This document shows, in pieces, positions 1 through 63,262 of a stretch of 63,262 nucleotides of DNA. The stretch's first letter is position 1. Each line of letters opens with the position of its first letter. The stretch is from Bacillota bacterium. Lineage in GTDB: Bacteria; Bacillota; Limnochordia; DTU080. The stretch spans positions 1 to 63,262 of the forward strand of contig DULU01000065.1 in assembly GCA_012840225.1 (NCBI GenBank). The letters run 5' to 3'. A program made the position numbers and the translations under genes. The notes below the pieces were generated by a model. The model saw only the letters and a list, made by a program, of their open reading frames with translations, searched no databases and had not been told where the DNA came from.

Positions 1-34
1 AGAAATACAGAAGCTTCGTGCAGCGATCCGTCGC

Positions 35-616
35 CTAACGGTTGATAAGATGAAAACAGAAGTAAATGAGAGCAAAACTGCGTGAGACTGCGTCACTGAA
101 ATTCCACGGCTTCTGGGACAACCTCGAATCCGGAATAATGCGGTTGTGAGCCATCTGATATGCATAGGCTGCTAAAAAGGTCGTGTTATTTGCCGGCGAC
201 ATGTGTACTACATTTGGTCCTGCCAAACGCTTTTCAATTCTTACAAGGCTACCTCCCTGCATATCGGGTATCTCTGCAGCGATAGATTGTAGCGTTCTGT
301 TGACTATTGTATAATCTTGAAAACCAATATGCATACCTTGTGCTTTACACTCCGCCACAACCCAACGAAATAACTCCCACCATTCAGGAGAGAATAACTG
401 GGGATCTCCTCTATCTGTATCACCTTCGGCTGTATGATTATAACTGATGATCGTATTCATAATTCCCTTGCTGCTGAGAAGGTTTAATTGCCATGATAAA
501 CGTTTTTTCGTCAGAGCTTCACCAGTCCACCAATAAAAAGGTACAGGGCTATATTGGTAACTCGGCATTTTAAAATCAGCCTTTACCCGGAGTAATGATG
601 CAGTGGTTGCAGTCAT
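35..616 (-). pseudogene. Truncated GH106-like glycoside hydrolase, N-terminal fragment
   Basis: About 193 codons open with the pattern PFYWWTGE...KRLSWQLNLLSSKGI...PEWWELFRWVVAECKAQGM. This resembles the N-terminal start of the large alpha-L-rhamnosidase-like (GH106-type) hydrolases, in which a P-F-W-x-W motif is followed by an L-x-x-Q-L helix and a W-W-x-L-x-x-x-x-x-x-E-A-K-x-x-G-M helix. Those proteins usually run to 700-1000 residues. Here similarity fades after roughly residue 165 and the frame stops at 35, so catalytic regions are missing. No signal peptide is visible. An internal ATG at 568 could be the true start. It is transcribed away from the DeoR gene at 849, which may once have controlled it. 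The family call rests on pattern memory and is moderately secure; the truncation is clear. Confidence 0.5.
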
Positions 617-848
617 GTACAATCACCCGTCCGCTAATTATGTCTAGGGCAGCAATTGCGATCATTCAAGTTAGGCCTGCCATATACCTATTTGTCTTCT
701 TAAAAAGATGATCATAGATGAACGAACACTTGTAATGTTATGATGAAATTATGCTTTCCCCATCCGGCTAGATGACGGTTATCACAGATAGCGATGATAA
801 AAGGGTTGAGTCAATTTTGCTACGTATTAAAAGGGTGGTGAATGTTTC

Positions 849-1607
849 ATGAGACAAGAACGATTGAGTGCAATGACACGCATAATTCGTGAACGTCGTT
901 CAATGTCCGTAAGTGCTCTGATGCGCGAATTCGATATATCATACCCTACGCTACGACGAGATTTATCGGTTCTGGCGGCCAGGGGGGTGATAAAACGCGT
1001 TAGAGGTGGAGCGGTAATCCACGAAGGTTTGGGGACTGGACCAAGCTGGTTTCGTTATTTGGATGCTAAACATCGTTCTAAAGTACGCATGGGTGAAGTA
1101 GCTGCTAAACTAGTCAAACCGCGACAAACGGTGATTATTGAGAACGGCGGTACAACACTGGAAGTGGCGCGGGCCCTGCTAAGGGTGGCTGATTTGGTCG
1201 TGGTAACTAATTCACTGGAGATTTCATATTTACTTAATATTTATGGTAAATGCCGTCAGGTGATATTGACTGGGGGTATTCTGCGTTCCGATAGTTACCT
1301 TTATGGCCCGCTGACTATTGCCACGTTAGAGCAATTCTCGGCTGATTTGGCTTTCGTGGGAGCTAATTCTGTATCCCTGGAACATGGAATTATGGATTCT
1401 GATCTTATGTATAGCCATATTAAGCGTACAATAATTCGCTCTGCCAAAAAGGCTATATTGGTTGCCGATTATAGCAAATTTAAAAGGGAGGACACAATTG
1501 TTGTGGAGCCGCTAAATGCACTTGATACTATTGTGACAACAGATGAAATCTCTGAAGAAACCAGGAATGCAATTATTGCTCGCAACATCAATCTATTAAT
1601 TGCCTAA
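849..1607 (+). CDS. DeoR-family transcriptional regulator
   Basis: A 252-residue protein, the normal DeoR-family length. Residues 1-57 form the N-terminal winged helix-turn-helix (RQERLSAMTRIIRERRSMSV, then SYPTLRRDLSVLAARGVIKRVRGGAV), which matches the DeoR recognition helix pattern. The rest is the DeoR C-terminal effector domain, related to phosphosugar isomerases, with NGGTTLEVARAL and VTNSLEI motifs. Members usually repress sugar catabolic genes and respond to a phosphorylated sugar. The start is supported by GGGTGGTGA eight bases upstream. The gene leads a co-directional group with the UroD-like gene (42 bp gap) and faces the broken hydrolase across a 230-bp AT-rich region that could hold its operator; no clear operator palindrome was found. 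Confidence 0.9.
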   Translation: MRQERLSAMTRIIRERRSMSVSALMREFDISYPTLRRDLSVLAARGVIKRVRGGAVIHEGLGTGPSWFRYLDAKHRSKVRMGEVAAKLVKPRQTVIIENGGTTLEVARALLRVADLVVVTNSLEISYLLNIYGKCRQVILTGGILRSDSYLYGPLTIATLEQFSADLAFVGANSVSLEHGIMDSDLMYSHIKRTIIRSAKKAILVADYSKFKREDTIVVEPLNALDTIVTTDEISEETRNAIIARNINLLIA

Positions 1608-1648
1608 GCTGTCGATGTGTTTTACCAGTCTTGTGGGAGGACTGATAA

Positions 1649-2848
1649 ATGCAGATGCATATGGAAACCATGACCTCACGTCAGCGTATAATAAGAACTT
1701 TGAGACGTGAGCCTGTGGATCGCATGCCTATCGATTTGGGAGGTCACTATTCAACTGGAATATCTGCCTTTGCCTATTGGCATCTGCGCGAATACCTCGG
1801 ACTTGACACGGCAAATATATGGTTGCCGGATATGGTGCAGGTTTTAGCTTTTGTGGATGAAGATATTCGCCGGCGTTTCCATTGTGATTGTGTGCTGTTA
1901 CATCCAGGTTGGCCACGATTACAGGTATGGACTCCTCGCGCTCCCTATATATTTGGTATTCCCTCCAGCGCTGTTCCGCAGCTAACAGTGAACGGTGAAT
2001 GGATAATTTCTCGAAGAAATGGTGAGCAAGTACGACAAATGTGCATGCCGGAAGGCGGCTACTTTTTTGATGGCGATTGGATAAATAATTGGCACGAATG
2101 TGATGATGATACATTACTGCGCTGTATGGCGCATCAAGCCAAGCTTATTTATAACGAAAGCGATTATGCAACTATGTATATTGGTGGTTTCGATGCTTTC
2201 TTCGGCAATATCGATTTCCTTTGTCAAATGTATACCGACCCCCAAGGAGTGCATGATATAAACCGCAAAAAGCTTGAATCCGCCCTAAAAAAAGCATCCA
2301 TGGTGATAGAGGCCATGGGTGAGTATATTCAACTGATTGAAATTAATAGTGATATGGGTATGCAGACGGGGCCGATGTGCAGTCCGTCCATGTTTGAAAA
2401 ATTTGTGGTACCTTATCTTAGCAAATTATGCAAATTTATACATACTCACAGTGATTACAAGGTGTTTCTGCATAGTTGTGGTTCAATTAAGCCGTTAATT
2501 CCTATGCTAATTGAATGCGGGATAGACGTGTTAAATCCAGTCCAAGTGTCGGCAGCCGATATGGATCCTTTCGAGCTAAAAGCCAAATTCGGCGACAAAC
2601 TCATCTTTTGGGGTGGTGGCTGTAATACACAACAGGTGCTGGGCAGGGGTACAACCGATGAGGTAGCCAAAGATGTGCGGCGACTTATCAGCGCTTTCAA
2701 ACCTGGTGGAGGATTTGTTTTCAGCCAGGTGCACAATATTATGGGGGATGTTCCCCCGGAGAACATCGTGACCATGCTTGATACCGCATATGTTGAAAGC
2801 TGGTATACCTCACAGAAGAATCTGCCGGAGCCATCTGAAAAACTATAA
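1649..2848 (+). CDS. UroD-family (methylcobamide methyltransferase-like) protein
   Basis: A 399-residue TIM-barrel protein of the uroporphyrinogen decarboxylase superfamily. It starts with the family pattern SRQRIIRTLRREPVDRMPID. Near the C-terminus it has FLHSCGSIKPLIP and FWGGGCNTQQVL, giving a His-x-Cys plus a later Cys. This is the zinc-ligand arrangement of MtaA/MtbA/CmuA corrinoid methyltransferases rather than true HemE, so a methyl or methylcobamide transfer role is more likely than haem synthesis. GGGAGG lies 8 bases before the ATG. It sits between a DeoR regulator and an FG-GAP protein, a carbohydrate-type context. The real substrate is unknown; many such orphan UroD-like genes in Bacillota occur beside sugar genes without a proven function. 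Confidence 0.8.
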   Translation: MQMHMETMTSRQRIIRTLRREPVDRMPIDLGGHYSTGISAFAYWHLREYLGLDTANIWLPDMVQVLAFVDEDIRRRFHCDCVLLHPGWPRLQVWTPRAPYIFGIPSSAVPQLTVNGEWIISRRNGEQVRQMCMPEGGYFFDGDWINNWHECDDDTLLRCMAHQAKLIYNESDYATMYIGGFDAFFGNIDFLCQMYTDPQGVHDINRKKLESALKKASMVIEAMGEYIQLIEINSDMGMQTGPMCSPSMFEKFVVPYLSKLCKFIHTHSDYKVFLHSCGSIKPLIPMLIECGIDVLNPVQVSAADMDPFELKAKFGDKLIFWGGGCNTQQVLGRGTTDEVAKDVRRLISAFKPGGGFVFSQVHNIMGDVPPENIVTMLDTAYVESWYTSQKNLPEPSEKL

Positions 2849-2904
2849 CATTAATAGTCACTTGTGTGTCAAACGCATTTTGCCTTATGAAAAGGAGACC
2901 GGTT

Positions 2905-5139
2905 ATGGATAAGTGCGCCCACTGGGAATTGACGCTTGCCTATCCCGAGCCGCCGGCCAATGCGCTGAACAGCTGTGCCGTAGGGGACATAGACAGCGAC
3001 GGTCACCTGGAAATCATCGCCGGAGGCTCGCAATACCACCACGGGGAAGCCCCGCTTTTCGACGGTTTGCAGTGGTACCGGCCGGCTACAGGTGAGATGG
3101 GAGTGATCGATGCCGGCCAGTTCGGCGTCGGCCTGGCGGTGGCCGATATCGACCACGACGGTCAGCCGGAAATCATCACCGGCACCAACGACCCGCAGAT
3201 CCGCATATATAAATATGCCGGGGGCGCCTGGCAGAAATATATAGTGGATGAACAATGCCTGGGTGCGGCGCACGACCTCATCGCCGTCGATATCGACGGC
3301 GACGGCCGGCTGGAGATCCTGGCCAATGCCACGGGGAGCCGACCGGCCCTCGTGCTTTACCGCCCTATTGACGGCGTGTTTCAGCCGTGGCGCCGTTACC
3401 TCATTGATGAAGGCATCTTCACGGAGGGCTTGGCGGCGGCCGATCTGGACGGCGACGGCCGGGTGGATATCGTCCACGGGCCGTATTATTTCCTGCAGCC
3501 GGCCGCCGGTCCATATGGCGGACCGTGGGAGAGGCGGGTCTATGCCCCCTCATTCCGGGAGATGTGCCGCACCGCCGTGATCGATATCACCGGCGACGGC
3601 CGGCCGGACATCGTGGCGGTCGAATCGGAATATCTGGACGGGCTGTTCTCCTGGTTCGAAAACCGGTTAGGCGAGGATCAAGATCAACCATGGCGGGAAC
3701 ACCGCATCGACAGCGTGCTCTATTTCGCCCATTCACTGCACGCCGTACGCCAGGCTCAAAGCGGCGAGGTAAGGGTGCTCCTGGCCGAGATGCAAGCCGG
3801 CGGGTGGAACCAGTTCTTCAACTACGACTCTTCCGTGAGGGAATATATCACTGCCGACCGGGGGGCGACCTGGCAGCGGCGGATCATCGATGCCACCCAG
3901 GGTACTCACCAGGCCATTTGGTGCGACATCGACGGCGACGGCATTTTGGAAGTGGTCGGCAAAGAGTGGGGCTGCGCCCGCCGCACACCAAAGTTCACCA
4001 TCTGGAAAAAGCGGGACGATACATCGCCGCTGTTGGCCTATCGGCATCGCTTCCTCGACCGCGACCGGCCGCAGCGGGCCACCGACATATTGGGAGCCGA
4101 TTTCCGGGGCACGGGCGGAGAGGATATCGTGACCGGGCGCTTCTGGTACCGCAACCCCGATTGGCGGCGGTTCGAGATCCCCGGCATCGGGCAGGTCATT
4201 CAGGCCTATGACCTCGACGGCGACGGGCTGGACGAGCTTATCGCCACCAAACCGGCTTATGCCGAGCGTAATGGTCGCCGGGTGGAGCAGCTCACCAGCA
4301 CCTTGGTTTGGCTGAAGGCCGTCGACCCGGAAGGCGGCCAGTGGGAGGAACACTTCATCGGCCAAGGGCACGGCGACTGGCCGCACGGGTCGCTGGTGGC
4401 CCCTCTCCTGCCGGGCGGGAAGTTGGCCCTCGTCGTCGCCTATCACGGGCAGAAGCATGAAGATGACCAGGTGCCGCAGCTATATACCGTTCCCGACGAC
4501 CTGCTTCAGGAGGAGTGGAGCCATATCGATTTCCACGGCGTCCGCCATCGTGAGAATATAGTCGCCGTCGACCTCAACGGCGACGGCCGCCTGGACATCG
4601 TGCTGGGGCGATACTGGCTGGAAAACAACGGCGACGGCACCTTTGTCCCGCATGAGCTCGCCGGAGCCCCGGAGGATATCGCCCGGGTGGCGGTGATGGA
4701 TGTCAACCGGGACGGCCGGCCTGACATTGTCCTCACCGGGCATTCCATGGCCTACCATGATCCGGATACCGAATTCTCACCTATCGTCTGGTGCGAGCAT
4801 CCTGCCGATCCGGTGCATGACGCCTGGCGGGTGCATCTGATCGACAAAGCGCGTTGCCCGCATTCTCTGGCGGTGGCGGATCTGGACGGCGACGGCGAAT
4901 TGGAGATCCTAGTGGCCGAACACGACACCCGCAATCCCTACCGCCAGCGCTGCCGGTTGATGATCTACAAAAAAGCGGACGAAAAAGGCGTGGCTTGGAA
5001 GCGGTATATGCTGGATCGCCGCTTCGAACACCACGCCGGCGTCAAGATTATTCAACTGGCTCCCGGTCGGCGGGGCATCGCCAGCATCGGCTGGACCGAG
5101 AGCAAATACGTGCACCTGTGGGAAAAGCTCTGCCCCTGA
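2905..5139 (+). CDS. FG-GAP/VCBS repeat beta-propeller protein without signal peptide
   Basis: A 744-residue protein made almost entirely of FG-GAP/VCBS-type repeats. At least ten calcium-loop motifs are visible, such as DIDSDGHLEI, DIDHDGQPEI, DIDGDGRLEI, DLDGDGRVDI, DITGDGRPDI, DLNGDGRLDI, DVNRDGRPDI and DLDGDGELEI. Such repeats form integrin-like beta-propellers and usually belong to exported proteins. The ATG at 2905 is chosen because AAAGGAGA lies six bases upstream; the frame is open back to 2866 but has no site there. From this start the protein begins MDKCAHWELT and has no signal peptide or membrane segment. It follows the UroD-like gene by 56 bp and may be in its operon. A heptanucleotide tandem repeat begins one base after its stop. 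Function is unknown; ligand or polysaccharide binding is a guess. Confidence 0.8.
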   Translation: MDKCAHWELTLAYPEPPANALNSCAVGDIDSDGHLEIIAGGSQYHHGEAPLFDGLQWYRPATGEMGVIDAGQFGVGLAVADIDHDGQPEIITGTNDPQIRIYKYAGGAWQKYIVDEQCLGAAHDLIAVDIDGDGRLEILANATGSRPALVLYRPIDGVFQPWRRYLIDEGIFTEGLAAADLDGDGRVDIVHGPYYFLQPAAGPYGGPWERRVYAPSFREMCRTAVIDITGDGRPDIVAVESEYLDGLFSWFENRLGEDQDQPWREHRIDSVLYFAHSLHAVRQAQSGEVRVLLAEMQAGGWNQFFNYDSSVREYITADRGATWQRRIIDATQGTHQAIWCDIDGDGILEVVGKEWGCARRTPKFTIWKKRDDTSPLLAYRHRFLDRDRPQRATDILGADFRGTGGEDIVTGRFWYRNPDWRRFEIPGIGQVIQAYDLDGDGLDELIATKPAYAERNGRRVEQLTSTLVWLKAVDPEGGQWEEHFIGQGHGDWPHGSLVAPLLPGGKLALVVAYHGQKHEDDQVPQLYTVPDDLLQEEWSHIDFHGVRHRENIVAVDLNGDGRLDIVLGRYWLENNGDGTFVPHELAGAPEDIARVAVMDVNRDGRPDIVLTGHSMAYHDPDTEFSPIVWCEHPADPVHDAWRVHLIDKARCPHSLAVADLDGDGELEILVAEHDTRNPYRQRCRLMIYKKADEKGVAWKRYMLDRRFEHHAGVKIIQLAPGRRGIASIGWTESKYVHLWEKLCP

Positions 5140-5216
5140 GGCAGGCGGCAGGCAGCAGGCGGCAAGCGCCAAGCGCCAGGCGGCAAGCGCCAAGCGGCAG
5201 GCGGTACGCGGCGATG
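5140..5216. repeat. 7-bp tandem repeat (GGCARGC) starting right after a stop codon
   Basis: Ten to eleven tandem heptamers of the form GGCAGGC, GGCAAGC, GCCAAGC or GGTACGC begin one base after the TGA of the FG-GAP gene and end just before the convergent gene at 5237. They keep exact 7-bp register despite point differences. No coding role is apparent. Confidence 0.85.
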
Positions 5217-5236
5217 GTCCGGCCGGTGATGGAGAA

Positions 5237-5971
5237 CTACTCCGTCACCGGCACGGCATACACGCAGTTTATCCACACTTTGCCGTAGGAGTAATATAAG
5301 GACTGCTCAAGGCGTACGGAAGCGATCCGTCCTCCCCCGGCATTCAGGTCGGCGGCCAAGGCAGGCAGATCGGCCGTAATCTCCACAAGGAGCCAGTCGG
5401 TGCTGCCGGTCAGTACCTTTGGACCGTCGCCCAGATCGATTTCCCGGGGAGTATAGATGACGGTGCCGTTCGGCACCATGCCGTTTAAATAGTCAGCCGG
5501 CTTCTCCTTTAAAGAATCCATATTCAGCCAGGCGCCTTTGCCGTCCTTGAGGTAGAGCCCCCACCGCAGCCAGGAGCCGTCCTCCACCAGGGTGAGATCC
5601 TCGACTTTCAGCAAGAATCCGAACTTGTATTTTTTGCTGCCGTCCACCCGCAGGTCGATATAGAGGCATCCCTGCTCGTCCTTTTCGTGCCAAACCATCA
5701 ACGAACCCATACCTGTCATATAGTTGTCCGGGTCATATCTTTGGAATAAATTCCAATCATAATTGAAGACAATACTGTGGGGAATGCCGGTGATCAAGTC
5801 TCCGTCGACAATGATGTTGCCTTTCGGCATGGTAAATCTGTTGACAGGTTTGATGCTGTAGGCAAACTGAGCCGACACCGTCGGGCCGGCGAGGATCACC
5901 AGCAACGTCGCCACAAGGCCGGATAAAACGATCTTATTCCACATCATTCGTCCCTTGATCAATCGTCTCAT
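5237..5971 (-). CDS. Small secreted protein, paralogue 2 of a tandem pair
   Basis: A 244-residue protein with an N-terminal hydrophobic segment (NKIVLSGLVATLLVILAGPT, then VSA-QFA), which reads as a signal peptide cleaved near residue 34. The mature part shares a clear pattern with the adjacent upstream gene: SIKPVNRFTMPKGN, GDL-x-x-x-IP-x-S-x-VF-x-Y-x-W, GSWLRWGLYLKDGKGAWLNM, EIDLGDGPK, VRLEQSLYYS-x-GKVW and a final CVYAVPV. The alternation suggests a beta-rich fold. I do not recognise the family; a carbohydrate-binding or solute-capturing role outside the membrane is possible but not shown. AAAGGGGG before the ATG overlaps the stop of the upstream paralogue, so the two are probably translationally coupled. 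Confidence 0.75.
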   Translation of the reverse strand: MRRLIKGRMMWNKIVLSGLVATLLVILAGPTVSAQFAYSIKPVNRFTMPKGNIIVDGDLITGIPHSIVFNYDWNLFQRYDPDNYMTGMGSLMVWHEKDEQGCLYIDLRVDGSKKYKFGFLLKVEDLTLVEDGSWLRWGLYLKDGKGAWLNMDSLKEKPADYLNGMVPNGTVIYTPREIDLGDGPKVLTGSTDWLLVEITADLPALAADLNAGGGRIASVRLEQSLYYSYGKVWINCVYAVPVTE

Positions 5972-5985
5972 GGGCCTTTCCCCCT

Positions 5986-6702
5986 TTAATCAACCGGCAC
6001 GGCATATATGCAATCCACCCACACCTTGCCTGAGGAGTAATACAATGTTTGATCTATCCGCACGGAAGTGATGATGCCCATCCCTGCCTGCAGTTCGGCG
6101 GCCAGTTTCGGCAGGTCGACAACTATCTCCACGAGGAACCAGTCGTTGGTGCCGGTGATCGGCTTCGGTCCATCGCCCAAGTCGACTTCTGCGGGAGTGT
6201 AGGTCACGATGCCGTTAGGCAACATGCCGCCCAGTTCCTCCGGTTTATCCTTCAGAGCATTCATATCGACCCAGGCACCCAAGCCATCTTTGATGTAAAT
6301 TCCCCACCGCAGCCAGGAACCGTTTTCCGCCAGTTTAAGATCCTCCGTCTTCACCACGAAGCCGAATTTCAGTTTTTTATCGCCATCGACCGGAAAGTCG
6401 ATATAAACACGTCCCCGCTCGCCATCGTTATGCCACATCAGCACGGAACCGTTACCCGTGAGAAATGTCGAGTTGTCGAGCTGGCGGTTTTTTGCCCATT
6501 CATATCCGAAGACGAAGCTGCGGGGAATATCGCCCGACAGATCGCTCCCGGCAATGGTGTTGCCTGCCGGCATGGTGAAACTGGTGACAGGTTTCACGCT
6601 CCACTCAAACATGGCCGCTGCGACAAGGGAAATTAAAGACAACACCATCAACACTGCCGAGGTCATGATCAATATTGTATTTTTCCACGTCGCTCTTTTC
6701 AT
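5986..6702 (-). CDS. Small secreted protein, paralogue 1 of a tandem pair
   Basis: A 238-residue protein with a signal-like segment (TILIMTSAVLMVLSLISLVA, then AAMFEW). Its mature region parallels the downstream gene: VKPVTSFTMPAGN, GSDLSGDIPRSFVFGYEW, GSWLRWGIYIKDGLGAWVDM, EVDLGDGPKPITGTNDWFLV and VRIDQTLYYSSGKVWVDCIY. By eye roughly half of the positions agree, so this is an old tandem duplication rather than a recent one. It is first in the pair and 14 bp separates its stop from the next start. No family name is known to me. The cobalamin operon ends 172 bp upstream and is probably a separate unit. Confidence 0.75.
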   Translation of the reverse strand: MKRATWKNTILIMTSAVLMVLSLISLVAAAMFEWSVKPVTSFTMPAGNTIAGSDLSGDIPRSFVFGYEWAKNRQLDNSTFLTGNGSVLMWHNDGERGRVYIDFPVDGDKKLKFGFVVKTEDLKLAENGSWLRWGIYIKDGLGAWVDMNALKDKPEELGGMLPNGIVTYTPAEVDLGDGPKPITGTNDWFLVEIVVDLPKLAAELQAGMGIITSVRIDQTLYYSSGKVWVDCIYAVPVD

Positions 6703-6874
6703 ATAAATAAGCCTCGCTTTCTGCCGGATCTAAACCGGATCTTTATCAATGGATAAAGGTTCTTTCCGTAGCACGTTGTTCCTGCTAGGACACCTATATT
6801 TGCCGACCTGACGCCCATCCGCATCGGTCCATGCCCAAGTAGCATAAGAGGTGTCCAGCCTTAGGCAGGCCGTA
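6703..6874 (-). other. Intergenic gap with a short open remnant and small hairpin
   Basis: Between the cobQ stop and the paralogue pair. On the minus strand an uninterrupted frame with no start codon runs from about 6860 to a TAG at 6730-6732 and includes W-A-W-T-D-A-D-G-R-Q-V-G-K-Y, which looks protein-like and may be a 3' gene remnant. A short inverted repeat CTTTATC/GATAAAG lies near 6742-6760. There is no convincing terminator with a T run and no clear promoter. Confidence 0.3.
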
Positions 6875-8506
6875 TCAGATTAAGTTCATAGCCTGATATA
6901 TAGCGGGAATGTCCAGGTTTTTCCTGGCGAGTTCGGCCAGCCGGTCGAAAGCGTCGGTCTCCTGGCCATTCTCGCTTTCATATGGCTCCCATCCTTTGCG
7001 CCGGCGCAGGTGGTTCAAAAACGCCCGGCGGAAGGGCGGCTCGTCAAATAAGCCGTGTACATAGGTGCCGGCGATGAAGCCGTTTCCCACCGGAGTGCTC
7101 ACCAGGCAACCGTCACGCAAGAGAGCTGCGCCGGAGGCTATGCCTGGAGCTATGCCGGGGTCTTTGCCGGAGGCGGTGCCATGCCGTTCTAGCGTAATCC
7201 AGGGGTTGCCACCGAGGAGAACGGTGTGGCCGCAGTGGATCTCATAACCCCTGATGGGGAGGGAAGAGGTCCTGAAAGAGTTCCTGCCGGTTCCGGTCGT
7301 CTCCCCGGCACCCGTATCAGACCAAAAGCCTGCTATAGGCCAGTCGGCCGAGCCGGACACCTGATAGGTAGTCTTTTCGGCCGCCAGTGTGGTTCGCACG
7401 GGCAAAAGGCCCAGACCGGCCATCCGCCCGGCTGAACTCTCCACTCCTTCCGGATCGTTGAGCTCCAAGCCCAGCATCTGGTAGCCGCCGCATATGCCGA
7501 GCACGCAACCCCCCTGGGCGGCAAAGGACTGGATTTCCGCCGCCGTACCGCTGCTCCACAGGTGGTCCAGGTCGTGCAGGGTGTTCTTGCTGCCGGGGAT
7601 GATCACGCAATCGGCCGGTCTAAGCGGGGCACCCGGAGGGACGAAGCGTAGGCTGACATCCCTTTCCCCGGCCAGGGCGTCGAAATCTGTGAAGTTCGAG
7701 ATCAGGGGCAGGCGGATGACGGCAATGTGCAGTACTCCCCGACCTTCGCCACTGTTTTCAGCCGACGAAGTGCCGGTATCCTCCAGGGCGACCGAATCTT
7801 CAGCAGCCACACCCAAATCCTTCACATATGGCATCACGCCCACGACGGGAATTCCCGTGCGCTTTTCCAGAAAGTCCAGGCCCGGCTGCAGGTAGGCCTT
7901 GTCGCCTCGGAATTTGTTGATGATTATGCCCCGCACCAGGGCGCGCTCCTCCGGAGGCAGGAGTTCCAGAGTTCCTATCACCCAGGCCAAAGCTCCGCCC
8001 CGGTCGATGTCGGTGACCAGAAAGACAGGGGCGCCGGTGGCCAGGGCGATGCGCATATTAACGATGTCGCCTTCCTTCAGGTTCACTTCAGCGGGGCTCC
8101 CGGCTCCTTCGATCACGATGGCCTGGCAGCGCCGGGCCAGGCGACTGTAGGCCGCCAGGCTTTCGGCAAAGAGTTTATCTCGCAATTGGCGATACTCGCT
8201 CCAGCGCATGGTGCCGATCGGTTTGCCGGACACAATAACTTGCGATTTCATATCCCCCGTCGGTTTGAGCAGGATGGGATTCATGTCCACGTGCGGTTCG
8301 ATGCGGGCCGCCAGGGCCTGCACTACCTGGGCGCGGCCCATCTCCCCGCCTTCTTTGGTGACGAAGGAGTTGAGGGCCATGTTCTGTGATTTAAAGGGGG
8401 CGGTTATATATCCATCCTGGGCCAAAACCCGGCACAAGGCTGTGGCCACCACGCTCTTGCCTACATTGGATCCAGTGCCTTGGATCATGACCGGTTTTGC
8501 ACTCAG
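6875..8506 (-). CDS. cobQ: Cobyric acid synthase
   Basis: This 543-residue protein amidates adenosylcobyrinic acid a,c-diamide at four carboxylates, using glutamine and ATP, to give adenosylcobyric acid. The N-terminal dethiobiotin-synthetase-like ATPase has GTGSNVGKSVV at about residues 10-20. The C-terminal class I glutaminase has VLGICGGYQMLG (catalytic Cys near 335) and a late YVHGLFDE histidine. Length and architecture match CobQ/CbiP. Start choice: AGGAGG at 8515-8520 is 8 bases from a CTG at 8506-8504 but 26 bases from the first ATG at 8488. The CTG start yields the expected family N-terminus L-S-A-K-P-V-M-I-Q-G-T. It is last in the cobalamin operon. A run of Gly-Ile-Ala repeats near residue 450 is a variable loop. 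Confidence 0.95.
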   Translation of the reverse strand: MSAKPVMIQGTGSNVGKSVVATALCRVLAQDGYITAPFKSQNMALNSFVTKEGGEMGRAQVVQALAARIEPHVDMNPILLKPTGDMKSQVIVSGKPIGTMRWSEYRQLRDKLFAESLAAYSRLARRCQAIVIEGAGSPAEVNLKEGDIVNMRIALATGAPVFLVTDIDRGGALAWVIGTLELLPPEERALVRGIIINKFRGDKAYLQPGLDFLEKRTGIPVVGVMPYVKDLGVAAEDSVALEDTGTSSAENSGEGRGVLHIAVIRLPLISNFTDFDALAGERDVSLRFVPPGAPLRPADCVIIPGSKNTLHDLDHLWSSGTAAEIQSFAAQGGCVLGICGGYQMLGLELNDPEGVESSAGRMAGLGLLPVRTTLAAEKTTYQVSGSADWPIAGFWSDTGAGETTGTGRNSFRTSSLPIRGYEIHCGHTVLLGGNPWITLERHGTASGKDPGIAPGIASGAALLRDGCLVSTPVGNGFIAGTYVHGLFDEPPFRRAFLNHLRRRKGWEPYESENGQETDAFDRLAELARKNLDIPAIYQAMNLI

Positions 8507-8558
8507 AGTTAATTCCTCCTGTGTTGAAAAGTATTACGATATACGGAAAGCTTTACAG

Positions 8559-9830
8559 CTACGGTTCCGGCCTTACCGTCAGCCGGGTCAGCGCAGCCAA
8601 CAGTCTGTCCTGGTCGGCCGGGCGCCTTACGGCAAGGCGGATGTAGCGCTCCCCGAGCTCCGGGAAGGAGCGGCAGTCCCGCACCAGCACCAATTCTTTG
8701 GCCAAAGCGGCAGTGAGCTGCGGGGAAGACCAGTGCTCTGAAGTGATCTTCGTTAAAAGAAAATTGGCTGCCGCCGGCAGAGGTTGGAGCAGGGTGCCAC
8801 CTGCTGCGGCAGAGGTCAGCTTTTTGACCAGCCGTACCCGCCACCGGGTGAGGCGCTCCCGGGTCAGGGTGAGGAATTCTCTTTCGACCAAAGCCGCACT
8901 GCCGGCAGCAGCCGCCACGCTGTTGACGTTCCAGGGAGGAAGGGCGGCCTGCAAAGCTTTGGCCGTCTCCGGCGCGGCGATACTCAATCCCAGCCGCAAA
9001 CCGGGCATACCGTATATCTTGGTCAGGGAGCGGATCACCAGGACGGGCAACCCGGAGAATAAGAGCGGCAGAGAGGAACAGGCCGCTTCCTCAGGACAAA
9101 AGGCCAGAAACGACTCGTCGACCACCAGCAGCCCCTCTTTTTGCGCAGCGATCCTGGCGAGCACGGCCAGGGCCTCCCGGCTGACGAGGGTGCCGGTGGG
9201 ATTGTTCGGCTGACAGACAAAAATGAGGCTCCGGGGTTTTAACTCCGGGGTAGGCAGCTCTTTGAGCAGGGATGAAGAGGGGAGGTGGTCCGGATGGAAA
9301 GCGGGGAGGCATCGCACCGGCAGACCCGCTCTGCGGGCGGCACGGGCGTATTCGCTGTAGGTGGGGGTGAAGACGACGGCCTCCTGCCAGGCCGCGAGGC
9401 GGCAGGTGGCATCGAGCAGTTCCCCGGCACCATTTCCGGCCACAATATTCTCCGCAGGCACCTCCCAAGCGGCGGCTGCGGCTTGGCGCAGTTCATGATA
9501 AGTCGGTTCCGGATAGTGCCCAGAGAGCTCGGCCAGGGCTTTCCTGGCCGCCCGGATAGCACTTTTAGGCATACCGAGGGGGTTGATATTGGCACTGAAG
9601 TCGAGGTAGGAAGTATAAGGCACCCCGGATAGAGCTGCGTGGGCAAATGGATTGCCGCCGTGATCATGGCCGCTGTGATCATAGTTGCCGTGATCATAGT
9701 TGCCGTGATCATAGTTGCCGTGATCATGGCTGCCATGATCATGATCGGTGGGGGTAAAGCCTTCGACGGTGAGACCCTCGGCAGCGAGGTTATTTTCCGG
9801 AATATTTTTCTTTCCCATCTTCATCATCAT
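8559..9830 (-). CDS. cobD: Threonine-phosphate decarboxylase with His-rich N-terminal extension
   Basis: A 423-residue PLP-dependent aminotransferase-fold enzyme predicted to decarboxylate L-threonine-O-3-phosphate to (R)-1-amino-2-propanol phosphate for the nucleotide arm of cobalamin. Residues 60-420 follow the family: YLDFSANINPLGMPKSA, NGAGELLD, VCQPNNPTGTLVSRE, VVDESFLAF and the PLP-lysine segment VIRSLTKIYGMPGLRLG. Histidinol-phosphate aminotransferases look similar, but the operon context and the ANINPLG motif favour CobD. The unusual feature is residues 29-60, a tract of repeated Asp-His-Gly units such as NYDHGNYDHG, likely a metal-binding tail. It begins with three ATG codons; the ribosome site (GAGGCGG) is weak. 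The stop of the kinase gene lies 40 bp upstream. Confidence 0.9.
   Translation of the reverse strand: MMMKMGKKNIPENNLAAEGLTVEGFTPTDHDHGSHDHGNYDHGNYDHGNYDHSGHDHGGNPFAHAALSGVPYTSYLDFSANINPLGMPKSAIRAARKALAELSGHYPEPTYHELRQAAAAAWEVPAENIVAGNGAGELLDATCRLAAWQEAVVFTPTYSEYARAARRAGLPVRCLPAFHPDHLPSSSLLKELPTPELKPRSLIFVCQPNNPTGTLVSREALAVLARIAAQKEGLLVVDESFLAFCPEEAACSSLPLLFSGLPVLVIRSLTKIYGMPGLRLGLSIAAPETAKALQAALPPWNVNSVAAAAGSAALVEREFLTLTRERLTRWRVRLVKKLTSAAAGGTLLQPLPAAANFLLTKITSEHWSSPQLTAALAKELVLVRDCRSFPELGERYIRLAVRRPADQDRLLAALTRLTVRPEP
9640..9750 (-). repeat. In-frame repeat encoding Asp-His-Gly units
   Basis: Within cobD, a 12-15 bp unit related to GTGATCATAGTTGCC repeats about six times and encodes H-D-H-G and N-Y-D-H-G units. 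The most regular part is three near-identical 15-mers at about 9674-9722. Copy number could vary between strains without shifting the frame. Confidence 0.8.
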
Positions 9831-9870
9831 CTGCTGGTGACCGCCTCGGTTTCGCCGGTTTTTTCTTGGT

Positions 9871-10821
9871 TCATGGCCGATAGGCGGCCAGACCGCCGTC
9901 GCACAAGCGTGCCCAGCCCAGCCAATTCAAAAAGGGAAAAGAGCGGGCCAGCGCCGTTTTGATTTTCTTTCTATTGGCTGTCGCTTTTTCCGGGGGAAAG
10001 AGCAACCCGGCAATGGTGCCGGTGTGTGCTATGCACAAGCCGTAGCCGCCCAAGGCATCTACCAAGCCGTGCAGCTTTTCCAAGCCTGGTTTATATAAAT
10101 ATCTTTGATGGATAAAGGCACTCAGGGAAGCGCCCCAGCCGATGAGCCTGGGATTGCCGCTCTCCAGGCCACGCATGACGGCGGTAAAGGCTCTCCTGGT
10201 CATGGCCGCCCGGAAGTGGGCGTCGCGGTCCAGCGCGCCGTTGGTCAGGGCTATTCCATTCCGTTTGAGCTGGGCCTTCTGGTGAAACGTCAAGGTATCG
10301 ACGGTGCCGCCCCAATCCACTATGGCCAGCCGGAGATCAGGGCAAGACCAACGGGCCGCCATCTGCCCGGTTAAACTGTTGAAGAGGACGATGCCTTCAT
10401 GCATGGTGCCGTCGGTGGGCTCAATGGCCGCCAACAGTCTCCCCAGAGCCTCAGGCTGGCAGGGAAGACCGCCGGCCAGGCAGGCGGCGGCAACGGCGGC
10501 GGCCGCATCGGCGGTGCTGCTCCCCATCCCTTTGCCGCGCTGCAGGGCTGAATAGAGGGAGACGGTGCCCTCGCCGTGAACCCAGCCGGCGCTTTCGGCG
10601 GCAGATAAAGCCTGCCTGGTTTTGGGCGCATCCGGGGTGGAGAGGCGCCACTTGCCGGTTGGGGCTCCGGGCACGGCAATAGCCAGGGAATAGCGGTTGA
10701 TGGGAGCGGTGATGATCATATGCTCCCCGTCCAGATAGCCTTGTACCAGCTCTCCACATGTGCCCGGCACCCGGGCGGCCGCCCAGACGTGAGAATTATC
10801 TCCAGGAGGAGTGGGTAGCAA
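9871..10821 (-). CDS. pduX: L-threonine kinase, PduX-like GHMP kinase
   Basis: A 316-residue GHMP-superfamily kinase. The N-terminus has ARVPGTCGELVQGYLDGEHM, a signature shared with PduX, the L-threonine kinase that makes threonine phosphate for CobD. The GHMP ATP-binding loop is GKGMGSSTADAAAAVAAA near residue 90. The start codon is TTG at 10821, supported by AGTGAGG seven bases upstream; no ATG is available at the right place. It lies directly before cobD and after cbiB in the operon, so it supplies CobD with substrate. GHMP kinases have varied substrates, but this motif and neighbourhood make threonine kinase the best call. Confidence 0.88.
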   Translation of the reverse strand: MLPTPPGDNSHVWAAARVPGTCGELVQGYLDGEHMIITAPINRYSLAIAVPGAPTGKWRLSTPDAPKTRQALSAAESAGWVHGEGTVSLYSALQRGKGMGSSTADAAAAVAAACLAGGLPCQPEALGRLLAAIEPTDGTMHEGIVLFNSLTGQMAARWSCPDLRLAIVDWGGTVDTLTFHQKAQLKRNGIALTNGALDRDAHFRAAMTRRAFTAVMRGLESGNPRLIGWGASLSAFIHQRYLYKPGLEKLHGLVDALGGYGLCIAHTGTIAGLLFPPEKATANRKKIKTALARSFPFLNWLGWARLCDGGLAAYRP

Positions 10822-10876
10822 AATGATACCTCACTTCCATAATTTCATCCTTGAATTAATAATAATATGCAACCTG

Positions 10877-11881
10877 TCAGCCCAGGCAGAGGCCGACTGC
10901 CATGGCGATCCCGGCCAATAACAAGGCGCTTAAGGCAGCCGTCCAAAACATCAGGCGGCAGGTTTTGGCGATGTGGTTCATATGCAGGGGATAGAGAGCC
11001 TCGCCCAGGTAGGGACGGAAGCTCTCCACACCGCCATATGTGTTCAGCCCGCCGAGTTGCACACCGAGGGCGCCGGCTACTCCGGCTTCGCACCAGCCGC
11101 TGTTGGGACTGAGGTGTTTGCGGGCATCCCGCCTCATGATGCGCCAGGCGGCACGGGCCTGGCCGCCGGTGAGGGCCACGGCCAAGGTCAGGAGCAGGCC
11201 GGCGAGACGGGCCGGGATCCAGTTGGCTAGATCATCCAGGCGGGCCGAAGCCCAGCCGAAGTGGAGGTATTTTTCATTTTTATAACCTACCATGGAATCG
11301 AGCGTATTGATAGCCCTATATAACATTGCTCCAGGTGCTCCGCCCAGGAAGATGAAGAAGAGGGGAGAGACACAGGCATCCACAATATTTTCCGCCATGG
11401 TCTCTACCGTCGCCCGTACCACCCCGGCCCGGTCGAGAGAGTGTGTATCCCGGCCGACGATCTCCCCGGTGCTCCGGCGGGCAGCTTCCAGGTCGTCTTT
11501 GGCCAGCTCGGTATAGACCTTTTTCCCGGCCTGGGCGAGGCCGCGGGCTGCCACGGTGGTGGATGCGAGCCAGACGGAGAGCGCCGCCGCCGCGGCCGGA
11601 TGGAGCAGACCTGCAGCCCAGATAAGCAGGCCCACGACTGCGGCACTGACCGACGGCACCACCGCCGCCAGCACCACTCCGGCAGCTTTCTGCTGCAGGG
11701 GGCTCTTCTGCGGCCTGCGCAGGACACGCTCCAGAGCGGAGATCAGCTTACCTATTTGCACCACCGGATGCGGCAGGCGGGCCGGATCGCCCACCAATAG
11801 ATCAACTACCAAGCTGGAGAGGACGAGCAGAGCCCTCTCCTGCCAGAAGTGCGCTGTAGTTATGATTGAGAAATCAAGCAA
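10877..11881 (-). CDS. cbiB: Adenosylcobinamide-phosphate synthase
   Basis: A 334-residue integral membrane protein that joins adenosylcobyric acid to aminopropanol phosphate. Family motifs are clear: VDLLVGDPARLPHPVVQIGK at the N-terminus, MAENIVDACVSPLFF, and MVGYKNEKYLHFGWASARLD followed by DDLANWIPARL. Several hydrophobic stretches span the chain, including one near the C-terminus. The start is TTG at 11881 with AGAGGA five bases upstream. It lies 86 bp after btuF and 55 bp before the kinase gene. Together with cobQ, cobD and the kinase it covers assembly of cobinamide phosphate from cobyrinic acid diamide and threonine. Confidence 0.95.
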   Translation of the reverse strand: MLDFSIITTAHFWQERALLVLSSLVVDLLVGDPARLPHPVVQIGKLISALERVLRRPQKSPLQQKAAGVVLAAVVPSVSAAVVGLLIWAAGLLHPAAAAALSVWLASTTVAARGLAQAGKKVYTELAKDDLEAARRSTGEIVGRDTHSLDRAGVVRATVETMAENIVDACVSPLFFIFLGGAPGAMLYRAINTLDSMVGYKNEKYLHFGWASARLDDLANWIPARLAGLLLTLAVALTGGQARAAWRIMRRDARKHLSPNSGWCEAGVAGALGVQLGGLNTYGGVESFRPYLGEALYPLHMNHIAKTCRLMFWTAALSALLLAGIAMAVGLCLG

Positions 11882-11967
11882 ACTCGTCCTCTTTTACCTT
11901 CCTGAAGAATCATCCGTTAAAAGCCGGTGGGAATGCTTCTCCCGTCTTCGCCATCAGGGAAACAGGT

Positions 11968-12966
11968 TTAGGGAAAAAGCTCCGGGTGAAGGGATTTGGC
12001 TATCAGGAGCAGTCCTTCGGTCATCCTGGGACCCGCCCGGCTGATTAAATCCTGATCCACCTGGTGAATCCGCCCGTTTTTCACGGCGTTCACCCCGGCG
12101 AACCACGCCTTGTTTTTGCCGTAGACTACGGTCATCGTCTGGTCGAATGGGGTTAAGATGACATCGGGATTTTTCAGCACCACATGTTCCACGCTGATCA
12201 CCGGCCAGGCGGTCTTGGTGTCGCCGGCCACATTTTCCCCTCCGGCCAACCCGATCAGCTCATGCACGAAACTGCCGGGGCCGGCCGACATCAACGGATC
12301 GGGCCAGATCTCGAAGAACACCTTGGGTTTCACTTTGATGCCGGCGGTCAAGGCGGCCACCTGGTCGATGGTTTTCTGCATGCCGGCCACCACTTCCGCC
12401 GCGGCAGCGGTCGTGCCGGTGATCTCCCCGATGCGGCGGATACAGTCCATCACCTGCGTTATGGTCTGTGGGGCAAAGGTGACGGCGACGATGTTCACTC
12501 TTTGCAACTGCCGCTGCAGATCTTCCGTCGCCAGATCCCAGAGAAAGACGATATCGGGCTGCAAGGCCACAAGGCGCTCAATCGAGGGCTGGAGCCCGGA
12601 GCCCACTTTTTCAATGTCGGCAGTGGCAGGCGGGTAGTTGCTGTAGGAATCGATAGCCACCACCTGTTCGCCGAGGCCCAGGGCAAAGAGGATTTCGGTC
12701 AGGCTGGGGGCGAGGGAGATGATGCGCTGCGGTTTGGCTTTGAGGGTGAACACCTGCCCCAGGTCGTCCTGGAAGGTGATGGGGTAGCTTTCCGCAGCAG
12801 CTCCTCCGGCGGTAAAGGTCACCGCTGCCCCAACGAAGAGCAGCATGACGGCGAGGATTATTGGTGCGGCCGGCGGGGAGTGACGGCTAGACGAGCTACG
12901 AGGATAGGGGTGGCAATTGGTTTTCCCGATAAGCGACGACAATGACAACAGGGCAAAATTCTGCAT
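11968..12966 (-). CDS. btuF: Cobalamin-binding protein (BtuF-like), riboswitch controlled
   Basis: A 332-residue periplasmic/extracellular binding protein of the vitamin B12 and iron-chelate class. A hydrophobic segment (PIILAVMLLFVGAAVTFTAG, residues 35-55) forms the signal or anchor, preceded by an unusually long polar N-terminus. The binding domain begins ITFQDDLGQVFTLKAKPQRI, then SLAPSLTEILFALGLGEQVV, typical of BtuF. The ATG at 12966 has GGAGG seven bases upstream; the frame is open further upstream only because it runs through the riboswitch. It is the first gene of the cobalamin operon. No BtuC permease or BtuD ATPase gene follows, so these must be elsewhere or shared. Confidence 0.9.
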   Translation of the reverse strand: MQNFALLSLSSLIGKTNCHPYPRSSSSRHSPPAAPIILAVMLLFVGAAVTFTAGGAAAESYPITFQDDLGQVFTLKAKPQRIISLAPSLTEILFALGLGEQVVAIDSYSNYPPATADIEKVGSGLQPSIERLVALQPDIVFLWDLATEDLQRQLQRVNIVAVTFAPQTITQVMDCIRRIGEITGTTAAAAEVVAGMQKTIDQVAALTAGIKVKPKVFFEIWPDPLMSAGPGSFVHELIGLAGGENVAGDTKTAWPVISVEHVVLKNPDVILTPFDQTMTVVYGKNKAWFAGVNAVKNGRIHQVDQDLISRAGPRMTEGLLLIAKSLHPELFP

Positions 12967-13087
12967 AAAAAAACCTCCGTCGGCGCGGACAGAGGGCGTT
13001 TGCCAACCCGGACCCAAAGCCGTTATGCTCTCACCTGGCCAGGCTGCCGGGTTATGACCGCTCCTTTTCCGCGAAAGGCTTGTCATT

Positions 13088-13275
13088 TGGGCCCAGGGCA
13101 GGTCTCCTGGCTTCCGGTTGACAGCATCGGCGCGCCTTCCCAGCTTTTTGTCGCCAGTGGCATGAAGCGCCGGCCTATCCGGTTACAGTGGCGGGACCGC
13201 GTCGGCTCTGCGGCAGAGGCCGCTCCCCGAACTTCCCTATTATCCCCCGCTTCTTCTTGGGGGCACCCTAGGCCA
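13088..13275 (-). promoter_or_regulatory. Cobalamin (B12) riboswitch
   Basis: On the minus strand the hallmark B12 box AAGCCAGGAGACCTGCCC is present (complement of 13096-13113). Upstream, GGTCCCGCCACTGT (complement of 13185-13198) and ATAATAGGGAA near 13234-13244 are further conserved aptamer parts in the right order, with G/C-rich pairing elements between. The 120 bp between the aptamer and the btuF ATG would hold the expression platform. Known members turn genes off when adenosylcobalamin binds, so the btuF-cobQ operon should be repressed by B12. Confidence 0.95.
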
Positions 13276-13291
13276 ATGCAATTGTCTGCCT

Positions 13292-13320
13292 TCTATAAGG
13301 CAATGATACATATACGGCAA
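13292..13320 (-). promoter_or_regulatory. Predicted sigma-A promoter of the cobalamin operon
   Basis: On the minus strand TTGCCG (13320-13315) and TATAGA (13297-13292) are separated by exactly 17 bp. Transcription would start about seven bases downstream, right at the 5' edge of the riboswitch aptamer. Position and spacing fit; it is unproven. Confidence 0.55.
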
Positions 13321-13348
13321 GGCCTGTCTTTTTCCTCCTGGCCGGCGG

Positions 13349-13487
13349 GGACAATTTTTTGTCCGTCTATAGGTGGTATAACCACCATACCAAATTACCG
13401 TTCAGTAAAAAATAGAGACCGATTATGGCCGAATATGCCGGCTTATGATATAATTACAAGTGGTAGGTACCACAATACCATCGTGGT
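13349..13487 (+). promoter_or_regulatory. Cluster of palindromes upstream of the TSUP permease gene
   Basis: Three inverted repeats occur between the divergent cobalamin operon and the permease gene: GGACAA/TTGTCC at 13349-13364, GGTGGT-ATA-ACCACC at 13372-13386 and ACCAC/GTGGT at 13469-13487 with an adjacent GGTACC. The last two share ACCAC and ATACC words. A TATAAT lies at 13449-13454 but no good -35 hexamer is seen. These could be operators for an unknown regulator. Confidence 0.35.
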
Positions 13488-13536
13488 TTGGCCGGTTATT
13501 ATATGGTCTATTCACACGCTCTTGGGAGGCCGAGGC

Positions 13537-14799
13537 ATGAAGCATTGCCGGCAAAAGAAAAAGCTTCATATCCTGACCGCCGCTTTTCCGGCCGTCGCCG
13601 CCATGATGGTGCTCTGCACCGCTGTGACCGCAGCCGGCGAGCCGGCGGCCGACCTGCCGGCCATGCTGGGCGGAGAGAGCGCCTATGCTCCGGCCTATCT
13701 CGACATACCTTTATTTATATTGGCGATATTGCTCGGATTGGCTACCGGTCTGATGACCGGGGCCATCGGCGTAGGCGGCGGCTTTGTTGTCACCCCAGCT
13801 TTGATGAGCGTGGGCATCCAGGGGATTTTGGCCGTGGGCACCGGCATGTTTTATGTCTTCAGCACGGCCATCATGGGGAGCGTCATCCATCGCAAGCTGG
13901 GGAATGTCTCCATCCCCCTGGCGGCGGCTTTTGTCCTGGGCTCCTTTTTGGGCGTGAATGCGGGTGCCGGTATCAACAGGGCTATATATCAAGCCAATCC
14001 TCTCCTGAGCGATGCTCTGATCACTTTTCTATATGTGGCTCTCCTTGGCTTGCTTGGCGCCTATGCCCTATACGATTACAGACGCTTGAGCCGTGCCGCC
14101 GCCGGTACCGCTCATGCTGCCGATCCTGCCACCTCCACCGGGACCGCCAATGACGCCGGCGGCGCCCATCCCGGCAAGTTATCCCTCAGCCGGATGGCGC
14201 AGCGCTGTCATCTGCCGCCCATGATCGCCACCGGCAACGGCGGCCGCATCTCCGCCTGGCTCGTGGCTTTATGCGGCTTCGTTGTCGGTTTCTTAGCTTC
14301 CATCATGGGCGTGGGCGGCGGCTTTCTCACCTTTCCCGCTTATGTTTACGGACTGGGCATAGCGCCTTTGCTGGCGGTGGGTACGGATACCTTGCAGATC
14401 GTTTTCACCGCCGGCTATGCTTCCATATTTAAATATGCAGCCTATGGCTTTGTCTTCTATAGCTTGGCCGTCGGCCTGCTGACCGGCTCGCTGATCGGGG
14501 TGCAGCTGGGAGCCATGGCGACCAAATTGGTGTCGGAGCGGCATATCAAAGGGTTCTACGCCATCACCATCCTGGCCGCCTTCGTCAACAGGTTATGTGC
14601 CCTGCCGCAAAAGCTGGGCGATCTTGGTTACCTCTCGCTTCCCCATGCGGTGGGGAAAGCGATCGGCTCCGGCGGTACCATAGTGTTTTTTGCGGTGATC
14701 GCCCTTTTTGCCATATGGGTCTTAAGCGTTCTTATCAGGAGTTTTTTTGATGGCGAAAGGAGGGCAGGCAGCGCCGGCGCTGCGGAATATGGCGATTGA
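13537..14799 (+). CDS. TauE/SafE-type (TSUP) membrane permease
   Basis: A 420-residue membrane protein with the internally repeated TSUP signature: GAIGVGGGFVVTPALMSVGI in the first half and SIMGVGGGFLTFPAYVYGLG in the second. Family members move sulfite, sulfoacetate or other small anions across the membrane. It starts with an extra hydrophobic segment (residues 11-32), and a hydrophilic loop of about 40 residues rich in Ala, Thr and Gly separates the halves. The ATG at 13537 has GGGAGG six bases upstream; the frame is open back to 13000 only across the riboswitch region. The next gene overlaps its end by 50 bp, so the two products probably work together. The substrate is unknown. Confidence 0.88.
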   Translation: MKHCRQKKKLHILTAAFPAVAAMMVLCTAVTAAGEPAADLPAMLGGESAYAPAYLDIPLFILAILLGLATGLMTGAIGVGGGFVVTPALMSVGIQGILAVGTGMFYVFSTAIMGSVIHRKLGNVSIPLAAAFVLGSFLGVNAGAGINRAIYQANPLLSDALITFLYVALLGLLGAYALYDYRRLSRAAAGTAHAADPATSTGTANDAGGAHPGKLSLSRMAQRCHLPPMIATGNGGRISAWLVALCGFVVGFLASIMGVGGGFLTFPAYVYGLGIAPLLAVGTDTLQIVFTAGYASIFKYAAYGFVFYSLAVGLLTGSLIGVQLGAMATKLVSERHIKGFYAITILAAFVNRLCALPQKLGDLGYLSLPHAVGKAIGSGGTIVFFAVIALFAIWVLSVLIRSFFDGERRAGSAGAAEYGD

Positions 14800-15535
14800 T
14801 ACTGTAAAATATCCTTCAGCAAAATTCAGGAGGTTCGGGATCACCGACCGGAAAAGCCTGAGACGTGGTTTATTTATGGCTCTCCTTGTGCTGGTGGCGC
14901 TTTGGTTATATATCGGGCTGCCATATGCCGGCAAGACGGCGATGCGCTTTTCCGAGGACTTTTTCAATTCTCTCTCTAAGGGTTCGGCCGGGTCTGGCGA
15001 GGATTTGTTCGCCAAGGCGCAATCTTTCCGGCATGTATCGGTAGACCTGAACCTGAACCTGGACCTGAGCCTGGGTGTGGCGCCGGAAACAGCCGGAATC
15101 TTTGCTCTGGACCCCGGAGAGGTTACCCTCGCCGAGCTGGCGACGGCGGCCATTAATGATGCTCAGCTGTTGTATCACAACCGGCATGAAGAACTGGCCG
15201 GTCGCTATAATACGGAACCAAGGCGTGTGATTTACGCCTGGTGGTCCCTCTTCTCCGGGCTTGAAAGGGAATACCTCAGGCAGGGTAGCACAGCGGAAGC
15301 CTCCTTCCTGGGGGAGATCAGGACGAGGGTGCTGGAACCGGCCTACAATTATTACGGCATCCATCCCGACGAAGTGAAGCAAAACATCGGCATTGTTGTT
15401 CTGCTGCTCCTTTTGTATCTGGCTTTCACCTTCTGGTGGGGTTATGCGGTCTATTTTCTCCTGAAAGGTATAGGGATGATCAAGCCGGAGGTACCGGGAG
15501 GGGCGAGGCTGGCGACGGCGAAACATACGCAATAA
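14750..15535 (+). CDS. Two-pass membrane protein coupled to the TSUP permease
   Basis: A 261-residue protein with a membrane segment at about residues 40-60 (FMALLVLVALWLYIGLPYAG) and another near 220-245 (IGIVVLLLLLYLAFTFWWGY). Between them lies a soluble domain of about 150 residues, likely outside the cell, which contains an alternating NLNLDLSL tract. Its ATG at 14750 lies inside the end of the permease gene with AGGAG eight bases upstream, a typical coupled arrangement. I do not recognise the family. Because of the overlap I infer a subunit or accessory factor of the permease. The soluble domain could bind substrate, but no catalytic motif is visible. Confidence 0.7.
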   Translation: MAKGGQAAPALRNMAIDTVKYPSAKFRRFGITDRKSLRRGLFMALLVLVALWLYIGLPYAGKTAMRFSEDFFNSLSKGSAGSGEDLFAKAQSFRHVSVDLNLNLDLSLGVAPETAGIFALDPGEVTLAELATAAINDAQLLYHNRHEELAGRYNTEPRRVIYAWWSLFSGLEREYLRQGSTAEASFLGEIRTRVLEPAYNYYGIHPDEVKQNIGIVVLLLLLYLAFTFWWGYAVYFLLKGIGMIKPEVPGGARLATAKHTQ

Positions 15536-15569
15536 TATGACCAGCTAGGCAGAAAGGGTGTCTTATATT

Positions 15570-16415
15570 ATGGCTCGTTTCAAGCTGGCGATCATGCAGA
15601 GCAATTTGCGTATGGACCATCAGGCTGCTTTCAGAAAGGCGGCGGAGATGGGCGTCGACGGCATTCATCTCTCCGTTAACCATCCCGCACTCAAACCGGA
15701 GAATCTGGATGCCGCCGGCAGGAAAAACCTGCTGGCTGAGTTGAAAGCCTTGAACCTGGAAGTGTCGGCCATCTCTTCCTGGGGCGGCAGGGTGGATCTG
15801 GGGGATAAGAACACTCAGGAAGTTGCTTTGAGCGATGCTTACAGAACGCTGGAATTGGCTGTCGATCTGGAATCCGGCATCTGGCAAGCCCATATCGGTG
15901 TGGTGCCTCACGACAAAAGCCAACCCAGATGGGATACCTTCATAGATTCGCTGTCCAAAATCGGGCGGCGGGCGGAAGAGCTCGGCGCCTGCTTGGCCAT
16001 TGAGACCGGCCCCGAACCCCCGGCGCTGCTGAGGGAGCTGATTGAGACGGTGGGCTCCCCGGGGATCAAGGTCAACTATGACCCGGCCAATTTGATCCTC
16101 TGGCCGGTGATCCTTGCCGAGCGCGGGGTGATGCCCTATGACCGGGAAAAAGCCATGGCTACCTTCCAGCCTGTGGAAGGGGTCAACATTTTAGGTCCAT
16201 ATATCGTCCACACCCATGCCAAAGACGCCACCGTGCTGGAAGGTGACAAGAGGCAGGAAGTGCCCCTGGGCGAAGGGTTGGTGGATTGGCCGCGCTATCT
16301 TGATCTTTTGGAGAAAGCCGGCTATAAGGGTTACCTGGCTATCGAGCGGGAGGTCGGCCCCGATCCGGTCGGAGACATTCAGAAAGCTGTCGACTTCCTG
16401 CGCAGCGTGATTTAG
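15570..16415 (+). CDS. Sugar phosphate isomerase/epimerase, AP endonuclease 2 fold
   Basis: A 281-residue TIM-barrel protein of the xylose isomerase-like class (IolE/hydroxypyruvate isomerase relatives). Metal-site segments are present: LAIETGPEPP (Glu near 145), VNYDPANLI (Asp near 175), VHTHAKDA (His near 212) and YLAIEREVG (Glu near 258). A C-terminal DWPRYLDLLEKAGYKGY element is typical. Such enzymes interconvert keto and aldo sugars or inositol derivatives using a divalent metal. The ATG at 15570 follows AAAGGGTG by nine bases. It stands alone after the permease pair and before a pseudogene zone, so its pathway is not evident. Confidence 0.85.
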   Translation: MARFKLAIMQSNLRMDHQAAFRKAAEMGVDGIHLSVNHPALKPENLDAAGRKNLLAELKALNLEVSAISSWGGRVDLGDKNTQEVALSDAYRTLELAVDLESGIWQAHIGVVPHDKSQPRWDTFIDSLSKIGRRAEELGACLAIETGPEPPALLRELIETVGSPGIKVNYDPANLILWPVILAERGVMPYDREKAMATFQPVEGVNILGPYIVHTHAKDATVLEGDKRQEVPLGEGLVDWPRYLDLLEKAGYKGYLAIEREVGPDPVGDIQKAVDFLRSVI

Positions 16416-16643
16416 TCATAAAGCCTGGCACGTGGGGCAGAAGTAGACGCTCCCGCCGAGGAATGTCTCCTTGACGATGAGCGTGCTGCATGCCGGGCAA
16501 GGCAGACCGGCGGTTTTGCTGGAAAGCTTGGTTTGATAGCGGCCGGGATTCCCGAAGAGGTCCTTTTCGGAATCCCGGCCTCCCAGGGCGGTCATTTCGG
16601 TTAAAAACTGTTTCACGGCATGGATCTCCGCTATACCAGGCAA
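16416..16643 (-). pseudogene. C-terminal fragment of an Fpg/Nei-family DNA glycosylase
   Basis: About 75 codons hold only the C-terminal part of a formamidopyrimidine-DNA glycosylase or endonuclease VIII relative. It includes GGRDSEKDLFGNPGRY and the zinc finger CPAC-x16-CPTC with the family loop VKETFLGGSVYF. The full enzyme has about 270 residues, so the N-terminal catalytic proline domain and the helix-two-turn-helix are missing. Similarity stops abruptly at about 16640, where a different fragment starts on the other strand, which points to a recombination junction. A separate short product is unlikely to work. Confidence 0.75.
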
Positions 16644-16647
16644 ACTT

Positions 16648-16950
16648 ATGCGATTCGGCTCCGGCCGTCACCCGCTTCACTTCCTGTCCGAACAGCAAAT
16701 CGGCTATTTGCCCGGCCGTCATTACCGCGACAAAGACGGAGTGGAGATTGATCTGCTCATAGAAAAAGACAACATTCTCTATCCTATTGAGATCAAAAGC
16801 GCCGCAAGTATCAAGCGGGTATGGGCCAAGCCGTTTTATGCCTTGGATAAACTCGACAAGAAACGCGGTCCTGGTGCCGTCATCTGCCTGGCGGGCAGAC
16901 GTCAACCTGTCGCCGACAAGGTCACGGCCGTACCTATTCATTATGTATGA
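16648..16950 (+). pseudogene. C-terminal fragment of a DUF4143-type ATPase
   Basis: About 100 codons that match the C-terminal DUF4143 region of AAA+ ATPases: HYRDKDGVEIDLLIEKDNIL, LYPIEIKSAAS and a closing AVICLAGRR-x-VPIHYV. The complete proteins have about 400 residues with an N-terminal Walker ATPase, which is absent here. The Asp, Glu and Lys of the EIDLLIE and PIEIK motifs form a nuclease-like pattern. It abuts the glycosylase fragment with only 4 bp between them, so both look like leftovers of one rearrangement. Confidence 0.7.
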
Positions 16951-17191
16951 CAAAATCCGTTCATCCTCATGCCAATACATGTGTAGTGAGCGTTGCAAAA
17001 TACCATAAAATAGGATATAAGGTGTCATTAATTCTGTAGCGGGCAAGTGCTTTGTGTTTGCCCAGGATGTCTGTGAAGTGGACATAGATGTAATTAATAG
17101 GAGGTGATATCTGAAGAATATCAATGATATACAAAAACATGGATCGCGGCATAGCAAAAAGGGGAAATTAGTTAATTGGAGGGATACATAA

Positions 17192-18494
17192 ATGAAAGGA
17201 AAAAGACTGGTGTTAGGCTTGGCGGTGCTGCTTCTCCTGATGGCGATGGCGGCGGTGGCCGGCGGTGCAGCGGCCAAAACTAAGATTGTGCATTATATGG
17301 CGGGCCATGGCGATACCTATTTTGCTTTCCTTGAGGAACGCTAGGCGGTCTTTGAAAAACTTAATCCGGATATCGAAGTGGTATTGGAAAAATACTAAGG
17401 GAACTATGTCAATCAGGTGCTGGTGCGCATTGCTACCGATGTGCAGATAGACATTCTCGATTCCACTGCTTCCTTCATGACCTTGACCGCCACCGGGGGG
17501 CTGGCCGATCTGGCGCCCTATCTAAATGCGGATCCCACCATTAAACTAAGCGATATGCCTGAACTTGCCTGGCAAAACTTCTCCAACGCCGGCAGAATAT
17601 ACGGCATACCCACCCAGATCTTTCCGGTGGCCGTGGTCTATAACAGATCATGGTTTGATGAAGCCGGCTTGGCACCCCTGCGGCAAATGGGAGAGGAGTG
17701 GAACTGGCAGACGGCTAAACAATACGCTGCCCGCCTGACGACAGATACTAATGGTGACGGTAAAATCGACCGCTACGGCTTGTATTTTACCAGGGCTTTA
17801 AACCGGGTGCATGCTGCCGTGCACCAGGCCGGTGGCGATCTGTATGAGCGCTATCTGCAGCCGACCAAGGCCTTGTTCAATTCGCCGGGAGCATATACAG
17901 GACTATCGTTTTATGTTGATCTGGCCGTCTCGGGCAACGCTACCTATGAAGCCGGCTTCGCCGACATTTACACACAGCGGGCTGCGGCGATCAACCTGGA
18001 TGGGCAGCCGAGCAATTATAACCTGTATTTGATCGACAGTGCCGACGATTTTGAAGTGGCGCTCCAGCCGCTGGGTCCGGTACGGCGCGGGGCCAATATG
18101 TTCTTTGGGCCGTTACATGTAGTCAAGTCCAACAGGGATGTCGAACCGATGTGGCGGTGGATCAAGTTCCTCACCTTCGATACGGAATCCCAGATCAAGA
18201 TGATGCATGCCACGGCCCGCTTGCCGGTGCACCTGCCGACTCTGGCCAGGCTGGAACAGTATGTGGCCCCCTACGACAGCAAGCAGGCTGCCTGGATGCT
18301 GGCCTTCCGGGAAGTGGGCATTCATCCGGACAACGCGCCGAGTTATTTCACCGGTGCAGATTCCAAAATAAATACTATCTTTGAATGCTGAATTCCTGAA
18401 GGCGCTGCGCGGGGATGAGGCTTTGCGCACCGTGTTGGACAGAGTTAACCCCTTGATTCAACAGGAACTCGATGCTTTGCAGCTGGCGGATTGA
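17192..18494 (+). pseudogene. Broken extracellular sugar-binding protein gene, two stops and a frameshift
   Basis: From the ATG at 17192 (GGAGGG eight bases upstream) the frame encodes a signal peptide (LVLGLAVLLLLMAMAAVAGG) and then a family 1 solute-binding protein. A TAG at 17342-17344 and a TAA at 17396-17398 interrupt it; the flanking residues, LEER-x-AVFEKLNPD and VVLEKY-x-GNYVNQV, stay in frame. Both stops are one C-to-T change from Gln codons. Near 18387 the frame shifts by +1: the first frame ends at 18391, while the other frame continues AEFLKALRGDEALRTVLDRV and ends at 18494. The middle (17417-18391) keeps family features such as GRIYGIPTQIFPVAVVYNRS and DTNGDGKIDRYGLY. Restored, it would have about 434 residues. 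No transporter genes are adjacent. Confidence 0.85.
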
Positions 18495-18653
18495 CCGGCC
18501 TCGACCCCGGGCAACCCCGAGGCTTGAGCCGAGCCGATATCGACCGCCATCGATATCGATAAAGATGTTGACATTGACAACAGTGAAGCTATGGGGTACT
18601 TTGGCATTAGGTGCAGCGCATGGGCAATAGATGCAGCACATGGAGGCCGTCTG

Positions 18654-20156
18654 ATGGACCTGGTCGGGGTGAAAGAAGCCGGGGAAATACTGGGGTGGGA
18701 TCGCCGGAAGATAAGCGTCTATTATAGCCGCGGCAAACTGCCCGCTCCGGTAGCCCATCTGGCGGCCGGCCCCATCTGGCATCGCCAGGATATCGAAGCC
18801 TTTGCCCGCCGGGGCCGGGGCGCGGCAGTTGCCACTCAACAGAGCAAGAACAAAGCACCAGAAGCTCCTATGGCCTCAGGAGTCTATAGCGGAGAGAAGG
18901 CGCCGGGCAGCCGGAGGGAGGCTGTCCGGCCCATCCCGCCGGGCATCGACCGCCTATGGACCGGCGCCTTCTGGCACCATCTTTTGTATGCAAACATCAG
19001 CCCAAGCGGAATGGACGATTTCGGCGGCGCCTTTGAGCGGGCTCTGCGGCGTATCTTTAATAATAACTATCCGGATTTCGCTGTGGCCGCCCGGATAGAC
19101 GGTCTCGACAATCTGAAAACCCCCGCCCGGCGCACTATGGTGGCTAAACTGCTCCGGTTGCTTCACCGCCACCTTGGCCGGCAGGAACGGAAACTTTTGA
19201 CCTTTGCCCATGAAGGATTCCTCTATTTCTGCGGTTTCTGCGGCAGCGACGGCCAGGTGCCGGACCTGGCAGAACGCTTGCGGTTTATTGCCACCAGATT
19301 GCGGGAGGAGGAAGGAGTGCTGGTCACTTTCGGCCTGTGCCGGCGGACGGCGGTGGCTCCCGAAGCAAAACCTGAGCTCGGTTTCGGCAATTGTGCCCGT
19401 TATGCCGTCGTGGCCTTGCGCCTGCAGCTAAATCGGGAGAAAGGTCAGGTGCATATATATAATGAATCCGCCCGCGACGACAGCGGCGTGATCCCCGCCA
19501 AGCTTGTCGACTGGCTGCGCCAGGTGGTGCAAAACGGGCGCCTGGACAGGGTGCCCGGCATAAGCGCCGAACTCTCCGACTACCTCTTCGGACCGATATA
19601 TATCCCCTTGCTCAAACTGCGGGTTCTTCTGCAGAGCTTGCTGGTGTCCATGGCGCTGGCCGCCCAAACCGCAGGAGTGGAGGAGTTGGTTTTACACAGC
19701 CTCAACCGCAAATATCTCACCTTGCTCATGTCGTCATATGATTACACCCAACTGCGGCAAGCATTGCTTGAGGCAGTCACCGCCTTCACCGGGGAAGTGG
19801 TCAAGGTGCGCCTGCAATTGCGGGAGCATCCGGCCGTGCAGGCGGCGGAAGATTACATCCACCAGCATATTGACGAACCTCTCTCCCTCAAGGTGATTGC
19901 CGGGGCGGTTGGCTTAAGCTCTTCTTACCTCAGTCGGCTTTTTCGTACCTATCGGGGCACCACCATCACCAATTACATCAATCACGAGCGGGTGGAAGCG
20001 GCCAAGAATCTTCTGAACGATCCGGACTTAAGTGTCGCCGAAGTGGCCTTCGCTACCGGTTTCGGCAGCCTGCAACACTTCAACCGCATGTTCCGGGCCA
20101 CGCTGGGTTGCACGCCCACGCAATACCGCAACCAAAAATATGTTCAAAACGGCTGA
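18654..20156 (+). CDS. Composite AraC-family regulator with extra N-terminal HTH
   Basis: A 500-residue protein. Residues 1-50 (LVGVKEAGEILGWDRRKISV, then GPIWHRQDIEAFARRGRG) look like a MerR/excisionase-type helix-turn-helix. A basic, low-complexity linker follows. Residues 110-370 form a central region with NNYPDFAVAARIDG, LLRLLHRHLGRQERKLLT and FLYFCGF-CGSDGQ, which resembles the degenerate GGDEF-like domains found in some AraC proteins. Residues 400-495 are the AraC DNA-binding domain with AVGLSSSYLSRLFRTYRGTT and VAEVAFATGFGSLQHFNRMF. The ATG at 18654 has GGAGG seven bases upstream. Two DNA-binding modules on one chain are unusual. It precedes the Fe-S reductase pair (94 bp gap) and may control it. 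Confidence 0.8.
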   Translation: MDLVGVKEAGEILGWDRRKISVYYSRGKLPAPVAHLAAGPIWHRQDIEAFARRGRGAAVATQQSKNKAPEAPMASGVYSGEKAPGSRREAVRPIPPGIDRLWTGAFWHHLLYANISPSGMDDFGGAFERALRRIFNNNYPDFAVAARIDGLDNLKTPARRTMVAKLLRLLHRHLGRQERKLLTFAHEGFLYFCGFCGSDGQVPDLAERLRFIATRLREEEGVLVTFGLCRRTAVAPEAKPELGFGNCARYAVVALRLQLNREKGQVHIYNESARDDSGVIPAKLVDWLRQVVQNGRLDRVPGISAELSDYLFGPIYIPLLKLRVLLQSLLVSMALAAQTAGVEELVLHSLNRKYLTLLMSSYDYTQLRQALLEAVTAFTGEVVKVRLQLREHPAVQAAEDYIHQHIDEPLSLKVIAGAVGLSSSYLSRLFRTYRGTTITNYINHERVEAAKNLLNDPDLSVAEVAFATGFGSLQHFNRMFRATLGCTPTQYRNQKYVQNG

Positions 20157-20250
20157 AAGAGCCGTGTAGTCCAGTCGGAAGCGTCGTGACATCATGGTCT
20201 TATTAAGTCTTTATCATTATCATTCCAGCAATATGTCAGGAGGTTGGTCT

Positions 20251-21138
20251 ATGTCTACCATCCCGGTGAGCGCGGCGGAAAGGGACCAGATGCTGACGGC
20301 CGAATTCAAAGCGTTCGCCAAGAGCATCAATGTCGATCTGATAGGAATAGCCAATATCGAGCGGTTTGCCGATGTGGCCGCCAACAGGCACCCCTGCTCC
20401 ATCTTTCCCGAAGCGCAGAGCGTTGTGGTCATCGGCAAGCGCATCACCCGCGGCACCTTGCGGGGCGTGGAGGAGGGTACCCAGTTTTCTCTTTATAGCC
20501 AATATGGCCGGGACTGGCTAAACAACCGTTTCCTGGCCATGTGCACCTTCAAGGCGTCAGAATTTCTGGAAGATCACGGCTGGGAAGCCGTACCGCTGCC
20601 CAACCTACCTCCGGAGACACCACCGATGGGTATTCCGGTGCGGGAAGGTCAGCCGGCGCCCAATGTAATGATTGACTTTGAGGATGCCGCCGTGAGGGCC
20701 GGTGTCGGCGAGATAGGACTGTGCGGGGTGCTTCTGACGCCGCAATATGGTCCCCGCCAGCGCATCCAGCTCATCCTCACCGATGCCCCGCTGGTGCCGG
20801 ATGCGCTGCTCTCGAAACCGGTATGCGACCGCTGCGCCCAGCGGGAGCCGATCTGCCCCATGGGAGCCATCCAGGCTGACGCCGCCCAGACCGTAGAGGT
20901 GTGCGGGGTGAGCATGACTGTAGCGCCGGTCGATTACAGCCTCTGCCGCCGGTGCGCCAACGGCGCCGCTCCGAACCCGCATTATGCCACGGGCAAACCG
21001 GACCGCCTGGCTGCTTTGTGCACCCGCAGTTGCCTGGCGCATCTGGAAGAGAACGGCCTGGTGGAGAACACCTTTGAGAATGCTTTCCGGAAACGCCGGC
21101 CTTGGCAGATCATCGACGAGCGGCGGATCATTTCATAG
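20251..21138 (+). CDS. QueG/reductive-dehalogenase-like Fe-S protein with altered cluster
   Basis: A 295-residue protein related to epoxyqueuosine reductase and reductive dehalogenase catalytic domains. It shares with the next gene the core pattern VDLIGIANIERF, SVVVIGKRITRGTLRG, AGVGEIGLCGVLLTPQYGPR and LILTDAPL. The ferredoxin-like motif is CDRCAQREPICPMGAI: the expected C-x2-C-x2-C-x3-C-P has Arg at the third cysteine. More cysteines follow (CRRCANG, LCTRSCLAHLEENG), so a cluster could be completed differently. True QueG also has a second cluster and HEAT-like repeats, which are absent. The start has AGGAGG seven bases upstream. It lies 28 bp before its paralogue and is probably co-transcribed. 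Substrate unknown; a corrinoid or flavin partner cannot be judged. Confidence 0.75.
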   Translation: MSTIPVSAAERDQMLTAEFKAFAKSINVDLIGIANIERFADVAANRHPCSIFPEAQSVVVIGKRITRGTLRGVEEGTQFSLYSQYGRDWLNNRFLAMCTFKASEFLEDHGWEAVPLPNLPPETPPMGIPVREGQPAPNVMIDFEDAAVRAGVGEIGLCGVLLTPQYGPRQRIQLILTDAPLVPDALLSKPVCDRCAQREPICPMGAIQADAAQTVEVCGVSMTVAPVDYSLCRRCANGAAPNPHYATGKPDRLAALCTRSCLAHLEENGLVENTFENAFRKRRPWQIIDERRIIS

Positions 21139-21166
21139 GCTGCCGGTAGGTGGAAGGAGATGTGAG

Positions 21167-22267
21167 ATGGTTATCACAACTGAGAAACTGCGGCAATATG
21201 CAGAATCGGTGGGCCTCGACCTGTTCGGGGTGGCCAACATCGAGCGTTTCAAGGATGCGCCGCCCCGCATGCACCCGGCGGCCATCATGCCGGAAGCTAA
21301 ATCCGTCATCGTGGTAGGCAAACGCATCCTGCGCGGCGGCTGGCGGGGCATTGAGGAAGGCACCTATTGGCCCAACTACACCTATTTTGATTATTCCGGA
21401 CTTCTGAACTCCTTTTTTATTCCCTGGGGTGTCTATGAGCTAGCCTGCTTCCTGGAGGATCACGGCTGGGAAGCTACCCCATACTATTCGGGAGTGCCCG
21501 AGCGGCAGCTGAACAGGGAGCCCTTGCGGCAGGGAGCTGTGCCTCCCGATGTGCACCTGGCCATCCGCATCGCCGGCGTGGCGGCAGGTGTGGGGGAGAT
21601 AGGTTGGTCCAAGGTTTTTCTCACCAAAAAGTTCGGCCCCCGGCAGCGATTACATGCTGTCATCACCGATGCCCCGCTTGAGCCCAGCCCGCTGGTGAAA
21701 CCAGGCACTATCTGCAACCGCTGTATGGAATGCGTGCGCGGCTGCCCGGGCGCCATCCCCCACATAAAGGAGGGGAAGACCGTCAAGATACAGATCGAGG
21801 GCGAGACCTACGAATGGGCCGATGTCGACATGGGCAAATGCACCTTGATGTATCATGGCGGCGACCCGCGCACCTCGCCGTTCCTGCACAAGGATTTTCC
21901 GGGCTGGAAATTCGATGTTACCGAGCAGGAAGTTTCCGAAGGCGCCGCCTATAAGTTCGCCTGGACGCTCTCCGGTGCCAAGTGGCGTCCATCAGAGGAG
22001 TTCCCGTCGGGTTATGTGGTGGAAGGCCACGCCATGCTGATGAAGTGGGGTGTAGGCGAGCGGGAGGGTTCCAGCTACGGTGTGGAAGGCTCCCGCGGCT
22101 GCATGCGCAGTTGCTTCAACTACCTGGAGAGAACAGGGCGCATCGAGTCCCGTTTTCACAACGGGGCGTTCATCAAACGCCCACGCTGGCTCCTGCCTGC
22201 AAAAACCCAACCTCTGACCAAGGAGCAGATAGAAGCTTACCGGGCTGTCGACGAAGGGCGCAAGTGA
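21167..22267 (+). CDS. QueG/reductive-dehalogenase-like Fe-S oxidoreductase
   Basis: A 366-residue paralogue of the preceding gene. It opens with KLRQYAESVGLDLFGVANIE, then SVIVVGKRILRGGWRGIEEG, and carries VAAGVGEIGWSKVFLTKKFG and AVITDAPLEPSPL. Unlike its neighbour it has an intact 4Fe-4S motif, ICNRCMECVRGCPGAIPHI, and further cysteines near the C-terminus (GSRGCMRSCFNYLERTGRI). It is about 70 residues longer, with the extra stretch between the cluster motif and the C-terminus. AAGGAG lies seven bases before the ATG. The pair could form a heterodimer in which only this subunit has a canonical cluster; that is inference. A terminator-like hairpin follows at 22303. Confidence 0.8.
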   Translation: MVITTEKLRQYAESVGLDLFGVANIERFKDAPPRMHPAAIMPEAKSVIVVGKRILRGGWRGIEEGTYWPNYTYFDYSGLLNSFFIPWGVYELACFLEDHGWEATPYYSGVPERQLNREPLRQGAVPPDVHLAIRIAGVAAGVGEIGWSKVFLTKKFGPRQRLHAVITDAPLEPSPLVKPGTICNRCMECVRGCPGAIPHIKEGKTVKIQIEGETYEWADVDMGKCTLMYHGGDPRTSPFLHKDFPGWKFDVTEQEVSEGAAYKFAWTLSGAKWRPSEEFPSGYVVEGHAMLMKWGVGEREGSSYGVEGSRGCMRSCFNYLERTGRIESRFHNGAFIKRPRWLLPAKTQPLTKEQIEAYRAVDEGRK

Positions 22268-22288
22268 ACCCGCCTTGTTGGAATGTCA

Positions 22289-22331
22289 CGATAAAAAAGC
22301 AAATGGGAGCGGGCTTCAGGCTCGCTCCCAT
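22289..22331 (-). terminator. Hairpin terminator between convergent genes
   Basis: A 9-bp perfect stem ATGGGAGCG/CGCTCCCAT (22303-22311 and 22323-22331) with an 11-base loop. Read on the minus strand it is followed by a T-rich stretch (TTTGCTTTTTTA), so it fits a rho-independent terminator for the gene at 22377; it may also stop plus-strand transcription. Confidence 0.7.
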
Positions 22332-22376
22332 AACATAATATAAATCATATAAATCTATTTGCGGAAGAGCTATTCC

Positions 22377-23042
22377 TTATGGACCACCGAAAACCATTCC
22401 GATGGTGTAATAGGTGCCGTCGGGAATGGCAGGTAATCCGGAGATGGCATAGTCCCGGTGTTTCCACTCGCGAGCTGTGGTATAAAGGTAACCGACACCG
22501 GCCTGGAGATGGATGAAGTTGGCAAATTTCACTCTGGCGCTTAATGTCGGGCCGATAACCATGCCATTGGCCTTCAATGTTGTTTCGTAACGTTTATTTA
22601 TGGCACTATCAAAGTCGGTCGCCGTACCATCATATAAGGTCAGCTCGGCGGAGCCGCCGCCCAACAGCACGCCGATGCTGAGAGTCACCGGCCCGAATCT
22701 GACGTAGCGTTCGGGATGAAAACCGGCAAAACTGGCGGTTAAGTAAGCCTGTTTATTACCTTTGGTTGAAACCGATTCTCCGCTTAAGCCCCAGCCGCCT
22801 AAGGCAATGCCGTTTACCCCTGCCGAGCCGCCGCCACCATACAAAATAAGGGATTCTTCCAGCGGGGCAAAGCCGTTGGCTGTCAATTTGGCATTCAGTC
22901 TTTCCAAATCCAAAGTCATTAAGCCGAGGGTCGGTCCGCCGCCCGCGAAAACATCGGCCGGCATAAAATCTTCTTCTTCCGCAGCTACCTGGCAGCTGAT
23001 CAGCATGATGGCCAAAACAGCCAGCCATATCTTTCTCCTCAT
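22377..23042 (-). CDS. Secreted Gly-rich protein, possibly beta-barrel
   Basis: A 221-residue protein with a signal peptide (KIWLAVLAIMLISCQVAAEE, residues 4-23). The mature part has FAGGGPTLGLMTLDLERLN, LYGGGGSAGVNGIALGGWGL and repeated alternating hydrophobic strands, ending in YTIGMVFGGP. I recall a loosely defined family with GGGP...DL..LN and GGGG motifs in thermophilic and diderm Bacillota, but no function is known to me. The strand pattern and small final residues could suit a membrane barrel; that would imply an outer membrane, which I cannot confirm. AGGAGG precedes the ATG by 10 bases. It lies 30 bp after the hydratase gene and may share its transcript. Confidence 0.7.
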   Translation of the reverse strand: MRRKIWLAVLAIMLISCQVAAEEEDFMPADVFAGGGPTLGLMTLDLERLNAKLTANGFAPLEESLILYGGGGSAGVNGIALGGWGLSGESVSTKGNKQAYLTASFAGFHPERYVRFGPVTLSIGVLLGGGSAELTLYDGTATDFDSAINKRYETTLKANGMVIGPTLSARVKFANFIHLQAGVGYLYTTAREWKHRDYAISGLPAIPDGTYYTIGMVFGGP

Positions 23043-23072
23043 GATCTGCTCGCCTCCTGTTTTCCAACGTTT

Positions 23073-25466
23073 TTATATTTTCTGCTCTTGTTCTTTCGCC
23101 TCTTTCTGCTCTTTCAGGTATCCGATCAAACCACCGGCCAACAGTGTGCGTCTTTCTTCTGCGCTGGTGTCGCTGATATAGAGCTTCAGACTCCGCACCT
23201 CGGACGGCTGTGAGAGGAGACAAGCAGTCACCTCTTCGCCACCCTCCGCAACCGCCTTTCTGATGCCGGGTATATAGAGCCACATGCCCATCTCCAGCTG
23301 AGCGGAGTCGTCCGGGGATATGGTGAAAGGCAACATGCCCCAGTTCACCACATTGCTGCGGTAACGCTTGGTGGCGTATTCATGAGCCAGGTTGGCCCAG
23401 CCGCCCAGAACTTTCTGACAGGAGGCAGCTTGTTCGCGAGCAGAACCGTCGCCGGGGCGAACGGCAAAAATGGCACTGCCGATTCCGGTGGCCGAAATAA
23501 ACTGTTGGGCTTCCAGCGCGGAGTGGCACAGATGCCGCACGTTTTCCATTAATGATAGCAGCTCTTCTTGACGCAGCTGGTTTCCCGGCTCTTCCCGGGC
23601 CACCAGCCGGCGCCGGATCAGTTCCAATTCCTGAACCGCCTTTGCCTCTTTTACATAATCCGGGCAGCGTCTGGAAAGGGTGAACTCGGCCAGTTTGTAG
23701 GGATTGGAGCGGAAAGAAGAGGTTTCGCCGGAAGGAATCAACTCGTCGGTGGTGGTGACGGGATCGCGAATCACGGCGCACAGGCGGATGAGCAGGTTCT
23801 CCGGCATGGGAAGCATGGCCGGCCAGTCGCGGATATTCGGCCCCAGCCGCAGCGGTTCGTCTGCTTGCGGTCTGTTGTAGCCGTTATATACCCGGTTTTG
23901 GTAGACGCCGGAATCGAAGAAGTAGACCGGCTGCCCTTGTCTGCCCCGCTTCTTTTTGTCCAGGAGTTCGGTGGCCGCTGTCAGTTTGCCGCCGTTGGCG
24001 GCGGTGGCGGCAATCGAGCGGGAATCCATCAGCGCCACGGCGGCGAGCTGGCCTTCACCCGGTTTGGATCCTTCGCGGAAGGGGAAATTGCGGGTGGTAT
24101 GGCGTATGCTCAGGCTGCCGTGGGACGGTACGTCGCCGGCGCCGAAGCACGGTCCGCAGAAGGCGCTGCGCAGCACGGCTCCCACCTTGAGCAGCTTGGC
24201 CGCTAGGCCGGTTTCGATGAGGCTGGTTTGGATGGCGAGCGATGCCGGGTATATGCTGAGATTGAAGTCGGCCGGGAGCTGTTTGCCCCCGCCGGCGGTG
24301 GACAATATCTCAGCCGCCGCTCTGATATTTTCAAACATACCGCCGGAGCAGCCGGCAATAACCCCCTGATCCACGAGGAGGTGCCCGTCCCGCACTTTCC
24401 CGACCAGATCAAACCGGAAAGCCTTTTCTCCCACCTGTTTCCTGGCTTCCTCTTCGATTCCGGCCAGGAAAGCACTTGGCCGGGAGTTCACTTCCTCGAT
24501 GGGCCAGGCATTGCTGGGATGGAAAGGCAGAGCGATCATAGCCGGCACGGCGCTTAAGTCGATGCGGATCAAGCCGTCGTAATAGGCGGGCGGTATGGGT
24601 CTGATTTCCCTGAACTCTTCTTCCCGGCCATGCACGGCCAGGTAGTTCCGCACCACCTCGTCGGTGATCCAAACGGAGCTCAGGCAGGCGGTCTCGGTGG
24701 TCATCACGTCGATGCCGGCCCGGTATTCGGCGGAAAGGGACTCCACGCCGGGACCCATAAACTCCAGCACGGCGTTTTTGACCAGACCTTGGTCGAATAC
24801 GGCTTTGATCAAGGCCAGCGCCACATCCTGCGGCCCCACGCCCGGCCTGGGTTTGCCGGTGAGATAGACGGCGATCACTCGCGGGGCGGCCAGGGAATAG
24901 GTGAGGCCGAGTAGCTGCCGCACCAACTCGGGTCCACCTTCGCCCACGCCCAGGGTGCCGAGAAAGCCATACCTGGTGTGGCTGTCGGAACCGAGGATCA
25001 TTTTCCCCGGCGCGGCCAGCATCTCCCGCACATATTGGTGGATGACACCCGCATGCGCCGGTACAAAGATGCCGCCGTATTTTTTGGCGGCCGACAGGCC
25101 GAAGACATGGTCGTCTTCGTTTATGGTGCCGCCGACGGCGCACAAGCTGTTGTGGCAGTTGGTCAGCACATAGGGTACGGGGAAACGGTCCAGCCCGGCC
25201 GCCCTGGCCGTCTGGATGATGCCGACATAGGTGATGTCGTGAGAAGCCAGGGCATCAAAGGTGAGTTCCCAGCGCCCCCGGCTCTCTGTGCCGTGTGCTT
25301 TCATTATCTGATAGGCCATGGTACCCATGCGGCCTTGGGCGACATCTAATTTGTCGCTCACCACATCCAAAGTCAATTGTTGCGGCTTTCCTGCGGCGGA
25401 CTCTTCGGCAAAGCGATATTGCTCCGTGAGCCAGATACCTTTGTTAAATCCTTCAATCTTGATCAA
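23073..25466 (-). CDS. Aconitase-superfamily hydratase
   Basis: A 797-residue protein of the aconitase/isopropylmalate isomerase superfamily, similar in length to the YbhJ-type hydratases. Motifs: VLTNCHNSLCAVGGTINEDD, ILGSDSHTRYG, GVGEGGPELVRQLLG, and the cluster-cysteine segments VIAGCSGGMFEN and SAFCGPCFGAGDVPSHG. The swivelling C-terminal domain follows, with LMDSRSIAATAANGG. Three cysteines in the right places suggest a 4Fe-4S hydro-lyase. The start is most likely TTG at 25466, giving IKIEGFNKGIW, because GAAGGAG lies ten bases upstream; an in-frame TTG at 25490 has no site. The substrate is not obvious from the context, and true aconitase or LeuC are less likely. Confidence 0.85.
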   Translation of the reverse strand: MIKIEGFNKGIWLTEQYRFAEESAAGKPQQLTLDVVSDKLDVAQGRMGTMAYQIMKAHGTESRGRWELTFDALASHDITYVGIIQTARAAGLDRFPVPYVLTNCHNSLCAVGGTINEDDHVFGLSAAKKYGGIFVPAHAGVIHQYVREMLAAPGKMILGSDSHTRYGFLGTLGVGEGGPELVRQLLGLTYSLAAPRVIAVYLTGKPRPGVGPQDVALALIKAVFDQGLVKNAVLEFMGPGVESLSAEYRAGIDVMTTETACLSSVWITDEVVRNYLAVHGREEEFREIRPIPPAYYDGLIRIDLSAVPAMIALPFHPSNAWPIEEVNSRPSAFLAGIEEEARKQVGEKAFRFDLVGKVRDGHLLVDQGVIAGCSGGMFENIRAAAEILSTAGGGKQLPADFNLSIYPASLAIQTSLIETGLAAKLLKVGAVLRSAFCGPCFGAGDVPSHGSLSIRHTTRNFPFREGSKPGEGQLAAVALMDSRSIAATAANGGKLTAATELLDKKKRGRQGQPVYFFDSGVYQNRVYNGYNRPQADEPLRLGPNIRDWPAMLPMPENLLIRLCAVIRDPVTTTDELIPSGETSSFRSNPYKLAEFTLSRRCPDYVKEAKAVQELELIRRRLVAREEPGNQLRQEELLSLMENVRHLCHSALEAQQFISATGIGSAIFAVRPGDGSAREQAASCQKVLGGWANLAHEYATKRYRSNVVNWGMLPFTISPDDSAQLEMGMWLYIPGIRKAVAEGGEEVTACLLSQPSEVRSLKLYISDTSAEERRTLLAGGLIGYLKEQKEAKEQEQKI

Positions 25467-25586
25467 TGGTGATTGCTCTCCTTCAAGCAATGGTTCGTCA
25501 GTGATGTTTCAGAAGCGAAGCTTTCACTTTCGCCTTTTCATATTTTTATTAATCATATCACGACCGTTACCGGTAGCGAAGGCGTC

Positions 25587-26184
25587 TTATTCGTCGTCTC
25601 CGGTGCCGAACTCGATGCTGCTATCCAGCGTATCTCCCGAGGTTATGCTGTAAAGCACGGGTGTGTCGCCGTGGCTGGCGGCGGAGTAGCCGCCATACAG
25701 CACCACGGGTTCCACCGTGTATTGAAATGTGATATAAGGATTAATGTTATTGGGCCATGCTTGCACATAAGGTTGCTTGGGATCGGTATAGTTCACCCTT
25801 TTAAGGGTGCTCGAGGCCAGTTTATAGTCGGGAAGAGTGCCGGGGGTCATCTCCCAGACCTAGATAACCAACTGATAGTCGACCGGATAATTCGGCACTT
25901 TCCAGGTAGCCACATTGTTGCCGGGCGGTGAGTATTGCCCCCCCAATAGGCCAGCTATACCAAGCTGAAGCAGGGCCCGGCAGCCGGATAACCTCCGAGT
26001 TGCCCAGCGTCAATTTGATGTAAATATTCGGGTTGTACCAGCTGTTAATCTCAATCCAATCTATGGTCACCCTTATTCCCATATCTCTTTTAACAAAATA
26101 TGGGCGGCTGCCGCAGCCGGTGAGCAGCAAAGTCACCATAATAAAAACAGCCGGCAAGAGAAGTCGCCCGGGGAGTCCGCGCAT
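25587..26184 (-). pseudogene. Lipoprotein gene broken by a G-tract frameshift and a stop
   Basis: The 5' part (26184 to about 25938) encodes a lipoprotein signal, LLLPAVFIMVTLLLTGCGS, with a lipobox cysteine near residue 24. At seven consecutive G residues on the minus strand (25944-25938) the frame changes. Removing one G restores PIGGQYSPPGNNVATWKVPN and then YPVDYQLVI, followed by a TAG (25862-25860) in place of a likely Gln codon, then VWEMTPGTLPDYKLASSTLK to the stop at 25587. So two lesions separate the parts. The restored protein would have about 198 residues and contains SWYNPNIYIKLTLGNSEVIR, which looks beta-rich. I do not know the family. The gene lies upstream of the hydratase on the same strand. 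Confidence 0.75.
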
Positions 26185-26253
26185 TTGTCATACCTCCAAA
26201 AATCCTCAATCCGATCATATATTTAGCTATTCCGGCGCCGACTTCCTTTGCCT

Positions 26254-26325
26254 CTCCGGATTTCCCGGTCCAGATCTTTTGGTCCGGATCTTCCTGGGCG
26301 ATCTCCCGGTCCGGATCTCCGGGCA
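26254..26325. repeat. Degenerate tandem repeat downstream of the GNAT gene
   Basis: Three to four copies of a 16-27 bp unit related to GGTCCGGATCTTCC, with variants GGTCCAGATCTTTT and GGTCCGGATCTCC. It begins about 20 bp after the acetyltransferase stop and fills much of the gap to the broken lipoprotein gene. Confidence 0.65.
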
Positions 26326-26344
26326 CCGGCTGCGGCCGGCGGTT

Positions 26345-26857
26345 TTATTTGTTCTGCTGCAGGTATTTGGCCACATGCTCTCTGGCCTTTTCCGGCGTCA
26401 TGGTGTAATGTACGGTTTTGGCGAATAATTCAAAACCGAGACGTTCATAGACTTTGCGGGCCGGAGCATCGTGTTCGAAGGTTTGCACCTCAAGAATTCT
26501 CACTCCGGCAGCGAGCAACCTGTCGAGTATATTGGCGATCAGTTGGGTGCCGATGCCCCGGCCTTGATATGCCGGATCGACGGCATTCTCTCCCACCACG
26601 CCTATCTCGCCGTTTTGAGAGAAGAGCAAGGTGGCATAACCGACCACCTGTCCGTCTATTTCGGCCACAATCACCTGTTCAGGGTGAGTGTCGCATTTCC
26701 GCAGAATGCTTTCGGCCTTCTGCTTCTGCCAGGGGACCCCGCCGATGATGCCATAACGCTGTTCACGCAAGTGAGCTATGCTCACACCCGACCAGGCCTT
26801 GTAGGTGATCCGTTCTACGGCATCTCGATCTTCAGGTTTGTAATCGCGAATGATCAT
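26345..26857 (-). CDS. GNAT-family N-acetyltransferase
   Basis: A 170-residue protein of the usual GNAT size. It starts with MIIRDYKPEDRDAVERI. The acetyl-CoA binding motif A is VDPAYQGRGIGTQLIANIL near residues 92-110 (Q-x-x-G-x-G), and KVYERLGFELF supplies motif B. These enzymes acetylate amines on small molecules or proteins; the target is unknown. It starts 3 bp after the stop of the MFS transporter gene, so the two are translationally linked. Co-location may mean a shared detoxification or export task, but this is conjecture. Confidence 0.9.
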   Translation of the reverse strand: MIIRDYKPEDRDAVERITYKAWSGVSIAHLREQRYGIIGGVPWQKQKAESILRKCDTHPEQVIVAEIDGQVVGYATLLFSQNGEIGVVGENAVDPAYQGRGIGTQLIANILDRLLAAGVRILEVQTFEHDAPARKVYERLGFELFAKTVHYTMTPEKAREHVAKYLQQNK

Positions 26858-26860
26858 TAT

Positions 26861-28180
26861 TTATTGATACTCCCTTCTTTTCTGTTTCCCAAAGCGGCGA
26901 TAGACGGCAAACCAGGCGATCAGAGCGCCTGGAACGGTGATGGCGAAAGTGATGGCCGGCAGAAAATGCAGGCCCAGTTGGTCCACGACCCAGCCGCTGA
27001 GCAAAGAGCCCGTGGCCATAGAGAGCGCCACGCTGCCCTCGAAAGCGCCTATGGCTTCGGCGCGCTGGTGTGCCGGCACGAACGTGCTCAACGCTCCTGA
27101 AGCTCCTGTCGAAATGAGCGCAGAGATAGGAAGCGCATAAAGGATCATGGTGAGAAACGGATTCCCGAAGATGATCATGGCGGCGAATATTATGGTATAA
27201 CTCCAGGTGCCTATCAGGAAAACCAGCGTCGGGCCGTGCCTGTCGGCGAAGCGCCCCGCCAGTCTGGTGATGGCGATATTTAGCACGCTGGCGGTACCCA
27301 AGGTCAGGCCGACCCAGGAAGACGGCACCCGCAGCTCTTCGGTTAAATATGGTCCTAAAAGCGAGAAAAAGGCCTCATTGCCTCCCATGGCAAACAACAC
27401 CGCACCGGCTATGGCCGCCACTATCGGCAGCCGCCACACCAGTCCGGCGGACAGCCCTTCGAAATTGCTGGCGGTGGATTGGGGGCGGGGTGAGGCGGAT
27501 GGGTCGGATGCGGCGGATGAGTCTAATGTGGCGGATGAGTCGGGCTGATCAGGACCGACACGCTCTTCTTTTTTCCGCAGCCGCCGTTTTTCGCCGGTTA
27601 CATATAAAAGCAGGCTGATGCCGGCCAGGGCTGTGAGCGCCGTACCCAACCTGAAAGCTACCGTGATGCCGCCGGAATCAAGGTAATGCACCAGGGCGCT
27701 GCAACCGAAACTGCCCACAGCCCAGCCGGCCGAACGCATCCGGTAGAAAAGGGCAGCCTGTTCACTCGGGTGATCCGGCGCCAGGGTGGTCGACCAGGCG
27801 ACGCCGAGCGGGGAGACGGCTGCCAGCATGGTAAAGAGCAGCAATCCCATCAACAGAAAACCGGTGGAGGAAGGCATGAAGGGTATCAAGAGCAAAGCCA
27901 ACGCCATGCCGAATAAGCCGGTGGCCATGAGCGGCAGCGGTTTACCGGTGCGATCGCTCAACCGGCCCCAGATCCCGGCCGCTATGAAAGTGGCTAAAGC
28001 AGCCAAAGTGTTCACCAGGGCGACCACTAAAAGGTGTTGTTCGTGCAATACCTGCCGCAGGTAGAGCGGTCCATAACCATAAAAGGCCACACTTGTGACA
28101 CCGTCCGCTATGGCAGCCAATTGCAGCGCCAAAGGCAGGCGGCCGGATGCTTGTTTTTTCATTCGTGTTGTGTTTCTCAT
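26861..28180 (-). CDS. Major facilitator superfamily transporter
   Basis: A 439-residue protein with about 12 hydrophobic segments in two bundles of six. The family loop between helices 2 and 3 is GIWGRLSDRTGKPLPLMATG, and its second-half counterpart is RLAGRFADRHGPTLVFLIG. The central cytoplasmic loop (residues about 200-230) is Ser/Ala/Asp-rich and built from short repeats (SSATLDSSAASDPSAS). Members export drugs or sugars by proton exchange; the substrate cannot be told. The ribosome site is weak. It is divergent from the AraC regulator at 28305 across 124 bp, which contains GGTGT/ACACC at 28252-28266, a possible operator. Confidence 0.88.
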   Translation of the reverse strand: MRNTTRMKKQASGRLPLALQLAAIADGVTSVAFYGYGPLYLRQVLHEQHLLVVALVNTLAALATFIAAGIWGRLSDRTGKPLPLMATGLFGMALALLLIPFMPSSTGFLLMGLLLFTMLAAVSPLGVAWSTTLAPDHPSEQAALFYRMRSAGWAVGSFGCSALVHYLDSGGITVAFRLGTALTALAGISLLLYVTGEKRRLRKKEERVGPDQPDSSATLDSSAASDPSASPRPQSTASNFEGLSAGLVWRLPIVAAIAGAVLFAMGGNEAFFSLLGPYLTEELRVPSSWVGLTLGTASVLNIAITRLAGRFADRHGPTLVFLIGTWSYTIIFAAMIIFGNPFLTMILYALPISALISTGASGALSTFVPAHQRAEAIGAFEGSVALSMATGSLLSGWVVDQLGLHFLPAITFAITVPGALIAWFAVYRRFGKQKRREYQ

Positions 28181-28304
28181 CGGTCAGTTCACCAGGGAGG
28201 CGAAATCCAAAATTATCTCCAGTGATTTTAAACTCGTATTAATTACAGCTTGGTGTCTATTACACCTGCCTCTGTGGAATTAAATTCTCGAAGGGGAGGC
28301 GAAG

Positions 28305-29096
28305 ATGGACGATCAGTGGTGGCCTAAACGGATTCAAGCCGGTGAAGTGATATATCCGCCGGGAGGGACATATGGCCCACGCCTTCAGCGGGATTACGAG
28401 ATCGTCATGTTACACTCCGGGTCTCTCACCTTATATGTAGATGATCATGTTTTGCAAATTGATGCCGGCACAGCCTTTTTAGTAACTCCAGGACATATGG
28501 AGTTCTATCAATTCGCCAAAGATTCATGCACCCACCACAGCTTCATCTGTATTAATAACCCGGTGCTGCCTGAATCCTGGTATAAGTATACTTGGCATCC
28601 TCCGCAGATAATACCGCTATCGCCGCGGATGCGCAGCTTGGCGCAAGAAGCCATTTATTGGATTCGCCATAAACAGGCGGAGAATCTGCTTGTTGCTATC
28701 GGTTATCATTCACTGTGGCTCTTTTATCAGGAAATGCGCCTATTGACGGAAATACCTAGCGCCAAAAATGAGATAATCTACTTCGCCCTGAAATATATAT
28801 ACGCAAATTATGACAAAGACATTTGCCTGAGCGATGTATGCCGGCATGTGGCGGTGAGCGCCGAACATCTTTGCCGCATCTTTAAAGCACAATATAAAAC
28901 CAGCCCCATAGCATTTCTGTGGCAATATCGCACGAAACGCGCCCTAGAACTCCTCGCCTCGACAGGGCTCTCCATCTCCGATATCGCCGTCCGCTGCGGC
29001 TTCAAAACGCCGTTTCATCTTTATCATAGAGTAAAAAGCCTTACCGGCTTGTCACCAACGCAATACCGTAAGCAAAGTTGGAACGGGCAAATATGA
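28305..29096 (+). CDS. AraC-family regulator with cupin sensor
   Basis: A 263-residue regulator. Residues 1-100 form a cupin-like ligand domain (LQRDYEIVMLHSGSLTLYVD, AGTAFLVTPGHMEFYQF). Residues 165-258 are the AraC double HTH, with VCRHVAVSAEHLCRIFKAQY and ISDIAVRCGFKTPFHLYHRV and a final LTGLSPTQYRKQSW. AAGGGGAGG precedes the ATG. Such proteins sense sugars and activate nearby transport or hydrolase genes. The convergent sugar-binding protein at 29184 and the divergent MFS gene are both candidate targets. A strong terminator follows. Confidence 0.9.
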   Translation: MDDQWWPKRIQAGEVIYPPGGTYGPRLQRDYEIVMLHSGSLTLYVDDHVLQIDAGTAFLVTPGHMEFYQFAKDSCTHHSFICINNPVLPESWYKYTWHPPQIIPLSPRMRSLAQEAIYWIRHKQAENLLVAIGYHSLWLFYQEMRLLTEIPSAKNEIIYFALKYIYANYDKDICLSDVCRHVAVSAEHLCRIFKAQYKTSPIAFLWQYRTKRALELLASTGLSISDIAVRCGFKTPFHLYHRVKSLTGLSPTQYRKQSWNGQI

Positions 29097-29100
29097 AAAA

Positions 29101-29136
29101 GGGCTGTCCCATCCATATGTGTCGTTGGGACAGCCC
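29101..29136. terminator. Bidirectional rho-independent terminator
   Basis: An 11-bp perfect stem GGGCTGTCCCA/TGGGACAGCCC with a 14-base loop between convergent genes. On the minus strand it is followed directly by TTTTT (complement of 29096-29100), so it best terminates the sugar-binding protein transcript. Confidence 0.8.
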
Positions 29137-29183
29137 CGCTTTGCGTTGTGCATGGAAACCTGGGACCCTACCAATTTATTTAT

Positions 29184-30455
29184 TTATTTATTTGCGGCGT
29201 CACTGCGGATTATGGCCCGCAGCAACTCTGCAGATTCTACCAAAGCAGTCCTTACAGGTTTGACGCCGTCGGCTATCGCTTTCTCATATGGAGCGAAAAT
29301 GTCGTACCAATCCCGGCGGTAAGGTGACGGATATATAGTAGGAACATTATAGCCGACTGTGGCATATAGCTCGCCTAAGCGTTGTCCGCCAAAGAAAGGT
29401 CTTTCTTTCCGCAACCGTGCATCTCTAAACGCCGGGATATAAACCGGGAAGAACCCGATCTGCTCAAAATGGGATACAGCTCCTTCTACGCTGAGCATGG
29501 CGAATTGCAGGAATTGCCAAGCTTCATCAGGATGTTTGGTATTGTCGGTGATTAAAAGACCCGTGCCGCCAAACACGCTGGTTTGCCTGCGTTCCGGATC
29601 ATCAGGCCAGTAGGGCAGCGGCATGGCGCCCCACAAACCGGATTGTTCCGGGTAGCCGGACTCAATTTTATCTCCTTGCCAATCAGGACCAATCTCGGTG
29701 AGGTAGAAATTCGATCTAATAGCATCCCAAAAATTGCCGTTGGGCGGGGCGGCAAAAACCCCTGTCTTTACCTGATCCATCATCCATTCGTATGTTTTAA
29801 TACCCATTTCGGTGTCGGAGGTGACATTGCTGTTTATATCAAAAATATCTCCGCCCTGTTGCCGGTAAAGTATTTCCCATACGCTCCTGGCGAACCGGGA
29901 CATGGCATGTTTCTCTCGATCCAGTTTCTGGCCTAATTGCACATACTCGTCCCACGTGTTGATCTTGTCGGGAAAGCCGAAGTTGGCAAACAAGTCTCGC
30001 CGGTAGAACAAAACCACGGGCGCCAGAGCGTGCTCAATGCCATATATTTGTCCCTGCCAACTATATGCTATTTGCCGCGGCACGACCAATTGTTCCATAT
30101 AGCCGCCTTTCTCCAATAGCGGTGTTAAATTGATAAAAGGCAGACGGTCGAGTTGAAGACAACTGGAAAAATAGTTGTGTTCAATGTCGACAAGATCCGG
30201 AGCATCGTTGGTCACCAACGACACTTTGAATTTATCCATGTAAAGAGCTGTATTTGTCGTCAGCAAAACCTCTATCTCGACTTTTGGATTGACCTCTTTG
30301 GTGAACCGGTCGGCAATATACTGAAACCATTTGGCGTGTGGAGCGGCAAAGGTCCACAGCTCAAGTTTGACCGGAGCGGCCATTACCGATGTGGAGAGCA
30401 ACAATCCCAGGATGATAGCGCTGAGGCCGGCGCAAATACTCCGCCTTCTAAACAT
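29184..30455 (-). CDS. Extracellular solute (sugar)-binding protein
   Basis: A 423-residue family 1 solute-binding protein. A signal peptide (RRRSICAGLSAIILGLLLST, then SVMA-AP) precedes VKLELWTFAAPHAKWFQYIA. Binding-fold segments include NFGFPDKINTWDEYVQLGQK and GTGLLITDNTKHPDEAWQFL. There is no lipobox cysteine, so it is either released or held in another way. The ATG at 30455 is chosen because AAGGGGG lies eight bases upstream; an in-frame codon at 30485 lacks a site. It would deliver a sugar or oligosaccharide to an ABC importer, but no permease or ATPase gene is nearby. The AraC gene at 28305 may regulate it. Confidence 0.88.
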   Translation of the reverse strand: MFRRRSICAGLSAIILGLLLSTSVMAAPVKLELWTFAAPHAKWFQYIADRFTKEVNPKVEIEVLLTTNTALYMDKFKVSLVTNDAPDLVDIEHNYFSSCLQLDRLPFINLTPLLEKGGYMEQLVVPRQIAYSWQGQIYGIEHALAPVVLFYRRDLFANFGFPDKINTWDEYVQLGQKLDREKHAMSRFARSVWEILYRQQGGDIFDINSNVTSDTEMGIKTYEWMMDQVKTGVFAAPPNGNFWDAIRSNFYLTEIGPDWQGDKIESGYPEQSGLWGAMPLPYWPDDPERRQTSVFGGTGLLITDNTKHPDEAWQFLQFAMLSVEGAVSHFEQIGFFPVYIPAFRDARLRKERPFFGGQRLGELYATVGYNVPTIYPSPYRRDWYDIFAPYEKAIADGVKPVRTALVESAELLRAIIRSDAANK

Positions 30456-30698
30456 AAACACAACCCCCTTGTCTATTTTATTCAAACATTAACATATCAA
30501 AATACAACTAAATCAGACATGCTTGGTTATGACAAAAATATTCCTGGGATTGATGTGCCTGAACAACGCTTTGTGATGATTGTCCTGCTTAACACCATAT
30601 GGCTGTCAATTTAGGTGCGAGAGGACCTCATCATGATTGATCCTATATTTCGCAGGTTTCACAGGTGTCCGACCTAATTTGGCCGGCTACCCGCCGGC

Positions 30699-31010
30699 GT
30701 GTCCATTTCTTGCTCTAAACGTAAATGAAATATGGAGGGGTGATGTGGAGGTGTCCAAATAAGGACGCAAACTAGGCGGGGGGTGTCCAAATAGAGACGC
30801 TAACTCGCCGGGGGTGTCCAAATTATTCCCTCAAGGTTTCGGTTGAGGTCGTGGCGGGCGGTTTCAGGAAAGAAATGGAAGGAAATACCGCCAAAAATTA
30901 CCATATGCTGGTAATACCCCTCTCCACCGACCCGGCGCCGGCCTATTGTGGCATGATTTGGACACCACCCTACCCCACCCGGCCAGATAGCGGAATTATT
31001 TGGACACCCC
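30699..31010. mobile_element. MITE-like non-coding element, copy 1
   Basis: A gene-free stretch (30456-31198) contains repeated words reading GTGTCCAAAT. On the left: GTGTCCATTTCT (30699), GTGTCCAAATAAGGACGC (30751), GTGTCCAAATAGAGACGC (30783) and GTGTCCAAATTATTCCC (30814). On the right, inverted: ATTTGGACACC (30956) and AATTATTTGGACACCCC (30994). The inner copies form about 20-bp inverted ends around a core of about 200 bp. A homologous element lies at 55566-55834. Arrays of repeats at both ends recall IS21-type termini, but no transposase is present. Flanks 30456-30698 and 31011-31198 contain no recognised gene. Confidence 0.7.
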
Positions 31011-31198
31011 TCTCACCGTGATCGGCGACATGTAGCGACATGTGGCGGCATGTGTTGGCTGGTGGTGGCGTGCGGAGGCGGGTGGTATTGGGCGGTATGA
31101 TGCATTGTCCGATTAGAGAATGCATATAGACACGCCTTGAGCTGCTGATTTGCCTCATCCAGCTACAAACGCCCTGCATAAAGGCGGTTGATCAACCT

Positions 31199-32518
31199 TT
31201 ATCTAGCTGGCAGCCTGGACAGGAGTTCCTTCATCAGCGCCACACTTTCCGCTTTCAGCTTTTCTCTTCCTTTGCGGATCAGATCCGCATAATGCCCATG
31301 CCGGTGGTGCAAGTCGAGCACGGCGGTAGCCAAGGCATCGCCGGCGATTTCATCGATCTTCAGATGGCAGTCGGCCAGTCCCAGGCGGTCCAGGACATCC
31401 ATCTGTAAGCTCGGTTCATGGCTTGTGGCATGCACTACGGGCGTCCCGGCGGTCATGGTCAGATACACGGAATAGCGCTCCATGGAGAGGACGGCCCGGG
31501 CTCTTGCCATGACGGATATAGCTTGCTCGGGTGTCCATTGCTTTTCGAACAGGAGGCATTTCTCCCTGACTTCCGGAGCCAGGAGCGGCAGGATGAGCTG
31601 TTTGGTCTCTTCCGTCTCCCTGGGCAGCTCATAGGAGAAAAGCACCTTCAGGCCGGTCTCTTTGACCCAGGCCGTGACGGCGGCAACCAGCTTGGACAAC
31701 CTCTCCTGCAGCGCCTGAGATTCAAGGCGGCGGCTCCAGAATTCGAAAGTGCGCGGCAGCACCAGGAGATACTCATCCGCCTTAAGACCGTATTCCATCA
31801 GGAAAGAAGCCGCCCAGGACTCATTTCTCTGCTCGAAGAAAAGGCTGGAGTCCGGCACCAGGCCGGTCAGGGGACGAGTCACCCGGGCAGCCTGCAATTT
31901 GTGTAAAGCGTCTTGATCGCGGCCGGTGATGGCCAAAGCATCGTTGAACACCAGGCGCATCATCTCCGGCCCCGGCGCCTCTATGTTCCCGAACGATTGC
32001 CCCCAGAGCGCATAAGGCAGGCGTAACCTATATGCCAGGAGATTGGGTAACCAAAATTTCAGCCGACTGCCGGCGCCTTTTTTCATATAGGTGAACTGCA
32101 TGGAGCAGTTGAAAAGGCGCAGGTCGGCGGCGAGCCAGTCGGCGATGGCCGCCCGGCGCTCCGGCGGGCATTCCTTCAGGAAACCGGCCGGATCCAAAGC
32201 CATATAACAGAGCCGCCACCACAGCTCATCATCAGGTCTTTTGCCCAGCAGGGGAGAGAACGGATCGGGATGGACGGACAGCGTAGGATCGCAGCTCAAA
32301 AGATAATCGCGGGCTTTCTCCCAATCCTGTCCGGAGCTCAGGGTATAAACAGTGATTTTCGCCTCCGGATCGGCTTCCTTGATGAGGCGCACCATGCCGG
32401 GCGCTATGGCCATATCGCCGACGCTTGAGGTACCTCCCCAGGCATAGGTGAGAGCGATATGCCGACCGCCACAATCGCCACAACGGCTCTGGTTTGTTGA
32501 CTTCTGCTCCGCATGCAC
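31199..32518 (-). CDS. Polysaccharide pyruvyltransferase-family protein, zinc-ribbon N-terminus frameshifted
   Basis: A protein of about 439 residues in the polysaccharide pyruvyltransferase (CsaB-like) family, which moves a ketal pyruvyl group from PEP to a glycan. It opens IALTYAWGGTSSVGDMAIAP, the family G-x-x-N/S-x-G-D motif, and later has VPDSSLFF and a C-terminal VLSMERYSVYLTMTAGTPVV. Another member is at 39447. A GTG at 32518 is an acceptable start. However, an ATG at 32528, with GGAGAGGGG directly before it, opens MHCCACGAEVN in another frame. The present frame contains RCGDCGGRH just upstream of the catalytic part. Together these make a CxxCG...CxxCG zinc ribbon split by a +1 shift between about 32480 and 32500. 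The gene may be damaged or mis-sequenced there. Confidence 0.75.
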   Translation of the reverse strand: MHAEQKSTNQSRCGDCGGRHIALTYAWGGTSSVGDMAIAPGMVRLIKEADPEAKITVYTLSSGQDWEKARDYLLSCDPTLSVHPDPFSPLLGKRPDDELWWRLCYMALDPAGFLKECPPERRAAIADWLAADLRLFNCSMQFTYMKKGAGSRLKFWLPNLLAYRLRLPYALWGQSFGNIEAPGPEMMRLVFNDALAITGRDQDALHKLQAARVTRPLTGLVPDSSLFFEQRNESWAASFLMEYGLKADEYLLVLPRTFEFWSRRLESQALQERLSKLVAAVTAWVKETGLKVLFSYELPRETEETKQLILPLLAPEVREKCLLFEKQWTPEQAISVMARARAVLSMERYSVYLTMTAGTPVVHATSHEPSLQMDVLDRLGLADCHLKIDEIAGDALATAVLDLHHRHGHYADLIRKGREKLKAESVALMKELLSRLPAR

Positions 32519-32606
32519 AGCAGTGCATCCCCTCTCCACGTGTAGATTTATTAATCGAATTAATAAAGATACTAATATGCCATACCCCGGCCAACAAGCG
32601 GCAGAG

Positions 32607-32634
32607 CCGCGCCCTATAGGGGGATGAAACGCGC
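32607..32634 (-). promoter_or_regulatory. Candidate GCGCGT operator upstream of pyruvyltransferase 1
   Basis: On the minus strand GCGCGTTTC (32634-32626) and GCGCGG (32612-32607) have the same 22-bp pitch as the half-sites upstream of the two tandem sugar-binding genes. The second half-site has one mismatch and the order is reversed, so this is the weakest of the group. GGCGCTTGCCGG, adjacent, is shared with the site before the gene at 39447. Confidence 0.35.
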
Positions 32635-32715
32635 GCCGGCAAGCGCCAGGCCTTCCTAAAAGGAGCAATAGGGCGGCATGAACAGCTAAACGTGTTTTTT
32701 AGCACGCTTTTTGAC

Positions 32716-32744
32716 TTGCTATAAAATGCAAGCAAAGGTACAAT
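32716..32744 (+). promoter_or_regulatory. Predicted promoter of the ABC exporter operon
   Basis: TTGCTA (32716-32721) and TACAAT (32739-32744) are separated by 17 bp, upstream of the exporter start at 32833. A small inverted repeat CTTGC/GCAAG overlaps the spacer and could bind a regulator. The region 32519-32832 otherwise contains no gene. Confidence 0.5.
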
Positions 32745-32832
32745 ACATCATGACCCTACAAGGAGGCTGGCTCAACCATCATCATTTGTTGCCGGCATAA
32801 GCAAAACTCAATATGTTCAGGGGAGGGCCGGT

Positions 32833-35190
32833 ATGAATCGGCTGGAACCTCTGCCGGATCACGTGGCGGCCCAATTGGCCGCCCGTAATGTTGCCCTATC
32901 CGATGTAATTATCTGTGCCCAAACCGACCTTTCCCACGCCGGTGCCTTCGGGGAAGCGTGGCTTTTGGTCACTGCTGAGGCGCTCTACGTCGCCTCTGGC
33001 GACAGCCGGGGTGAAGAGCGGCACGAGGCCGGATGGCGGCGGCTTTTTTCCCGTGGAGCGGCGACCAAGACGACCAACACCAACACCAATGGGGTTATGC
33101 GGTGGGAGCTTCGTGATTTACGCTGCATACCGCTTTCGGCCCTGGGCGAAATCAAGGTGGATAACTTGAACGGCAACGGGGTGCTGGTGGCGGAGGTCGA
33201 CGGGAAGCCGCAGCTCATTTGCCGTTATTCCAACACCATGGCCCGCAAATTCGGCCAGTTTGCCCGCCTGGCCAACAAGATCCGTAAAGGCGAGGTGTTG
33301 ACCGAGCGGGATTTCGCCGACGATATCTACCTTCCGGTCTGCCCCACCTGTGGCCTTCTCTATCCCGACCCCAAGCGGCGGGTTTGCCCCAAATGCCTGG
33401 ACAAACGGGCGGTCTTCATGCGCGTTCTCTCCTACCTGCCTAAATATAAAAAAGAGGTAGGACTCATTCTGTTCTTTATGTTCGCCCGCTCCGGGCTGGA
33501 TATCTTCGCTCCCTACCTAAGCGGCCGCATCTTTTGGGACGACGTGCTCACCGAAGGGGGCCGCTATTACGGCCGCATCTGGGAGATCATCCTGGCCATG
33601 GCGGCGGTGCGCTTTCTGGGCGTGATCATGGGCGTGATGCATGGCCGCATCACCGCCGTACTCGTGCCCAAAGTGGTGTTCGACCTGAAGACACAGGTCT
33701 TTGCCGCCATGCAGCGGCTTTCGCTGGGCTTTTTTGCTTCCAAGGAGACCGGCACCCTGATGACCAGGGTGAGCCATGACGCCAACAACCTGCAATTCTT
33801 TTTCCACGACGGCTTTCCTTATTTTATCGTCATGGCCACCAACCTGGTGGGCATTGTCGTGGTCATGCTGTCCATGAACTGGTGGCTGACGCTCCTGGTG
33901 CTGGTGCCCACGCCGTTCATTGTCCTATTCGTGACGAAGGTATTCCCCATCCTGTGGAATGCCTATTCCCGGCGCTACCGCCGGGCGGCTTCCCTGAACG
34001 CCCTCATCAACGATACCCTCTCCGGCATCCGGGTGGTGAAAGCCTTCGGCAAGGAGGATACGGAGCGGGAGCGGTTTGCCTATCGCAATTTCCGGGTCTT
34101 CCAGACCAACATGGAGCTCGGTTTCATCTCCAGCAAGCTCTTTCCGACGCTCAGTTTGGTGATGAACTGCGGCGGCTTGATGGTCTGGCTGATAGGCGGG
34201 CTGCAGGCGAGCAACGGAGTGATGACCCTGGGGACGCTGATGACTTTCATCGGCTATCTCGGCATGCTTTACCAGCCGCTGGAGTGGATGACGCACATCG
34301 TGGACTGGTGGTCCTCATGCATGAACTCGGCGCAGCGCATCTTTGAGATACTGGATGCCAAATCGGATGTGCCGGAGAAGCCGAACCCGGTGCGCCTGCC
34401 CGAGATCGCCGGCCGCATCGAGCTCATCGACGTCAGCTTCGGCTATGAGCCGAACAAGCCGGTGCTGGAGCACATCACACTGGATATCAAGCCGGGTGAG
34501 ATGATCGGCGTGCTCGGCTATTCCGGCGCCGGCAAATCGACGCTGGTTAACCTGATCAGCCGCCTTTACGACGTGGATGAAGGCGTGATCAAGATCGACG
34601 GCGTCGATGTGCGCGATGCGGCCATAGCGGATCTGCGCCGGCAGATCGGTATGGTGCCGCAGGATACCTATCTCTTCGCCGGTTCCATAGCTGAAAACGT
34701 GGCATATGCCAAGCCGGACGCCACGCGGGAAGAGATCATCGAAGCCTGCAAAGTGGCCGGAGCGCACGATTTTATCATCAAGCTGCCCAACGGTTACGAC
34801 ACGATGATCGGGCACCACGGGCAGAACCTCTCCGGCGGCGAGCGCCAGAGGTTGTCCATCGCCCGGGCCATCCTGCACAACCCGCGCATCCTCATCCTCG
34901 ATGAAGCCACGGCTTCGGTGGATACCGAAACCGAGCGGGCCATCCAGGAAGGCCTGGAGCGGCTGGTGAAGGGGCGGACCACCATCGCCATCGCCCACCG
35001 CCTCTCCACCCTGCGTAATGCCGACCGCCTCCTGGTGATCGACAAGGGTAAGGTGGTCGAGATGGGCACCCATGAGGAACTGATCGCTCTTCAGGGACAC
35101 TACTACAACATGCTGCAGAAGCAGAAGCAAGCATTGAGAATCAGGGGAGTGGAAGTAAGTGAGCACGAACTCGCTGGACGGGTTAGCTGA
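32833..35190 (+). CDS. ABC exporter with PH-like and zinc-ribbon N-terminal domains (1)
   Basis: A 785-residue fused ABC exporter. Residues 1-160 form a PH-like domain (AWLLVTAEALYVASGD, LICRYSNTMARKFGQFARLA). Residues about 175-197 are a zinc ribbon, CPTCGLLYPDPKRRVCPKCL. Six transmembrane helices follow (about 215-510). The ATPase domain has Walker A LGYSGAGKST, Q-loop MVPQDTYLF, signature LSGGERQR, Walker B ILILDEATASVD and H-loop IAHRLST, all intact. GGGGAGGG precedes the ATG. The DUF1854 gene overlaps its end by 32 bp and a sister exporter follows, so a heterodimer is likely. I recall this exporter type beside cyanophycin genes in proteobacteria, under the label cyanophycin metabolism-associated ABC transporter; no cyanophycin gene is present here. 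Substrate unknown. Confidence 0.9.
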   Translation: MNRLEPLPDHVAAQLAARNVALSDVIICAQTDLSHAGAFGEAWLLVTAEALYVASGDSRGEERHEAGWRRLFSRGAATKTTNTNTNGVMRWELRDLRCIPLSALGEIKVDNLNGNGVLVAEVDGKPQLICRYSNTMARKFGQFARLANKIRKGEVLTERDFADDIYLPVCPTCGLLYPDPKRRVCPKCLDKRAVFMRVLSYLPKYKKEVGLILFFMFARSGLDIFAPYLSGRIFWDDVLTEGGRYYGRIWEIILAMAAVRFLGVIMGVMHGRITAVLVPKVVFDLKTQVFAAMQRLSLGFFASKETGTLMTRVSHDANNLQFFFHDGFPYFIVMATNLVGIVVVMLSMNWWLTLLVLVPTPFIVLFVTKVFPILWNAYSRRYRRAASLNALINDTLSGIRVVKAFGKEDTERERFAYRNFRVFQTNMELGFISSKLFPTLSLVMNCGGLMVWLIGGLQASNGVMTLGTLMTFIGYLGMLYQPLEWMTHIVDWWSSCMNSAQRIFEILDAKSDVPEKPNPVRLPEIAGRIELIDVSFGYEPNKPVLEHITLDIKPGEMIGVLGYSGAGKSTLVNLISRLYDVDEGVIKIDGVDVRDAAIADLRRQIGMVPQDTYLFAGSIAENVAYAKPDATREEIIEACKVAGAHDFIIKLPNGYDTMIGHHGQNLSGGERQRLSIARAILHNPRILILDEATASVDTETERAIQEGLERLVKGRTTIAIAHRLSTLRNADRLLVIDKGKVVEMGTHEELIALQGHYYNMLQKQKQALRIRGVEVSEHELAGRVS

Positions 35191-35680
35191 GTATGCGCAG
35201 ATTCGTTATCTCTCACCGGCGGAGTGCCGGTTTGATCTTACGGCGGGCGGTTTCCTGCGCCTGGAGCTCGGTGCCGAGAGCTACGATCCGGTATATGTGT
35301 TCCGCTCTTTTCCCCTGAGCCTGGGTGATCGCTATCTCTCGGTGCGGGACGACAAAAACAATGAGATCGGCATCATCCGGGACCTGGCCGAGTTCAATTT
35401 GGACCAGGCCAATCTGGTGCGCGGGGAGCTGGAGCGGCGCTACTTCACGCCCATCATTAAGAAAGTGCACAAGATGAAGGAAGAATTCGGCTATATCTAC
35501 TGGGAAGTGGAGACCGACCGCGGCGCCCGCCGCTTCACCACCAAAGGCTCGCACGACTGCATCCTCCCCGTGGGTGAGAACCGGCTGATGATCATCGATG
35601 TGGACGGCAACCGCTTCGAGGTCACCAACTACCGGGAACTCGACACCAAGAGCGCCCGGCTGATTGAGACCCTGATGTAA
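35159..35680 (+). CDS. DUF1854 protein between two ABC exporters
   Basis: A 173-residue soluble protein starting with GTG at 35159 inside the end of the first exporter gene. It matches the DUF1854 pattern: IRYLSPAECRFDLTAGGFLR near the start, FPLSLGDRYLSVRD, EIGIIRDLAEFNLDQANLVR, EELERRYFTPIIKKV-like helices, and WEVETDRGARRFTTKGSHDC followed by DVDGNRFEVTNYREL. The domain has no known activity. It occurs next to the PH/zinc-ribbon type of ABC exporter in other bacteria, so it is probably a cytoplasmic accessory subunit or substrate adaptor. The overlap with the upstream gene and the 63-bp gap to the next exporter make one operon. Confidence 0.88.
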   Translation: MSTNSLDGLAEYAQIRYLSPAECRFDLTAGGFLRLELGAESYDPVYVFRSFPLSLGDRYLSVRDDKNNEIGIIRDLAEFNLDQANLVRGELERRYFTPIIKKVHKMKEEFGYIYWEVETDRGARRFTTKGSHDCILPVGENRLMIIDVDGNRFEVTNYRELDTKSARLIETLM

Positions 35681-35743
35681 TGTAATGTATATAACCAACC
35701 GAAACGAAACCCCCGAGGTTATAGCGCAAAGGAGCTGTGCATT

Positions 35744-37969
35744 TTGGGTGTCGCAGCGACAATAGCTTCGGAAAAGAGCCTGACGGCCGCTTTGGCCGGA
35801 GAAACTCCGGTCACCAAGGTAGCTTTTGATATCAGTCCGGAAGGCCGCTATATTGAGGGTCAGGTGGTAGTGACGCCCACCCGCCTCCTCATCACCAGTG
35901 ACGACTGCGTGATCCGGGAGATCACCTTGGCCGCATGCCGTGATTTCAAGACGACCACCATGGTGGGGAGCGGCTGCCTGGAGACGACGGTGGACGGTGT
36001 TCCCACCCGGCTGGTCCGCTTTAATATGCGGCTTTTGCCTTATTATTCCAACCTGGTGAAATACCTCAACAAAGTGACGGCGGGGGAAACTGCGCCCTAT
36101 TTTGAGGAGATCAAGGAGAAAACCTGTCCCCGCTGTGGGCTGGTTTATCCGGATGAATCGCAGATCTGTCCCAAATGCATCAACAAGGCGCAGTTGGTAA
36201 AGCGGCTCTTGTCACTGGCCAAGCCGCACGCCTGGATGATTTTGGGCACGATGGTGCTCTTCTGGATTTCCACCGGCGCCCGCCTCATCTCTCCGCAGCT
36301 CACCCGCCTCCTGATAGATGAAGGCATCGGCAATGGAAATACCGATAAAGTGGTATTCTATGTGCTGCTGATGAGCCTGGTGCTGCTCTTCAACCATGGT
36401 CTGGCCGTCGCCCGGGGCCTGCTTACCACGGTGTTGGGGTCACGCCTAGGTCAGGACCTGCGCAACATGGTCTACGGCAAATTGCAGGCTTTGTCCCTCA
36501 ACTACATAAGCAAGCACAAGACTGGCGACCTGATGAACCGGGTGACCAACGACACCAGCAACATCCAGTCGTTTGTGCAAAACCAGGCGGCTACCTTCAT
36601 CAACGACAGCCTGGTCTTCATCGGCATTGTGGCCATCCTTATGGCCAACCACTGGAAGCTCGCTCTGCTGGTGCTGGCGCCGGCGCCGCTCGTCATGTTC
36701 ATCATGGCCCGCATGCGGGCTACCTTTCGCACCATGTACCACCGGCAATGGCACTTCTTTGACCGGGTGAATTCGCTTTTGCAGGATATCCTGAGCGGTA
36801 TGCGGGTGGTGAAGACCTTCGGCCAGGAGAAGAGGGAAGTGGCCCGCTTCACCGCCTACAGCAAGGATTTTGCCGACATCACCGCCCGGAACGAGACCTT
36901 GTTCAACACTTTCTTCCCTTTCATCGGCTTTTTGATGGGCGCCGGCAACTTCCTGGTTCTCTATTTCGGCGGCCGGCTGGTGTTGGGATATGAGATGAGC
37001 AAAGGGGAGCTCATCCAGTTCACGCAGTATGCCGGCATGATCTGGGGACCGCTGCAGTTTTTCACCTTCATTCCCCGCTGGTTCACGCAGACCATGACCT
37101 CGGCTGAACGGGTGTTCACCGTGATCGACGAGGAGCCGGATGTGAAGGATCTGCCCAATGCCCGCCGGCACGAGATCAAAGGGGCGGTGAAGTTTGAAAA
37201 TGTCACCTTCGGCTATCGTTCCTATGAACCGGTGCTGCACAACATCAACGTAGATGTGCAGCCGGGCGAGATGATCGGCCTGGTGGGGCATTCGGGCGCG
37301 GGCAAATCGACTTTCATCAACCTGGTATGCCGCTTCTACGACCCCGATGAGGGGCGGGTGCTGGTGGACGGGGTGGACCTGCGCACGGTGTTGCAGTCCG
37401 ACATCCGCTCCCAGATCGGGGTGGTGCTGCAGGAACCGTTCCTTTTCTCCGGCACTATATACGAAAATATCGTCTATTCCAAGCCGGACGCCACGCCCGA
37501 AGAGGTGATTCGGGCGGCCAAGATTGCCAACGCCCACGACTTCATCATGAAATTCCGCGACGGTTACGACACGAAAGTGGGAGAGCGGGGCCAGCGGCTT
37601 TCGGGCGGCGAGCGGCAGCGCATCTCCATTGCCAGAGCCATCCTGCACAACCCGCGCATCCTCATCCTGGATGAAGCCACCGCCTCGGTGGACACCGACA
37701 CCGAGCAGCAGATCCAGGAAGCGCTGGGCCGCCTGGTGAAAAACCGCACCACTTTTGCCATCGCTCACCGCCTTTCCACCCTGCGCAATGCCACCCGCCT
37801 CTTGGTGCTGGACAAAGGGTGCATTGCCGAGGAAGGCACCCATGAGGAGCTATATGCCAAGGGCGGCATCTACCGCCGGCTGGTGGATGCGCAGATGGAG
37901 CTCTTCAAGATGCGGGAGACGGAGATAGCAGGCCAGCGCAACGGTGCCCATAACGGCAAGCCGGCTTGA
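35744..37969 (+). CDS. ABC exporter with PH-like and zinc-ribbon N-terminal domains (2)
   Basis: A 741-residue sister of the exporter at 32833. Residues 1-115 form the N-terminal PH-like domain (GQVVVTPTRLLITSDD, LVRFNMRLLPYYSNLVKYLN). A zinc ribbon, CPRCGLVYPDESQICPKC, lies near 127-145. Six transmembrane helices come next, then an ATPase with GLVGHSGAGKST, VVLQEPFLF, LSGGERQRIS, ILILDEATASVD and AIAHRLST. Both ATP sites of a dimer with the first exporter would therefore be catalytic. The start is TTG at 35744 with AAAGGAG nine bases upstream. Its 3' end carries a short repeat around the stop. Together with DUF1854 it forms a three-gene export unit, inferred from layout. Confidence 0.9.
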   Translation: MGVAATIASEKSLTAALAGETPVTKVAFDISPEGRYIEGQVVVTPTRLLITSDDCVIREITLAACRDFKTTTMVGSGCLETTVDGVPTRLVRFNMRLLPYYSNLVKYLNKVTAGETAPYFEEIKEKTCPRCGLVYPDESQICPKCINKAQLVKRLLSLAKPHAWMILGTMVLFWISTGARLISPQLTRLLIDEGIGNGNTDKVVFYVLLMSLVLLFNHGLAVARGLLTTVLGSRLGQDLRNMVYGKLQALSLNYISKHKTGDLMNRVTNDTSNIQSFVQNQAATFINDSLVFIGIVAILMANHWKLALLVLAPAPLVMFIMARMRATFRTMYHRQWHFFDRVNSLLQDILSGMRVVKTFGQEKREVARFTAYSKDFADITARNETLFNTFFPFIGFLMGAGNFLVLYFGGRLVLGYEMSKGELIQFTQYAGMIWGPLQFFTFIPRWFTQTMTSAERVFTVIDEEPDVKDLPNARRHEIKGAVKFENVTFGYRSYEPVLHNINVDVQPGEMIGLVGHSGAGKSTFINLVCRFYDPDEGRVLVDGVDLRTVLQSDIRSQIGVVLQEPFLFSGTIYENIVYSKPDATPEEVIRAAKIANAHDFIMKFRDGYDTKVGERGQRLSGGERQRISIARAILHNPRILILDEATASVDTDTEQQIQEALGRLVKNRTTFAIAHRLSTLRNATRLLVLDKGCIAEEGTHEELYAKGGIYRRLVDAQMELFKMRETEIAGQRNGAHNGKPA

Positions 37970-38004
37970 TAGCCGATATCCCCGATAGCCGGCTTGCTTG
38001 ATAG
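37958..38004. repeat. Short tandem repeat across the stop of exporter 2
   Basis: Units related to GCCGGCTTGATA occur three times, with the TGA stop (37967-37969) inside the first unit. The outer copies also pair as AAGCCGGCT/AGCCGGCTT, so a hairpin is possible; no T run follows. Confidence 0.55.
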
Positions 38005-38008
38005 ATGA

Positions 38009-38293
38009 AAGCCTCTGTTAATTTTTGGCATCGGGCATTACCCCCCTACCACTATCCGCTCCGGATACGACAAAGGACCTATTGTCGGGAGCATAACGTC
38101 GGAAAGAGAAGCTTCTCATGCGCAAAAAATTAGAAATATTATCGAGGGATGGATAAAAGAGACCGGCTTACCTGTAGATCCGGGATTGGAATGCAGATGG
38201 TGGCCGAGCAGACGGATAAGCAAGGAAAATGAAACCGTTTGGTCCCACCCTGTAGCAGGTGGCGCATTGATCAAAACTTCTCAGTTCAGTTAG
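38009..38293 (+). pseudogene. Unrecognised 3' gene remnant without start codon
   Basis: A frame stays open for 94 codons between in-frame stops but has no ATG or GTG; one TTG lies late. Its translation has protein-like character: LLIFGIGHYPPTTIRSGYDK, GPIVGSITSEREASHAQKIR, NIIEGWIKETGLPVDPGLEC and RWWPSRRISKENETVWSHPV. It ends 7 bp inside the 3' end of the AraC gene on the opposite strand. I do not recognise the family. A gene truncated by rearrangement is the likely explanation; chance openness is possible. Apart from this, 37970-38285 holds only the repeat at the exporter stop. Confidence 0.35.
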
Positions 38294-39233
38294 GAAATGA
38301 TAATCCACCTCTATTCTGGCGATAGCTGGATGGGGTGGATTTCATTACCCGTTTGAAAGTGGTTCTGAAAGTGGAGACATCCTTATAACCGACTTGCGCC
38401 GCCACCGCATCCACTCCCATATCCGTGGTGCAGAGCAGTTGGGCGGCCTGGTATATTCTGATGCGCTGGATATAGCCGAGCACGGTATCGCCCATGATTT
38501 CCTTGAATTGCTTGCCGAAATAGCCGTAGGAGAGACCGGCTCGCTCGGCGATATGCTTTACGGATATGTCTTCCTGGCAAGCCAGGCTATGGATCTCGGG
38601 AATCACCGCTAAAATGGCACTTGCGGTACCCGAATCAACGGTGCGGCGATCGGCAGCCTGGTTATGGCGGCACCAGAAGCGATGAAGCAAGATAAGCAAG
38701 GCGCGCAGCATGCTGTCCAGCATCACCTCATAACCGGGCTGGCGCCGGTTTTGCTCGGCCAGCATTTTCTGCATCAAATCCCGCATATTCTGAGGGATGC
38801 TGTGGAAAAGGCCCGGCTGATGATTGGTATTGGTGCAGGAATGTACCGAAACAAAGCTGGCCAGCATGGTGGTGATGTTGTTGTCGCGCAGTGAATCGCC
38901 CAACGCGTCCGGAATAAAATTGATGTTGATTATTTCAATGGTGGCGCCGGGTTCCACAAAATAACCGTGGGGGATGATGGGATTGACTACCAGGAGATCG
39001 CCCTCTTCCACCGGATACAAGACATCTCCCCGCCGGTGCAGAGCCTGCCCTTTGTGGATATAAGCCAGTTCGAAATAGGCATGGGTATGCATGCGCACCG
39101 AATAGCGGCGTACGGTCAGCGTCACAAAAACCCTCGTACCCTCGCCTCCCATAATTGAACAAGGCAGCTTGGGAGGTGAGGCATTATCTATAAGTTCTTC
39201 GCTGCTTTCTGTGACCTCCAAGAGCAAGCCCAT
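38286..39233 (-). CDS. AraC-family regulator of the exporter/pyruvyltransferase block
   Basis: A 315-residue AraC protein with an N-terminal cupin (RVFVTLTVRRYSVRMHTHAY, ELAYIHKGQALHRRGDVLYP, VNPIIPHGYFVEPGATIEII) and a C-terminal double HTH (HIAERAGLSYGYFGKQFKEI, DAVAAQVGYKDVSTFRTTFK). The ATG at 39233 follows GGAGG by eight bases; an upstream in-frame TTG lacks a site. It is divergent from the second pyruvyltransferase gene, and a repeated GCGCGT element sits in the shared region. The same element precedes two nearby sugar-binding genes, so this protein is the natural candidate to bind it. The ligand is unknown. Confidence 0.9.
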   Translation of the reverse strand: MGLLLEVTESSEELIDNASPPKLPCSIMGGEGTRVFVTLTVRRYSVRMHTHAYFELAYIHKGQALHRRGDVLYPVEEGDLLVVNPIIPHGYFVEPGATIEIININFIPDALGDSLRDNNITTMLASFVSVHSCTNTNHQPGLFHSIPQNMRDLMQKMLAEQNRRQPGYEVMLDSMLRALLILLHRFWCRHNQAADRRTVDSGTASAILAVIPEIHSLACQEDISVKHIAERAGLSYGYFGKQFKEIMGDTVLGYIQRIRIYQAAQLLCTTDMGVDAVAAQVGYKDVSTFRTTFKRVMKSTPSSYRQNRGGLSFPN

Positions 39234-39354
39234 CCGAACTACCTCCGGAGCACTGCATGCTTGAACCAACTATACAGGCTTTATCATTTTTTGCACATAT
39301 ACATAATTAGCTGTGCCGTTGTTAATTCCTTTAATTCGATCCTTTAACATGGCG

Positions 39355-39382
39355 GCGCGTTTCTTCCCCTTAAAGAACGCGC
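39355..39382 (+). promoter_or_regulatory. Candidate GCGCGT operator between AraC and pyruvyltransferase 2
   Basis: GCGCGTTTC (39355-39363) and GAACGCGC (39375-39382) form an inverted pair, followed by GGCGCTTGCCGG, a 12-mer also found upstream of pyruvyltransferase 1. It lies 65-92 bp before the ATG at 39447 and 122 bp from the AraC start. Confidence 0.5.
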
Positions 39383-39446
39383 AGGCGGCGCTTGCCGGAG
39401 AAGATGGGCATCTATAGGATGAGGGTAGATTGGAGGGGTATGCAGA

Positions 39447-40850
39447 ATGAAACATCTACTTATTGCCTTTAGCTGGAGTATCAGCAATATTGGCGATATC
39501 GGCATCACACCCGGCTTGCTGACCCTGATCAAGGAGAAAAATCCCAAGCGCCGGGCTGTCGTTTTAGCCTTGCACAGGGAGGGCGACAGCGCCATTCCTT
39601 ACCTGCAGGATTACCTGCCGCGCTATCTACCCGGATGCCGGGTGGTGCCGAATCCTATTCGTCCCTTGCTGCATTCGGATGCCGCCGGCAAAAGCCATGC
39701 GGAAAGGGGAATAGAGCCCGGCGCCTGGCAAGCTTTTCAGGAACGCTGGGGTCCATATCGCCTGGCGGCTTTTGACCGCGGGTGCCTCGCTGCCCGGACA
39801 GCTCAGGCCATGGCCGACGACATTCTGCAACGCTTACCCGGTGAGCTCTATGCCCAGATGCAGAAGGTGAATCCCGTGGCCGCCGAGGCCTTTGCCAATG
39901 CCGGTTTTGTGGTTTTCAATTCCGGAACCGTGCTCAATTTTGGCCGGGCGGGGAAGCGGCGCTTCTGGCAATCACCTTTTCAGCTGGCTATGCCCTTGAT
40001 TTTGGCCCGACATCTGGGCATTCCCTACGGCATCAACGCCCACAGCTTCGATGCTCTGGAATGGCCCAGCGATCTGGTATACAGACCGCTTTTCCGCGAT
40101 GCGCAGTTTGTTTTCTGCCGGGACAGCGACTCTCTTTTGTACCTCAACCAGCGCAATTTAGGCAACAGCCGCAGCGGTTTTCGCCCGGACAGCACCTTCT
40201 TTTTCCGGGGTGAAGATGAAGAATGGGCGGCAGATTTCCTGAAACGGCACGGTTTAAAGGAAAAGGAATTCATCACCGTGACCATTCGCACTTCGGCCCA
40301 ACCCGGTCCCCTGCAGGGGGTGATGGAGCCTGAAAGGGAAGAGCGGCATATGGAAAAGCTCCGCGCTTTTATAGAACGCTGGACGGTGGTGACAGGGCAA
40401 AAAGTGTTGCTCTGTCCCGAGGTGAGGTGGGAAGTGGAAGCAGCCGGCGAGCGCATATTCAAACACCTCTCCCCGCAAGCCAAAGAGAAATGTGTCTGGC
40501 TGGATCATTTCTGGACCACCGAACAAGCTGGCTCAATCTATCGCAAGGCCCGCATCGTGGTAAGCATGGAAATGCATTCCATCATTATGGCTTTCGGTCT
40601 GGGTACGCCTGTGCTGCATCCACAATTTTCGGAGGCGGGGCGGAAAGCCTGGATGCTGGAAGATATCGGTGTCGGCGACTGGCTGTTCGATATCGACGAG
40701 ATGGAGGCGGAAGAACTGCTCAAAGCCGCTTTTGATATCCATGAGAATTATCCGGCGGCGGAAGCCAGGGTGACCGAGGGCATGAAACGTCTGCATCAAC
40801 TCGGCAGCGAAGTGGTGGATCTGATCGAAACCACCGGCCGCTGGAGTTAA
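39447..40850 (+). CDS. Polysaccharide pyruvyltransferase-family protein (2)
   Basis: A 467-residue member of the pyruvyltransferase family, related to the gene at 31199. The N-terminus, LLIAFSWSISNIGDIGITPG, carries the family nucleotide-like motif. Later come VVFNSGTVLNFGRAGKRRFW, GIPYGINAHSFDALEW, CRDSDSLLYLNQR and a C-terminal VVSMEMHSIIMAFGLGTPVL with the conserved R/K-x-H-S-I-I-M-A type helix. It lacks the zinc-ribbon start of its relative. GGAGGGG lies upstream of the ATG. A matching pair of such enzymes flanking exporters suggests that the exported molecule or a surface glycan is pyruvylated; this is inference. A strong terminator follows. Confidence 0.85.
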   Translation: MKHLLIAFSWSISNIGDIGITPGLLTLIKEKNPKRRAVVLALHREGDSAIPYLQDYLPRYLPGCRVVPNPIRPLLHSDAAGKSHAERGIEPGAWQAFQERWGPYRLAAFDRGCLAARTAQAMADDILQRLPGELYAQMQKVNPVAAEAFANAGFVVFNSGTVLNFGRAGKRRFWQSPFQLAMPLILARHLGIPYGINAHSFDALEWPSDLVYRPLFRDAQFVFCRDSDSLLYLNQRNLGNSRSGFRPDSTFFFRGEDEEWAADFLKRHGLKEKEFITVTIRTSAQPGPLQGVMEPEREERHMEKLRAFIERWTVVTGQKVLLCPEVRWEVEAAGERIFKHLSPQAKEKCVWLDHFWTTEQAGSIYRKARIVVSMEMHSIIMAFGLGTPVLHPQFSEAGRKAWMLEDIGVGDWLFDIDEMEAEELLKAAFDIHENYPAAEARVTEGMKRLHQLGSEVVDLIETTGRWS

Positions 40851-40900
40851 GTGTTAACTGGCATGAACATATAGGCAACTGTTTTGGAACTGAATACAAG

Positions 40901-40939
40901 AAAAGCCGGTGCTCACCATAGCGGCGAGCACCGGCTTTT
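40901..40939. terminator. Bidirectional terminator, 14-bp stem
   Basis: AAAAGCCGGTGCTC (40901-40914) pairs perfectly with GAGCACCGGCTTTT (40926-40939). The A and T runs at the two ends suit termination in both directions, between the pyruvyltransferase gene and the convergent sugar-binding gene. Confidence 0.85.
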
Positions 40940-41013
40940 CTGATAGTATTTAATTTTGATACACAGTCACAGGTCACAGGTTAGCGACGCGCCCCTTTGC
41001 CTGTCCAACCATA

Positions 41014-42279
41014 TCAATACCCGGCCTCTTTCAGGTGAGCGTTGGCCAACTGTTCAGCCTCAGCCAAGGCCGCACCCACCGGCATCTCGCCGCGGGCCCC
41101 TTTGATCAGCGATTTAGTCACCAAAGGCTGTAGCGCCCTGATTTCGGGGTGTAATATGTCGAAGCGGACATAGGGCACTTCGTTTATGAATTTGACGGCC
41201 CAGTCCTTATGCTGCTCGCCAAAGTAATCGATGCCGATGTCTTTGCGCACGGGCAGGAAGGCCGTTTCGATCAGGAACTGGCGCACATTCTCCGGACGCA
41301 AGGTGAAGGCCAATAACTCCATGGCCAAATCCACATGCGGTCCCTTAGGCACCACCCAGCCGGCCAGGGAGCCATAACCGACCTTTTCCTTATGACGCAG
41401 GATGGGACCGACATCCACCCAGGAGCGGCCTTCTTCTCGCCAGGTCTTGACAAAGGTGGAATACCACTGCCACAACATCGCCGCCTTCTGATCCCGGAAA
41501 GGATTCGTACCTTCGGTAGCGATTCGGCTTTGCAGCTGCTCGGCATAGAAATTCAAAGCCGCCCGCCCTTCGTCGGAGTTGAAGGCCACCTTGCCGGCTT
41601 CACTGATTTCGATGGGAATGTCGCCACGCCTGGATTCCAGCCACTGCCCGCCGGCCTGGAACAGGACCGGTTGGAACCAAGAGGTGGTAGTGGTGGTAGA
41701 GACTTGTAGTGAAGCACCATAACGCTCGACCTGATTGTTCGGACCGAGGATGGTCAACTTTTTGGCGATGGCGATGAAATCGTCCCAGGTTTCCGGCGGA
41801 CGGTCTCCGCCAATGCCGCTTTCTTCAAATACCTGGCGGTTGTAAAGAGTGGTATTGACGCTCATGCGGTGCGGCAGGAAGTATAATTCCCCCTTATACT
41901 TCACGCTTTCCAAAACACCAGGGAAATAGACATCCAGGTTGCCGAAGAGCCCCTTTTCCACATAGGGGGTCAGGCTTTCCACGATGTTGTTTTCCACATA
42001 CATAGGCAGGAAGTCCAGGTTCAGATGGGTGAGGGCGGGCGGTACTCCGGCAGCCATGGCCACCAGCAAACCTTCAGTCCGGAAGTCGCCGCTGGGCTGC
42101 CTTTGATTGATCTTCACGCCGGGATGGGTCCGCTCGAAGGCTTCGATCACGGATTGAGGTATCTTCTGGTTGGTGTAGCTCCATACCTCAAGTTCCACAG
42201 CCAATACAGGGGAGCACAACAGAACGATCGTCATCAAACTGAGCAACACCATCAACTTGCTTTGCTTTTTGCTTCTCAT
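41014..42279 (-). CDS. Extracellular sugar-binding protein, tandem copy 1
   Basis: A 421-residue family 1 solute-binding protein. The signal peptide is RSKKQSKLMVLLSLMTIVLL, then CSPVLA. The mature protein starts VELEVWSYTNQKIPQSVIEA, then FERTHPGVKINQRQPSG. By eye it is close to 90 percent identical to the next gene upstream (42583), including the signal peptide, so this is a recent tandem duplication. The ATG at 42279 has AAGGAG nine bases upstream; a GTG at 42288 overlaps that site and is less likely. It has a GCGCGT operator-like pair 124-154 bp upstream. No transporter permease or ATPase accompanies it. Confidence 0.9.
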   Translation of the reverse strand: MRSKKQSKLMVLLSLMTIVLLCSPVLAVELEVWSYTNQKIPQSVIEAFERTHPGVKINQRQPSGDFRTEGLLVAMAAGVPPALTHLNLDFLPMYVENNIVESLTPYVEKGLFGNLDVYFPGVLESVKYKGELYFLPHRMSVNTTLYNRQVFEESGIGGDRPPETWDDFIAIAKKLTILGPNNQVERYGASLQVSTTTTTSWFQPVLFQAGGQWLESRRGDIPIEISEAGKVAFNSDEGRAALNFYAEQLQSRIATEGTNPFRDQKAAMLWQWYSTFVKTWREEGRSWVDVGPILRHKEKVGYGSLAGWVVPKGPHVDLAMELLAFTLRPENVRQFLIETAFLPVRKDIGIDYFGEQHKDWAVKFINEVPYVRFDILHPEIRALQPLVTKSLIKGARGEMPVGAALAEAEQLANAHLKEAGY

Positions 42280-42402
42280 CACTCTCACTCCTTAAAATTT
42301 ATATATATAATTGTTAGATGATTGAAAATGTTAAACTACTGTTTTGAGGTTTATCCCCTTATGTTCAGTTTAGATCAGGATACTTTTAGGGGACAAGCGG
42401 CA

Positions 42403-42433
42403 GAAACGCGCACCTTGCAAGGCAAACACGCGC
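42403..42433 (-). promoter_or_regulatory. Candidate GCGCGT operator of sugar-binding copy 1
   Basis: On the minus strand GCGCGT (42433-42428) and GCGCGTTTC (42411-42403) are direct repeats with a 22-bp pitch, close to the 21-bp pitch usual for AraC-type half-sites. A 10-bp palindrome CCTTGCAAGG (42413-42422) lies between them. Confidence 0.5.
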
Positions 42434-42506
42434 CTTTTCGGCGCACCCGGCAAATGTCCTCTGCCACGTTGCCTCCTTTTCCTGCCAATACTTCCTCTAT
42501 CATAAG

Positions 42507-42547
42507 AAAAAACCGGTGCCGGCCATTTTTGGCACAGCACCGGCTTT
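42507..42547. terminator. Terminator between the tandem sugar-binding genes
   Basis: AAAAAACCGGTGC (42507-42519) and GCACCGGCTTTT (42537-42547) form an 11-bp interrupted stem that is similar in sequence to the terminator at 40901, consistent with duplication of the whole unit. A doubled TTCTGATAGTGT follows at 42545-42570. Confidence 0.7.
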
Positions 42548-42582
42548 TCTGATAGTGTTTCTGATAGTGTTTTAGATTAATC

Positions 42583-43851
42583 TCAATACCCGGCCTCTTT
42601 CAGGTGAGCATTGGCTAACTGTTCCGCCTCGGCCAAAGCCGCAGCCACCGGCATCTCGCCGCGGGCTCCCTTGATCAGCGATTTAGCTACTATGGGCTGG
42701 AGATCCCTGATAGCGGGATGCAGGATATCGAAGCGAACATAAGGCACTTCGTTTATGAATTTGACGGCCCAGTCTTTATGCTGCTCACCGAAGTAATCGA
42801 TGCCGATGTCTTTGCGCACGGGCAGGAAGGCCGTTTCGATCAGGAACTGGCGCACATTCTCCGGACGCAGGGTGAAGGCCAAGAACTCCATGGCCAAATC
42901 TACATGCGGTCCCTTAGGCACCACCCAGCCGGCGAGGGAGCCATAGCCGACCTTCTCCTTATGGCGCAGGATGGGACCAACATCAACCCAGGAACGGCCT
43001 TCTTCCCACCAGGTCTTGACATAAGTGGAATACGACTGCCACCACATCGCCGCCTTCTGATCCCGGAAAAAATTAGAGGTATCGGTGGCAATGAGGCTTT
43101 GCAGTTGCTCGGCATAAAAATTCAGGGCAGCCCGGCCTTCGTCGGAGTTGAAGGCCACCTTGCTGGCTTCACTTATTTCTATGGGAATGTCGCCACGCTT
43201 GGACTCCAGCCACTGCCCGCCGGCCTGGAACAGGACCGGCTGGAACCAGGAGGTGGTAGTGGTGGTGGAGGTGGACAGATTAGCGCCGTAACGCAGGATC
43301 TGGTTATTCGGGCCTACGATGGTCATCTTTTTGGCAATGGCGATGAATTCGTCCCAAGTTTCCGGCGGGCGATCCCCGCTGATGCCGCTTTCTTCGAACA
43401 TCTGGCGGTTGTAAAGAGTGGTATTGACACTCATGCGGTGCGGCAGGAAGTACAAATCTCCTTTATACTTTACACTTTCCACAATGCCTGGGAAATAAGC
43501 GTTGAGGTCGCCGAAAAGCCCCTTTTCCACATAGGGAGTCAGGCTTTCCACGATGTTGTTCTCCACATACATGGGCAGGAAGTCCAGGTTCAGATGGGTG
43601 AGGGCGGGAGGCACTCCGGCGGCTATAGCCACCAGTAAACCTTCATTCCGGAAGCTGCTGCCAGAATGTAGTCTTTGATTGATCTTTACACCGGGATGGG
43701 TTCTTTCAAAAGCATCGATCACGGATTGAGGAATTCTTTGGTTGCTGTAGCTCCAGACATCAAGTTCAACAGCCAATACAGGGGAGCACAACAGAACGAT
43801 CGTCATCAAACTGAGCAACACCATCAACTTGCTTTGCTTTTTGCTTCTCAT
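42583..43851 (-). CDS. Extracellular sugar-binding protein, tandem copy 2
   Basis: A 422-residue near-duplicate of the gene at 41014. Differences gather in a few places, such as RLHSGSSFRNEG versus RQPSGDFRTEG near residue 60, and the segment around 250 (SLIATDTSNFFRDQ versus SRIATEGTNPFRDQ). These lie where binding-cleft loops may be, so ligand preference could differ. AAGGAG lies eight bases before the ATG at 43851. The promoter region has TATAAT on the minus strand and a GCGCGT operator pair that overlaps the -35 position. It is not linked to importer membrane genes. Confidence 0.9.
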   Translation of the reverse strand: MRSKKQSKLMVLLSLMTIVLLCSPVLAVELDVWSYSNQRIPQSVIDAFERTHPGVKINQRLHSGSSFRNEGLLVAIAAGVPPALTHLNLDFLPMYVENNIVESLTPYVEKGLFGDLNAYFPGIVESVKYKGDLYFLPHRMSVNTTLYNRQMFEESGISGDRPPETWDEFIAIAKKMTIVGPNNQILRYGANLSTSTTTTTSWFQPVLFQAGGQWLESKRGDIPIEISEASKVAFNSDEGRAALNFYAEQLQSLIATDTSNFFRDQKAAMWWQSYSTYVKTWWEEGRSWVDVGPILRHKEKVGYGSLAGWVVPKGPHVDLAMEFLAFTLRPENVRQFLIETAFLPVRKDIGIDYFGEQHKDWAVKFINEVPYVRFDILHPAIRDLQPIVAKSLIKGARGEMPVAAALAEAEQLANAHLKEAGY

Positions 43852-43901
43852 CACACCTGCTCCTTATTTTGTAATATCTTCCATTAAGACCAGCTTAGGT
43901 G

Positions 43902-43957
43902 ATTATAATCAAGAGGACAAGTGGATGAAACGCGCATCCTGCGCTGCATATACGCGC
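43902..43957 (-). promoter_or_regulatory. Promoter with GCGCGT operator, sugar-binding copy 2
   Basis: On the minus strand, half-sites GCGCGT (43957-43952) and GCGCGTTTC (43935-43927) have a 22-bp pitch. TATAAT (43907-43902) follows with a poor -35 (TTTCAT, 43930-43925) at 17 bp. The proximal half-site overlaps the -35, the layout of AraC-type class II activation. Confidence 0.5.
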
Positions 43958-43987
43958 TTTCCCTCAACCAAACCAACCGGAGGCCGT

Positions 43988-45387
43988 CTAAATGCCGGTA
44001 TAAGCGGCCAGGTATTTCCCGGTCAGTGTGGAACGGGCGGCTACCAGGTCCGCCGGAGTGCCGGTAAAGACGACACGGCCGCCGTCGTGACCGGCTCCCG
44101 GCCCAAGGTCGATGATCCAGTCTGCGTGGGCCATGACGGCCAGATGGTGCTCGATGATGATGACTGTCTTGTCGGAATCCACAAGCCGGTCCAGAAGCCC
44201 CAAAAGCTGTTCCACGTCGGCCAGGTGGAGGCCTGTCGTGGGTTCATCCAGCACGTAGATGTCGCCGGGTTCACCCACATGAGCGGCCAGTTTCAACCGC
44301 TGCCGCTCGCCGCCTGAGAGGGTTGTCAGGGGTTGGCCGAGCTTGATGTAGCCTAGACCCACATCGGCCAGGCGTTCCAGGATGGTCAGGGCAGTCGGGG
44401 CGCGGGATTCACTCCGGCTGAAAAACTCTCCGGCCTCATCCACGGACATGGTCATGATTTCGCTGATGTTCCGACCGCCCAACTTGTACTCAAGTACCGC
44501 AGGTTGAAATCCTTTGCCCAGGCAGTCCTCGCAGGGGGTGGCCACGCCGGCTATCATGAACAACTCCGGATATATAACCCCGCTGCCTTTGCACGTGGGG
44601 CAGGCACCTTCCGAGTTGGCGCTGAAGAGGGCCGGTTTTACCCCGTTGGCTTTGGCAAAAACTTTGCGGATCGGTTCCAGAAGCCCCGTATATGTGGCCG
44701 GATTGCTGCGCCGGGAGCAGCGAATGGGGCTTTGGTCGATGGTTACCACTCCTGGCCGCCCCGCCACCGAACCGTGGATGAGAGAGCTCTTGCCCGAGCC
44801 GGCTACTCCGGTGACGGCGACCAGCACCCCGAGGGGGATGTCCACGTCCACGTCTTTCAGGTTATTTGTGTTGGCCCCCCGGATCTCCAGCCAACCTTTA
44901 GGCCGGCGCACCACGGGCTTGAGCGCCGCCCGGTAATTCAGGAAGCGCCCGGTGAGAGAGCCGCTTTGATGCAAACCTTCCACCGGTCCCTGGTAACAGA
45001 CACAGCCGCCGGCAGCGCCGGCACCAGGCCCCAGATCGACGACGTGATCCGCCAGGGCAATGGTCTCCGGTTCGTGCTCCACGACCAGCACCGTGTTTCC
45101 CTTGTCTCGCAGCTGCAGGAGCGGGCCGCTGTGGGCAGGAAACCCTGCACAAAGACGCTGTAGGTTTCATTGATGAGCCGTTGCGCCTCGCCGGCGATGG
45201 TAGCAAACACCAGCGAGCTTTTCCCCGAACCGGACACCCCGGTGAACACCGTCAGCCGCCGCTTGGGGATGTCGATACTGATATTTTTTAGGTTGTTTTC
45301 CCTCGCCCCCACCACGCGGATCACGTCGTGGTGGGCCACTGCTGCCTGGGGTGTCTGGGGGTGAACTGAAGCTTCTATCCGGTTCAT
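43988..45387 (-). pseudogene. UvrA-like ATPase gene with an out-of-frame internal deletion
   Basis: The start (45387, GGGAGG six bases upstream) encodes DVIRVVGARENNLKNISIDI, the first Walker A TGVSGSGKSSLVF and EAQRLINETYSVFVQGFLP. The frame then leaves the family near 45140. Another frame picks up at LLQLRDKGNTVLVVEHEPET and continues through the second ABC unit: Walker A TGVAGSGKSSLIHGS, zinc-finger-like CPTCKGSG and CEDC, LSGGERQRLKLA and VLDEPTTGLHLAD, to the stop at 43988. About 300 residues of the first ABC domain (signature and Walker B) are missing. These short UvrA relatives of about 750 residues are often linked with drug resistance. The gene is not functional as it stands. Confidence 0.85.
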
Positions 45388-45634
45388 GGGCAACCTCCCT
45401 GGTTCGGCCGCATTAGGCACTGCATTAGAAACATGACTGAACTGAACTTAACTTAAGCATGATTATACCTTTTGGAATGTGGCCTTAAAAGGTGACCTTG
45501 CCTAATACCGGCTCGACCGGCCGGGACCTGGACAATGCAGTGCAGGAACATTAGCCCGAAGGTTGAAGGTATTCTCAACTCACCTGACCCACACCCACTC
45601 GACCCACACCTGACTACCGAAAGGATGATGAGCC

Positions 45635-46480
45635 ATGCTTGCCAGGCGCCTCTTGGGAAAAACTGGAGTAGAGCTTTCCATAATAGGTTTCGGCGGCATC
45701 GTCGTGAGCGGGGTGACGCCGGCTGAAGCTGCAGATATAGTATCCGAGGCCATTACCCGCGGTGTCAATTATTTTGATGTGGCCCCTACCTACGGCAATG
45801 CCGAGGAGCGGTTGGGTCCGGCGTTGGCGCCCTACCGCGGGCAGGTGTTCCTGGCCTGTAAAACCACGAAGCGGGATGCGGCGGGCGCCCGCGCTGAGTT
45901 GGAAAACTCACTGCGCATGCTGCGGACCGACCACTTCGACCTCTATCAGTTGCACGCCATGACTACGGAAAAAGATATGGCCGAAGCTCTTGGTCCCGGT
46001 GGCGCCTTGGAAGCTTTTGTGGCCGCCAAGGATAAGGGACAGGTGCGATACCTGGGGTTTTCCGCTCACTCTGCGGATCTGGCCGTGCGGTTACTGCGGG
46101 CCTTCCCCTTCGACACCGTCATGTTGCCGATCAATTTCGTTTCCTGGCTGCAGGCCGACTTCGGTCCTCAGGTGGTGGCCGAAGCCCGAGCCAAGGGTGT
46201 AGGCGTGCTGGCTCTGAAGGGGCTGGCTAGGCAGCGGCTGCAGGCCGGGCAATCACGGCCTTACGCCAAATGCTGGTACGAGCCGTGTACCGATCCAACC
46301 GAAGCCGAACTGGCTTTGCGCTTCACCCTTTCGCAGGATATAACGGCCGCCCTTCCGCCGGGGGAAGCAGAGCTCTTCCGGCGTGCCCTGGATATCGCCG
46401 AACGGTTTCAGCCTCTCACTCCCGCTGAAGTGGCCGAATTGCGCCGGCGGGCGGCGGCGTTGCAGCCGGTTTTCGCCTGA
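45635..46480 (+). CDS. Aldo/keto reductase
   Basis: A 281-residue NAD(P)H-dependent oxidoreductase. Family motifs are LGKTGVELSIIGFGGI at the start, GVNYFDVAPTYGNAEERLG holding the catalytic Asp and Tyr, VFLACKTTKRD with the catalytic Lys, and FDLYQLHAMT with the His. The C-terminal quarter departs from the usual barrel end, with AKCWYEPCTDPTEAELALRF then a helical tail. It reduces a carbonyl or oxidises a sugar alcohol; the substrate is unknown. GAAAGG lies 12 bases upstream, a slightly long spacing. Upstream, a GACCCACACC word is doubled at 45585-45610. Confidence 0.88.
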   Translation: MLARRLLGKTGVELSIIGFGGIVVSGVTPAEAADIVSEAITRGVNYFDVAPTYGNAEERLGPALAPYRGQVFLACKTTKRDAAGARAELENSLRMLRTDHFDLYQLHAMTTEKDMAEALGPGGALEAFVAAKDKGQVRYLGFSAHSADLAVRLLRAFPFDTVMLPINFVSWLQADFGPQVVAEARAKGVGVLALKGLARQRLQAGQSRPYAKCWYEPCTDPTEAELALRFTLSQDITAALPPGEAELFRRALDIAERFQPLTPAEVAELRRRAAALQPVFA

Positions 46481-46502
46481 ATGGGGCAGCATTTAATATC
46501 AC

Positions 46503-46577
46503 GGCAGGCACTCGTCATGGCAGGCACTCGTCATGGCAGGCACTCGTCATGGCAGGAACTCGTCATGGCAGGCACTT
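46503..46577. repeat. 16-bp tandem repeat across the AraC gene stop
   Basis: Four full copies and one partial copy of GGCAGGCACTCGTCAT, nearly identical. On the minus strand the last codons (KCLP) and the TGA of the AraC gene lie in the first unit, and the remaining units extend beyond the stop. Confidence 0.9.
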
Positions 46578-47491
46578 GGTGATCAGATCCAGGCTCCTCG
46601 TGCTATTGCGATAGACGCTTGGCGACACGCCGCACATCCGCTTAAACATGGTGCTGAAGTGCCGCGGATCGGTAAACCCGACCTTATAGGCGATTTCGCT
46701 GACAGACAAGTCGCTTTCGCACAAGAGCTGACCGGCACTTTTGATTCTGGTACGCAGAAGATAGTTATATGGCGACTGCCCGATATGCTTTTTAAAATAA
46801 ACGCTGAAATAATTGGGGCATAAGCCTATATGCCTCGCTATATCCGGCACCCCGATGCCGGGATCGGCGTAATTGGCTTCAATAAAGGAAATAGCTTTAC
46901 CGATGTTCTTGTTCTGGTTCCGGGCCACGGCAGGTTCGGCTTCCATATTCTCAAAAATATCCTGAAGTTGCCGGCCGATCAGGCCTAGCACGGACAGAAG
47001 ATGACCGCGCATGATCCAGTCCACAAAGATATTACCGGTTCTGGCTTCGTACACCACGTGATCGAGTATAGCATCGATGCCGGTGCTTTTCGCCACAGTG
47101 GTGGGTGGGATCACATATTTCAGATTTCGGGTATTGCCGGCATATTCCGTAATAGGAAAGCATACTTCCCGTGCTTGCGATACAACCAGTAAATACGGTA
47201 ATAATTGCCCGGATGGACAGGCGATTCGTAATGCTCTTCACCCGGACACAAAATACACAAATCTCCGGTGGATAGCGTGTAGGCTTTATTCTCAATGGTA
47301 ATGACGCACGGACCGGCATCGACGTAGGCTAGTTCGTAGTTTTCGTGACTTTCCATATACCAGACGGTCGGTTGTACCGGCGATTGTGGCGGGTATGTCC
47401 ATTCCGATCCGGACACGAGGAGGAGAGGGTATGGATGTTGCCCCACGCTCTGCAGCATGCGCGACAGCCCATCCATCAAGTTGTAATCCAT
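46563..47491 (-). pseudogene. AraC-family regulator split by a frameshift
   Basis: The 5' part (47491-47120) encodes a cupin-like sensor (YMESHENYELAYVDAGPCVI, GDLCILCPGEEHYESPVHPG) up to YAFLLRNMPAIPEI and a stop. The 3' part (46563 to about 47140) continues in another frame with NTRNLKYVIPPTTVAKSTGI and the AraC double HTH (IARHIGLCPNYFSVYFKKHI, VSEIAYKVGFTDPRHFSTMF). The two parts overlap near 47120-47150, so a one-base indel there restores a protein of about 309 residues, the normal size. It could be a real lesion or an assembly error. It is divergent from the oxidoreductase operon at 47692, which it would have regulated. Confidence 0.8.
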
Positions 47492-47583
47492 AGGCGCACC
47501 TCCAGCATCGGTCGATTTACCTGAGGGTGGTGCTTTTCTGCAATTATGGGTTCGCTATCCGGCGAGTCATCCCTGCAGCCTTG

Positions 47584-47596
47584 TGCGACGGTCGCA
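47584..47596. promoter_or_regulatory. Palindromic operator candidate TGCGAC-G-GTCGCA
   Basis: A perfect 13-base palindrome lies between the broken AraC gene and the divergent oxidoreductase operon, 96 bp before the latter's ATG. It may be an operator; no matching second copy was found in the window. Confidence 0.35.
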
Positions 47597-47691
47597 TATA
47601 AGAATAATAAACCTCAAATAAAGGAACTGAGATTTGCGAAATAGAGTTAAGAAAAACCGCCGTCTATAATTGTATTAAATGGAGGAATGAG

Positions 47692-48669
47692 ATGGCATTT
47701 AAAATATGTGTCATAGGCTGCGGAAATATGTCTACAAACGGACACGGCCCGGCCATACAAAAATATGCGGCGCTGCATGCCGATGTGGAGTTGACGGCTT
47801 GCTGCGACCTGGATCCGGAAAAAGCGCAAAGGTATCAGCGAACCTTCGGCTTTGCCGGAAGCTATACCGATTGGCGCCTTATGTTGAGCCAGGAGAAACC
47901 TGACGCCGTGTGCTTGATAGTTCCGGTCGAAGCGACGGCCGGCTTGGCCATAGCCATCATGCAGATGGGATTTCCGCTGATTATGGAGAAACCGCCGGCC
48001 TTGACCGCCGCCAGATGCGCCGAAATGATGGAAGTAGCCCGGCGCACCAAGCAAAGCAATCAGGTGGCCTTCAACCGGCGCTATACACCTCTGATGCAGA
48101 AGCTGCGCCGGGAGCTTGCGGCTCATGGCCGGATCGATAGCCTGCGATACGATTTCTTCCGGGTGCGCCGGCGCGATCCGGATTTTTCCACCACCGCCAT
48201 ACACGGCATCGATGCGGTGCGCTTCTTGTGCGGGAGCGATTTTGCTCAGGTCGCCTTTCACTACCATCCGATAGCCGATACAGGGCGGGTCAATATATAT
48301 ATGGAAGGTACCATGCAATCCGGTACCGTCGTCAGCTTGGCCTTTTGCCCCATGACGGGCGTCAACGTTGAACGGGCCACCGTCATCGTCCATGATCATA
48401 CTTATTACTTGCATATGCCGATGCTGAAAGGCATCGATGCCGGCGGGCGATTGCTGCATTTACATAAAGATACGATTATATCCGACGAAACGGCGGGCGA
48501 AGAACCTATGTTCATCTCCAACGGCTTCTACCACGAAAACGCCGCCTTTTTCGATGCCTTGCGGGCGGGGGTGAAGCCGGAAAACGATCTGGCCACCGCT
48601 CTGCAATCGGTGGAGCTGGCCGAATATATGCGCCTGCGCAAAGCGCATTACCCGGAGGTGGCGTCGTGA
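47692..48669 (+). CDS. Gfo/Idh/MocA-family oxidoreductase
   Basis: A 325-residue NAD(P)-dependent sugar dehydrogenase-type protein. The Rossmann fingerprint is ICVIGCGNMSTNGHGPAI at the N-terminus. The EKP motif is present as IMEKPPALTAARC near residue 103, where Lys is catalytic. C-terminal sheet segments include FFRVRRRDPDFSTTAIHGID with the family His. These enzymes oxidise or reduce cyclic sugars, inositols or uronates. GGAGG precedes the ATG. The next gene starts inside its stop codon (GTGA overlap), so it leads an operon with two amidohydrolase-type proteins and probably a solute-binding protein. Confidence 0.9.
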   Translation: MAFKICVIGCGNMSTNGHGPAIQKYAALHADVELTACCDLDPEKAQRYQRTFGFAGSYTDWRLMLSQEKPDAVCLIVPVEATAGLAIAIMQMGFPLIMEKPPALTAARCAEMMEVARRTKQSNQVAFNRRYTPLMQKLRRELAAHGRIDSLRYDFFRVRRRDPDFSTTAIHGIDAVRFLCGSDFAQVAFHYHPIADTGRVNIYMEGTMQSGTVVSLAFCPMTGVNVERATVIVHDHTYYLHMPMLKGIDAGGRLLHLHKDTIISDETAGEEPMFISNGFYHENAAFFDALRAGVKPENDLATALQSVELAEYMRLRKAHYPEVAS

Positions 48670-49511
48670 AGCCAACACCCATAAAGCCGACACCTATCAG
48701 ACCCGGTTCCGCACTGGCAGCCGAATTCTGGGAGCAGGGCCGCAGTGCCTCCTGCCCGGTCATCAACATACATGCCCATCCAGGTCCGGTCTATAGTGGT
48801 TATATGCCCAATTGCCGTCCGGCCGACATGGTGCGGGAATTGCGGAAAGTGGGCGGCCGGCTGATGTGCGTGGCGCCTCATTCGGCGCTCTTTGCCCCGG
48901 AAATAGGCAATGCCGAAGCGGAGAGCATCGTAGAGGAGTTCCCGCAGGAAATACGGGCCTACATGACCATCAACCCGCAGTATCCGGAACTGATGCTCCG
49001 GGACCTGGCCGGCTTCGACAAAAAGCGTCATATTTATGTCGGCTTCAAACTCCTGCCCGACTATCACAGGGTGAGATTGAGCGACCGGCGCTACCAAGCG
49101 GTCTTCGAGTTTGCCGACGAACGCGGTTTGCCGGTGATCAGCCATACCTACGCCAACAGCCCCTACAATGGCGAGGCTGAAGTGGAGAAAGTGGTCGCCC
49201 GCTATTCCGGCCTAAAATTCATCATGGCTCACTGCCTCAAAGCCAACTGGCGGGCGGCGGCCGCCATCGCCAGGCAATACCCGCATGCCTATCTCGATCT
49301 GACAGCTGTGTCGGGACAATGGGGTGCCGTGGATTACCTGTGCACCCATGCCGGCAGCGAAAAGATGCTTTTCGGTACGGATTCGCCATGGTATGGCCTG
49401 CACCAGGCCATTGGTCAGCTTCTCTCGGCGGATATCACCGATGACGATATACACAACATATTGCACCGCAATGCCGAGCGCCTGCTCAATCTAACCGATT
49501 CAGAGGGATAA
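48666..49511 (+). CDS. Amidohydrolase (COG2159-like), metal ligands present
   Basis: A 281-residue TIM-barrel hydrolase. It has VINIHAHPGPVYSG (H-x-H near 37), VISHTYANSPYNGE (His near 158), FIMAHCLKANW (His near 186) and MLFGTDSPWYGLHQAI (Asp near 240), the metal-binding set of COG2159 amidohydrolases and decarboxylases. GTG at 48666 overlaps the preceding stop by four bases. In this setting it may open a lactone or hydrolyse a product of the MocA-type dehydrogenase. The N-terminus has a doubled KPTPIKPTPI stretch encoded by a short repeat. Confidence 0.85.
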   Translation: MKPTPIKPTPIRPGSALAAEFWEQGRSASCPVINIHAHPGPVYSGYMPNCRPADMVRELRKVGGRLMCVAPHSALFAPEIGNAEAESIVEEFPQEIRAYMTINPQYPELMLRDLAGFDKKRHIYVGFKLLPDYHRVRLSDRRYQAVFEFADERGLPVISHTYANSPYNGEAEVEKVVARYSGLKFIMAHCLKANWRAAAAIARQYPHAYLDLTAVSGQWGAVDYLCTHAGSEKMLFGTDSPWYGLHQAIGQLLSADITDDDIHNILHRNAERLLNLTDSEG

Positions 49512-49513
49512 CG

Positions 49514-50260
49514 ATGAGATTTTTCGATGTCAATTGCTTTATCGGTCTGCCCACCGTGGCCATACAAAAACCGGTCAAGACCGCCGGCGAGCTCCTGGAG
49601 AGGATGGATCGCGCCGGTATCGAAAAAGCCTTGGTATGGCACGTATGCCAGAGGGATTATGCCGTTGCCGAAGGAAACAGGCTCCTGGCCGAGGCTATAG
49701 CACCTCACAAGGACTGTTTGACGGGCTGCTGGGCCGTGTTACCCAACCAGTGGGGTGAGCTGCCGCCTCCACAGGAATTCTGCGAGCAAATGGTCAAGGC
49801 GAATGTCAAGGCGTTGCGCGTCTTTCCCGGTATGCATAATTTCCTGCTCCGCCAGGAGACCTTGGGGCCGATGCTTGAGGTGATGGTGAAACGGCGTATC
49901 CCGCTCATCCTGCCCATCACCGGTGAGGTGGGATGGCCGGCAGCCTTCGATCTGCTCCGGACCTATCCCAAGCTGCGCTGCATCCTGAGCAATGTCAACA
50001 CCTGCGGTACGGAAAGGCAATATGCCCCACTCCTGGCCGGCTACTCTCACGTTTATCTTGAGATGAGCGAGTTTATCCTCGATGGGGGCATTGAAGCCGT
50101 CACCGCCAGGTTCGGGGCGGAGAAGCTGCTGTTCGGCACCGGCTTCCCCAGACGGGGGCATGGCGGAGCGATGCTGGCTTTGCAACATGCCGCCATTTCT
50201 GCGGCGGAGAAGGCCGCCATTGCCGCTGGCAACCTGGAAACTTTGTTGAATTGGGAGTAG
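49514..50260 (+). CDS. Amidohydrolase-like protein lacking metal ligands
   Basis: A 248-residue protein with the same fold signature as its neighbour but altered residues. The N-terminal H-x-H is replaced in FFDVNCFIGLP (Asn and Cys), the second strand has ILPITGEVGWP where a His would be, and the C-terminal FGTDSP motif is FGTGFPRRGHG, losing the Asp. It is therefore probably metal-free: a non-catalytic partner or an enzyme with another mechanism. It starts 2 bp after the stop of the active-looking homologue, fitting a subunit relationship. The pattern is consistent along the protein and there is no frameshift, so it does not look like decay. Confidence 0.75.
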   Translation: MRFFDVNCFIGLPTVAIQKPVKTAGELLERMDRAGIEKALVWHVCQRDYAVAEGNRLLAEAIAPHKDCLTGCWAVLPNQWGELPPPQEFCEQMVKANVKALRVFPGMHNFLLRQETLGPMLEVMVKRRIPLILPITGEVGWPAAFDLLRTYPKLRCILSNVNTCGTERQYAPLLAGYSHVYLEMSEFILDGGIEAVTARFGAEKLLFGTGFPRRGHGGAMLALQHAAISAAEKAAIAAGNLETLLNWE

Positions 50261-50531
50261 CATCAAGAAAAAATGAGGAAAACACACCTCGCCACTTTGA
50301 GCATAAGATTTACGAAATAGAACTAGAACATACTGATGTTTATAATAATAAAGCGAGAATATGCGAGCAGCCGTGGCAGTTAGGTTAAGATGGGAAGATG
50401 GGGAGACAGAGAGATGGAGGGAGGTGCGGGCGGAATACTGATAAATAAGGCACTCTCATAATATATGTATATATTAAATTAATGTATTCAGATTAAAAAT
50501 CAAAAAAAGGAAAGAAGGGCGGGTTGCAGAG

Positions 50532-51785
50532 ATGAAAAAATGGATGGTGACCACCTTACTTGTTGCATTGGTGTTATTGTTGGTCTCTCCGGCCATTCCG
50601 GCCGAGAAAGTGGTGCTGGAGTGGGTGACCTGCTGCGCGCAGCCGGAGCGTTGGGAAGCATTTCAGACCATAGCCAATCGCTATATGGAAACGCATCCCA
50701 ATGTAGAGATCCAGTGGTCTTACCCGGGCGCGACCTACCATGATACCCTGAAAACCCGTTATGCAGCGGGAGAAGGGCCAGACATTGCCTGGAACGGCAC
50801 GGATATTCTCCATTACCACCAACTGGTCCTGCCGCTCAATGACCTGGTGGCCAAGAGCAAAGATGTGGCGGAAATCAATCCGGTGATCCTGAAATGGGCC
50901 CAATTTGAGGGTATGCAGGTCGGATTGCCCTACGGGGCGACGTCCAGCGCCTTCTTCTACAACAAAGATATCTTCGATAAATTCGGTTATGAATATCCGA
51001 CACGGGATTGGACCTTCGACACGGTGATCGCTGCCGCCAGGCGCATGACCGTGGCCAACCCCGACGGGACGATTGCTCAGTATGGCGTCGGGCAGATGCA
51101 CCGGGAGTGGGATCGCTGGTGGGCCATGACCTGGGGAGGAGATTTCTACACGCCCGACGGCCGGCGCACGGCGGTGAATAACCCGGTGTCGATCGCCGCC
51201 TTGCAATGGTATGCAGATCACTGGAACAGCAAATTCGTTCCCTTCACCGGTCCGGGCAACACCGACCAGACCATGTTCAACGGCGGGGTAGCCATGAACG
51301 CCATCAACATCATCGAGCTGGCCAAGATGAAAGCCAATACCAGCATCAACTGGGATGTACAGATCATGCCGGCTTTTGTGCATGACGGCCAATATTACCG
51401 CAATGCTCAGGTGACCATTGAAACCTGGATGATCAGCCGGAATACGAAATATCCTCAGGAAGCCAAGGAATTTGTTGCCTATCTCTTCAGCGAAGAAGCC
51501 ATGCGGATCATCGCCCAAGCCGGCTTCATCATCCCGTCTCAGACCCGGGCTGCGGTCAATTTCTACAGCGTAGAGCCGCCGCCGGCCAATCTGGGCGCCT
51601 TCTTCGAAGGAGTCAACTATGCCAAAGCCGATCACCGGTTACACCCGGCCAGCGCCGAAATAAACTCGTATATAAATCCTCTCATCAGCGATATCTTCAA
51701 CTTGGTGGCCCCTGCCCGGCAGATCGTGCCGGAAATGGAAAAAGGCGTAAATACCATTTTGGATGAGTATTTCTCGCGGAGATAA
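50532..51785 (+). CDS. Extracellular sugar-binding protein
   Basis: A 417-residue family 1 solute-binding protein. The signal peptide is KKWMVTTLLVALVLLLVSPA, then IPA-EK. Domain segments include VVLEWVTCCAQPERWEAFQT, DIAWNGTDILHYHQLVLPLN, VGLPYGATSSAFFYNKDIFD, YEYPTRDWTFDTVIAAARRM and ETWMISRNTKYPQEAKEFVA. An AT-rich promoter region (50261-50531) with no gene precedes it. Weak purine-rich ribosome sites (GGAAAG, AAGGGCGGG) lie upstream. It follows the oxidoreductase/amidohydrolase operon and precedes a secreted beta-helix protein, suggesting capture of breakdown products of a polysaccharide. No permeases are present. Confidence 0.9.
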   Translation: MKKWMVTTLLVALVLLLVSPAIPAEKVVLEWVTCCAQPERWEAFQTIANRYMETHPNVEIQWSYPGATYHDTLKTRYAAGEGPDIAWNGTDILHYHQLVLPLNDLVAKSKDVAEINPVILKWAQFEGMQVGLPYGATSSAFFYNKDIFDKFGYEYPTRDWTFDTVIAAARRMTVANPDGTIAQYGVGQMHREWDRWWAMTWGGDFYTPDGRRTAVNNPVSIAALQWYADHWNSKFVPFTGPGNTDQTMFNGGVAMNAINIIELAKMKANTSINWDVQIMPAFVHDGQYYRNAQVTIETWMISRNTKYPQEAKEFVAYLFSEEAMRIIAQAGFIIPSQTRAAVNFYSVEPPPANLGAFFEGVNYAKADHRLHPASAEINSYINPLISDIFNLVAPARQIVPEMEKGVNTILDEYFSRR

Positions 51786-51820
51786 GGTACTGCAATTCGG
51801 CATGGAAGCCGGTCATCGGG

Positions 51821-51855
51821 AGCGAGCCGAAGCCAGAGCTGTGCTTCGGCTCGCT
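51821..51855. terminator. Strong hairpin after the sugar-binding gene
   Basis: A 13-bp perfect stem AGCGAGCCGAAGC/GCTTCGGCTCGCT with a nine-base loop, 36 bp after the stop. There is no T run, so it may act as an mRNA-stabilising or attenuating hairpin rather than a full terminator. Confidence 0.6.
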
Positions 51856-51861
51856 TCATGT

Positions 51862-51933
51862 AGGGGAAGAGAGAAGAAGAGGAAGGAAAGAGAAAAGGGC
51901 AGTAAGAGAAGGGGAGAAGGGGAGAAGGGAGAG
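51862..51933 (+). other. Purine-only tract upstream of the beta-helix gene
   Basis: Over about 70 bases the plus strand is nearly all A and G (breaks at 51900 and 51903), with repeated GGGGAGAAG words, ending at the ribosome site of the next gene. Such a tract can form a triplex or alter translation initiation. Confidence 0.5.
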
Positions 51934-51937
51934 TCTT

Positions 51938-53527
51938 ATGTACATTTATAATCCGGAGACCACATATCTCTACGGGGCCACATTCTTTGGAGCCGTATGT
52001 CTCTTTTTGGCAGTCATATTATTCATCGGGCTTTTGGCGGCATATAGCTGTCCGGCCGCAGCGGCCGGGGCCGGGGTGGAGGCGGCCCCGGAGGCGAGAG
52101 GGAAGACCTATTATCTGGACGGCGAAAACCGGGAAGCGCTTAATTCCCTGAATTACGGCACGGAAGATCGGCCGTGGAAGACCATCGATTTTGCGCTGGC
52201 CAACCTCAAGCCCGGCGATACGCTGCTGATTAAGGAAGGAACATATAACACGACACGTTTGATGATCAATGGACTGAAAGGCACACCGGAAGCCTGGATA
52301 ACCATCAAAGCCTATCCAGGGCACAAAGTGGTGCTGAAAGGGGCGGGCATCACTACCGGCCGGGTGCAGTTGTACAACTGTCACTATGTGGTTTTTCAGG
52401 ATATCGAGATCACCAACTTTAACCAAGGTCTGTTTATCGAAGGCGGGAGCAGCAACGTCATTGTCGACGGGGTTAAGGTGTATGACATAGGGCAAGAGGG
52501 CATTCACGTCAAAGGCAATTCCAGCCACGTGGTACTGCAAAACTGCACCGTACACCATGTGGGATTGTATATCTATAACGGCGAAGGCTTTTATATCGGC
52601 ACCGGCTCGGCCGGTCCCCTGGACAACACTTCCTATGTGACGATACGCAACAATCTTATTTACTACACGACGGAGGAAGGCATTGAGCTGAAGCCCGGCA
52701 CGCACCACTGCCTCGTCGAGGGGAACACAATATATAACGTCAACCATAATTACTGGGACGATATTGTGGGCGCCATCGAAATCGGTCCCAATAAATTAGG
52801 GGTACAGTTGTGGCGGGATAATCCGCAGCATATCATCAGGGATAATACCATCCACTCGGTCAATATAGGCATAATGGTGGATACAGGCAGCCAAATATAC
52901 AATAATAATATTTACAATGTCAAAAAGGATGGTTACGGCATCTATATCGATAACAGCACCGGGGATAATTTTCCCAGGGAAGTGTATCAGAACACCATTG
53001 TCCACACCCCGGCAAAGGCTATATATGCGGAAAACAACTCCGCCTTGATCGAAAACAACAAGGTCGGGCTGGTGTTTAATACCTCCGGCGGGAGCGTGGA
53101 GGTCGAGGCGGAAGAGGTCATCCTTGATGTCGAACAGTTCCGGGCCGTGAGCCATGCGGGGGCGAGCGGCGGTATGGCGGCTCAGGCTATCAGGGAGACC
53201 CCGCAGGCCGAATTGTCGAAAACCGGCCCGGGGATGGAGTTCACCGTGAAAACGGATGAGGCTGGCTGGTATTATATTTGGATGTTGGTCAGCGCCCTCG
53301 ACAAAGGACAGGATTCCGCCTGGATTTCGGTGAACGGTGGCAGCTACAATGCTTTTCCCTATCCGCTGGTGGATAGTCCGGACAAGTTCAGGTGGGCGAA
53401 ATTGGCGGTCATCCAGGTCAGAAATGCCGGCGACACGATCAATATAAGAGTGGGTGCCCGGGAAATGAACGGTCTGATCGACAAGTTCATCATCACCAAT
53501 AATGTGTACTACCGGTGGGGGGACTGA
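51938..53527 (+). CDS. Secreted right-handed parallel beta-helix protein
   Basis: A 529-residue protein with a hydrophobic export segment at residues 11-37 (FFGAVCLFLAVILFIGLLAA). The passenger is a parallel beta-helix (residues 55-380) of the polysaccharide-lyase/DUF1565 type: YYLDGENREALNSLNYGTED, RPWKTIDFALANLKPGDTLL, YVVFQDIEITNFNQGLFIEG, and repeated N-x-I/V-x-x-N turns such as IRNNLIYYT and IIRDNTIHSV. Residues 390-529 form a beta-sandwich (GWYYIWMLVSALDKGQDSAW, WAKLAVIQVRNAGDTINIRV) that resembles a carbohydrate-binding module. It probably binds or cleaves a polysaccharide outside the cell; no catalytic set was identified. A ribosome site GGGAGAG lies just upstream. Confidence 0.8.
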   Translation: MYIYNPETTYLYGATFFGAVCLFLAVILFIGLLAAYSCPAAAAGAGVEAAPEARGKTYYLDGENREALNSLNYGTEDRPWKTIDFALANLKPGDTLLIKEGTYNTTRLMINGLKGTPEAWITIKAYPGHKVVLKGAGITTGRVQLYNCHYVVFQDIEITNFNQGLFIEGGSSNVIVDGVKVYDIGQEGIHVKGNSSHVVLQNCTVHHVGLYIYNGEGFYIGTGSAGPLDNTSYVTIRNNLIYYTTEEGIELKPGTHHCLVEGNTIYNVNHNYWDDIVGAIEIGPNKLGVQLWRDNPQHIIRDNTIHSVNIGIMVDTGSQIYNNNIYNVKKDGYGIYIDNSTGDNFPREVYQNTIVHTPAKAIYAENNSALIENNKVGLVFNTSGGSVEVEAEEVILDVEQFRAVSHAGASGGMAAQAIRETPQAELSKTGPGMEFTVKTDEAGWYYIWMLVSALDKGQDSAWISVNGGSYNAFPYPLVDSPDKFRWAKLAVIQVRNAGDTINIRVGAREMNGLIDKFIITNNVYYRWGD

Positions 53528-53583
53528 ACTGAAGGAGCTGGACTAAGAGGAAAGGGGGCTAAGGGGGCTAAGGGGGCTAACGC
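53521..53583. repeat. G-rich tandem repeat just after the beta-helix gene
   Basis: Three copies of GGGGGCTAA in exact 9-bp register are preceded by degenerate GACTGAA/GACTAAG words that start at the TGA stop. Three runs of five G could support a G-quadruplex if a fourth short G run joins. Confidence 0.7.
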
Positions 53584-53695
53584 GTAATCGCCGGGGTAAG
53601 TGCGCGACTGGACCCATTGTTCGACTCCGGGAGCGAGGATAGAATGAAAACAACAGACTACGACTACCGGAATTTTTATCAAAGGAGTCGATCAG

Positions 53696-54922
53696 ATGGC
53701 AAGTAAGGTAGTTCTGGCTAAGCAGTTGGTGGACGGCACCGGCAGGCCGCCTGTCCAGGATGCTGTTGTGGTGATTGAGGGAAAGAAGATAGCCGCTGCA
53801 GGTTCACGCCAGGAAATAGACATACCGAAAGATGCGGAAATCATCGACGGCAGCCAGTATACGGTGATGCCTGGTCTGATGGATGTGCACTGGCATGTCG
53901 GCGGTGATTTCCGTGCGCAAAGGGTCTTGCGCATGGCTTTGCACCGTGGTATCACCACCATCGGTACGGTGAGCGGCGGGCCGGCTGGCTGCCGCTTGCG
54001 GGATGCTATTGAATCCGGCGATGTGGAAAACTGCGCCCGCCTGGTGGTGGGCTGCATCGTCAACGCCACCAACGGCCACGTGAAAGGGCGCACGGCCGAC
54101 GGCCCCTGGGAGATCCGGAAAGCCGTGCGGGAGATGGTGCAGGAAGGGGCAGACTTTATCAAAACCGCAGCTTCCGGCGGTTTCTGGAGCGAGCATGAGC
54201 ACTGCGCCATGACCAACTACACCCAGGAAGAGCTGAATGCTTTGGTGGACGAAGCGCATGCCTGGGGGAGACCGGTCGCCGTGCATGCTCACACCCAGCC
54301 CGGATTGGGATTTTCCATAGAAGCCGGCGCCGACATGATCCATCACGGGGCCTTCATCGATGAGGCAGCGCTACAGGGTATCGCCGCCAAGAAGCTCTAT
54401 TATGTGCCCACCTTACGAGTGACCAGCGATAAGAACATCTCTGCCTGGCCGGACCGGCCGTGGATGATGAAGGAGATGAAAGAGTCACAGCCCATACATC
54501 GGGCCGGAGTGCGGCGGGCTAAAGAGCTGGGTATCACTATCGCTCTGGGTACGGATGGTCCGGGCTCAAGCTATGGCTGGGTCCCCGGAGACGCCACTCC
54601 CTGGGAGATGATTGAGTTGATGCAGTGCGGCCTGTCGCCAATGGAAGTGGTGGTGATCGCCACCCGCAATACGGCTGCCGCCATGGGCAAGCTTGATAGC
54701 CTGGGCACCATCGAGCCCGGCAAGCAGGCCGACCTGCTCGTCGTGGATTGCGATGTGACCAAGGACATCGCCCCCCTCTATGAACAGGAGAATATCCTTT
54801 TGGTCATGAAGGACGGCCAGGTGGAATCGACCGATGAGCGCCTGAAGAAATATTATCAGGTTCGCCGCCCCGGCAAGACGCTCAGGCCGAAGGGCGTCAT
54901 GACCAAAGTGGGGATAGCTTGA
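53696..54922 (+). CDS. Metal-dependent amidohydrolase (imidazolonepropionase-like)
   Basis: A 408-residue cyclic amidohydrolase. The first strand has MDVHWHVGGDFRA with H-x-H, preceded by the small beta-sandwich typical of the family (VVIEGKKIAAAGSRQEIDIP). Further ligand segments are DFIKTAASGGFWSEHEH (Lys or equivalent), VAVHAHTQPGLGFS, MIHHGAFID and ALGTDGPGSSYG with the catalytic Asp near 284. The C-terminal sandwich reads GTIEPGKQADLLVVD. Such enzymes open lactam, ester or amide rings and include prolidase-like members; the substrate is unknown. AAAGGAG precedes the ATG. Transcription probably ends at the hairpin at 55064. Confidence 0.9.
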   Translation: MASKVVLAKQLVDGTGRPPVQDAVVVIEGKKIAAAGSRQEIDIPKDAEIIDGSQYTVMPGLMDVHWHVGGDFRAQRVLRMALHRGITTIGTVSGGPAGCRLRDAIESGDVENCARLVVGCIVNATNGHVKGRTADGPWEIRKAVREMVQEGADFIKTAASGGFWSEHEHCAMTNYTQEELNALVDEAHAWGRPVAVHAHTQPGLGFSIEAGADMIHHGAFIDEAALQGIAAKKLYYVPTLRVTSDKNISAWPDRPWMMKEMKESQPIHRAGVRRAKELGITIALGTDGPGSSYGWVPGDATPWEMIELMQCGLSPMEVVVIATRNTAAAMGKLDSLGTIEPGKQADLLVVDCDVTKDIAPLYEQENILLVMKDGQVESTDERLKKYYQVRRPGKTLRPKGVMTKVGIA

Positions 54923-54934
54923 CCTCCCCCTGAC

Positions 54935-55015
54935 CTTGGGTGAGCCTTGCCTTGGGTGGGGGTTTTGGGCTGGCTTTAGGCTGGCCTTGGGCTGGCTTTA
55001 GGCGGGTAGACCATA
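54935..55015. repeat. Degenerate tandem repeat after the amidohydrolase gene
   Basis: Copies of GGGCTGGCTTTAGGCTGG and ACCTTGGGTGAGCC-type words repeat from just after the stop at 54922 to about 55010, with a period near 18-22 bp. Confidence 0.6.
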
Positions 55016-55063
55016 AGCCGGCGGGCCGGCAAGCAATCAATAAATTGAGCAATTATACAATCA

Positions 55064-55109
55064 AGCAATGACGCGGCGACATTTCCTCGCGGCGTCATTG
55101 CTCTTTTTC
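55064..55109 (+). terminator. Rho-independent terminator of the amidohydrolase gene
   Basis: AGCAATGACGC (55064-55074) pairs with GCGTCATTGCT (55092-55102), an 11-bp perfect stem with further partial pairing inside, followed by CTTTTT. It fits a classic terminator on the plus strand. Confidence 0.85.
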
Positions 55110-55188
55110 TGGGGTTATTTCATATCTGGGGTTTTGACATATGCAATCAAAGCTCATGTGGCTGTCCAATTTATGCCAAAGGGCGCAG

Positions 55189-55395
55189 GCGGTGGGGAGG
55201 GGGCGCATTTTTTACCAAAGTAGCGCCTAAAAGTGGGGGAGCGCGAAAATTTTACCAAACTTGGTTTCGGTGGGTGGTTACAGAGCTGGTTGCCTACAGG
55301 AAAACCCCAGCTATAGACCTTCGGGTAGTAGTGTTGTCTCCCCGACTCCGCCGGTCATGAGTGAGCTGACCACACTTTGGGAAAAAGTGCGCACC
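55189..55395. mobile_element. Second MITE-like non-coding element
   Basis: Left-end words GCGCATTTTTTACCAAAG (55203) and GCGCGAAAATTTTACCAAAC (55241) are direct repeats. At the right end CTTTGGGAAAAAGTGCGC (55375-55392) is their inverted counterpart. The span is about 200 bp with no coding frame. It is adjacent to, but differs from, the element at 55566. Only one copy was found in the window, so mobility is inferred from structure alone. Confidence 0.5.
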
Positions 55396-55565
55396 CCCCA
55401 CACTCACCATCGCCTTGCCTACCGCGCTACTCTCTGATCCCTACACCACCTATTGCACCACACTGCCTCCCGCCTCCTCTCACCCCGTCGCCACCCCATC
55501 GACCATGCCGCTGGCTACACCACCTCCCACAGAGACTCTCTGTGGAGAATCTACCGTCAGTCGGA

Positions 55566-55834
55566 GTGTCCATTTCTTTCCTCAAACGTGGAGAGGGGGG
55601 CTGTGGGGGTGTCCAAATAAGGACGCAATCCAGCCGGGATGTCCAAATTATTCCCTCAAGGTTTCGGTTGGACCCATACTGGGAGGTTTTTGGAAAGAAA
55701 TGGAGGGAGATTCTGCGGAAAACTACCATATAATGGAAAATTCTCCTCTCCACCGACCCGGCGTCGGACTGTTGTGGCATGATTTGGACACCACCCCACC
55801 CCACCCGGTCAGGTAGTGGAATTATTTGGACACC
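55566..55834. mobile_element. MITE-like non-coding element, copy 2
   Basis: A homologue of the element at 30699-31010. Left words: GTGTCCATTTCTTTCCTC (55566), GTGTCCAAATAAGGACGC (55609) and ATGTCCAAATTATTCCCTC (55639). Right, inverted: ATTTGGACACC (55782) and AATTATTTGGACACC (55820). The core shares long stretches with copy 1, such as CTCAAGGTTTCGGTTG, CTCTCCACCGACCCGGCG and TTGTGGCATGATTTGGACAC. It has one fewer left repeat than copy 1. The whole gap 54923-56044 has no gene; it holds repeats, a terminator, both elements and a perfect 9-bp palindrome pair CCACAGAGA/TCTCTGTGG at 55527-55545. Confidence 0.7.
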
Positions 55835-56044
55835 ACCTCATCGTGGCCGACGGCGTGTGGGGCGTGATGTTGCTCGATCCGATTACAATCACCCTGCGTA
55901 AAGAAGGTCATTCTCCATCAGGCATATGCCGATACTCCGGTTTGTTTTCACCAGACAGGAATGGATAAAGAAGGAAGGAAATTATTACACCGGAAGCGTT
56001 AGATCGGAATGGGAAGGGCTTTTGGCTGAAATGAGGTGGGCAGC

Positions 56045-58054
56045 ATGGCTGCCATGGATATCCTCAATCAGGCTGATGAAGATGGAGAACGAGAACCAAA
56101 AGCCAGGCGGGCGACCTTCCCGCCCGGCAGCGTGATTCTGAGTCAAGGGCAAACCACACCGGCTTTTCACACCATTGTGTCTGGCTATGTCGATATTTAT
56201 GTCGAAGGCGAGCCGCGGGTCAAGGTAGCCACCTTGGGGCCGGGGGAGTTTTTCGGGGAGATGGCCTGCCTGACAGGGGATCCCATCAGCGCTACCGTGC
56301 AGGCGGTGGACGAGGTGGTCACCACGGTCATGGAGCGCAGCGAACTGCTGCAGTTGATGGACCAAAGCCCCCAGCTGCGCCATAAGATCATCGATGCCTT
56401 GGTCAGAAGGGTAAGGCAGACCAACATCCGGGTTCAGAAGGAAAACCTGCGGGCCGGGGAGATGGCGCAGGCCATCAGCAAGGAAGGCGAGTCCCGCTAT
56501 GGGGAGCTGGTCGGCCGCAGCGAAGTCATAACGAGGCTGCGGACGGAAATAAAGGCGTTGGCGCGGGAGTCGGTGCCGGTGGTGGTGACCGGCGAGCCCG
56601 GCACAGGGAAAAACCATGTCGCCGCCCGCCTGCACTTTGATGGCCCGCGGCGGGAGCATCCCTTGCTATATTGCCACGGACTGGATTTTTCCATGGAATC
56701 GTTCCGTCGCCAGGCCAAAGCTGCCGAAGGCGGGACACTGGTGATCGACAAAGCTCACTGCCTGGAGCCGGCCGGGCATATGCCGGGTACAACCAAGATG
56801 GAGATATTCCGGGAAATGCTGGCCGCCTGCCCCGAAACCCGCCTGGTCATCATCACTGAAGAATTTCCCTCTCTTGAAGGGGTATATCACCTGCGGGTGC
56901 CTCCTTTGAGAGAGCGGCGGGAGGATATCCCTTACCTGGCGCAAGCCTTCTTGCTGCAATATGCCGGGCCGGCTGTTTCGGCTGCTTCGGCTTCGGCTAC
57001 ATCGGCTGCTTCAGCAGCTGCGGAGGCTGCGGGGGTTGCGGGGGTTGCGGGAGCTGCGGGGGTTGCGGCAGCTGAGGAGGCTACGGAAGCTATGGGAGCT
57101 GGTGGTCCTTCTCTCTCCCCTGAGGCTATCAGGCGCCTGGTTTTATATCCCTTCCTGGAAGGCAATGTTAAGGAGTTGCAGCATGTCATGCAGCAAGCCG
57201 TCGTGCTGGCTGCCGGGGGCATCATCAAACCTGAGCATCTGCGCCTGGGAGGTTACAGGAAACCGGGCGGGCGTCCCCGGATCGGTCTGGCTTTGGGCGG
57301 GGGAGCGGTGCGGGGGACGGCACACGTCGGCGTGCTGAAGGTGTTTGAGGAAGAAGGCATTCCGGTGGATATGATCGCCGGCACCAGCGCCGGCTCTCTG
57401 GTCGGGTGCATGTATGCCGCCGGCATGAGCATTGCCGAGATGGAGGAAGTGCTGCCCAAGGTGCGCTGGAGCACTTTGGTCAAGCCCATCTGGCCCAAGG
57501 TAGCTTTTGTGGATAATGAGCGGCTGGGGCGCTGGCTGGAGGAAATGACTGGGTGCCGGACCTTTGAGGAACTGCGCATTCCTTTCGCCTGTGTGGCGGC
57601 TGATGCTGTTTCAGGCGAGGCGGTAATTATGCGGAGCGGTCCGTTGGGCTCGGCGATCATGGCCTCTACCGCCATACCCGGGATGATGCTCCCGGTAGAG
57701 CGAGAGGGCCGCATCCTGGTGGACGGGGGAGTGGTGCACAAAGTCCCGGTGATCACGGTGCGCAGCATGGGTGCCGACCTGACCATCGCCGTGGACGTTG
57801 GCGCTCCTTCCTATGTCTGCGGTCCGCCCCGCCATCTGGTGGATTCCATCTTGCATGCCTATGACATCATGAGCCAGCGTCTGGTCGATGATGAGCTGGA
57901 ATGGGCGGATATCGTCCTCAACCCCAGGGCACCCGTCAGCGCTTATGACTTCAAAAATGCTCCGGCCTTTTTCAAGCGGGGAGAAGAAGAGGCCCGCCGA
58001 TTTGTTCCTATGATCAGGCGGGCCATCGCAGAGACTGCCGAACGGAGAATATGA
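56045..58054 (+). CDS. cNMP-binding-like, degenerate NtrC AAA+ and patatin phospholipase fusion
   Basis: A 669-residue three-domain protein. Residues 20-130 form a CRP-like cyclic-nucleotide fold (VSGYVDIYVEGEPRVKVATL, GPGEFFGEMACLTGDPISAT); the phosphate-binding Arg of true cNMP sites is Ile here. Residues 160-400 look like an NtrC-type AAA+ domain: Walker A VTGEPGTGKNHVA (near 182), Walker B TLVIDKAHCL with Lys for Glu (near 231), VPPLRERREDIPYLAQAFLL and EGNVKELQHVMQQAVVLAAG. The GAFTGA loop is absent, so sigma-54 activation is unlikely. A 45-residue Ala/Gly-rich linker lies inside it. Residues 408-600 are a patatin lipase with GGGAVRGTAHVGVL, GTSAGS (Ser near 447) and VDGGVVHKVPV. GAGGTG is five bases before the ATG at 56045. 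Confidence 0.88.
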   Translation: MAAMDILNQADEDGEREPKARRATFPPGSVILSQGQTTPAFHTIVSGYVDIYVEGEPRVKVATLGPGEFFGEMACLTGDPISATVQAVDEVVTTVMERSELLQLMDQSPQLRHKIIDALVRRVRQTNIRVQKENLRAGEMAQAISKEGESRYGELVGRSEVITRLRTEIKALARESVPVVVTGEPGTGKNHVAARLHFDGPRREHPLLYCHGLDFSMESFRRQAKAAEGGTLVIDKAHCLEPAGHMPGTTKMEIFREMLAACPETRLVIITEEFPSLEGVYHLRVPPLRERREDIPYLAQAFLLQYAGPAVSAASASATSAASAAAEAAGVAGVAGAAGVAAAEEATEAMGAGGPSLSPEAIRRLVLYPFLEGNVKELQHVMQQAVVLAAGGIIKPEHLRLGGYRKPGGRPRIGLALGGGAVRGTAHVGVLKVFEEEGIPVDMIAGTSAGSLVGCMYAAGMSIAEMEEVLPKVRWSTLVKPIWPKVAFVDNERLGRWLEEMTGCRTFEELRIPFACVAADAVSGEAVIMRSGPLGSAIMASTAIPGMMLPVEREGRILVDGGVVHKVPVITVRSMGADLTIAVDVGAPSYVCGPPRHLVDSILHAYDIMSQRLVDDELEWADIVLNPRAPVSAYDFKNAPAFFKRGEEEARRFVPMIRRAIAETAERRI

Positions 58055-58069
58055 TCTCCGCTCTTATTG

Positions 58070-58155
58070 TTTGGTCACTTGATGAGCACTTCGGTCACCT
58101 GGCGAGCGTTTCGTCGCTTGGCTAGTTTTTCGGCCTTTTGGTCACTTGACAAGCG
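58070..58155. repeat. Degenerate repeat across the stop of the sugar-binding gene
   Basis: Four units related to TTGGTCACTTGAYAAGCG, about 20-24 bp each, lie between the convergent patatin-fusion and sugar-binding genes. On the minus strand the final Leu-Val-Lys codons and the TGA (58144-58142) fall in the first unit. Confidence 0.65.
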
Positions 58156-59467
58156 TCTGCAGCTCGGCCCACTCGGCCATAGCCTGCTGCTGGGCGTTGT
58201 CCAGGGCGGTGCGGGCCGGCATCTTGCCGGAGAAATAGGCGTCCCGCGCCTCGCCGACCAGTTCTGTCAAGGTGTTCTTCATCGGCGTCATATCTTCCAC
58301 ATACAGGCGGTCGGCGTTGAAGAGCGTCTGGATGAACCAGCTTTCCAGCGGTGATACCGATTTGGCTTTGGCCTGGAGGAAAGATATGCCGACCCCGAAA
58401 CGGCCTCTCTCTTCCCAGATGGCGTTCAGCACCCGGGGATCAATGGTGAGGAAAGCGATGAGGCGCATGGCTTCCACCGGATATTTGCACTGAGCCGAGA
58501 TGGTCAGCGCCCAACCTCTCAGGCGCTGTACCTTCCACCCCTTAATATGCGGTATCCAGGAAGCGCCGATCTCATCTCCCGGCAGGGAGGTGGCCAGGCG
58601 ATTGCCGAGCAGCAAGCTTCCTGAGGTATGCATGGCCACCTGGCGCTTTTCAAAAGCCAGCGATCGATTGGCCCAGTAAACCTCGGCGCCGATAGGCTGG
58701 ATAAAATTGGCGAAGGTGGTCTCGAAGGCGTTGATCATCTCGGGTGTATTGATGGTGGGCCGATCATACTGGTCGTATACAGGAGCGTCGAAGAAGCATT
58801 CGAAGGAATAATAGTTGAGCTGCGGGTTCTCCATGGGGTTATAGCCCAGGCGGATCACCTTGCCGTCGGGTCCCACCTGGGTCAACTTTTTATGGTAATT
58901 CCCCACGGTCTGCCAGTCGGGTACGGTATTGGGCGAAAAAGCGGGCAGACCGGCTTCGGCAAACAAGGTGTTGTTGAATACCAGGGCATAATTCGGTGCG
59001 CAGTCCAGGAAGGGTATAGCCCAGCGCTTGCCGTCTATCTCGCCAAGCTTGTCGTATCCGGGAGCCAGTGTGCTTTCCGACATGCCTATGGCCGCCATCA
59101 GGTCGTTCATCGGCATCAGGGCGTTTTGCCTGGCCAGGTCGCTATACCAGCCGCCGTGAGCAGCAAATATATCGGGAGCGGTGCCGGCAGCCAAAGCCAC
59201 CATCATCTTGTCTATCTGGTAGCCGGTCAGCACATTTACCGTCACGCCCGGATTCTCCGCCTCGAAGATGCGGAGCAGCGGCTGCAGGACGTTGTTGTCG
59301 GCCGTTCCGAACCATCCGGCCAATGTAATTTCTACCTTTTCGGCAGCTATCACGCCAGGTGTGAGACTAAGCAGCAATAGAAGAAAAGCGAGAACGGTCG
59401 ATATAGGCAACAGTCGTACAGATCGTCCAGGGACTCGGCACTCACTGGTCGTATAATTATTCCTCAT
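58142..59467 (-). CDS. Extracellular sugar-binding protein
   Basis: A 441-residue family 1 solute-binding protein. The signal segment is LLPISTVLAFLLLLLSLTPG, then VIAAEK. The mature part has VEITLAGWFGTADNNVLQPL, IFEAENPGVTVNVLTGYQID, DIFAAHGGWYSDLARQNALM, WAIPFLDCAPNYALVFNNTL and PVEAMRLIAFLTIDPRVLNA. The ATG at 59467 is supported by GGAGGG six bases upstream; the frame is open further upstream. It is last in a minus-strand unit behind an FAD oxidoreductase (40 bp gap), an amidohydrolase and another FAD oxidoreductase. No importer membrane components are seen. Confidence 0.9.
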   Translation of the reverse strand: MRNNYTTSECRVPGRSVRLLPISTVLAFLLLLLSLTPGVIAAEKVEITLAGWFGTADNNVLQPLLRIFEAENPGVTVNVLTGYQIDKMMVALAAGTAPDIFAAHGGWYSDLARQNALMPMNDLMAAIGMSESTLAPGYDKLGEIDGKRWAIPFLDCAPNYALVFNNTLFAEAGLPAFSPNTVPDWQTVGNYHKKLTQVGPDGKVIRLGYNPMENPQLNYYSFECFFDAPVYDQYDRPTINTPEMINAFETTFANFIQPIGAEVYWANRSLAFEKRQVAMHTSGSLLLGNRLATSLPGDEIGASWIPHIKGWKVQRLRGWALTISAQCKYPVEAMRLIAFLTIDPRVLNAIWEERGRFGVGISFLQAKAKSVSPLESWFIQTLFNADRLYVEDMTPMKNTLTELVGEARDAYFSGKMPARTALDNAQQQAMAEWAELQTLVK

Positions 59468-59507
59468 TTGTTTCCCTCCAATCGTTCTGTATCCCATAGC
59501 CGGCTTA

Positions 59508-60764
59508 CTAGATCTCATACCCCCGTCTTTGCATTTCTGCTGCTACACTTCGGCCGTCGACGCCGGCGAACCCTCCTCCGGCTTCCGCCATGGCTGCTGC
59601 AGCGGCGATGCCGATGGCCTCTCCCATGGGCACGGCGTTGCCGGTCACCCGGTATGAGGCATGGGCAAAGAAATCCCCGCTGATGCAGCGCCCCGCCAGG
59701 CCCAGATTTTCAAATCCGGCAGCCACCAGTGCCCGGTACGGTATGTGATAGGGCTTTGCCTTAAAAGCGTCCTGACCATGGGGCGTTTGCTCATCGAGCT
59801 GGTGGATGTCGACGGAAAAGCGGGCCAGGCAGATACCGTCCTCAAAGCGTCTGCCTTCTTTGAGATCGTCGGCGGTCAGATAGTAACGGCCTTTGATACG
59901 CCTCCCTTCTCTTATGCCGATATGGTCCGCAGTGATCACCAGACGCATGTTTTCCCAGCCCGGCAGGCGGCGCAACGCCCTCACGGCGGTGTTCAGCTCC
60001 TCGCGGGCATGAATGGTGGCCTTGGTGATCTCGGCGGCATTGTCGCAGTGAACTCGGTATTCATGGTTGATCATCATGGTGAAGAGGCCCGGATGGGGCA
60101 AGCGAAAGAGCGAAGGACCGCAATAGCTGGGATCGCAGCCCACCGAGCGCAGAAGACTTCTGAATCTTTCCTTATCTTTCGCTCCCTGGGTGCCCTGTTC
60201 CTCGGGAGGCAGACCGCTGACTATGGCCAAGAGGGTGGCGGGCTGGATCTTCCCCGAGACCGGATGACCCATTTCGTATGGACAGCCGCACCTGGCGGCC
60301 AAGTCGCCGTTGCCTGTGGCATCGACGAAGAGTTTGGCGGCGAAGGTCCGACGGCCGCCGGCGCTTTCGGTGACGACAGCCTTTACCCAGCCGTCCTGGT
60401 GCACGGCATCCACCACCCTGGTGTGGTAGAGCATATCAATGCCGGCTGCCAGGCACATCTTTTCCAGAAGCCATTTCATCACCTCGACATCATAGGTGAA
60501 GCCTGAGCTGTGTTGGCGCTGGAGCAAGGCCTCCTCTTCCTTCAGACGCTCCTGCAGCTCCGTGAGCAAACCCCCTTTCCCGGCAGTGTCCAATACCAAG
60601 CTGAGTAGGCCGGAAGTCCAGATGCCTCCCAGGCACCCTTGACTCTCGATAAGCAGGGTCTTCACCCCCAGCCGGGCGGCACTGAGGGCAGCCGACACTC
60701 CTGCAGGTCCGGCCCCACAAACGATCAGATCATACTCGGCGGCATTGTGTTGAGGCGACGACAT
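59508..60764 (-). CDS. FAD-dependent oxidoreductase (FAD_oxidored type)
   Basis: A 418-residue flavoprotein. The dinucleotide-binding motif is YDLIVCGAGPAGVSAALSAA near residue 12, with LIESQGCLGGIWTSGLLSLV next to it. FVDATGNGDLAARCGCPYEM near 180 is the second flavin contact typical of PF12831 proteins. The C-terminal segment, LGLAGRCISGDFFAHASYRV then GEAIGIAAAAAMAEAGG, completes the FAD site. Many family members have no known substrate and occur in carbohydrate gene clusters. GGAGGA lies nine bases before the ATG at 60764; a GTG at 60773 is too close to it. It is 31 bp from the upstream amidohydrolase gene and distantly related to the gene at 61750. Confidence 0.88.
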   Translation of the reverse strand: MSSPQHNAAEYDLIVCGAGPAGVSAALSAARLGVKTLLIESQGCLGGIWTSGLLSLVLDTAGKGGLLTELQERLKEEEALLQRQHSSGFTYDVEVMKWLLEKMCLAAGIDMLYHTRVVDAVHQDGWVKAVVTESAGGRRTFAAKLFVDATGNGDLAARCGCPYEMGHPVSGKIQPATLLAIVSGLPPEEQGTQGAKDKERFRSLLRSVGCDPSYCGPSLFRLPHPGLFTMMINHEYRVHCDNAAEITKATIHAREELNTAVRALRRLPGWENMRLVITADHIGIREGRRIKGRYYLTADDLKEGRRFEDGICLARFSVDIHQLDEQTPHGQDAFKAKPYHIPYRALVAAGFENLGLAGRCISGDFFAHASYRVTGNAVPMGEAIGIAAAAAMAEAGGGFAGVDGRSVAAEMQRRGYEI

Positions 60765-60795
60765 GATTTTCACTCCTCCAATTCCCGGTCTCCGG

Positions 60796-61677
60796 CTACA
60801 CCTTCAAACCCAGAAGGCGGACGGCATTTTTCCAGGTGATTTTCTCGTAACAGTCCGGGCTGATCTTCTTTTCGTCCCGCATTTTTACCAGCAATTGAGC
60901 GAGCGGCGGCTCAGGCGCTTTGGGGTCGCAGATATCCGTGCCATAATACAGGCGGTCCTGAAATTCTTCCAGGAAGGCGGCGCCATAGTCGGGATCGCGG
61001 CTGATGGCGTTATAGCCGCTCCCGGCGGAGAGATCACCGTGCAGATTCGGGTATTTGCGCATCAACTCGGGAACTCGCCCTTCTTTCCGCACCGGCCCCT
61101 TCGGGTAGCCGGCCCGGCTCGCCACATCGTCGAGAGCAGCAATTTCCGCCCAGAATGGCGGCGAATGACCGAGGAAGGTGATGTCCGGGAAGCGGTCCAG
61201 GGCTCGCTCCAGCATGGGCAGGCCGGGTTCGTCGTATACCCCGTAGCGGCCGCCGATGGAAGCTGCCATATCAAAGGTGACCGGCAGCCTGAATTCGTTG
61301 CAGGCGGAGAGCAGGTTGTCGATCAGAGGATCGTTCAGCGGCAGATTGGGCATCATCTCGCCTAAACCCTTATATCCCTGTTCCACATAAAAAGCCAGCA
61401 GCTCACGGAAAGGAGCGGCAGGCGAATTGGTCATGGCTCTGGGATCGATGTTGCAGAAGGGGATAAATGTATCACTGTATTTCCGGCATATATCCAATAT
61501 TTCCCCGTTGGACTGCGGCTCATATACTTCGGGATTGACGATCGGCAACAACACTGCTTTGGTAATGCCTATTTTCTTATACCGTTCCAAAAGTTGCTCG
61601 GGGGATGAGAAATTATCGTACACAAAACGGCCTGAACCCGGGAATTGCCGGGCATGAGCGTGAATGTCAATGAGCAT
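60796..61677 (-). CDS. Amidohydrolase (COG2159-like)
   Basis: A 293-residue metal-dependent hydrolase or decarboxylase. The N-terminus, MLIDIHAHARQFPGSGRFVY, has the H-x-H pair; other ligand segments are VTFDMAASIGG (no clear His), ITFLGHSPPFWAE (His near 185) and LYYGTDICDPKAPEPP with the Asp near 255. The set is nearly complete. The ATG at 61677 has GGAGGTG about eight bases upstream; the frame extends to 61710 without a site. It sits between two FAD oxidoreductase genes, so it probably acts on a product of one of them. Confidence 0.85.
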   Translation of the reverse strand: MLIDIHAHARQFPGSGRFVYDNFSSPEQLLERYKKIGITKAVLLPIVNPEVYEPQSNGEILDICRKYSDTFIPFCNIDPRAMTNSPAAPFRELLAFYVEQGYKGLGEMMPNLPLNDPLIDNLLSACNEFRLPVTFDMAASIGGRYGVYDEPGLPMLERALDRFPDITFLGHSPPFWAEIAALDDVASRAGYPKGPVRKEGRVPELMRKYPNLHGDLSAGSGYNAISRDPDYGAAFLEEFQDRLYYGTDICDPKAPEPPLAQLLVKMRDEKKISPDCYEKITWKNAVRLLGLKV

Positions 61678-61697
61678 GATGCCGACACCTCCTCTCT

Positions 61698-61772
61698 TAA
61701 GCGAAACCAAGGGCTAGACCGAAACCACAGGCTAAACCGAAACGACAAGCTAAACCGAAACCACAGGCCAAG
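61698..61772. repeat. 18-bp tandem repeat across the FAD gene stop
   Basis: Four degenerate copies of ACCGAAACCACAGGCTAA (plus strand). On the minus strand they encode the last residues (PVVSV) and the TAG of the FAD oxidoreductase gene and extend about 50 bp past it, up to the start region of the amidohydrolase gene. Confidence 0.8.
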
Positions 61773-63262
61773 CCAACTCTACGCCTTCGTTCTGTAACAG
61801 CTTCCGGAAAGCGGCTAGGTGCCCCTCCGCCATCACTGCCTCGGGTGGAATATTATGCTTCAGGCAATAGGCTGCCAGGTAGCCGGCCGACTCCCCGATA
61901 TTCCATTCCACCGGGTGCAGCCTGTAGCAACCGTTGGTGATGTGGGTGACGCCGATGTTTTTGGCGGCCGGCAGCAGATTCGTCATGCGTATGGGTATAA
62001 GGCTTCCCAGCGGGATCTGGAACGGGCAGGAAGCGATATCGATATAATTGTTGCCGCCGGTGCTGGGATGGAGATCGATGCGGTAATAACCGATGCCGAC
62101 ACTGTCGGGAAACACCTCCGCCGTCCGGCAGCCTCTGGCCTCGACGCCGACATGCTGTTCCAGGACGGTGAATTTGGCCTTGATCCGTCTGGATTCCCGG
62201 ATATATGGATATTTGGCCAGTCCGTCGGTGGTACCGACCACGTCGTGGCGCAGGCGGATTTCCGGGTAGCCATAGCCGCCGTCGTCTCTGGGAGCTTCGG
62301 TTTGCATCCAGTACAAAAAGGAGAGGCTCAGCTGCTTGGCCTGGTAGAGGTGCTTCTTTTTGGTCTCTTCATCGACATCGATGATGGGACCGAGCCAATA
62401 GTCGTTTTGCGGCCAGTTGATGAGCGAGATGTCGCTGGTAAAGAGGTCGTCGCTGGCGAAGTTGGCGCGGTCGGTGATCCGCCTATATGTCCAGAGGGGC
62501 GATACTCCGGGCTTCTCGGTGATGAAGGGGCGCCGGATGGGCTGCAAAGTGATGGGGTGGATATATGTCCAGTCCAGAAGTTTGCCGCTCCAGGCCGGCA
62601 CCAGGTCGGGTGTATAATCCCGCCAGAAATCGTACATCTCAGGCCGCTCGATGACATGGTTTTCACCCGGGCGGAAGTCGATGGCAAAGCAATAGGTTAA
62701 AGCTTGCATGTTGGCCGGCTGCGCCGGTCCGGGTACGGCGTGCAGTTCCCCGGTCTCCTGTTGCGATTCGGCGCCGGTGACATATTCAGTGCCCGTCAAG
62801 GGCAAAAGATCGCCCAACTCGGTGGCGTCGAGGAACAGGCGAGCGGTAAAAGTGCGCCGCTCCCCGTTGCGGCGATCCTCAAAGGTGACAGCCCGCACCT
62901 GGTCGCCGGCGGTATCTGTGTCGGCGCTGACGGGGAAATGTTCGAGGAAGAGCTGTACCCGACCGCTGAGCAGGTATGGAGCCAGCATCTCATAGAGCAC
63001 GGCCAAAGCCACGCGGGGATCGTGGCAGATCCTGCTCACCGAGCCGTTGCCGGGATTGAGGTGCCAACGGCGGCAGGCTTCGGTGGTCAGCGGTAAATGC
63101 AGCCGGTAATAGCGGCGCACTCCTTCCCGGAATTCCCGGTAGCGCCGGGTGCACCCGAACTGCTCAATCCAGGGATGTTCGTCGGGCGGCACCGCCTGGC
63201 TGGTCAGCTGACCGCCGATCCAGTCCGTCTCCTCGGTGAGAATAACCTGATAACCCAGGCGG
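61750..63262 (-). CDS. FAD-dependent oxidoreductase, N-terminus beyond the window
   Basis: At least 503 residues of a flavoprotein. The open frame continues to the right edge, reading RLGYQVILTEETDWIGGQLT then SQAVPPDEHPWIEQFG, the first flavin-contact region of the FAD_oxidored family, so the G-x-G-x-x-G start lies outside. Inside are RLFLDATELGDLLPLTGTEY and a C-terminal NLLPAAKNIGVTHITNGCYR followed by HPVEWNIGESAGYLAAYC. Related proteins occur in polysaccharide-degradation clusters, and their substrates are unknown. GTG at 63192 is internal, not the start. It is the most upstream gene visible in this minus-strand operon. Confidence 0.88.
   Translation of the reverse strand, partial: RLGYQVILTEETDWIGGQLTSQAVPPDEHPWIEQFGCTRRYREFREGVRRYYRLHLPLTTEACRRWHLNPGNGSVSRICHDPRVALAVLYEMLAPYLLSGRVQLFLEHFPVSADTDTAGDQVRAVTFEDRRNGERRTFTARLFLDATELGDLLPLTGTEYVTGAESQQETGELHAVPGPAQPANMQALTYCFAIDFRPGENHVIERPEMYDFWRDYTPDLVPAWSGKLLDWTYIHPITLQPIRRPFITEKPGVSPLWTYRRITDRANFASDDLFTSDISLINWPQNDYWLGPIIDVDEETKKKHLYQAKQLSLSFLYWMQTEAPRDDGGYGYPEIRLRHDVVGTTDGLAKYPYIRESRRIKAKFTVLEQHVGVEARGCRTAEVFPDSVGIGYYRIDLHPSTGGNNYIDIASCPFQIPLGSLIPIRMTNLLPAAKNIGVTHITNGCYRLHPVEWNIGESAGYLAAYCLKHNIPPEAVMAEGHLAAFRKLLQNEGVELAWPVVSV

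Follow-up and report, generated by a model that had tools for sequence, protein, structure and literature searches.

A Patatin Domain Fused to a Cyclic-Nucleotide-Binding Fold and a Degenerate NtrC-Type AAA+ Domain in a Bacterium of the Phylum Bacillota

Gene and Domain Architecture

In the window, that is, the whole stretch of 63,262 nucleotides analysed here (contig DULU01000065.1), an uninterrupted open reading frame of 669 aa plus a stop codon was found on the forward strand at positions 56045–58054. A Shine–Dalgarno-like sequence, GAGGTGG, is located directly 5' of the ATG at 56045. The encoded protein consists of a cyclic-nucleotide-binding (cNMP) fold, a long helix, a pseudo-bEBP AAA+ core, an AAA lid and a patatin domain; its orthologues are the proteins L051 and L052. 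The initial annotation had described a three-part fusion of a cNMP-like sensor, an NtrC-type AAA+ domain and a patatin lipase, which is borne out by the orthologues and by the Pfam matches, all of which exceed the gathering cut-offs.

The N-terminal part (aa 20–110, 56102–56374) is a CRP/PKA-type cyclic-nucleotide-binding fold, recognized by motif comparison and by the profile cNMP_binding (PF00027; aa 24–107, 6e-19, 68.2 bits against a cut-off of 27.5). It is followed by a helical linker (aa 105–150, 56357–56494) at the position of the dimerisation C-helix of CRP; aa 109–151 are predicted in the full-length model as one long helix, with moderate to low confidence there. The AAA+ core (aa 153–306, 56501–56962), identified by Pfam, motif alignment, modelling and Foldseek, matches Sigma54_activ_2 (PF14532; aa 156–236, 1.4e-9) and Sigma54_activat (PF00158; aa 155–209, 9.5e-8), and the lid (aa 353–406, 57101–57262), also seen in the motif alignment, matches AAA_lid_14 (PF25601; aa 354–400, 3.3e-13). 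The patatin domain (aa 409–669, 57269–58051), assigned as RssA/PlpD-like by Pfam, NCBIfam, PDB and Foldseek comparisons, matches PF01734 over aa 415–570 (1.5e-31, 110.5 bits against a cut-off of 27.7). It follows the lid directly, at the position occupied by the helix-turn-helix (HTH) domain in NtrC, and no helix-turn-helix family was detected in the fusion protein by the Pfam scan.

The core and the lid are separated by an Ala/Gly-rich insert of 46 aa (56963–57100), which is built of imperfect 9/18-bp tandem repeats, is predicted with low confidence in the models and is missing from both aligned orthologues; it is probably a repeat expansion. The mean pLDDT of the full-length model is 66.2 and its pTM is 0.52. 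Values in the cNMP part are mostly below 50, and this part of the model is unreliable because the underlying alignment contained no cNMP homologues, so that the assignment of the cNMP fold rests on the profile PF00027.

Two explanations of the architecture were ruled out: an assembly chimera or frameshift fusion, by the full-length orthologues in two other genomes, and chance profile matches, by scores above curated cut-offs, by the fold and by orthologues with the same domains.

Patatin Domain

The patatin domain carries the oxyanion stretch GGGAVRG (aa 418–424), the nucleophile motif GTSAGS (aa 446–451) with Ser448, and the motif DGG (aa 560–562) with Asp560, the same elements that had first been named in the annotation of this gene. 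The orthologues retain the catalytic Ser and Asp, with the motifs reading GSS(I/V)GS and DGA, and score 107.1 and 104.9 bits against the Patatin profile PF01734. The best NCBIfam family is RssA (NF007623), at 122.3 bits, below the equivalog cut-off of 272 bits, and the best PDB match is PlpD (5fqu, 1e-40). Foldseek with the patatin part of the full-length model retrieved PlpD structures (5fya/5fqu, TMt 0.82), as well as CapV and CapE. From these motifs we infer that the fusion is probably an active serine–aspartate (lyso)phospholipase or esterase of the RssA/PlpD/NTE kind.

AAA+ Region

The middle region is a bEBP-type AAA+ domain by both profile search and structure model. Its model has a mean pLDDT of 77.9 and a pTM of 0.73, and the best Foldseek matches are FlrC, NtrC1, PspF and FleQ; since bEBP homologues made up the alignment of the model, the fold supports this assignment and is not independent of it.

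The motifs were compared with those of 29 NtrC-type sequences, most of which contain the full set and a few of which are themselves degenerate. Walker A is retained in the three known fusions as GExGxGK (GEPGTGKN in the window protein, aa 183–190), including its Lys, as is the motif PPLRERRED (aa 286–294 in the window protein). The GAFTGA L1 loop and the Walker B Glu, whose loss had already been recorded for the window protein (GGTLVIDK, with Lys236 in place of Glu), are missing from all three members, as are the Asn of sensor I, the arginine fingers (FRxDLxxRL) and the Arg of sensor II, the last replaced in GNVKEL in the window protein and in GNVEEL in the orthologues. What several of these elements do in bEBPs has been described (PMC7175178).

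No match to the DNA-binding domain of sigma-54 (PF04552) was found in the window genome, which is 96.6% complete, or in the five nearest genomes searched. The fusion gene is the only match to the AAA half in the window genome; other matches to PF00158 there are weak and partial, the best at 3.5e-14, where true members in the genome G153 reach about 1e-70. With neither sigma-54 nor another NtrC-type match found, the role of a sigma-54 activator is very unlikely in the window organism. Across the 73 genomes of its class, PF04552 exceeded the cut-off in a single genome, G019.

Further degenerate bEBP AAA+ relatives without GAFTGA, in which parts of the catalytic set are lost, were observed in L038, L046, L028 and L027; L038 is an open frame of 1097 aa from candidate division CSSED10-310.

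Sensor Domain

In the phosphate-binding cassette, FFGEMACLTGDPISATV, Ile81 occupies the place of the Arg of CRP-type domains, as had been read from the window sequence; Val is found there in both orthologues. The phosphate-binding Arg is also missing in the listed relatives with a C-terminal Fe–S domain, described below, and is kept in the cNMP-only relatives L032, L033, L034 and L057. Gly71 and the ribose-binding Glu72 are retained.

These residues bear on the reading that the protein is a classical cyclic-nucleotide-gated lipase, in which the patatin is switched by cAMP, cGMP, cCMP or cUMP bound to the cNMP fold, as in Pycsar effectors and as proposed for NTE. Such gating would agree with the good cNMP_binding score, with the PADLOC match between the cNMP part and PycTIR effectors (E 3.8e-14), with the retained Gly71–Glu72 and with the one class III cyclase of the window genome. 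However, that cyclase, a single PF00211 match, is encoded on another contig, and the two orthologue genomes, which are 93% and 81% complete, yielded no class III cyclase. Given this negative result and the loss of the Arg in all members, a canonical cAMP switch is unlikely, and the gating by cyclic nucleotides considered at the outset is regarded here as an improbable explanation.

In three genomes of one order (G002:C139, G005:C4 and G004:C7), genes for a CRP-like protein and a class III cyclase lie about 1–2 kb apart, possibly as a conserved cAMP switch pair.

Distribution, Phylogeny and Selection

The survey for the fusion covered 398 genomes of the phylum, among which two, from one genus of another class, encode orthologues of 620 aa with the same architecture, so that three members are known. 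They share 41–42% identity with the window protein by BLAST and 44–45% over the multiple alignment. The class of the orthologues is represented in the sample by three genomes, the third of which encodes stand-alone patatins only. The combination of the cNMP fold and the AAA half was found in no other genome of the window's class (n = 73), where the few weak matches are all partial. No plasmid record covered 80% of the query; viral contigs gave no match with the full alignment, and the patatin alignment alone retrieved two patatins from them. The scan of contigs was made with short exact peptides and is insensitive.

A single clade, separate from the stand-alone paralogues of the same genomes, unites the patatin parts of the three fusions (99/98), and the AAA parts likewise form one clade (100/99). 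The fusion therefore moved as one piece, by inheritance or by transfer. The orthologue genomes contain sigma-54 and many bEBPs, which would fit an origin of the fusion in such a lineage with subsequent transfer.

Comparison of the two close orthologues gave a dN/dS of 0.05–0.12 in every region, with 0.087 in the AAA core and 0.048 in the lid. All regions of the fusion are under purifying selection. A decaying fusion, in which the AAA+ region is drifting debris and the patatin domain alone matters, might be suspected from the many lost catalytic residues and from the low-complexity Ala/Gly insert of the window copy. This is contradicted by dN/dS values of about 0.05–0.09 in the AAA core and lid, similar to those of the patatin part, and by the conservation of PPLRERRED and of the Lys and glycines of Walker A across members of different classes; we consider decay very unlikely.

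Gene Neighbourhood

The neighbours scanned with Pfam in the window are metabolic genes, encoding amidohydrolases, a solute-binding protein, an FAD-dependent oxidoreductase and a beta-helix protein, and no lipid gene adjoins the fusion there. In both orthologue genomes, genes for a CDP-alcohol phosphatidyltransferase and an MFS-like protein are located near the fusion (L104, 5036–8391; L105, 5287–9392), which lies in opposite orientations in the two loci. The neighbours in L105 were identified by Pfam, with MFS below the cut-off, and those in L104 by sequence resemblance. CDP-alcohol phosphatidyltransferases are a family of phospholipid synthesis, and the orthologue neighbourhood gives a hint of phospholipid metabolism.

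An anti-phage function, with a patatin toxin that the N-terminal half keeps inactive until infection is signalled, is brought to mind by the use of patatins as CBASS effectors, by the Foldseek matches to CapV and CapE and by the resemblance of the cNMP part to PycTIR. In the window and in L105, however, no nucleotide cyclase or defence gene was found by Pfam among the neighbours scanned, and by sequence the domain is closest to patatins of the RssA/PlpD type, which leaves a defence role with very little probability.

Parallel Family with an Fe–S Domain

Searches with the cNMP and AAA half also retrieved 17 proteins with a degenerate AAA+ domain, most of them of about 800 aa. Fer4_5 was found on the C-terminal side in all five of those scanned with Pfam. 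Proteins combining the cNMP fold, a pseudo-bEBP AAA+ domain and a NapH-like Fe–S membrane domain were observed in L070–L078, L082–L085 and L100–L103 (also L053–L056, L058 and L059). They come from the same phylum as the window and are mostly 790–850 aa long, the Walker A Lys is often replaced by Arg, and some genomes contain two copies. In the gene of this family from genome G150 (L085, 1519–3315; G150:C33:56772–57623), an in-frame TAG is present.

In the AAA tree, the Fe–S family forms a clade of its own (98–100% bootstrap). A single origin of the lipase and Fe–S groups is neither supported nor rejected by this tree (AU p 0.222).

Comparison with Known Systems and Proposed Function

The catalytic domain, dyad and oxyanion stretch of the fusion are those of RssA/PlpD-type patatins of the NTE family, but in the fusion this domain is C-terminal to the cNMP and AAA+ half, whereas RssA consists of this domain alone and PlpD brings its own translocator for secretion. 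Eukaryotic NTE/PNPLA6-7 proteins resemble the fusion in carrying cNMP folds N-terminal to the patatin, and differ from it in having three cNMP domains and a transmembrane segment without an AAA+ part. Direct regulation of NTE by cyclic nucleotides has not been demonstrated (PMC6995513). Pycsar PycTIR and CBASS CapV and CapE show a similar sensor–effector logic, with a cNMP fold in PycTIR and a patatin fold in CapV and CapE; they differ from the fusion in the residues of the sensor, in the pairing of effectors and in gene context. The Fe–S family has the same order of sensor, dead AAA+ domain and effector and the same kinds of residue losses, with a Fer4_5/NapH-like membrane domain as the effector instead.

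Compared with NtrC-type bEBPs, the lipase takes the place of the HTH domain. An AAA+ core and lid without the L1 loop, as in the fusion, are also found in the GAFTGA-less bEBPs, namely Caulobacter and Rhodobacter NtrC and VpsR, which act at sigma-70 promoters (PMC10274813). These proteins regulate transcription, while the fusion additionally lacks the Walker B Glu, sensor I, the arginine fingers, sensor II and the HTH. That the fusion is a transcription factor with a lipase tail, its AAA+ domain still regulating transcription, perhaps at sigma-70 promoters as NtrC and VpsR do (PMC10274813), is highly improbable given that Pfam detects no helix-turn-helix family and that the patatin directly follows the lid at the NtrC HTH position.

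The best explanation, which we hold to be rather probable, is an active RssA/NTE-type lipase tethered to a non-motor regulatory half made of a sensor and a pseudo-bEBP domain. The CRP-like domain and its helix would probably dimerise and respond to a signal that is not a canonical cyclic nucleotide. In the AAA+ domain of the NtrC type, the P-loop and lid are kept and cooperative ATP hydrolysis and sigma-54 contact would have been lost; the domain most likely serves as a non-motor spacer, either binding a nucleotide or structural only, which may set the oligomeric state or transmit conformational changes of the sensor to the lipase. With the P-loop retained, ATP may still be bound and slowly hydrolysed.

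The proposal that a transcription-factor ATPase was reused as a scaffold for a phospholipase has gained from the additional losses, from their sharing with the orthologues, from purifying selection and from the window genome, in which neither sigma-54 nor another NtrC-type match was found; the AAA+ domain has very probably taken on the task of holding or controlling the enzyme. A broader formulation, in which a bEBP AAA+ domain turned pseudo-ATPase assembles and switches a phospholipase as one case of a general design combining a sensor, a dead AAA+ domain and an exchangeable effector, and would thus represent a new class of lipase regulators, is put forward tentatively.

The arrangement had been thought undescribed. 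This stands insofar as no paper was found that mentions patatin, sigma-54 and cyclic-nucleotide binding together, nor one on the combination of cNMP, AAA+ and Fe–S domains; subscription journals were thinly covered, which makes both negative results weak evidence. The arrangement is not isolated, since it has orthologues and a parallel Fe–S family.

The fusion is a clear case of a repurposed transcription motor, a domain kept under selection where its sigma-54 partner was not found, and suggests that AAA+ domains of bEBPs can serve as general parts for assembly or signal relay. The wider second group, in which the effector is a different one, points to a modular combination, and the fusion, as a small protein amenable to experiment, lends itself to studies of the control of bacterial patatins.
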